IMG/VR virus record: IMGVR_UViG_3300028610_001524
Span: 1 to 27,032 of that record
Length of the DNA stretch: 27,032 nt
Direction: 5' to 3' (one strand)
Source: a virus
Both the position numbers and the translations under genes were made by a program. Positions 1-27,032 of this stretch are shown here, piece after piece. The notes beneath the pieces are model-generated. The model saw only the letters and a list, made by a program, of their open reading frames with translations. It did not search any database and was not told the DNA's origin. The stretch's first letter is position 1; the number at the start of each line of letters is the position of its first letter.

Positions 1-49
1 CGGCCAACTTGATCTGTCGCTCTTTGGCTTGATCTTTCTTGCTACTCAT
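1..49 (-). CDS. Start of an unidentified gene downstream of the portal gene (partial)
   Basis: An ATG at 49-47 on the minus strand overlaps the portal stop codon by one base (TAATG), the same tight coupling seen between other genes here. The 16 visible codons read MSSKKDQAKERQIKLA and continue past the window edge without a stop. The start is lysine-rich and charged. The product cannot be identified from so few residues. By position after a portal gene it could be another packaging or head-morphogenesis protein, but this is a guess from context only. Confidence 0.6.
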   Translation of the reverse strand, partial: MSSKKDQAKERQIKLA

Positions 50-1473
50 TAGGACTTGTCCCCCCGACCGGCACCGATGTCTTCACCGCGCGAGGCGGTT
101 CCTTGACTCAGATCCCGGTTGCGGGACTGAGATTCGGCCATCGACATCCTCATCTTGCCGACTGTCTCGGTCTTGCCGAGGTCGAGTTCGTCGAGGATGG
201 TGCGGAAGCCGTTGCCCTTGTGGTCCTTTGGACGCTGGGCAGGCATTCCTGTCGCCTGATTGGGGGGTTTGGTCGGGTCATCCTCGGGGTCTCCGGTGCC
301 AACACCGAGGAAGTCGTCCGAGGTGAGACTGAGGCCACCATTCAACTCCTTGTCGCCGAGGGTGCTCGCGAAGATCTGGCTGATCTGCTTCTGCGCAGGG
401 CCGATCGCCAGGAGCTGGAACAGCATCATGGCGTTGGTGACCTCGTTGTTCGCACCCATCTTGCCGGGCTGCGTCACGCCGGCCAGGATCGGCGGCGTGC
501 GGTGCGCGCTCAAGATCTTCAGTGCCTGCGCGTCGACCATCGGCTGGTTGTCGCCTGTGGTCTGGCCATCGACGGTGAGCTTCTGGAAGTCGACCGTGAT
601 GTCTTCACCAGCGATGTTCAACAGCAAGAGCCTGCGCCTGTTGCCGATGCCGACATGCTCTGCGAACTTCTCCTTGATCGCTTCCCAGTCGTCGGGATCG
701 AGCTTCCGGCCGAGGATGTTGTAGATGGCCTCCGGCACGCCGCCGTTGAAGAAGAAGTCGAACATATACTGCACGACGCAGTGATCGAGTTCCATCGAAG
801 GCGTTGCACCAACCCAGTCCATGTAGCCGTAGTAGGGCGAACGCCGACCGCGGTTCATCGGGAAATGGATGACCTCGGAGACACGGTCCTTCGCGTCCGC
901 CTCTTGGATCTTGCGCCGATTGATGAAGTCGTCGCGCTCGCTGAAGCGTGCAAAGCGAAGACCATTGAGGTTGGACGTCAGTGCGAAGTCGCCCTGGTTG
1001 GCGATCTCATAGTGGAAGACGTTGCGGTTCTCTTCCAGACTCACCCACACATCCTTCGCGGGAAGGTGGTAGATGCCGCGGATCTCGCCCTCTAGGTTGC
1101 GCACGATCTCCAAGTAGCCGTTGGCATACTCGAAGTAGTCCGCCGTCACCGCGTCGAGCGTGTCTTGCCAACTGATGACGCAGAACTCGTTCAACACTTC
1201 CGCGACCTTGTCGCTTCGGTGACCGAGACCAACAGTGGCGCGCGCCTTGGCTTCGAGCGCGGCGCTGTGGTGGACGTTATGGTCCTTCAGTCGAGAGACA
1301 GAGTCGTAGTCGATGAGCTGCTGGACTCGGCCCAGCAGAGAGCCCTGTTTTGAACCCTCGCGGCCGTCCACCAGGGGGGCCTTCTGCAGCTTGGCGAGCC
1401 AGGATTTGTCTCCCAGGAGATCAGGGGAGGGGGACGGGATGGAGTAGATGTTGGACTTCGACTTGGCCGTCAT
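49..1473 (-). CDS. Phage portal protein (PBSX/HK97-like portal family)
   Basis: The 474-residue product fits a portal protein, the dodecameric ring at one capsid vertex through which DNA is packaged and to which the tail connects. Length is typical for the family. Supporting stretches are the N-terminal half with YANGYLEIVRN and IYHLPAKDVWV, the IHFPMNRGRRSPYYG loop followed by MDWVGATPSMELDH, and the HRTPPILAGV region followed by NNEVTNAMMLFQ. These resemble the central motifs of PBSX-type portals (selection of residues before an 'R-x-P-P-x-L-x-G' segment). The C-terminus (about residue 395 on) is polar and probably disordered. The start ATG at 1473 has CAGGAA about ten bases upstream. The gene points away from the capsid genes, which is unusual because portal and capsid genes normally share a transcript. 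Confidence 0.85.
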   Translation of the reverse strand: MTAKSKSNIYSIPSPSPDLLGDKSWLAKLQKAPLVDGREGSKQGSLLGRVQQLIDYDSVSRLKDHNVHHSAALEAKARATVGLGHRSDKVAEVLNEFCVISWQDTLDAVTADYFEYANGYLEIVRNLEGEIRGIYHLPAKDVWVSLEENRNVFHYEIANQGDFALTSNLNGLRFARFSERDDFINRRKIQEADAKDRVSEVIHFPMNRGRRSPYYGYMDWVGATPSMELDHCVVQYMFDFFFNGGVPEAIYNILGRKLDPDDWEAIKEKFAEHVGIGNRRRLLLLNIAGEDITVDFQKLTVDGQTTGDNQPMVDAQALKILSAHRTPPILAGVTQPGKMGANNEVTNAMMLFQLLAIGPAQKQISQIFASTLGDKELNGGLSLTSDDFLGVGTGDPEDDPTKPPNQATGMPAQRPKDHKGNGFRTILDELDLGKTETVGKMRMSMAESQSRNRDLSQGTASRGEDIGAGRGDKS

Positions 1474-1504
1474 GGGGCTAAATTCCTGATTTTTTTCGGC
1501 AGAT

Positions 1505-1557
1505 CCGCTAAATGTAGCGGTTCGAGGGAGATTCCCCTTCCGGGGGAGTGGTCTCCC
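1505..1557. promoter_or_regulatory. Divergent intergenic region with two inverted repeats
   Basis: The 146 bases between the divergent portal and protease genes hold two inverted repeats. The first is CCGCTA-AATG-TAGCGG (1505-1520), a perfect 6-bp stem that could be an operator or an RNA hairpin. The second is a compound structure: outer arms GGGAGA (1526-1531) and TCTCCC (1552-1557), with an inner stem CCCC/GGGG (about 1534-1546). The heptamer GCTAAAT occurs twice, 30 bases apart (1477 and 1507). TATATT at 1571-1576 resembles a -10 box for rightward transcription, but I see no matching -35 box, so a promoter is only inferred from the divergent layout. A T7 run lies at 1490-1496. Confidence 0.45.
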
Positions 1558-1619
1558 GGCACCTCTAGTATATATTGAAACGGGGGGGTATGCGTCCTGT
1601 TCCTGAGAAAGACTACCGA

Positions 1620-2711
1620 ATGAAGCGGATCAAGAAGGCCAGAATCCAGTTCATCACGCTCTGCCCCCGTGGCAGGAACCAGATGCCGGTGCTCTACAAG
1701 GACGATGGCACGGTGGCCTTTGAGGCCCTCACGAAGGCCACAGAGGACGCCGGAGAGCTGACCAACATCGTCTACGCCGCCGAGCGCGCGGACACTGACG
1801 GGCATTTGGCGAGCGCTGACGTCATCAAGGACATGGCCCATGCGTTCCAGAAGGAAGGCGGCCAGATCGACATCCGCCACGACGGCAAGCCCGTCGGCCA
1901 CAACAAGGCTTACGTCGCCGAGAGCTTCATCGTCCAGAAGGGCGACCCTCGGTTCGCGGACTACAAGGACTACGACGACAACCCGGTCGACGCCACTGGC
2001 GCCTGGGCGACCGTCATCAAGATCGACGATCCCGAGCTGCGTCGGCTCTACCGCGAAGGCGAGTGGAACGGGGTCAGCATGTTCGGGCAAGGACTCCTCA
2101 CGGTTGAGAAAGCCGAAGAGGACAAGATGCCCGGATGGTTTACCAAGTTCCTAAGCCGAGTCGGCCTCAAGAACACAAACTCAACTCCCATACAGGAGAT
2201 CAACGTGGAAAAGCAAGAACTGCAGGAGATCCTGAAAGCGGATCGTGAAGCACTCGTCACCGACTTGGTCAAGGCTCTCACAGCCAAGCCCGAGCCCAAG
2301 CCCGAGCCCAAGCCCAAGAAGACCGAAGAGGTCATCGAGAAGGAAGAGGTCAAGGTTGACCTGACCGACGCCAAGGCAGTGCGCGAGCATGCCGAGAAGT
2401 TGGAGAAGGAAGAGGCCGCGAAGAACTTCGACATGACCGACGCGAAAGCCGTGCGCGAGCTGGCCGACAAGCTGGACAAGGATGCCGCCGACTCGATCGA
2501 GAAGGCCGAAGCCGACGACAGCGACGAGGTCAAGAAGCTGAAGGCCAAACTGCGTAAGGCAGAGATCAAGGTTGGCTCGAAGCAGACCGGCGACGGTGAC
2601 GCAACCGACAACGTGGTCATCGAGGGTTTCTCGAAAGAGGAAGCTTCGGCGATCGAGCAAGGCCGACGCATGGCCAAGTTCAACAACAAGGCGAGTGGAC
2701 ACGCTGTCTAG
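1620..2711 (+). CDS. XkdF-like putative capsid maturation protease with C-terminal scaffold region
   Basis: The N-terminal part (about residues 1-175) matches the XkdF/Peptidase_S78_2 type of putative phage serine protease. It has the family's opening KARIQFITLCPRGRNQMPV, then NIVYAAERADTDGHLAS, IDIRHDGKPVGHNKAYVAES, GAWATVIKIDDPELRRL and WNGVSMFG. Such proteins are thought to cleave scaffold and capsid subunits during prohead maturation. From about residue 190 the chain becomes highly charged: a KPEP linker, then two similar segments starting TDAKAVRE, predicted as coiled coil, which suits a scaffold. I chose ATG 1620 because family members begin only a few residues before the ARIQF strand. 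In-frame alternatives are ATG 1590 and TTG 1575. It lies first in the late block, directly before the decoration and capsid genes. Confidence 0.75.
   Translation: MKRIKKARIQFITLCPRGRNQMPVLYKDDGTVAFEALTKATEDAGELTNIVYAAERADTDGHLASADVIKDMAHAFQKEGGQIDIRHDGKPVGHNKAYVAESFIVQKGDPRFADYKDYDDNPVDATGAWATVIKIDDPELRRLYREGEWNGVSMFGQGLLTVEKAEEDKMPGWFTKFLSRVGLKNTNSTPIQEINVEKQELQEILKADREALVTDLVKALTAKPEPKPEPKPKKTEEVIEKEEVKVDLTDAKAVREHAEKLEKEEAAKNFDMTDAKAVRELADKLDKDAADSIEKAEADDSDEVKKLKAKLRKAEIKVGSKQTGDGDATDNVVIEGFSKEEASAIEQGRRMAKFNNKASGHAV
2205..2711 (+). CDS. Possible internal-start scaffold protein nested in the protease gene
   Basis: Inside the protease gene and in the same frame, a GTG at 2205 follows a perfect AGGAG (2194-2198) with six bases of spacing. 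Translation from here would give a 168-residue protein made only of the charged, coiled-coil-like C-terminal region: residues EKQELQEIL, the KPEPKPEPKPKK linker and two TDAKAVRE repeats. This mirrors lambda, where scaffold Nu3 is made from an internal start within protease gene C. The ribosome-binding site is seen directly. The use of the start is inferred. The fused C-terminus may otherwise serve as a delivery domain that brings protease into the prohead. Confidence 0.5.
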   Translation: MEKQELQEILKADREALVTDLVKALTAKPEPKPEPKPKKTEEVIEKEEVKVDLTDAKAVREHAEKLEKEEAAKNFDMTDAKAVRELADKLDKDAADSIEKAEADDSDEVKKLKAKLRKAEIKVGSKQTGDGDATDNVVIEGFSKEEASAIEQGRRMAKFNNKASGHAV

Positions 2712-2745
2712 CGCCTGATCCCAACCCCCCCACTGGAGAAATCAA

Positions 2746-3507
2746 ATGACTCTCAAAGACAACCAACTGTTCGCTTCGGTCGCTGGGCGCGGTGCTGAGA
2801 TCAGGCTGTTCCCTCGCGAAGAGGGTGGCCTCAAGGTCGGCACCATCGCACAGCAGTCTGGCGCACCCACGCTACTCAAGGGCCTTCTGATGGCCTACGA
2901 TCGCGACGTCGGCTTCTGGACACCCTACACTCAGCCGAGTGACGCAGCCGTCTACACCATCACCGCTGCCAGCACCACGGCAACGGACGGCACGTTCGAC
3001 CTGCATGTCGACGGTCTGGACTCCACGTTCGATCACGACGTGACCGCAGCCGCCATGCAGACTGCTCTGTTGGCCCTGTTGGCCGACGCTGGCAAGGGCT
3101 ACACCTTGACCGTCGCCGCGACGACCACCAACCTTGGCACCAACGACGGTGTTGTGACCATCACGTTCTCCGAGAACGCAGGCGCCCCGACCGTCCTGGC
3201 CGATATGTCGAACCTCACCGGCAACGTCCACGTCCTGGCCGCAACCGATGCTGGCACGCAGCTCAACGGCGAGAACGAGGTCCGCGGTGTGCTCTACACC
3301 ATGGAAGGCGTTGTCACTTCGGCCTCCGAAGAGGTGCAGGCTGTCATCATGATCGAAGGCGAGCTTCACCGTGACGACGTCAACACCACCGCGCTCCGTG
3401 CGCTCATGGGCGGCAGCCCCAGCGAAGCAGAGGTCGATACGGCCCTGCAGTCGCAGGCTCTCCGCGCACTTTCCCTCCACGTCCGTGGTCTGTCCAACGT
3501 CAGCTAG
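2746..3507 (+). CDS. Putative capsid decoration protein
   Basis: A 253-residue protein between the protease/scaffold gene and the major capsid gene, where lambda has decoration protein D. It is small, soluble and threonine/alanine-rich. Residues of about 65-150 look like an inserted beta-rich domain: YTITAASTTATDGTF, then a helix AAMQTALLALLADAG and the strand VVTITFSENAG. This pattern of strand, helix of 'Q-x-A-L-x-A-L' type and strand recurs in phage surface proteins. The flanking segments (RGAEIRLFPREEGGLKVG and EVRGVLYTMEGVVTS) could form the capsid-binding core. The start ATG has GGAGA seven bases upstream. Position drives the call; sequence alone does not prove it. Confidence 0.5.
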   Translation: MTLKDNQLFASVAGRGAEIRLFPREEGGLKVGTIAQQSGAPTLLKGLLMAYDRDVGFWTPYTQPSDAAVYTITAASTTATDGTFDLHVDGLDSTFDHDVTAAAMQTALLALLADAGKGYTLTVAATTTNLGTNDGVVTITFSENAGAPTVLADMSNLTGNVHVLAATDAGTQLNGENEVRGVLYTMEGVVTSASEEVQAVIMIEGELHRDDVNTTALRALMGGSPSEAEVDTALQSQALRALSLHVRGLSNVS

Positions 3508-3537
3508 TCCTGACATCTCTCACTAGGAGTTACAAAC

Positions 3538-4584
3538 ATGGTTTCCGCATCCGCAGTAACCCAGTGGCAATCACTGACAGCCACTGTCAACGAGACAAAG
3601 TCTCCCAACACGTTTCTGAAGGTGCTGCTTTTCGGCGCCCACGAATCGTTCCCAACCGAGTCGATCGAGATCGGCCTTCTGACCGGCGACCGCGCCATCG
3701 CTCCCTTCGTCCAGCGTGACGGAGAGGCGATTGCTGTTGCAGGCCTGGGCGAGACGTTCCAGACCGTCGGGTTCCCGAACATCAGCATCAAACGCCCGAT
3801 GACGGCGTCCGAGCTTCTGTTCAACCGGCGTCCTGGCAGCGTGGTCTTCCCGAGTGGCGAGCAGCAGCTTTCCGCGATCGAGTCTCACATCGCTCGCGAC
3901 ATGAAGCGTATGGCTGACCTCGTTTCGAATGCCGAAGAGTGGCTGTGCGCGCAGGCACTGCGTGGCGAGATCAGCTACTCGGCCGCCGACGAGCACCACT
4001 TCAAGGTCACCTACCCGAAGCCGGGTGGGCACACCCTCAACACGGTTGCCACTTGGGCGACCGCCTCAACGGCGACCCCGAGTATCGACTTCACCGCCGC
4101 CAAGCGCCTGATCGCGAACGAGCACGACATCCCCACCACGCACGCCATCATGAGCCAGGAGGCCGCGACGAACTTCGTCAAGATCGCCGAGGTGAAGACC
4201 AACCTGGACAACAGGCGCATGCTGGCCGGTGACCTCGACCTGCGCAGGCAGTTCGAGCTGAGTGGCGCGATGTTCCTCGGGAACTACATGGGCGTCGACT
4301 GCTGGGAGTATTCCCGCAGCGTGAGCGTGAGTGGTTCGAGCGAGGCCCTGATTCGCGCTGGCTATGTCGAGTTCGTCTCGGCCGTGCCGCAGGCTGAGAA
4401 CTGGCTCTACTACGGCGCCATCGCTGACCTGGAGGCCCTTGAGGGTCGCATGTTCCAGGGCGAGCGCTTCAGCAAGAGCTGGCTCAAGAAGGACCCCTCA
4501 CAGCGCATCGTCGTTGTGAAGTCGCGTCCGCTGCCTGTCATGAGGCGCCCGGGTTCGGTCGTCAGCATCGACACCACCCCGTAG
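3538..4584 (+). CDS. Major capsid protein, lambda gpE family
   Basis: A 348-residue protein of the length and pattern of the lambda gpE major capsid family (HK97 fold). Diagnostic stretches are the early extended arm (SPNTFLKVLLFG), the strand with FQTVGFPNISIKRPMTASEL followed by LFNRRPGS, the spine-like helix (ESHIARDMKRMADLVSN followed by AEEWLCAQALRG), and the C-terminal AIADLEALEGRMFQGERF segment followed by a lysine-rich turn and IVVVKSRPLP. It forms the icosahedral shell. The ATG is preceded by TAGGAGTT. It stands alone between two short gaps and is followed by a 14-bp hairpin, which would help set its expression apart from downstream connector genes. Confidence 0.9.
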   Translation: MVSASAVTQWQSLTATVNETKSPNTFLKVLLFGAHESFPTESIEIGLLTGDRAIAPFVQRDGEAIAVAGLGETFQTVGFPNISIKRPMTASELLFNRRPGSVVFPSGEQQLSAIESHIARDMKRMADLVSNAEEWLCAQALRGEISYSAADEHHFKVTYPKPGGHTLNTVATWATASTATPSIDFTAAKRLIANEHDIPTTHAIMSQEAATNFVKIAEVKTNLDNRRMLAGDLDLRRQFELSGAMFLGNYMGVDCWEYSRSVSVSGSSEALIRAGYVEFVSAVPQAENWLYYGAIADLEALEGRMFQGERFSKSWLKKDPSQRIVVVKSRPLPVMRRPGSVVSIDTTP

Positions 4585-4595
4585 TGAGCAACTGG

Positions 4596-4626
4596 GAGGG
4601 CTAGGTTCACCGTGAACCTAGCCCTC
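4596..4626 (+). terminator. Strong 14-bp hairpin after the major capsid gene
   Basis: Arms GAGGGCTAGGTTCA (4596-4609) and its exact complement (4613-4626) enclose a three-base loop CCG. The stem lies 12 bases after the capsid stop codon. No T-run follows (next bases GCACACTACTC), so it is not a classic intrinsic terminator. It could be a partial terminator, or an mRNA 3'-end stabiliser giving higher capsid-gene dosage. Confidence 0.6.
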
Positions 4627-4649
4627 GCACACTACTCTTCAGAGGAGCA

Positions 4650-5009
4650 ATGGACATGCACTATAGAGTAACGCAGGACCGTGGATGCCAGTCGCCGACT
4701 GGCGTCGTCTACGCGCCCGGCCAAAAGATCGACTCGGGAGAATTCGATCAGGGCCTACTCGACCGTTTGGTCGCGAAGGGTTTCTTGGAGACCTATGAGC
4801 CAAACGCAGCACCTCCGCCGGCCCCCGCCGGCCGCCCGGTGCGCACCATCCCGTCGATCTGGGTAATGGACCCCGCCGGCATCCGAGGCATGAGTCTCGA
4901 CCAGTTGAACATCATGATCCTGGAACTCGACGACAGCGTCGACCTGTTCGAGGATGCAGATGAAGCAGCCGCATGGTTGAGCAAGGACTATGAGGAGATC
5001 GCAGTCTAG
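4650..5009 (+). CDS. Small head-region protein of unknown function
   Basis: A 119-residue protein with an AGAGGAG ribosome-binding site eight bases before ATG 4650. A second ATG lies two codons on. The N-terminal 50 residues (YRVTQDRGCQSPTGVVYAPG, then DQGLLDRLVAKGFLE) look like the small modules found in phage neck proteins, in which a short beta unit ends in a 'L-x-x-K-G-x-I-E' helix. A proline/alanine linker follows, then an acidic C-terminus. In lambda the gene FI occupies this slot and helps packaging. I cannot assign that function here. The stop codon overlaps the next start by one base. Confidence 0.6.
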   Translation: MDMHYRVTQDRGCQSPTGVVYAPGQKIDSGEFDQGLLDRLVAKGFLETYEPNAAPPPAPAGRPVRTIPSIWVMDPAGIRGMSLDQLNIMILELDDSVDLFEDADEAAAWLSKDYEEIAV

Positions 5010-5596
5010 TGGCAACCGCCCCTCTCTTCGTCGCTGACCTCGCTACTCTGAAGCCGAAGCTGCGCCTCTCGGGCGTGCCTTCGACTTCGGATGCGGACGA
5101 TCTTATCAACGAGGCCATCCTGGTTACGCGCCAGAAGTTCTACCGGGAACTCGGCGTGGCCAGGGTTGCAGTGCTGCTGGCCCTGCCGTTCGTCGAGACC
5201 CCGTCGACCAACGATCAGATTCTGCGCGCAGTAGCCAATAGCACTGAGGTGCTGATGGTGCGCTGCGAGCTGATGCGCATGATGCCGATGATGTTCATGG
5301 ACGGCAACGCCGACCAGAACCAGATCATGCAGGATGAGGCCCTGTTCCGCGACTCCACTTCGTCGCAACTGGAACAGATGCGACTGCAGTGTGAGCTGGA
5401 GATCCAGCAGAACATGGACCTGCTTGCAGGCGATGAAGAGATCGCGAGCGAGAGCACCATCCGTATCGACTCCCCTGGTGTGAGCCAGCCGGTCATCGAC
5501 ACGACCAGGGCCTCGCGTCCGTATCCTGGTGACAGCATCCTACCGGGCACCATCAAGAGTGGCCTGCTACGTAACCGCACCCTGGGGAACAACTGA
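5009..5596 (+). CDS. Putative head-tail connector (adaptor) protein
   Basis: A 195-residue protein starting at GTG 5009, overlapping the previous stop as TAGTG and preceded by TGAGGAGA. It is mainly helical: residues 10-70 (ADLATLKPKLRL, DADDLINEAILVTRQKFYRE) resemble the helical bundle of phage head-tail adaptors that bind the portal (gp6/gp15 type). Residues 70-125 continue with long helices, including an unusually methionine-rich patch CELMRMMPMMFM. The C-terminus (ASRPYPGDSILPG) is extended. The place between capsid and tail tube genes supports the call; no motif proves it. Confidence 0.5.
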   Translation: MATAPLFVADLATLKPKLRLSGVPSTSDADDLINEAILVTRQKFYRELGVARVAVLLALPFVETPSTNDQILRAVANSTEVLMVRCELMRMMPMMFMDGNADQNQIMQDEALFRDSTSSQLEQMRLQCELEIQQNMDLLAGDEEIASESTIRIDSPGVSQPVIDTTRASRPYPGDSILPGTIKSGLLRNRTLGNN

Positions 5597-6039
5597 TGAC
5601 GTTCGCCAGCAACTACCAGCGGATTCAGCAACGGCTACACACGGAAGCCACCACCGGACCATTCTACGCTATTGCTACGGATGTCGAAACGAAGTTGAAG
5701 ACTGTGGACGACTCGGTCGCCATCACCCCGGCGTCTGTAATTGCCGAAGAGTCTTCGACAGCCTTTGGCACCCCGAGTCGCAACCGTCGGGAGAACCGAT
5801 CAGAGCGACGCAACTGGCGCTGGCAAGTAGCGTGCCGATTCAACCAAGAGGTCACGGTCGAGGCAGCCGAGAAGCGCCTGATCGCCTCCAACATCATTCT
5901 GCCCCGGGACGACACCAACGACCTGGAGCAAGTAACACTCAAGTTGCTCGAAGCGGATCCGTTCCATCCACCTCAGCAAAGCCCCTCAACTGGAACACAG
6001 GTGACGTTCACGTTCGAAGCGGAACTGTCGCCAGTCTAA
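5596..6039 (+). CDS. Putative tail completion or tail terminator protein
   Basis: A 147-residue protein coupled to the adaptor gene (TGATG overlap) and followed 18 bases later by the tail tube gene. That is the slot of the head-closure or tail-terminator protein in many siphophages (gpU-like). Visible features are a basic arginine-rich stretch RNRRENRSERRNWRWQVACR around residues 62-81 followed by strand VTVEAAEKRLIA, and a closing VTFTFEAELSPV strand. Alternation of strands and one helix is consistent with a small alpha/beta terminator fold. The assignment rests mainly on gene order. Confidence 0.45.
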   Translation: MTFASNYQRIQQRLHTEATTGPFYAIATDVETKLKTVDDSVAITPASVIAEESSTAFGTPSRNRRENRSERRNWRWQVACRFNQEVTVEAAEKRLIASNIILPRDDTNDLEQVTLKLLEADPFHPPQQSPSTGTQVTFTFEAELSPV

Positions 6040-6057
6040 CCCCCACGGAGTAATACC

Positions 6058-6903
6058 ATGGCCAAGAACCTTACTGGTCTCCCCAACACTGGCGATTACA
6101 CGCTGGGCCGGGGCATTGTTTACGAGTCTGCAATCGATACCACCACAGAGAAGCCGGATGACGGCGGCTGGCGCGATCTCGGCAACGCTACCGAGTTCAA
6201 CGTCTCCATCGAGACCGAGAAGTTGGAGCACAAGTCTTCTCGCACAGGTCTGCAGGTCGTCGACAAGGAAGTCGTTCTCTCTCAGAAGATGACGGTCAAC
6301 TTCTCGCTTGACGAGCTGAACGACGAGAACGTCGCGAGCTTCCTGTCAGGTGAGACCGCCGTGCATACCAACGTCGCCATCGCAGGCATCACTCTCTACG
6401 AAATGATCGCCTCCGTCGTGCTGGGCCGCTGGTATGACATCGTCGATGAGACCACGGACGAGCGCGCCTATGACATCGAGACGGCAGACCTGACGCTGAC
6501 CGAGACGTCTGGCGGCCCAGTGACCCTGGTCGAGAATACCGACTACACGCTGGACCTGAAGAATGGCCGTATCTTCCTACTGTCAACCGCGACCAACATC
6601 GCAGCCGGCGAGCCGATGAGCCTCGTCTTGGTTGCCGCTGCTGGTGCCAAGCCAGTCGAAGAGGTCCGTGGCCTGACGCAGGGTAACCTCATTCGCGCAG
6701 TGAAGTTCATCGGTGAGAACCCGGCGAACAGCAACAAGCAGCGCGAGTATCAGTTCCACAAAGTGACCCTGGCCTCTGAGGGCGACCTTGCACTGATCGG
6801 TGACGAGTATGCCATCATGGCGTTCTCGGGCACCGTCGAAAGCTCGGTGCTGGCCGACGCCGACGCGCCGTTCGTGCGCATCCGCGACCACGCCGACAGC
6901 TAA
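6058..6903 (+). CDS. Major tail tube protein
   Basis: A 281-residue protein in the position of the tail tube subunit, right before a hairpin and the tail assembly chaperones. The N-terminal part (GWRDLGNATEFNVSIETEKL then EHKSSRTGLQVVDKEV) is characteristic of phage tail tube and related proteins, which give a 'G-x-W-x-x-L-G-x-T' strand and a loop-plus-hairpin that stacks between hexamer rings. A central region (residues 130-190) adds an extra beta domain, including LTLTETSGGPVTLVENTDYT, a pattern seen in surface-exposed insertions. The C-terminal region (REYQFHKVTLASEGDLALIG, then YAIMAFSGTVES) closes the barrel. Ribosome-binding site CACGGAGTAATACC precedes the ATG. Confidence 0.8.
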   Translation: MAKNLTGLPNTGDYTLGRGIVYESAIDTTTEKPDDGGWRDLGNATEFNVSIETEKLEHKSSRTGLQVVDKEVVLSQKMTVNFSLDELNDENVASFLSGETAVHTNVAIAGITLYEMIASVVLGRWYDIVDETTDERAYDIETADLTLTETSGGPVTLVENTDYTLDLKNGRIFLLSTATNIAAGEPMSLVLVAAAGAKPVEEVRGLTQGNLIRAVKFIGENPANSNKQREYQFHKVTLASEGDLALIGDEYAIMAFSGTVESSVLADADAPFVRIRDHADS

Positions 6904-6913
6904 TCGCATCCCC

Positions 6914-6942
6914 AGGGGTGCCCCTACCCAAGGGGCACCCTT
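6914..6942 (+). terminator. Hairpin with T-rich tail after the tail tube gene
   Basis: A 12-bp stem with one G-T pair: arms 6914-6925 (AGGGGTGCCCCT) and 6931-6942, loop ACCCA. The sequence after it is T-rich (TTGTATTCCTTTG). It lies 10 bases after the tail tube stop. It could terminate a share of transcripts, so that tube protein is made in excess of the chaperones and tape measure. Confidence 0.65.
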
Positions 6943-6971
6943 GTATTCCTTTGACGACAGGCAGGTGAACA

Positions 6972-7607
6972 ATGTCAATCGCAGAAAAGTTCCGACTCCT
7001 GTCACCTCTATCCGTGGACCGGGAGATCCAGGGTGTGAAGGTGACATTCTATACGTGCTCTGTTGGCACGTGTGCGCGCCTCTCCGGGTTGCTAGCCGAG
7101 ATGGCCGGGCACTTCACGGCGCTCCTTGGTAGCAGCAGCAGCCGCGACCAGGGCTCGACTGAAGAAGTCTACGCGCCTCCGGAAGGTGAGAAGGGCGAGA
7201 TCTTCACGAAGACCATCGTGCAGCCCATCAATCCTGACCTCGCGATCTTGCGCGCAAAGCAGCGAGAGAAGTCTGTTCAGGGAGCTGTTACGTCTCTCTT
7301 CTCGGACAAGAACCGAGCGGCGATCGGCGAGCTATTCATGGACTCGCTCAAGGACGACTTCCCCCGCGGCAAGAAGCGCCCGGTAGACGAGTGCCTTGCG
7401 TTTGTCGACGAGATGGATCTTCCGATATTCATCGAGTTCTTCAGGGGCCTAGCTGAGGCAAATGCCAAGGTCTTCGGTGACCTGGGAAAGGAACTTGGCC
7501 GGGCGGTTCAAGACAAGGCCGGCGAACTGCTCGGAACGACCGTGGTAGGCGTGGTAAGCGAAGAGCCAGAGGCAAACGCAGAAGAGGACCACTCGACGGA
7601 TGGGTAG
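6972..7607 (+). CDS. Tail assembly chaperone G (unshifted product)
   Basis: A 211-residue protein between tail tube and tape measure genes, in the slot of lambda gpG. It coats the tape measure during tail assembly and is absent from the finished tail. ATG 6972 has CAGGTGA upstream. The N-terminal half includes VKVTFYTCSVGTCARLSGLL and later PVDECLAFVDEMDLPIFIEF; the C-terminus is acidic (SEEPEANAEEDHSTDG). A lambda-type slippery heptamer sits at residues 171-173, and the overlapping -1 frame is open from there through the G stop codon into the next gene, so a longer GT fusion is expected from a minority of ribosomes. Confidence 0.8.
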   Translation: MSIAEKFRLLSPLSVDREIQGVKVTFYTCSVGTCARLSGLLAEMAGHFTALLGSSSSRDQGSTEEVYAPPEGEKGEIFTKTIVQPINPDLAILRAKQREKSVQGAVTSLFSDKNRAAIGELFMDSLKDDFPRGKKRPVDECLAFVDEMDLPIFIEFFRGLAEANAKVFGDLGKELGRAVQDKAGELLGTTVVGVVSEEPEANAEEDHSTDG

Positions 7608-7888
7608 AGATCCAAGACAGCTTCGTGTTCCTTGTCCACTACGGGTGCGACCCGGAATGGTTGCTGAACCTCGACATGCTAGCCTTCAGCTCACTTTCAG
7701 ATACTGCTATGCGACTCCACAGCCAAGAACAGTTTGAGTCGGCCTATCGTGATCGGCTAATCGCGCACGATGAGGGCAAGAACTTCACGAAGTATCTGAA
7801 GGGCTTGCAGAAGTTGATTGGTGGAGGAAGTGGCCCTGACGGAGATGATCTGGCCTCCGATCTCACTCGGATGGGAGCGATGAAGTAA
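6972..7888 (+). CDS. Tail assembly chaperone GT, -1 frameshift fusion
   Basis: Ribosomes that slip back one base at GGGAAAG (7484-7490) continue in the frame of the 7625-7888 reading frame, giving 173 residues of G plus 132 new residues, 305 in all. The -1 frame has no stop between 7490 and 7886. The first part of the extension is strongly basic and glycine-rich (for example RRGKRRARGKRRR). The T-like domain then begins near VEIQDSFVFLVHYG and includes PEWLLNLDMLAFSSLSD and the C-terminal LQKLIGGG. In lambda the T domain binds tail tube protein and brings it to the tape measure. A separate start at GTG 7625 has no good ribosome-binding site, which also favours the fusion. Confidence 0.8.
7484..7490 (+). 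other. Programmed -1 frameshift site (GGGAAAG)
   Basis: The heptamer G-GGA-AAG is placed with GGA and AAG as zero-frame codons, exactly as required for tandem slippage. It is the same heptamer used by lambda G/T. A short stem GCCGG (7498-7502) with CCGGC (7519-7523) begins seven bases downstream and might stimulate slippage, though it is weak. Confidence 0.85.
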
Positions 7889-7889
7889 G

Positions 7890-10853
7890 ATGGTCGTCGA
7901 CAGAGGTGGACTCCGGTATCCTGTTGAGGTCGTTGACCTCTTCAGTAAGAACCTGCAAAAGTTCCGCGCCGAGATTCGTGCGTCGCGGGAGGAGTTCACC
8001 AAGTTCCGCCGCCAGTCGAGGCTTGCTACCTCACAGGTCTCCAAGCAGGAACTGTCAGCTCGACGTGCAGCAGCCCAGGCATCACGAGAGGAAGCAAAAG
8101 CTGAACGTGCTCGGCTACAGAACATCCAAGCTGGTGCGCGACAACAGAAGCAAGTTCAAGACCTCCGGTCTCGGATGTTCAAGAACGAGCGAGTCGAGCG
8201 TGCGCGAGCCCAAAAGGTAGCCGAGAAAGCAGCCAAGCAGCAGGCGCGTGCCGCCAAGGCGCAAGAGACTGCAGCCAAGAAGGCCGAAGCTGCCCAGGCC
8301 AGACTCAATCGAAAGATCAAGGTCACCGATAACTCAGCGCAGCAACTCCTGTTCACGTTCCGTCGGTTGGTCGGAGTGCTCGCACTGTTCACCCTGGCAC
8401 GACAACTCTCGCAGGGATTCGTTGCGCTAGTCAAGTCTGGCTTCGAGTTCAACCAAACGCTGGAGCGCTCCAGACTCGGCATCGCGGGCATCATCACTGC
8501 CGTTGCCGATGTGCGCGACGAGCAAGGCAAGTTGCTCGAAGGAGCGGAGGCATTCCTTGCTGCGCAGACTGCGGCTCGCAGGCAACAGCAGCTCCTACGT
8601 CAGGATGCTCTGTCGACTACCGCTACGTTCCAGGAACTCCTTGATGCGTTCCAGATCGCTCTCGGCCCAGGTCTCGCTGCTGGCTTCAACCTCGATCAGG
8701 TCAGGCAGTTCTCGGTTCTGATCTCCCAGGCGGCCTCCAACATCGGTCTGCCCCAGCGCCAACTGTCTGAGGAAATCCGAGCTATTCTGACCGGCAATAT
8801 CCGGCAGACGACGACACGTATTGCGCAGGTCTTGAACCTGACGAACAAGGAGATCCGGAAGCTCAAGACTCTCGGTGCTGACAAGTTCTTCGCGGCATTG
8901 CAGGAGAGATTGCAGGGCTTCGCCCTCGGCGCACGGGCTGCAGCCGGCACAGTCGGCGGGTTGTTCGTTCGCTTGAAGGACGTTCTCGAATTGGTGGCCG
9001 GCGCTGCAGCGAAGGGTGCATTTGAGACTCTCAGAGATGTCTTGAAAGAGTTGTTCGGTGCGCTCACCACTGTAGAGAAGACAGAGTTCGGCCAACTACT
9101 TCGTCCGAGCCCCCAAGCACAGAAAGCGTTCGAGGCAATCTTTCAGGCTATCGAGCGTATTCTTCAGCGCGCACAAGTTCTTGGTCGGGCTATTGGCCTC
9201 GACGGACTAGCCACAGCGGCAAAGGTTCTAGCGACATCTCTGGAGGTCGCATCAGGATTCGTAGTTGGCATCGTTGAAGGGATCCAACACATTTCTCAGA
9301 TCATCAATGCTCTGATCTCCCCCATCTCGCAATTGGTGGGCGGCACCGAGGAACTGAGTCTTGGGATGGTCAAGATCGCTCAGATCATGGGCACCATCCT
9401 TGCTCTGACGACTGCCACAAACCTCGCATCAGGCCTATGGACTAGTGCACTGGGCAGGGCAGCTACAGCTACGAAGGCCGTTGCAGGCGCAACCGCAGCC
9501 GCTGAAGTTGCTGCCAAGGGAGCCAAGCTCTCCTTCCTCCGGATTGGGGCCCTTCTTGTAGGTATCGGATTCGTCTTCCAAAAAGTCTTCAGTGCCATCA
9601 CTGGCCTGGACATCACCTTTGCTGACACACTGGAGATCATCCGAATAACTTTCGAACAGGTCTTTGGGATCATCATACGCTCCTTGACGATCAGCTTCAA
9701 GAGCTTCGGCAACATCTTGGTTGGACTCTTCACCAACCCGCTGGCCACCATTGGCACGATCATGCAGAACGTGCTCATCAACCCTCTGTTGGAAGCTGCA
9801 GCTCTGCTAGCTAAACTGCCGGGCTTCCTGGGAGGTGACGAGATCGAGAAGGTTCGGAAGGGTCTAGAGGACATGGTCGCTCCTTTGGAACAGGCGATCG
9901 AGCTAGCCAACAAAGACAAGAAGCCGATCTTCGATACCGAGAAGGACAAGGAAGATCTCGACAACTTCATTGCCGAAAGCTTCCAGAAGATCGTCAAGTT
10001 GCGGACCGACATCATCCTCCGCGGCGTGCTCGGCGAGGGTTTCGATCTCAACTTCACCGTCAATGGCGACGAACCCGAAGTAGGCGCGAAGAAGATCGCG
10101 GAGTCGTTTACAGCGATGACCACGATCCTTCGTGGCATTATCACCAGCTTCTCTCAGTTCATCGCGCAGTCAATCTCTGACGCCTTCGACCCAACTGCAG
10201 ATACCTCGATCAAGGAACGCTTTGCTCGGTTCTTGCAGCAGATCGTCAAGCTGATTATCGCACAGCTCGTGCAGCTCGCGATTGCAAAGGCACTACTAGG
10301 CTTTGGCGTTCCGGCAGCAAGTCTCCCCGGCGTATCTACGGGTCGCAGAAGGGGTGGACGCATCCCAGGCCGCGGGTCGCAAGCAAGCCTTGCTCACTAC
10401 ACGAACCCCCAGGGATTCGACACGGGTGGACAGGCGAAACCCCCCAAGGGCATCAGTCGGAAGGACACGACTCCTATCTGGGCCCAGCCCGGCGAATACA
10501 TGATGCGACTCTCCGCGGTGCAGAAGTATGGCATCGGGGTCATGGAAGCACTCAACCAAGGTCTGGTCGATCCTGGTGCACTTATCTCCATGGCTGGCCC
10601 CCGCCGACTGTCTCGCAACTCGCGACGCAAGGTGGGATTCCAGAGTGGTGGCCAGATCGCCGCGCAGGCCGAAAGCGCTGCAGGAACAACAGGCACCACA
10701 GGTGGTGGCGCCCCAGGCCTCGGAGCAGCACTGCTCGTGGCAAACGAAACAACAGCCGAGCGACTTCTCGCTGGCGGACAAAAGGCTGTCCTCGACTTCA
10801 TCGACGAGCATGGCGCGGACATTGAGGGGCGGCTATCCCGCTTCAGGAGCTAA
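7890..10853 (+). CDS. Tail tape measure protein
   Basis: The longest gene of the window (987 residues) directly after the GT chaperone, as expected for the protein that sets tail length and helps DNA cross the cell envelope. Residues 20-140 are a highly charged alanine-rich coiled coil (for example RAQKVAEKAAKQQARAAKAQ). Hydrophobic segments lie near residues 150-175 (RLVGVLALFTLA), 490-515 (IMGTILALTTATNLASG) and 545-570 (IGALLVGIGFVFQKVF). The C-terminal part has the common tape-measure ending with GGRIPG, a PIWAQPGEYMMRLSAVQKYG motif (about residue 860), and glycine-rich low-complexity sequence. At about 1.5 angstrom per residue, the family rule would predict a tail near 145-150 nm. ATG follows the GT stop after one base. 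Confidence 0.9.
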   Translation: MVVDRGGLRYPVEVVDLFSKNLQKFRAEIRASREEFTKFRRQSRLATSQVSKQELSARRAAAQASREEAKAERARLQNIQAGARQQKQVQDLRSRMFKNERVERARAQKVAEKAAKQQARAAKAQETAAKKAEAAQARLNRKIKVTDNSAQQLLFTFRRLVGVLALFTLARQLSQGFVALVKSGFEFNQTLERSRLGIAGIITAVADVRDEQGKLLEGAEAFLAAQTAARRQQQLLRQDALSTTATFQELLDAFQIALGPGLAAGFNLDQVRQFSVLISQAASNIGLPQRQLSEEIRAILTGNIRQTTTRIAQVLNLTNKEIRKLKTLGADKFFAALQERLQGFALGARAAAGTVGGLFVRLKDVLELVAGAAAKGAFETLRDVLKELFGALTTVEKTEFGQLLRPSPQAQKAFEAIFQAIERILQRAQVLGRAIGLDGLATAAKVLATSLEVASGFVVGIVEGIQHISQIINALISPISQLVGGTEELSLGMVKIAQIMGTILALTTATNLASGLWTSALGRAATATKAVAGATAAAEVAAKGAKLSFLRIGALLVGIGFVFQKVFSAITGLDITFADTLEIIRITFEQVFGIIIRSLTISFKSFGNILVGLFTNPLATIGTIMQNVLINPLLEAAALLAKLPGFLGGDEIEKVRKGLEDMVAPLEQAIELANKDKKPIFDTEKDKEDLDNFIAESFQKIVKLRTDIILRGVLGEGFDLNFTVNGDEPEVGAKKIAESFTAMTTILRGIITSFSQFIAQSISDAFDPTADTSIKERFARFLQQIVKLIIAQLVQLAIAKALLGFGVPAASLPGVSTGRRRGGRIPGRGSQASLAHYTNPQGFDTGGQAKPPKGISRKDTTPIWAQPGEYMMRLSAVQKYGIGVMEALNQGLVDPGALISMAGPRRLSRNSRRKVGFQSGGQIAAQAESAAGTTGTTGGGAPGLGAALLVANETTAERLLAGGQKAVLDFIDEHGADIEGRLSRFRS

Positions 10854-10855
10854 CT

Positions 10856-11869
10856 ATGACACTACGATGGATGGACGGAGCTGAGGTCTGGGCCGCAACC
10901 GGCTACCAGTCTCGCGGGTATCTCGCAGGAACGAGCGGCTTCAGCACAGCGCGCATCTCACCCGGCGCCTCGTCGATGACGTTCAACGGAACGAGTCTGA
11001 CGACTCCGGCCTTTGGACAGCAGAACGTCTGGACCGTAGGCTTCGGCTTCAAGCTCTCCGGCAATGTCGGCGAGTGGAGATTCCTGGATGGAGGCGTTGA
11101 GCAGTGCAACCTGGAGGTTGTTGACGGTAGTGGAGTTTTCGAGCTGCGCCTGAAACGTGGTGCGACCACGATCGACACCACCTCCGAGACCTTCGCAAAG
11201 GACGTCTGGCACTACTTCGAATTCCAAGTTACTGTGCGCACGGGCACAAACGGAGCCTACGAACTTCGCCACAACGAGAACAACGTGATGTCTGGTGCGA
11301 GCGTCAACCTAGCCGATACCGGCTCGGACGGTTGCGACTCACACCAGTTCGGCCTGACGGTCGCCGCACAGGTTCTCGGCATGGATGACATCTACATCCT
11401 CGACGACCAGGGCACGACCAACAACGACTTCCTGGGCGACTCTGTGATCGTGGCCCTGGAGGCGCAAGCCGATGGTAACCAGAACGACTTCACCCCCTCG
11501 GCCGGCGGCGTCAACGCGGATCTGATCGACGATCCTTCAGACACGCCATCTTCAGCCGACTGGATCTCCTCGGACACGAATGCACATCAGGACTTCTTCA
11601 CCTACGACAACATGCCGGCGACCGGGATCGGAACCATCTTCGGGCTCCGAGTCGTCACGGATGCAGCGATGCAGGCTGTTGGTAGCAGGGTCCTGAAGCC
11701 TAAGTTCCGGGCAGCTTCGACATCTGAGGGTGATGGTGCTGACTTCACTGTCAGTGGCACGACCCTTCTCAGCTATCCTGTCATCATGGAGCAAGACCCT
11801 GTTGCTGCAGCCGCTTGGACGAAGACCGAGATCGACGGTGGTGAGTTCGGAGTCGAGGTGGTGTCCTAA
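10856..11869 (+). CDS. Beta-rich tail protein, first of two tandem paralogs
   Basis: A 337-residue protein right after the tape measure gene (AGGAG upstream of ATG 10856). Residues 30-185 have the strand pattern of a concanavalin/LamG-like sandwich: TVGFGFKLSG, FELRLKRGATTIDTT, YFEFQVTVRTGTNGAYELRH and MDDIYILDDQG. A second part (about 195-337) is also beta-rich and ends WTKTEIDGGEFGVEVVS. Each of these blocks has a counterpart at the same place in the next gene. LamG-type domains bind sugars, so surface or receptor contact is plausible. It may be a distal tail decoration or a minor tail protein. No catalytic residues are evident. Confidence 0.65.
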   Translation: MTLRWMDGAEVWAATGYQSRGYLAGTSGFSTARISPGASSMTFNGTSLTTPAFGQQNVWTVGFGFKLSGNVGEWRFLDGGVEQCNLEVVDGSGVFELRLKRGATTIDTTSETFAKDVWHYFEFQVTVRTGTNGAYELRHNENNVMSGASVNLADTGSDGCDSHQFGLTVAAQVLGMDDIYILDDQGTTNNDFLGDSVIVALEAQADGNQNDFTPSAGGVNADLIDDPSDTPSSADWISSDTNAHQDFFTYDNMPATGIGTIFGLRVVTDAAMQAVGSRVLKPKFRAASTSEGDGADFTVSGTTLLSYPVIMEQDPVAAAAWTKTEIDGGEFGVEVVS

Positions 11870-12945
11870 TGGTTCTCAGAATGCTAGAAGGCTTCGAGAC
11901 GAAGCAGGCCACAACCACCAAGCTCGATCTCGCCTACACGAGAACGGGATCGCTAGCGTTCTCTGCAGGACGCAAAGCAGGCACGGCTCTCAGCTCACAG
12001 ACAGCAACGCTCCTGACAGAGGAACTAGTCTCGCCCGACGAGAACACCTGGGTTGTGGGCTTCGCTATTCGCAAGTCGCAGGTTACCGCCATCGGAGGAT
12101 CAGCCACGGCCGGGATCGAGCTTCACAACGCGGCTGGCGCACAGTGCTCGCTCGTGCTCATCGACGCCGGCTCAGGCGCCTACAAACTGCGCTTGAAGCG
12201 CGGGGCCACCACGATCGACACGACCACGGGTGCATTCCCCTGGGGCAGCAACAAATCGTGGATGTATTTCCAACTCAAGGTCACCGTGCGCACGGGCACT
12301 GATGGTGTCTACGAACTGCGGAGCTACGACTATCTCAATGCCGCCACGGTTGAATTCAGTGGTGTCACTGTCAACCTCGCCGAGCAAGCAGTAGACGGAG
12401 CCGATCGCGTCAAGATCTCCTGGAACACCGACAGCGGTAGCTTCCTGCTGATCGACGACATCTTCGCTCTGGACTCTACGGGCTCGTTGAACAACGACTG
12501 GTTCACGCCCCCGCCGAAGATCTTCGGAGCCCTGCCGAGCGCTGCTGGAAACCAGGCCGATTGGACCCCAGATGGCGGAGCCAACTACACCAACGTGGAC
12601 GACGTTGCGACGGCTACGACCGATACCGACAAGGTGACCTCGGCCGTAGTGAGTGATGTCGATCTCTACAACTACGCGAACTTCTCGCTCATCAATGCCT
12701 CGGGCACCGATGTGTATGGACTTCAGGTCTTCAGCGTAGCTGCCATGGTAGCATCGGGCACTCGCACCGTCAGGGTTCGCGTGCGCGAGTCTGCTGCCGA
12801 AGCAACGGGCGGTAATGTCGTTCTATCAGATCTCATCTTGGATGCGTATCGACAGATGTTCGATCAGAATCCAACCGGCACACCGGCCCCTTGGACAAAG
12901 GCCACCGTGGAAGCAGCCGAGTTCGGTATCGAGATTCAGGCGTAA
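11869..12945 (+). CDS. Beta-rich tail protein, second of two tandem paralogs
   Basis: A 358-residue paralog of the preceding protein, starting at an ATG that overlaps the previous stop (TAATG). Shared blocks are YKLRLKRGATTIDTT, LKVTVRTGTDGVYELRS, IDDIFALDSTGSLNNDWF, GNQADWTPDGGANYTNVDD, YGLQVFSVAAMVASGTRTVR and the ending WTKATVEAAEFGIEIQA. The two differ enough that the duplication is old. As with its partner, the N-terminal half resembles a concanavalin/LamG-like lectin sandwich and the C-terminal half is a second conserved beta domain. Two copies in a row suggest a hetero-oligomer or two ring layers at the tail tip, but this is inference. Confidence 0.65.
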   Translation: MVLRMLEGFETKQATTTKLDLAYTRTGSLAFSAGRKAGTALSSQTATLLTEELVSPDENTWVVGFAIRKSQVTAIGGSATAGIELHNAAGAQCSLVLIDAGSGAYKLRLKRGATTIDTTTGAFPWGSNKSWMYFQLKVTVRTGTDGVYELRSYDYLNAATVEFSGVTVNLAEQAVDGADRVKISWNTDSGSFLLIDDIFALDSTGSLNNDWFTPPPKIFGALPSAAGNQADWTPDGGANYTNVDDVATATTDTDKVTSAVVSDVDLYNYANFSLINASGTDVYGLQVFSVAAMVASGTRTVRVRVRESAAEATGGNVVLSDLILDAYRQMFDQNPTGTPAPWTKATVEAAEFGIEIQA

Positions 12946-12960
12946 TGGGAGAGCACGCCA

Positions 12961-14598
12961 GTGGTATCAGTAAGAGTTCATAGGCACGTCATCGAAGTGC
13001 TGGCCAAGGCGCCAGACACTGCGAAGCTGAGTCGCCAAGACGTTGAAGTCGCATTCGAGGATGCCGGCTCCGGTGGAGACGTCGATGTCCACCGCCACGC
13101 GATCGAGGCTCTGTCCAAGCATCCGGCCACTGCCAAGCTCAACCGTCAAGAGATCGAGGTAGCCTTCGAAGACGATGGCTCCGGTGGAGACGTCGATGTC
13201 CACCGCCACGCGATCGAGGTGCTCGCCAAGTCTCCCGGCAAGGCTAGCCTATTCCGCCAGGAGATCGAGGTGGCCTTCGAGGATACGGGTTCTGGCCCCA
13301 TTGACGTCCACCGGCATGTGGTCGAGGTTCTGGGCCGCCGGGCCGTGCCCCCGATCACCCCCCTGACCTTCCCCACGGGCCTGGATTTCTTCCTCCACAA
13401 CTGGGTAACTACCGTCGGAATGGAGACCCGCTACCTGACGGACGTCACCCGAGCGGCCACGTCCCTCGCTGAGGAGCGTAGAGGCCTCCTAGAACGCCCG
13501 CAGAGGCTCCTCAAGACTTCATGGCTCCAAGGAGAGGTCGAGGAGGTGGATCGCCTCCTGACCACCCTGCGGCGTCTGACGGACGAGAATCTGGTAGGCA
13601 TCCTAACCCAGGACACCGTGGTGGTCACCAGCAGCTCCACCGGCCAGGACGAGATCAACGGGGACTTCCGATACCGGCGGTTCTTCGACGGTGGTCGGGT
13701 CGCCGTGTTCACTCAGAATCCCACGAGCGAGTCGCTGAAGCTGTCGGCCGACGTCGACATCTACTTGATCGAGGAAGTCTTCAACGATCGGATCAAGGTC
13801 GACCGCAACCTCGATCAGAGCTATGCCAACAACCTGTGGTTCGTCGTCCCGCTGATAGACCTGGAGATCATGCTCAAGCCAAAGGTGACGCAGCTCACGA
13901 ACACCAAGGCCCAGGTCGACCTGACTCTCAATGAGGTCGTAGGCAAGAACGCTCTGCCCCCGAGCTTCACTGGAGGAGCCATCGATGGATGGCAACAGCA
14001 GTTGGGCCTCCCCGTCTTCGAGTTCGACCCGGACTGGGATGGAGGCATCGACACTACTTATCACCGCTACGGTCAAAGACGAACCGAGGGCCGCAAGCCT
14101 GTAGTTGTGCCCAAGGGCCCACGCTATGTGCAGCTCCAAGAGTTCAAGCTGAAGTTGGACCGTCCAGACTTCTGGAAGATCCTCAACCTGTTCGACTCCC
14201 GTCGCGGGCGTCTGGGCGCGTTCTGGGAGATCGACCAAGAGTTCCTGTGGACGGTGACCGATACCGATCCGCAGTTCATCGACGTGCAGCCATTCGGACA
14301 GTTCGCAGACTTCTCGGCAGACTTCACCGATCACGCCGGCATCGTCATGAACGACGGCACAGTCTATATCCGCGAGATCAATACGATCCAGGATGTCGGC
14401 CCATGGCGGCTCGGTCTGGTGTCAGGCAACGACCTGCCCGACCCGATCGACGTGACGCAGATCAAGCGGTTCTCGCGGGCGCGCATCAAGCGGTTCCATA
14501 CCGATTCATTGCCCGAGACATGGCACACTACTGAGACGGCCGAGACAGAATTCAGCACTATCGAAGTGCTGGCAGAGGGAGAGGTGGACATCACATGA
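12961..14598 (+). CDS. Distal tail protein with N-terminal 37-residue tandem repeats
   Basis: A 545-residue protein read from GTG 12961, with GGGAGAG ten bases upstream. The only nearby ATG (12944) runs into a stop in 13 codons. Residues 6-128 are three tandem 37-residue repeats plus a partial fourth. After a linker, residues 140-330 form one domain with a helical start (LAEERRGLLERPQRLLKTSW) and beta-rich remainder. Residues 380-545 (YVQLQEFKLKLDRPDFWKIL then FDSRRGRLGAFWEID) resemble the distal-tail/DUF2460-like proteins that precede the hub gene in gene-transfer-agent-type tails, with a 'F-W-x-F-x-x-x-R-x-G-x' pattern. Gene order (hub, NlpC/P60, J-like next) supports a distal tail or baseplate role. 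Confidence 0.6.
   Translation: MVSVRVHRHVIEVLAKAPDTAKLSRQDVEVAFEDAGSGGDVDVHRHAIEALSKHPATAKLNRQEIEVAFEDDGSGGDVDVHRHAIEVLAKSPGKASLFRQEIEVAFEDTGSGPIDVHRHVVEVLGRRAVPPITPLTFPTGLDFFLHNWVTTVGMETRYLTDVTRAATSLAEERRGLLERPQRLLKTSWLQGEVEEVDRLLTTLRRLTDENLVGILTQDTVVVTSSSTGQDEINGDFRYRRFFDGGRVAVFTQNPTSESLKLSADVDIYLIEEVFNDRIKVDRNLDQSYANNLWFVVPLIDLEIMLKPKVTQLTNTKAQVDLTLNEVVGKNALPPSFTGGAIDGWQQQLGLPVFEFDPDWDGGIDTTYHRYGQRRTEGRKPVVVPKGPRYVQLQEFKLKLDRPDFWKILNLFDSRRGRLGAFWEIDQEFLWTVTDTDPQFIDVQPFGQFADFSADFTDHAGIVMNDGTVYIREINTIQDVGPWRLGLVSGNDLPDPIDVTQIKRFSRARIKRFHTDSLPETWHTTETAETEFSTIEVLAEGEVDIT
12976..13344 (+). repeat. 37-residue tandem repeats (3 full, 1 partial)
   Basis: Copies start at 12976, 13087, 13198 and 13306. 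Period is 111 bases twice, then 108 (one residue lost in the linker). Each unit has two similar halves, VHRHxIEVL and the FRQEIEVAFE type, so the motif R-(H/Q)-x-(I/V)-E-V appears seven times. A 43-base segment (13066-13108) recurs without change at 13177-13219, which points to recent duplication or recombination between units. Confidence 0.9.
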
Positions 14599-15455
14599 GT
14601 GAAGCAATCGACCTGTCAACCAAGGAAACCTACCAACTGGTGTCCTTTGTTCATGCTGGCGGCGCCGCCTACTACACGGACTGGACCTCAGATGTCTCGT
14701 TCGGGGGCAACGACTACATCTCGACCCCAGACATGGAGGTCAAGCTTCCTGTCAACGACGGCCTGTTCGGAGAGAACGAGTGTCGTATCTCGATCCCTCT
14801 GGTGATGGGCGACACTGACAATGACACTTTCGCCTCTCGGGTGTCTAACGGTCAGCCTCATGCCAGGATCAACTGCACAGTGCGGGAGATTCTGAAGCCT
14901 ACGATCCCGGGGCCGTCACAGACCGTGAACACTCTGTTTGTGGGCGCTGTGCACATCGTCAGCAGCAATCCCCGGCAGCGACAGGACAAGGTCATGCTCC
15001 GGTGCCTGCCTATCAAGGCGCGGGTCGCTACCGTCTCGATGGGCATCCCCTGCTATCACCTGTGTGGCAACAACCTGGGCGATGCGAGCTGCAAGGTCAA
15101 CTTGTCAACTGGGCAGCGAACAGTCGCAGCCGTCGTCGAGTCTATCGACGGGCGTGAGGTGACGATGGAGACCAACGGGCTTCTCTCGGCTTCGCCCGAT
15201 CGGTTCTTCCACAGAGGCTACATCAAGTTCGAGAACCTGTTCATCGCTATTCAGGACTGGCGCTCGGCTACCCCGCTCGTGTTCAACATGGTGCGACAGC
15301 CCCCGGCACACTGGGATGGTGCAACCGTCAGCGTGGTTGCAGGCTGTGACAAGTCGGTTGAGACTTGCCGAGCCCGCTTCTCGAACGAGGCCAACTTCCT
15401 CGGTATGGGCTTCGCCATGCCGTCCTACCATCCGAACTTCGAGGACGCACCATGA
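14595..15455 (+). CDS. Tail hub protein with probable [4Fe-4S] cluster (DUF2163/BR0599-like, gpL-like)
   Basis: A 286-residue protein, ATG overlapping the previous stop (ATGA). The N-terminal half (YQLVSFVHAGGAAYYTDWTS, then a GFE-like GNDYISTPDMEVKLPVNDG) and the C-terminal ETCRARFSNEANFLGMG match the DUF2163/phage_BR0599 tail proteins, equivalent to gene-transfer-agent gp13 and related to lambda gpL. These sit at the tail tip below the tube and coordinate an iron-sulfur cluster. Cysteines here are C157 and C166 (eight residues between) and C251 and C258 (six between), the same spacing pairs as I recall for the lambda gpL ligands. C153 is an additional candidate. The 84-residue insertion between the two pairs is larger than in gpL. 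Confidence 0.8.
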   Translation: MSEAIDLSTKETYQLVSFVHAGGAAYYTDWTSDVSFGGNDYISTPDMEVKLPVNDGLFGENECRISIPLVMGDTDNDTFASRVSNGQPHARINCTVREILKPTIPGPSQTVNTLFVGAVHIVSSNPRQRQDKVMLRCLPIKARVATVSMGIPCYHLCGNNLGDASCKVNLSTGQRTVAAVVESIDGREVTMETNGLLSASPDRFFHRGYIKFENLFIAIQDWRSATPLVFNMVRQPPAHWDGATVSVVAGCDKSVETCRARFSNEANFLGMGFAMPSYHPNFEDAP

Positions 15456-16003
15456 TTGTCTACAAGCCATTGCCTCTGCGCTGGCAGGCATTCAATCTAT
15501 GCCCAGACAACGGGTTCGCCCAGGATCGCTACCGCGCCACCGAGATCGAACGGCGCATGGCGAAGATCCTCGACGAGTGGGAATACACCCCCTACGATAC
15601 CAAGTTCGCAGAGAAGGGCAAGGGTGTGCATTGCAGCGCATTTGTCTGCCGTGTGCTCGATGAACTCTACCGGCGCGAGCCCACCCCCCTACCGAATATC
15701 CCGAATGACATCGGCTTCCATGATCGGGCAGGCGCCATCGCGGGCCTGCGCTGGTTCATGCGCCAGTATCCTGCCTGCTACCAGGTGACCGGCACCGACG
15801 TCCAACCGGGCGATGTGCTCATCACCGGCCCAGTTGGCGGAGGCCCGGGCCATGCCATGATCGTTGGCCCTCGGGAGAACACCCTGTGGCAAGCGTCCGA
15901 CACAGGCGTGCATTACACGGGGATGTCGTTACCCGACATCTATGAGTTGCACGCGACATTCAGATTCAGAGACAGGGAGAAATGGTATGCTCGGGCTCGC
16001 TGA
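15452..16003 (+). CDS. NlpC/P60-family tail peptidase
   Basis: A 183-residue protein whose ATG at 15452 overlaps the hub stop (ATGA). The in-frame codons upstream to 15365 lie within the hub gene and are not needed. It has the papain-like NlpC/P60 arrangement: nucleophile C61 in VHCSAFVCRVLDEL, a GDVLITGP strand before the catalytic His H134 in GPGHAMIVGP, and a closing LWQASDTGVHYTGM segment. Such tail-tip proteins cut peptidoglycan peptides to help DNA entry (lambda gpK C-terminal domain, gene-transfer-agent gp14). The order hub, NlpC/P60, J-like protein is the standard one. Confidence 0.85.
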   Translation: MIVYKPLPLRWQAFNLCPDNGFAQDRYRATEIERRMAKILDEWEYTPYDTKFAEKGKGVHCSAFVCRVLDELYRREPTPLPNIPNDIGFHDRAGAIAGLRWFMRQYPACYQVTGTDVQPGDVLITGPVGGGPGHAMIVGPRENTLWQASDTGVHYTGMSLPDIYELHATFRFRDREKWYARAR

Positions 16004-18647
16004 AATTGGGCTACTAGTGCTGTCGATTGGCCTGTCCATCCTGGCAGGCAAACTGCTCGGGCCGAAGCTCGACAAGACTGCGCAGGACGCCCCCACCACG
16101 CTCGCGACCCGCGGCTCGTTCCTTCCTCGCGTGATTGGCCGACGCCACGTCGGCGCTATCTTCGGCTGGGCTGGAGATCGAGCCCAAGTCAGTGAGAATG
16201 ACGGTAAGCTCGGGGGCTTCCTGACTCCGGACACTGAGGTCTGGCGCGAGAGCGCGTGGCACATGCTAGCCGTCGGCCCCGCGACCGTGCTGCATCAGAT
16301 CCTCCAGGACAACAAGGTCATCTTCGCTGGACCCATCACTCCCAACTCGCATCCTTCTGGATCGTCCGTCTCCCTGGGAGGCGAGGGCACCTTCACCATC
16401 TACTGGGGCGAGGTCGATCAGCCCACCAATGCCTTCCTCGGCGACGGTAGTCGCGTTACTGTCACGTCGCGTTGGCCGAACTGCTTCTACGTTGTGTGGA
16501 CGTCCAAACGCCTCGGGCCAAGCCCCGTCTGGCCTACGCTAGTTTACGACATCGAGATCGCGCCCGCTGAGTCGCACCTCAGCAACACGCCTGCAGCCAT
16601 GGATCCAACCTTCACCCTGGACGGTGCGACCGAAGAGGTTCTGGAGTCGACCAACGGTGCCGAGGGCGCAGGCAAGTTCACCTTCTTCTTGGATGTCTCG
16701 AACTCCTTCGAGAACGGAGGCAGAGTGCGCTCGATCGGAGACACCGGCTTCGCCGATCAGGACTTCACCATTTTCAAGATCGAGACTCGACTCCAGGGCG
16801 GCACCCCCCGCACTGATGTGTTCCCAGTGGGCGGACTCACTGGATCGAATGGCGACGGCGACATCCAAGCCTACACCGAGGGCACCGACGACGGCTACAA
16901 CCCTGCGCATATCCTGGCAGAGCTGTGGTTCTCGGCGTGGCCCCACGGCATCAAACAGAACAAGGCCGAGTTCGATATGGACTCTCTGGAAGATCTCGGC
17001 ACGCTCATGGTAACCGAGGAGATCAAGGGCTCGGTCATTGCGAAGGACGGGCAGAACCTACGCTCATGGATGGCCAGTATCCACCAGGATCTAGGCCTCA
17101 TGCTGCCGCACAACTTCAGCACTGGCCTGCTGCAGTTCGTGCCTGTGCGCGCACCTACTGCTGCTGTGCCGAACCTCACGGCGGACATCTTGCTCCAGTT
17201 GCCCCAGGCTGAGACCCTCCACAGTGAGCGTGCCTCGGATCGAGTTCTCTTCACCTTCCCCGATCGAGAGAACAACTTCCGGGCGATGCCGATCGGTATC
17301 GACGATGCCGGGCAGGCCTCGTTCCAGGAATACTTCCGGGCGCGCAACGTGCCGATCGTAACGACCATCAACTTCGGCTCTGCCAACGTGATCGCCGAGC
17401 GACGCTCCCAAGAGGAGTTGGCCGGCGCTGGGGACCAGAAACTAGTCGCAAACCGTGGGGCTCGCCTCCTTCTACCCGGGACTCAGATCACTGCTGCAGG
17501 CGTCGCCGACGTCTTGCTCATCACCTCGGTTACTACCGATCCTCTCTCGGGACAGGTCACTCTGAAGTGCATCCCCGACTTCCTGGGTGCGGCCAAGAGC
17601 ACGTTCCTCCAGAACCAAGGACTGGTGATCGATCCACTGGCGAAGGTCGAACCTGATCCACAGTTCCAGCCCTTCGAAGTGCCCGAGTGGATCTCCGGGG
17701 CTGAACAGCGGATCATACTCGGTCGTCTGCGCGCGCACCTTCAGATCACGGGCTCGGCCATTCACATTAGCCGGGACGATACCACCTTCACCTCGAAGGG
17801 GACGGACACCACGATCATGCAGGGCGGCACCCTTGCGACCGCGATAGCCATCGACGACCCTTGGGAGATAGATACCGGCCCGACCATCGATGCGCTCGGC
17901 CCGGACATTGCTTCCGTGCTCGATCTCTCGGCCGACACCGTGAGCTGGCGCAACGGTCGGCAACTCGTGGCGATCAACGGCGAGATCTTCTTCCTGAAGA
18001 CGATCGTCTCCCTGGGTGGTGACCAGTATCGCTTGGACGGGCTGATCCGCGCTCGATACGACACCCGGGTCGCAGCCCACGGGATCGGTGACGAAGTCTA
18101 CATCCTGCAGAACGACGACGGCCTGATGGTCGGTGATCCGCTCATCGAGCCCCAGGTCACGCTCTACACCAAGTCGCAGGCTGTGGGCCGAGGACTGACC
18201 AACCTCGCCACCGTGCCCTCAGAGAGCATCGCGCTCTACGGCAAGGGCATCCGCCCGGTGCCCGTAGAGGAGATCCGCTTCGACACCCTGCACCCCTCCG
18301 TGCCTGATGGAGTGTCGACCCACTCTTGGACCGGCTCGATCGGCGGGGACCTCCCGGCCACCTGGGGATACTACACCCCTAAGAGCCCAGGAACGGGCGC
18401 AGGCTTCGCTGGAGCGGGCATGCCCCAGGAGGGCGCAGATCCCGAGGGAGACTTCCTGGTGGAGATCCTGGACTCAGGAGACGTCCTCCAGAGGAGTGTG
18501 ACCACAGAGACCAACGACTACATCTACACCGAGGCCAACCGCGTCGCTGACTTCTCCGGCGAGCCGGCCACTTTCAAGCTTCGGATTACCCAGCTTCGAA
18601 CTGGGCTGTCTTCGGACACGACCGTCCAGGTATTCACCAAGGTATAG
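15987..18647 (+). CDS. Tail tip host-specificity protein (J-like / gene-transfer-agent gp15-like)
   Basis: An 886-residue protein read from ATG 15987 with AGGGAGA eight bases upstream, overlapping the peptidase gene by 17 bases. A hydrophobic helix opens it (GLAEIGLLVLSIGLSILAG). Residues 35-240 contain a RGSFLPRVIGRRHVGAIFGW segment and tail-hub type strands (FTIYWGEVDQPTNAF); residues 320-520 resemble the phage-tail_3 region with LAELWFSAWPHGIKQNK, then LRSWMASIHQDLGLML and a series of strands around PQAETLHSERASDRVLFTFP. A C-terminal FN3-like beta domain ends LRITQLRTGLSSDTTVQVFT. It would form the central tip spike that contacts the host and connects to fibres. Confidence 0.8.
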   Translation: MLGLAEIGLLVLSIGLSILAGKLLGPKLDKTAQDAPTTLATRGSFLPRVIGRRHVGAIFGWAGDRAQVSENDGKLGGFLTPDTEVWRESAWHMLAVGPATVLHQILQDNKVIFAGPITPNSHPSGSSVSLGGEGTFTIYWGEVDQPTNAFLGDGSRVTVTSRWPNCFYVVWTSKRLGPSPVWPTLVYDIEIAPAESHLSNTPAAMDPTFTLDGATEEVLESTNGAEGAGKFTFFLDVSNSFENGGRVRSIGDTGFADQDFTIFKIETRLQGGTPRTDVFPVGGLTGSNGDGDIQAYTEGTDDGYNPAHILAELWFSAWPHGIKQNKAEFDMDSLEDLGTLMVTEEIKGSVIAKDGQNLRSWMASIHQDLGLMLPHNFSTGLLQFVPVRAPTAAVPNLTADILLQLPQAETLHSERASDRVLFTFPDRENNFRAMPIGIDDAGQASFQEYFRARNVPIVTTINFGSANVIAERRSQEELAGAGDQKLVANRGARLLLPGTQITAAGVADVLLITSVTTDPLSGQVTLKCIPDFLGAAKSTFLQNQGLVIDPLAKVEPDPQFQPFEVPEWISGAEQRIILGRLRAHLQITGSAIHISRDDTTFTSKGTDTTIMQGGTLATAIAIDDPWEIDTGPTIDALGPDIASVLDLSADTVSWRNGRQLVAINGEIFFLKTIVSLGGDQYRLDGLIRARYDTRVAAHGIGDEVYILQNDDGLMVGDPLIEPQVTLYTKSQAVGRGLTNLATVPSESIALYGKGIRPVPVEEIRFDTLHPSVPDGVSTHSWTGSIGGDLPATWGYYTPKSPGTGAGFAGAGMPQEGADPEGDFLVEILDSGDVLQRSVTTETNDYIYTEANRVADFSGEPATFKLRITQLRTGLSSDTTVQVFTKV

Positions 18648-18657
18648 GGAGAGACCC

Positions 18658-20787
18658 ATGACCAGACCTACCAGAATCACCGTCAACAGCGGCGACAACA
18701 GTTGGGAATCCCAACTGAACACTAACCTGCAGCAGATCTATGATCTGCCCTTCCCCCCATTGCTGCACGCCGGCACGCTGGCGAACCTAGAAGCCTCTCG
18801 CCCCGCGGCGCAGTATCAGTGGTGCATCGCGGTCGTCGACTACGATGGCGCCGGCACCCCGGGCGAACACTTGGCGTTCTCGAACGGAACGGCGTGGAAA
18901 CTGGCCTCGAACTGGGAGTTCATCAACCGGCGAACCTTCCGTGGGATCACGACCACCGACGCCTTCGCCGACACTGACGAGACCATCGTCGTGACGGGCG
19001 CTGCTTCCTTCGTCCTAACCCTGCCTGCGATCACCGATGCAAACGAGGGTCGCGTCTGCCGTGTCAAGAACAACGGCACGGGCACGGTCACTATCACCCC
19101 CACGGGCGGCGACACGATCGATGGCTCGCCGACAAAGCCTTCGAGCACTCAGTATGATGCCTTCGAGTTCATCTCTGATGGCACGAGCAACTGGCAGATC
19201 TTCGGTGCATCTGGTGCCGGAGGGGGCGCTTCAAGCTTCTTGACCCTGACCGACACCCCGGCCAGCTACGCCAGCCAAGCGCTGAAGATGGCCCGTGTCA
19301 ACGCAGGCGAGACTGCACTGGAGTTCGTCACCCCCGACACGTTCGTATCCCTGCCCGACACCCCGGCAAACTACACCGGAGCGGCTAGCAAGTTCGTCAA
19401 GGTCAATTCGACTCCGGATGCTTTGGAGTTCGTGACCGCAGCCTTCCCCGACCTGTCAGACACTCCGGCCAACTACTCCGGAGCCGCTAGCAAGACTGTT
19501 CGGGTGAACTCAGGTGAGACTGCCCTGGAGTTCGTGGACACTGCAGTAGGCCAGCCCGGCGGGCCGCTCAAGCATATATCTCGGGGCCACGTTGCTGCTG
19601 ACGCAGACCAAGGACTCGTGGCCTTCCCTGGAGCTAACATCCTTCTGCCTACCGAGCACAGTTCGGCTGGCGCTGCTGTGACGTGGGACTCTGGTAACGA
19701 CTGGTTCCTCATCAACGAGGCCGGCGTCTATCTCATCCTGTATGAGCTGGTGACCGAGGATGCCAGCACCCACAACACCTACGCGATCATCAAGAAGGAT
19801 ACAGGTGGTGGGTTCAACGCCATCGAGGAGAGCCGGGGAGTCTCCGGTAGTGGAACTGCCACCACCACCTCTCAGCACATCGTCGAGCTGCTTGCTGTTG
19901 GTGACAAGATCCAGCTATGGGGAGCGGACTTGTCCGCGGCTGCGCAGGTAGCCCGGGAAGGAACCGGCATGAGCCTCATCAAGTTGGAGGTCAGCATCTC
20001 CGGAGGTGGCGACATGGAGAGCTTCCAGCAAGGGCTGGATGCGTCCGAGACTTACGCCCTGACCGCCTCGATGGCTGCCGTCGACCTGCAGTCGAGCATC
20101 CTCAACAACGCCACCGACCTCTACACCTTCACGGCCGGCACGGACGTCCTGACGCTGAACAGCGCGGGGCTCTACATGATCTCCTACACCATGGTGATGG
20201 ATGAGACCTCCGGCACCTTGGAGACTGCGGCCAAGCTGCAGAAGGACATCGGAGCCGGCTTTGTCGACATCGACGGTAGCCAGTCGTCTGGCAGTGGTGC
20301 AGATCAGTTCACCCACGGGAACACCGTCCTGATCGAGCTGGATGCCACCGACGAGATCAAATTGATGGCGCAATACACCACCAGCGGAGGTAACGCTGTC
20401 GCCGGCACTATGCTTCGCGTGGTGCGCCTGAAGCGGGGCTCGGATGCCATCGACTACAGCACGACTACACAGGACACCGGCCGCAAATGGATCGATGGCA
20501 AGACGATCTGGCGGAAGGTCGTCTCTTCGGTAGGCGCTGTGACTGCTGGATCGACACAGACCTTTGCGCACAGCATCGCTAGCATTGATCGAGTTGTAGG
20601 ATTCGAAGGTCACATGACTCGCGACGACGCGAGCAGTAGCCACTATCCCATCAACTACGCACAGCTAGGTGCGGAGATCAGCGCGACCGTCAATGACACC
20701 AACCTCTCCATCTTCTTGAACTCTGCCTACACGGGTGCGGGTAACGTCCTAAGCGACCCCCAGTTCATCATCGACTACACGATCTAA
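18658..20787 (+). CDS. Modular tail fibre / receptor-binding protein
   Basis: A 709-residue protein following the tip protein (GGGAGAGACCC before ATG 18658) and last in the late block. Modules: residues 1-45, a virion-attachment-like start (NSGDNSWESQLNTNLQQIYD); 45-190, beta-rich; 195-302, three fibre repeats of the type DTPANYxGAASKxVRVNSGE; about 305-445 and 450-600, two related C1q/TNF-like jelly-roll domains (INEAGVYLILYELV and LNSAGLYMISYTMV mark the same strand); 605-709, a common fibre C-terminal domain (KWIDGKTIWRKVVSS, AHSIASIDRVVGFEG, ending FIIDYTI). This order predicts a trimeric fibre with receptor contact in the C-terminal third. Confidence 0.8.
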   Translation: MTRPTRITVNSGDNSWESQLNTNLQQIYDLPFPPLLHAGTLANLEASRPAAQYQWCIAVVDYDGAGTPGEHLAFSNGTAWKLASNWEFINRRTFRGITTTDAFADTDETIVVTGAASFVLTLPAITDANEGRVCRVKNNGTGTVTITPTGGDTIDGSPTKPSSTQYDAFEFISDGTSNWQIFGASGAGGGASSFLTLTDTPASYASQALKMARVNAGETALEFVTPDTFVSLPDTPANYTGAASKFVKVNSTPDALEFVTAAFPDLSDTPANYSGAASKTVRVNSGETALEFVDTAVGQPGGPLKHISRGHVAADADQGLVAFPGANILLPTEHSSAGAAVTWDSGNDWFLINEAGVYLILYELVTEDASTHNTYAIIKKDTGGGFNAIEESRGVSGSGTATTTSQHIVELLAVGDKIQLWGADLSAAAQVAREGTGMSLIKLEVSISGGGDMESFQQGLDASETYALTASMAAVDLQSSILNNATDLYTFTAGTDVLTLNSAGLYMISYTMVMDETSGTLETAAKLQKDIGAGFVDIDGSQSSGSGADQFTHGNTVLIELDATDEIKLMAQYTTSGGNAVAGTMLRVVRLKRGSDAIDYSTTTQDTGRKWIDGKTIWRKVVSSVGAVTAGSTQTFAHSIASIDRVVGFEGHMTRDDASSSHYPINYAQLGAEISATVNDTNLSIFLNSAYTGAGNVLSDPQFIIDYTI
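19252..19536 (+). repeat. Three tail-fibre repeats of 34-35 residues
   Basis: Units begin at the GAC-ACC/ACT codons at 19252, 19357 and 19459 (periods 105 and 102 bases) and each ends ALEFV. Consensus: DTPA(S/N)Y, then A(S/L)K, then VN, then ALEFV. Such repeats are common shaft elements of phage fibres and change fibre length by recombination. Confidence 0.85.
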
Positions 20788-20804
20788 AGGCATCACCTGC
20801 CTTC

Positions 20805-20851
20805 GAGCCCCCGACGGTCCTCTCCCTCCCTATGTCCGCCGTCGGGGGCTC
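20805..20851 (+). terminator. Intrinsic terminator of the late operon
   Basis: A perfect 13-bp GC-rich stem, GAGCCCCCGACGG (20805-20817) with its complement (20839-20851), a 21-base loop, and then ACTTTTTATT. It lies 18 bases after the tail fibre stop. No T-run exists on the minus side, so it serves the plus strand mainly. It separates the late operon from the converging early operon and sits only ten bases from the 3' end of the tmRNA-like gene. Confidence 0.9.
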
Positions 20852-20860
20852 ACTTTTTAT

Positions 20861-20976
20861 TGGTGGAGGCGGCGAGAATCGAACTCGCGTCCAGACAGGT
20901 GCGCCGGGTGTTTGCGTGGGCCTTTCCCGGTGGGGTTTCTCACCCCTGTCCTGCCTGTCGAATACCTGTCGCCCCC
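20861..20976 (-). ncRNA. 116-nt tmRNA-like RNA lacking tag and pseudoknot region
   Basis: RNA nucleotide n equals genome 20977 minus n. The acceptor stem pairs GGGGGCG (1-7) with CGCCTCC (106-112), including G3-U70, the alanine identity pair. A113 and an encoded CCA follow. The T-arm is GCGAG/CTCGC with loop TTCGATT (89-105). After the acceptor comes ACAGGTATTCGAC, matching the tmRNA-specific D-loop motif, and the 3' end GGACGCGAGTTCGATTC matches bacterial tmRNA. P2-like helix: GACAGG (18-23) with CCTGTC (78-83). Between them lie hairpins GGGGT/ACCCC (31-45) and CCGGG/CCCGG (47-73). There is no anticodon arm with U33, so it is not an ordinary tRNA. Normal one-piece tmRNA is about 350 nt with a tag frame and pseudoknots. 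Here only about 54 nt lie inside P2, and no tag frame ending in a stop is present. It starts one base after an upstream stop codon, so processing (for example by RNase P) would be needed. Confidence 0.8.
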
Positions 20977-20977
20977 G

Positions 20978-21394
20978 TTAGACTTCGAACACGATCGGAA
21001 AGCCGCCGAAGGCGCCTTGGCTCTTGTAGGTTGTCGTCGCCATAGGATCAAGTGCCATGACCCCGGTCACCGAGAACGGCGCCACTGGTGCACGATCGTG
21101 TTTGTCGACAAGCACGATGGTCTTCAGGTCCAGGATCCAGGTCTCGATCTCTATGGAGTCTACGGTCAGGTCATGCTTGACACACACAGCCCACTGTGCT
21201 GACTTGCGAGGTTCCCGGTAGGAAGACTTCACACCGTTGTCCCGAGCATGGCGCTGGCCTGCCAGATACTTGGCTGCCTTCATACCTACGGCCATCATCA
21301 TCTCGTGAGTGACAGCACGGCGTAGATCTCCTACGGTGGCGCCGGCATGCAACATCCGGTTTGCCATCTCGGAAGCGGCTAGACGATAGTTCAT
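20978..21394 (-). CDS. Unknown protein, last coding gene before the tmRNA-like RNA
   Basis: A 138-residue protein, ATG at 21394 overlapping the RuvC-like stop (ATGA) and preceded by TAGGAG. The N-terminal half is helical (LAASEMANRMLHAGATVGDL, then EMMMAVGMKAAKYLAGQRHA). The C-terminal half is beta-rich (ETWILDLKTIVLVDKHD, APVAPFSVTGVMALDP). I do not recognise a family. Its stop TAA is separated by a single base from the RNA's first G. Confidence 0.7.
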   Translation of the reverse strand: MNYRLAASEMANRMLHAGATVGDLRRAVTHEMMMAVGMKAAKYLAGQRHARDNGVKSSYREPRKSAQWAVCVKHDLTVDSIEIETWILDLKTIVLVDKHDRAPVAPFSVTGVMALDPMATTTYKSQGAFGGFPIVFEV

Positions 21395-21951
21395 AGTGAC
21401 TTGCTCCTAGTTGGAATTGTAGCGACCCACAGAGCCAACCCGATCGCGTCGATCACGTGGCCTCTCTGGACCTTGGTCATGCCTGCAGCGCCGGTAACCC
21501 CTTCGAGCTTCTCGGTGAGGCCCACCTTCTTCAGGATGCGCCTCTGCATGGCTCCCTTCTCGACTTGGCCCTTCCACTCGGAGGGTTTCGGGATCCACAG
21601 GGCGGCATCCTTGGAGACCTCTGTGGCTATTCCCGCTGCCATGCCTGCGACCTGCGCCAGACCGATCAGGTCGTCCGGTCTCTTGTGCTGCTTCGAACCT
21701 GCGTAGGCAGTCTGCCCCTCTACGGCAACGCGGTGAAACCCCATGGTATCGGAGTCCATCATCCATAGCTCGAAGCTTATCTCGTCCGCCATGTTCAGGA
21801 TCCGCCGGCCCACAGAGAGCGTGTCGTCGACAGCAGCCACACCAACCTGCACCACCTTGAAAGTTGCCTTGCTGGCCGAAGCTGGATTGATGGCGCGCAC
21901 CAGGGCGATGCCGGTGTTCTTGGTGTCGGGGTCTATTCCTAGTGCGATCAT
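21391..21951 (-). CDS. RuvC-like Holliday junction resolvase
   Basis: A 186-residue protein with the RuvC/RNase H-fold pattern: strand ALGIDPDTKNTGIALV giving D7, a second strand RVAVEGQ giving E78, and the C-terminal HVIDAIGLALW helix giving H165 and D168. These are the acidic metal-binding residues of RuvC, which cuts four-way junctions. Length is close to cellular RuvC (about 170). In phages such enzymes clear branched DNA before packaging. ATG overlaps the upstream gene's stop by four bases, so translation is coupled. Confidence 0.85.
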   Translation of the reverse strand: MIALGIDPDTKNTGIALVRAINPASASKATFKVVQVGVAAVDDTLSVGRRILNMADEISFELWMMDSDTMGFHRVAVEGQTAYAGSKQHKRPDDLIGLAQVAGMAAGIATEVSKDAALWIPKPSEWKGQVEKGAMQRRILKKVGLTEKLEGVTGAAGMTKVQRGHVIDAIGLALWVATIPTRSKSL

Positions 21952-22148
21952 GATTTCGAATACTGGATCTGCACGCCCAGGATCTGCGTGGGCGCTGGTA
22001 GACAGGTCTCGGCCTCGATGCTCTCTTTGACCTTGGGGCCGAAGCCTACATACGTCAACTCGACACCAAACAGCTCCATCGATGTGGTCTTCTGGTTACG
22101 GATCACCTCAGTGATGATCTCCAGATAGGTCTGCTTCGAGGGCTTCAT
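21948..22148 (-). CDS. Small unknown protein
   Basis: A 66-residue protein overlapping its neighbours at both ends by four bases (ATGA type), so it is very probably a real gene in the operon. It begins MKPSKQTYLEIITEVIRNQK and ends QILGVQIQYSKS, with ELFGVELTYVGFG in between. This suggests helix then two or three strands. No family is recognised. Confidence 0.65.
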   Translation of the reverse strand: MKPSKQTYLEIITEVIRNQKTTSMELFGVELTYVGFGPKVKESIEAETCLPAPTQILGVQIQYSKS

Positions 22149-22345
22149 GCTGTGATCTCTTCGAGCTTCTTGAGGAAGGCGTCCACGCGGCTGTCATCGT
22201 AGAACGGGTCGAACTCGGTGCCGCAGAGTATGCGGGCTGAGGGGTTGCGCTCGATCGCGATGTTGAAGACTGCTTGCCCCAATCGAATATGGGGATCATG
22301 GAGAACTTGCCATAACGCTTCGTCTAGGATCGCCTGGACCGTCAT
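22145..22345 (-). CDS. Small unknown protein
   Basis: A 66-residue acidic protein (ending AFLKKLEEITA), with ATGA overlaps on both sides. The chain reads as mostly helical, starting TVQAILDEALWQVLHDPHIR. No family or motif is recognised. Real gene status rests on the unbroken chain of coupled starts. Confidence 0.65.
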   Translation of the reverse strand: MTVQAILDEALWQVLHDPHIRLGQAVFNIAIERNPSARILCGTEFDPFYDDSRVDAFLKKLEEITA

Positions 22346-22578
22346 GTTGCCAATACTTCGAGGTTGAGAGACCCCTCATGGTAGTAGATGTGATGGCCTG
22401 CAGCAGTGCGCTTGGTCGAGAGCCAATAGCGCTCGGAGTCCAGTGGCGTATGGAAGCCCTTCCTGAAGCACGCATCGCAGACGTTCTCCGATAACATCTC
22501 CCAGAAGGTCGGCAGATCCTTAGTCATGAAGGTGGAGCCGTCGTCGGGGCCGCCCACGAGTTGGATCGTAAATGTCAT
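22342..22578 (-). CDS. Small unknown protein, possibly beta-rich
   Basis: A 78-residue protein from ATG 22578. The same frame stays open upstream to 22899, but that region is the other frame of MazG-like and membrane peptide genes, and ATG 22578 overlaps the membrane peptide stop as ATGA. It starts MTFTIQLVGGPDDGSTFMTK, a 'G-G-P-x-D-G' opening common in small phage proteins of unknown role, then holds two cysteines (VCDACFRKGFH) and ends YYHEGSLNLEVLAT. Confidence 0.65.
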   Translation of the reverse strand: MTFTIQLVGGPDDGSTFMTKDLPTFWEMLSENVCDACFRKGFHTPLDSERYWLSTKRTAAGHHIYYHEGSLNLEVLAT

Positions 22579-22685
22579 GGCCCTTTGTCCGGATAGAGGT
22601 TGTCGATGAGTATGCAGAGCAAGTAGAACAGCAACAACCCACAAGCTGCGTAGGCGGCCCAGATGCCTATCACAAGTTCTTGCAT
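22575..22685 (-). CDS. 36-residue single-pass membrane peptide
   Basis: Starts at ATG 22685, overlapping the MazG-like stop by one base (TGATG), and ends overlapping the next ATG. The product MQELVIGIWAAYAACG onward is one hydrophobic helix of about 22 residues (VIGIWAAYAACG, then LLLFYLLCILI) with a short charged tail DNLYPDKGP. A longer in-frame reading to 22793 is arginine-rich and overlaps MazG, so I reject it. Function is unknown. Position in an early operon does not suggest a holin, though a small membrane effector is possible. Confidence 0.55.
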   Translation of the reverse strand: MQELVIGIWAAYAACGLLLFYLLCILIDNLYPDKGP

Positions 22686-23005
22686 CAGTCTCGAACCCCC
22701 CCGCCTTTGACGAAGCCGTCGGGGTAGCGTCGTCGAAGCTTCTCCAGGTTGTTCTCTGCGACGCGCTGAAGGTCGACTCCTCGAACCCGACATAGGTTGG
22801 CCAGATACCAGAGGACGTCGCCGGCTTCGGACTCGAAGTCTTTTCGCGTGGCAATCTGCCCCATGAAGATCTCTTTCTTGAGGAGATCCACCAGCTCACC
22901 TGTCTCGCCGGCTAGCCCCATGGCCCAGTTCGTCAACTCGCGCACGGTGTCTCCGTGATCTCCGGCGGTCAAACCCGCCAACGCTTGGTAGTCTTGAAAG
23001 TTCAT
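22685..23005 (-). CDS. MazG-like nucleotide pyrophosphohydrolase
   Basis: A 106-residue all-alpha NTP pyrophosphohydrolase with the metal-binding pattern E-x2-E followed by E-x2-D: E34 and E37 (GLAGETGELVDLLKK), E60 and D63 (ESEAGDVLWYLANL). The C-terminal helix ends RRRYPDGFV, usual for this family. It would convert a nucleoside triphosphate to monophosphate and pyrophosphate. Candidate roles in phages are clearing unwanted dNTPs or lowering ppGpp-like alarm signals. It has AGGA only a few bases before ATG 23005 and overlaps the membrane protein stop. Confidence 0.85.
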   Translation of the reverse strand: MNFQDYQALAGLTAGDHGDTVRELTNWAMGLAGETGELVDLLKKEIFMGQIATRKDFESEAGDVLWYLANLCRVRGVDLQRVAENNLEKLRRRYPDGFVKGGGVRD

Positions 23006-23307
23006 AGTCCTATGCTTCGAAAGAAGTCTCCTGCATCGGTGCTGGGGCCGCCTTCAGCAAGGCGTTTCTGGGCTAGGGCCAAGTCCTTCACATCCTTCTG
23101 GCGCCATGCGAGCCAGCCCGAGAGATCAAGCAGGACGAAGAAGGAGCCCCAGATGATGATCGAGGACATCCCCATCACGATGCCCAAGGCTACCCAGCCT
23201 CCGTCGCCGGCAGCCTTCACGAGCCAGCCGGCATTGCTCTGCCTCGACAGCAGGAGCAGTCCGACAAAGACAGCCGCGTAGGAGAGGTGTCCGAAGAGGT
23301 CGATCAT
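23002..23307 (-). CDS. Small membrane protein of unknown function
   Basis: A 101-residue protein from ATG 23307, overlapping the oligoribonuclease stop (ATGA). The frame stays open upstream to 23757 but only as the shadow of the oligoribonuclease gene. It has hydrophobic helices at about residues 8-21 (YAAVFVGLLLLS) and 37-62 (GWVALGIVMGMSSIIIWGSF, continuing VVLL-like), so two or three membrane passes, then a charged cytoplasmic-type tail (WRQKDVKDLALAQKRLAEGG). Family not recognised. A role in superinfection exclusion or membrane remodelling is possible but unsupported. Confidence 0.6.
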   Translation of the reverse strand: MIDLFGHLSYAAVFVGLLLLSRQSNAGWLVKAAGDGGWVALGIVMGMSSIIIWGSFFVLLDLSGWLAWRQKDVKDLALAQKRLAEGGPSTDAGDFFRSIGL

Positions 23308-23897
23308 AGCCCCGCCTTCTCGCGCATCTGCTGGAGCTGGTCGATGGAGTAGTCGAGGTCGCCCAGGGCGCGATGTGCTGGACCTCCCTCTCGCTGACTC
23401 AGCAGACCGGGGAACGCCACCTTGAACGTCGACACGTCGAGCATCCGGTAGCTGACCGTCTCCAGGATCCCGGGGAAGTGCACGGCCAACCATGCACGGT
23501 CGAAGTGAATCGAGCTGCCTGCCAGATAGCGAGCTGACTTGGATGATGAGTCTCCAGAGATCGCCTTGATCCACTGCGCAACACTGCGGCCGATCTCGCT
23601 TCGCTCCTTGGCTAGCCTCTGTTGGAGCTGCAGGGAAGTCTCTCGAATGCTCGGCTCGCCCCAGACCTCTTTGAGCAGGCCATTGGCCATGTGCATGTTG
23701 AGGACGTAGTCGTCCATCGAAGCTATGATCGAATCGCGGACGTAGGGCAGGATCCAAGCTCTGCGGTCGATCTCATTGAGTTCGAGGTCGGTGACCACAA
23801 TTCCGATCTCTAGGATGGATCCGTGTGCGGGATCCAGGCCTGTGGTCTCCAGATCGAGCCAGACCAATCTCGTGGGTGTCGTCGAATGGTCGGTCAT
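23304..23897 (-). CDS. orn: Oligoribonuclease-like DEDDh exonuclease
   Basis: A 197-residue protein very like bacterial oligoribonuclease, which degrades two- to five-nucleotide RNA to monomers. DEDDh residues are all visible: D15 and E17 (LVWLDLETTGLDP), D133 (SSIHFDRAWL), H175 and D180 (HRALGDLDYSI). The family signature RMLDVSTFK lies in between, and ILEIGIVVTDLEL follows motif I. Length is close to the usual 180. A very good GGAGGGAG lies just before ATG 23897. It may recycle nucleotides for phage DNA synthesis or remove signalling dinucleotides such as pGpG. Confidence 0.9.
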   Translation of the reverse strand: MTDHSTTPTRLVWLDLETTGLDPAHGSILEIGIVVTDLELNEIDRRAWILPYVRDSIIASMDDYVLNMHMANGLLKEVWGEPSIRETSLQLQQRLAKERSEIGRSVAQWIKAISGDSSSKSARYLAGSSIHFDRAWLAVHFPGILETVSYRMLDVSTFKVAFPGLLSQREGGPAHRALGDLDYSIDQLQQMREKAGL

Positions 23898-24625
23898 ACT
23901 CCCTCCTTTTCCAGCTCGACCTCGGCGTCGAGTTTGATCGCGATGAACTGACCGCCGTTTTCCAGTGTCAGCTTGCCGAACGAGTAGAGAATCTCGCCAG
24001 ACTCGCTGTCGATGATGTCGACGATGACCTCAGCCGTCAGGTCATCGTAGGACAAGGCGACCCCTCCATTCTGACCTTCTTTGTCACCGATGCCGACCAG
24101 CGTCAGCCTGATCGCCTTCACACCCGGGAGCGAATCCCAGAGACGCTTGATGCCCTCGGGCTTGACGATCTCGGGCAGCAGGAGATGCTTGGCCAGATGG
24201 GCTGCGTCCTCCAGGGTCTCGACGACGTAGACGGAGGCACCTCGCAGCATCGGATGCCGGCGGTGGATGTTGTCTTCCTGGGCGATCATAATGACCGGCT
24301 TGCGCCATGCGTCAGCCCAACCGAACTCCATCGCGGTGCCGAGGCTGAAGTTGCCCTGGTCCTCTAGGAAGTTGGCGATCATGAGGTCGCACGTGAGCAC
24401 GTCGTTGCGGTCACGTCCAAGGATGCCGTTCGTGGACGACATCGGATTGTGTTCGTATGATCCCTGCAGGATGTCCTCGGCTGCCAAGAAGTCCTTGGCC
24501 CTCATCGGGGAGAAGAGATCGAATTCGGGCAGGAGACCCTTGATGGTCTCGCGCCACCCAAGGGCGCCCTCGGCGTAGGTCAAGCCGGAGATTGGGCCGG
24601 CAAGGTAGATTTTCTTGTGGGTCAT
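23894..24625 (-). CDS. Nucleoside 2-deoxyribosyltransferase-like protein with C-terminal extension
   Basis: A 243-residue protein. Residues 1-150 have the deoxyribosyltransferase pattern: KIYLAGPISGLTYAEGALGW, a polar central part with RDRNDVLTCDLMIANF, and SLGTAMEFGWADAWRKPVI, where E100 matches the nucleophile position. Such enzymes exchange bases between deoxyribonucleosides, or cleave deoxynucleoside monophosphates. DUF4406 is a related alternative. Residues 155-243 form an added, mostly beta domain (VKAIRLTLVGIGDKEG, then ESGEILYSFGKLTLENGG, ending in acidic ELEKEGV) that is not part of the usual 150-residue enzyme. GAGGAAG lies before ATG 24625. Confidence 0.75.
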   Translation of the reverse strand: MTHKKIYLAGPISGLTYAEGALGWRETIKGLLPEFDLFSPMRAKDFLAAEDILQGSYEHNPMSSTNGILGRDRNDVLTCDLMIANFLEDQGNFSLGTAMEFGWADAWRKPVIMIAQEDNIHRRHPMLRGASVYVVETLEDAAHLAKHLLLPEIVKPEGIKRLWDSLPGVKAIRLTLVGIGDKEGQNGGVALSYDDLTAEVIVDIIDSESGEILYSFGKLTLENGGQFIAIKLDAEVELEKEGV

Positions 24626-24855
24626 TAGACTTCCTCGATTCTGAAACGGTGACTATAATCGGCGGCCGACTTCTTTCCGGAGAAGGCGCGACCCTCCTTG
24701 AAGGCCTTGGTCCTGGCCTTGTTGTATTCGTCTGCCCTATCCTGTTGCAGCAACAGTTGGGAACTCTCAGCATCGTAGCGATCCGTGTGGACCTCTACGG
24801 GTGTGTGTTGTCGAGGGTCGTCGACAAGCTCGAACACGAGATAGTAGGTTGTCAT
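24625..24855 (-). CDS. Small unknown protein
   Basis: A 76-residue protein. ATG 24855 overlaps the preceding stop by four bases, and its own stop overlaps the next ATG (TAATG). It starts with strand TTYYLVFELVDDP, is then helical and charged (SSQLLLQQDRADEYNKARTK), and ends SHRFRIEEV. No family is recognised. Confidence 0.65.
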   Translation of the reverse strand: MTTYYLVFELVDDPRQHTPVEVHTDRYDAESSQLLLQQDRADEYNKARTKAFKEGRAFSGKKSAADYSHRFRIEEV

Positions 24856-25352
24856 AGCGTCACGTCCAGATCAGGGTTGTTGGTGTAGGGCGGTAGGGGA
24901 TCCGGGTAGCGCTCCAGAACTTCGTCCACGCGCGTCTGCACAGACTTCATCCACCTGTCGCGACCGGGATCGTTGTCGAACTTCGGCGGGCGATCGTCGG
25001 TGACCTTGTCGTTCATCATCGCGTCCCGCAGGACTAGGAGGCTGGCTATCGCCTTCGTGACATGGTTCACCCCACTGTCCAGGTCGATGTCCTCACCCTC
25101 CCACCACTGTGCAAGGTGACGCATGGCTGCATCGTAGTAAATGGAGGCCCTGACGCCAGAAATCCGGTAGTTGTGGCGGCGATACTTGCAGGCGCCTTCG
25201 AGCATGGCGGCGCCGAGTTCGAAGAGGACCGGCATCGGCAAGGTAGACAGCGGCGGCTTCTTGCAGCCGATCGCATCCTTGGGGTTGGTGTCCTTCTTGA
25301 CCATCTTGGGGTAAGGGGAGTCGTCTATTGGACCGCACGTGTCGTGTATCAT
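24852..25352 (-). CDS. dATP/dGTP diphosphohydrolase-like protein
   Basis: A 166-residue protein with the pattern of the phage dATP/dGTP diphosphohydrolase N-terminal family (DUF5664-type): the opening KDTNPKDAIGCKKPPLSTLP, then MPVLFELGAAMLEGACKY, the RRHNYRISGVRASIYYDAAM segment, and the metal-binding type helices HLAQWWEGEDIDLDSGVNHV and AIASLLVLRDAM. Related MazG-fold proteins hydrolyse dGTP or dATP, and in phages with 2-aminoadenine genomes a homologous enzyme (MazZ) helps make dZTP precursors. It lies directly after DNA polymerase with a four-base overlap. Substrate cannot be told from sequence. Confidence 0.75.
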   Translation of the reverse strand: MIHDTCGPIDDSPYPKMVKKDTNPKDAIGCKKPPLSTLPMPVLFELGAAMLEGACKYRRHNYRISGVRASIYYDAAMRHLAQWWEGEDIDLDSGVNHVTKAIASLLVLRDAMMNDKVTDDRPPKFDNDPGRDRWMKSVQTRVDEVLERYPDPLPPYTNNPDLDVTL

Positions 25353-27032
25353 GCTAGTAGTGCCTGTGGTTCCCAGACCTGTAGGTTTCCTTGTTCGTCG
25401 TAGACTGCCTCGGCCCTCTTATCCCAGCGGCGCATCAGTGTCGGCTCGGCTCCGATGAGCACGTCGGGCATCACCTTCTGCATGGATTCTACCATGATCT
25501 CGGCGATCTTGTGGGCTCTGTCGTGCATTTTTTCATCCTCAAGGATCTCGGCTAGGTTCTCGTCATGGATGAAAGCCACCGGCCGGGTGTCATAGAGGAC
25601 CGATCCCATGGTGACATCGTAGCATGCGCGAGCGATCTTGAAGACCCCACTCTTGGCACCCTCGGCCGTGGGAGTTTGCAGGGCGGCACCGTTGGCTGCA
25701 GCACAGTAGGTGGCCCCGGCCCGATACATCCCGAGCGGCGAGATGTAGCTGTAGAGCTTGACCGGGCTGCCGTCGTCGTCGACCGCGAAGTTGTTGGGGT
25801 CGACGGACTCTTCGCGGATCCACCGGAAGTAGTTCACCATCTCGGGGTAGGTCTCTAGCCAGATGTCCTTCAGCTCCTTGGCTTCGTCGTGTGTGAGGAT
25901 GACGCCGTAGCTGTTGCGAGCCATGGTCACGAAGGTGTCGATGCCCATGCCGCCAGGGAAGCCCAGGCCAACAGGCTTGGCCAGCGTGCGCCACTTCTTG
26001 TAGAAGTCGGGGTCTTGCTTCTTCTGCTCCAAGAAGAGTTCGTAGACGCGCAGCGCTGTCGGGTTCTCTTCCTCATCGTTCACTCCCAGTCGGAAGCTCT
26101 CGTCTTTCTTGTAGGCGATGCCCGAACCCAGGTAGGCGTGTAGGTCGACGCCAGCATTGACCATGTCTCGCATCACTGAGTGACCGAACAGCGTGTAGCA
26201 CTTCTGCGCGAGGCTGACCAGCTCGATGGCTGCGTAGTCAACCGAGACCAGCACGTAGCCCGGGCGGGCAACGAAGCACGGCCGGGTGCGGGGGTCCTCT
26301 TGCTGGACATTGTTGCTCGGGAACTTGCTGCTGGCGTAGGAAGATGTGCGTCCCGTCTCCTTCAGGACGTCGAACTCCGGATGGATGGTCACTGTGCCAC
26401 GAAGGTGGGGCAGGTAGGTGGTGACCAGCTTCTGCAGTTTCTGCCTGTGCTGATACTGCTTGATGAGTGCATCAACCGACGCCAAGCCAGAGATGACTTC
26501 CTTGTCTGTCGAGACGAAGCCAACTTCGAGCTTCGGATGGTTGGCCGGCACGGAAACTACCTTGAGTAGCTTCTTGGCCTTGTCCGTCAGCTTGATCTTG
26601 ATGTCCTGCGCCTTGCTCACCTTGAGCACCCACTCCTGGAACTTCTTCTTCTTGATCTTCGGGTTGGTCGGTGCCTTCATCTTCGGCTGGCCATCGATCC
26701 CCCGGGCGTTGTTGGCGTAGGGCATGGCCGGCTGTGCGGGGATGAGGATCTTGTTCTCGATCAGCAAGGACAGCTTCTCAGGTGTCAGCTCGCGGACGCA
26801 CATCGCCTCGACTTCGTCTACCTTCTCCTGGTCGATCAGCATCCCCCAGCACGTCATGAGGCGCAGGGCAAAGGACACCGCGGCGTGGAACTCTGCGGTC
26901 TTCACCGAGCCAGGACCGATCTCTCCGATCACTCTCTCGGCCTGCAGATCATAGACCTCCAGCGTGTCGATGGCGTCCTGCATCGCATACCGGCTGGCTT
27001 CCTTGGGGTAGTCATCCGCGTGGAAGCCGTCG
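25349..27032 (-). CDS. Family A DNA polymerase (5' end outside the window)
   Basis: The frame is open to the right edge, so the internal ATG at 26983 is not the start: codons before it read GFHADDYPKEASRYAMQDA, which gives the third exonuclease motif Y-x3-D of a DEDDy proofreading domain. The polymerase domain has motif A (VSVDYAAIELVSLAQ), motif B (RTLAKPVGLGFPGGMG) and motif C (FIHDEN), plus the thumb/palm signature TGRTSSYASSKFPSNNVQQ. In motif B the usual F762 of the Klenow fragment is replaced by L and the Tyr766 position by G. A lysine-rich stretch (KIKKKKFQEWVLKVSKAQ) lies in the thumb. About 560 residues are visible, and the rest of the exonuclease domain must lie beyond 27032. It leads the minus-strand operon in this window. 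Confidence 0.9.
   Translation of the reverse strand, partial: DGFHADDYPKEASRYAMQDAIDTLEVYDLQAERVIGEIGPGSVKTAEFHAAVSFALRLMTCWGMLIDQEKVDEVEAMCVRELTPEKLSLLIENKILIPAQPAMPYANNARGIDGQPKMKAPTNPKIKKKKFQEWVLKVSKAQDIKIKLTDKAKKLLKVVSVPANHPKLEVGFVSTDKEVISGLASVDALIKQYQHRQKLQKLVTTYLPHLRGTVTIHPEFDVLKETGRTSSYASSKFPSNNVQQEDPRTRPCFVARPGYVLVSVDYAAIELVSLAQKCYTLFGHSVMRDMVNAGVDLHAYLGSGIAYKKDESFRLGVNDEEENPTALRVYELFLEQKKQDPDFYKKWRTLAKPVGLGFPGGMGIDTFVTMARNSYGVILTHDEAKELKDIWLETYPEMVNYFRWIREESVDPNNFAVDDDGSPVKLYSYISPLGMYRAGATYCAAANGAALQTPTAEGAKSGVFKIARACYDVTMGSVLYDTRPVAFIHDENLAEILEDEKMHDRAHKIAEIMVESMQKVMPDVLIGAEPTLMRRWDKRAEAVYDEQGNLQVWEPQALLA

Follow-up and report, generated by a model that had tools for sequence, protein, structure and literature searches.

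A tmRNA-like RNA at the end of a phage gene block

The window, which is the whole 27,032-nt stretch of viral DNA that was analysed, contains a 116-nt RNA gene, the last in a minus-strand block that holds MazG, dGTP-hydrolase, exonuclease and DNA polymerase genes. A RuvC-like gene and a small ORF precede the RNA, and the tail genes are convergent to the block. The position given in the preliminary description stood, and the strand was corrected to minus. The features of the locus are as follows.

20978-21394, minus strand: small ORF with no assigned function, with its stop codon 1 nt before the 5' end of the RNA
20861-20976, minus strand: mini-tmRNA of 116 nt, a tRNA-like domain that has no tag and carries a short structured insert (RF00023 and R1)
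20970-20976, minus strand: acceptor stem 5' strand GGGGGCG, RNA nt 1-7 (fold)
20958-20969, minus strand: D-loop-like segment ACAGGTATTCGA, RNA nt 8-19 (sequence and cmscan alignment)
20950-20957, minus strand: P2 helix 5' strand, RNA nt 20-27 (fold and class-wide covariation)
20932-20946, minus strand: inner hairpin A, GGGGU-GAGAA-ACCCC, RNA nt 31-45 (fold)
20904-20930, minus strand: inner hairpin B, CCGGG-AAAGGCCCACGCAAACA-CCCGG, RNA nt 47-73 (fold and post hoc motif comparison)
20892-20899, minus strand: P2 helix 3' strand, RNA nt 78-85 (fold)
20872-20888, minus strand: T-arm GCGAG-TTCGATT-CTCGC, RNA nt 89-105 (fold and cmscan)
20861-20871, minus strand: acceptor stem 3' strand CGCCTCC, with the G3-U70 pair, and encoded A73-CCA (fold)

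Using cmscan with Rfam, we obtained a tmRNA match (RF00023) at 20976→20861 on the minus strand with a score of 70 bits (E 1.5e-25; cut-off 47), which was the sole Rfam match in the whole 27-kb IMG/VR virus record. The alignment covers both ends of the RNA, spanning model positions 1-374 with approximately 300 positions skipped. The same ends were recovered with R1, a covariance model for the tRNA-like domain (TLD) alone that was built from the 81-nt forms described below and that scored the RNA at 54.1 bits (E 5.2e-10). A strict search for the acceptor, TTCGAC and T-arm gave one match in the window and none in 5 Mb of random sequence generated as an order-1 Markov sequence with the composition of the window. 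The minimum-energy fold is identical to the centroid (-50.9 kcal/mol, z -3.0), with none of 200 shuffles as good, and features a 7-bp acceptor with G3-U70, an 8-bp P2, two inner hairpins, a 5-bp T-stem and an ACCA end; the tmRNA motif ATTCGAC lies within the D-loop-like segment plus RNA nt 20. Fold and cmscan thereby agree with the preliminary description, which had read the ends (seven-pair acceptor with G3-U70, T-arm, CCA and ATTCGAC) as diagnostic of tmRNA and a P2-type helix as closing the domain. Its estimate of about 54 nt inside P2 becomes 50 nt in the fold. These 50 nt form two simple hairpins, with a single small pseudoknot formally possible, which leaves no room for the usual pseudoknots, as had been anticipated; the pseudoknot set that surrounds the message of a tagging tmRNA is absent. 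ARAGORN reported no tmRNA at 20861-20976 and no tRNA genes anywhere in the record. The RNA also lacks the anticodon arm and anticodon of a tRNA-Ala, with no RF00005 match above the cut-off.

We also searched the RNA for a tag. Among in-frame readings that start after the TTCGAC motif and before the T-arm and run from a GCN codon to a stop, just one, AGQG*, exceeds three codons; it begins inside P2 and is not a usable tag. In the control for this script, a tag ending in AA was recovered from 9 of 13 full-length tmRNA sequences. The resume codon, tag frame and stop of a tagging tmRNA are thus missing, in line with the earlier claim that no tag frame with a stop is present, and we rejected the insert as a tag-bearing mini-message. 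Taken together, with a score above the RF00023 cut-off and with its acceptor with G3-U70, TTCGAC, T-arm and P2, the 116-nt RNA is a phage-encoded tmRNA tRNA-like domain without a tag message. The elements for AlaRS, the D-loop and the T-arm are present, and the ends are predicted from sequence to be chargeable and to bind SmpB, as had been proposed.

No promoter-like site was seen between the ORF at 20978-21394 and the RNA, which suggests that the two are co-transcribed and that the RNA is released from a longer transcript by RNase P. No match to a tyrosine integrase (PF00589) was found in the window, which may hold a fragment of the phage. A search with the DNA polymerase found no kin of the window phage, and one with a tail protein found three loci (36-41% identical), all without the RNA. 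Because the nearest relatives found lack it, the RNA is accessory in this lineage.

Short tag-less forms recur in viral sequences

We scanned IMG/VR with a pattern consisting only of GGG, TTCGAC, a T-arm and TCCA at two spacings. Spacing 16-46 returned at least 120 loci, and after filtering for a fully paired acceptor and T-stem there were at least 110 viral loci of 74-92 nt, at least 72 of them non-redundant. Of the 14 loci returned with spacing 47-77, 12 are convincing forms of 98-127 nt (L011, L024, L032, L039, L088, L099, L142, L143, L144, L157, L158 and L159), a rarer group than the 74-92-nt forms; the 116-nt RNA is a further member. For a collection as large as this one, we estimate fewer than one chance occurrence of the pattern. 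Tandem tRNAs were false positives that dominated the first loose scans and most of the genome-contig scan. Ordinary tRNAs scored at most about 32 bits with R1. No R1 match was found among the 11 candidates scored in each of approximately 790 bacterial genomes, a depth that says little about absence.

Although P2 played no part in selecting the 72 sequences, pairs 2-7 of this helix are paired in 61-70 of the 72 among the matches listed, compared with approximately 29-35 when partners are shuffled. Furthermore, 16 of 23 RNAalifold pairs changed on both sides in a 24-sequence alignment. This covariation, which the preliminary description had named as a check, also counters its objection that the locus might be an assembly deletion of a full-length tmRNA: we reject such a deletion because the acceptor and the covarying P2 are intact and because independent short forms exist. 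Homologous short forms, which it had asked for in related phages, were present in many other phages in IMG/VR and absent from the nearest relatives found.

ARAGORN missed every tag-less RNA in the 34 loci tested, with L135 giving only a spurious 734-nt tmRNA. Because this usual annotator does not detect these RNAs, the class has so far been missed. No description of a wider class of tag-less phage RNAs was found in the open-access literature, most subscription papers lying outside the search.

Several of the 98-127-nt forms have a common hairpin with a long loop containing AA(N)GCSC, and the counterpart in the 116-nt RNA is inner hairpin B, whose loop resembles the others. We found the motif AA-N0-3-GC[CG]C in 9 of the 14 inserts versus a shuffled mean of 1.7; it was picked after viewing the sequences, and we treat the enrichment as a lead only.

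Carriers and genomic placement

Through a combination of blastn, R1 and Rfam checks, we established as carriers the Streptomyces phages Karimac, LuckySocke, pSt2308 and BRock, Pontimonas phage phiPsal1 and Stenotrophomonas virus Jojan60, and in none of them is the TLD-only RNA annotated as such. Approximately 35 further Karimac-like records are candidate carriers by blastn, in which they match over 98% of the query. Matches by blastn to full-length or permuted tmRNAs and to integrase-linked att sites were set apart by R1 and Rfam. In Karimac (MH590599), the TLD-only RNA (86164-86244) is unannotated within a tRNA array, and an annotated full-length tmRNA (97752-98032) with the tag ANSNVASAYALAA lies 11.5 kb away and differs from it in sequence. 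Because Karimac carries both, the TLD-only RNA is not a simple replacement for full-length tmRNA. The two forms also occur together in the 123-kb record behind L176, and their coexistence in Karimac and G024 suggests that the short RNA does something that the long one does not. The record behind L222 contains two short RNAs. None of 50 carriers encodes SmpB, which indicates that a host partner is needed, and a tyrosine integrase was found in 4 of the 50.

The placement of the RNA recurs in several groups of phages. It lies between the head protease and major capsid genes in L166, L239 and phiPsal1 (46-64% identity among their capsid proteins) and beside a DnaB-like helicase gene in L189, L209 and L215. 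In L185, L204 and L218 it lies near members of phrog_11717, a protein family without assigned function, whose proteins are 34-77% identical. A position that stays constant across diverging proteins is suggestive of selection. An RNA working by titration would be well served by a head operon with high output. The 102-nt form L158 lies between terminase and portal. Many tag-less copies sit in tRNA arrays, tRNA genes are missing nearby at about half of the loci examined, the RNA is antisense to its neighbours in L185 and L218, and an RNA ligase is encoded near the RNA in LuckySocke.

Comparison with known tmRNA forms

The tmRNA of mycobacteriophage DS6A (tmRNA Website tmID 11587) is listed as 'TLD only' (PMC4131195), which overturns the earlier statement that nothing like the 116-nt RNA was known in phages. 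Both are phage-encoded, with a tRNA-like domain, which is complete in the 116-nt RNA, standard gene order and no tag frame. In contrast to DS6A, which is described as little more than a TLD, the 116-nt RNA contains the 50-nt insert with two hairpins in P2. It exceeds the typical 81-nt form, from which R1 was built, by approximately 35 nt and yet scores 54.1 bits with that model. Going by the description of DS6A, we conclude that the 116-nt RNA is a variant of a known, scarcely described DS6A-type TLD-only phage tmRNA.

With full-length one-piece tmRNA (RF00023, including phage copies such as that of Karimac), the RNA shares the G3-U70 acceptor, TTCGAC, P2, T-arm and CCA, whereas the full-length molecule is approximately 280-390 nt long and has the resume codon, tag, stop and pseudoknots that the 116-nt RNA lacks. 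Mitochondrial frame-less tmRNA (RF02544) and the ~65-bp CDS-less plastid forms of Mallomonadaceae (PMC11915505) likewise keep the tRNA-like domain and have lost the message. However, these forms are organellar, with nucleus-encoded SmpB as partner, and the mitochondrial genes are mostly permuted, whereas the 116-nt RNA belongs to a phage. Permuted two-piece tmRNA genes (RF04321; JWDelta, S-CRM01, Melnitz) are also borne by phages, but they are circularly permuted and encode a tag, whereas the 116-nt RNA gene is one piece in standard order.

Possible functions

Having kept the parts for alanylation (G3-U70, AlaRS), EF-Tu and SmpB and lost the message, the RNA is most naturally read, as the preliminary description suggested, as blocking or redirecting trans-translation or using it without a tag. 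Two reports bear on this point. A molecule like the DS6A TLD-only RNA, chargeable or not, inhibited tmRNA strongly, perhaps through titration of SmpB (PMC4131195), and a TLD-only molecule is reported to inhibit tmRNA in E. coli (PMC11915505, citing Mao et al., 2009). Because the needed parts are kept and the message lost, and given the DS6A precedent and the inhibition by a similar molecule, we consider it most likely that the RNA functions by competing with the tmRNA of the host, be it for SmpB, for charging or for ribosomes that have stalled, with a confidence that is evenly balanced. RNase P would cut the 116-nt RNA from a longer early or middle transcript, host AlaRS would charge it with alanine, and host SmpB and EF-Tu would bind it. 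Tagging would be impossible, there being no resume codon and no stop. By analogy with the DS6A-type experiment, host trans-translation would then be lowered during infection as the RNA competes for its components, and phage products from nonstop or stalled mRNAs could escape tagging and destruction, or phage translation could be otherwise protected. The recurrent placement in core operons, the lack of SmpB genes among the 50 carriers and the occurrence of the short form beside a full-length tmRNA favor competition. Other observations count against it. The RNA is missing from the closest relatives recovered for the window phage. Inserts of the 98-127-nt forms show some structural conservation, for which a pure decoy would have no use. 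In addition, a phage with a full-length tmRNA of its own would seem to favor trans-translation over its inhibition. We hold more tentatively a broader view that combines two claims, namely that phages widely encode tag-less mini-tmRNAs as an unannotated class of RNA that usurps or shuts off host trans-translation, and that the 98-127-nt insert has a function of its own, e.g., peptide release or ribosome binding without tagging.

The retention of all charging, SmpB and EF-Tu elements, as well as the coexisting full-length tmRNA in Karimac and G024, would also be consistent with tag-less rescue, in which the alanylated RNA with SmpB takes the nascent chain in a stalled ribosome and permits recycling without a degradation tag. 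Recycling would occur spontaneously or via host ArfA or ArfB, and truncated phage proteins would survive. Mitochondrial tmRNA that lacks a CDS could still be of use with incomplete mRNAs (PMC11915505), and the same function has been proposed for mitochondrial tmRNA without a reading frame. We consider such rescue unlikely, since no codon is available to move to after peptidyl transfer and release would need another factor, and since inhibition is what was reported for a TLD-only RNA in E. coli. Placement within operons, as little as 1 nt after a stop codon in the window phage and, in three phages, between the genes for head protease and capsid, raises the alternative of a tRNA-like processing element, at which RNase P and 3' processing would cut the polycistronic mRNA and so determine the ends, or the stability, of neighbouring messages. 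This alternative is improbable: the conserved features are specific to tmRNA (G3-U70, TTCGAC, GGAC after P2) rather than to any tRNA-like fold, many copies sit in tRNA arrays instead of between core genes, and the copies in L185 and L218 are antisense to their neighbours.

The large tRNA arrays around the RNA in several carriers, and the RNA ligase nearby in LuckySocke, could instead point to a role against host defences that cleave tRNA or tmRNA, with the RNA serving as a decoy or as a spare part; only the tRNA-like part would then matter, and the message would be dropped. Given the absence of tRNA genes near about half of the loci examined and of any anticodon to protect or replace, we regard such a role as highly improbable. 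The ssrA gene is an integration site for many temperate phages, and sites of this kind account for some of the blastn matches near integrases (Yeezy, BaxterFox, TPA4, prophiGD12-2). That the RNAs are decayed tmRNA genes or attP copies of host ssrA is nevertheless scarcely credible, as both ends, the acceptor and P2 are intact and covarying and tyrosine integrases are confined to 4 of 50 carriers. An attP derived from host ssrA, with an integrase present and only the 3' end kept, was rejected for the window phage, in which both RNA ends are kept and PF00589 had no match in a record that may be a fragment.

If these RNAs block or redirect trans-translation, they would represent a common takeover, by RNA, of a quality-control system found in nearly all bacteria, and phages may commonly use mini-RNAs to jam or bypass the host rescue system. 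To our knowledge, few phage anti-host RNAs have a defined target. Because culturable carriers exist (Karimac, LuckySocke, phiPsal1, Jojan60), the natural role of TLD-only tmRNA is directly testable, and Karimac is useful for this purpose in having the short and full-length RNAs in one genome.

Further short forms

Mini-tmRNAs were also observed in two bacterial metagenome-assembled genomes (MAGs). A 111-nt form in an Uhrbacteria MAG (G051; L289, 1414-1524) adjoins a DNA polymerase III delta' gene in a chromosomal-looking context, with a full-length tmRNA on a different contig, and this type was absent from two other genomes of the same family. A 127-nt form in a Chloroflexi MAG (G050; L295, 778-904), which also has a full-length tmRNA, is flanked by ORFs without a Pfam match. 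Five marine-type contigs (L019, L035, L038, L041 and L042) have in common a TGTATGAAG-like block that precedes a tmRNA T-arm and lack an acceptor upstream that could pair; these loci are probably acceptor pieces of permuted tmRNAs. Finally, an 85-nt form in L169 (3234-3318) and L220 has the loop GCA GCG GGU GGU GCC GCG UAG, which reads AAGGAA* and may be the six-residue tag of a tiny tmRNA, or may have arisen by chance.
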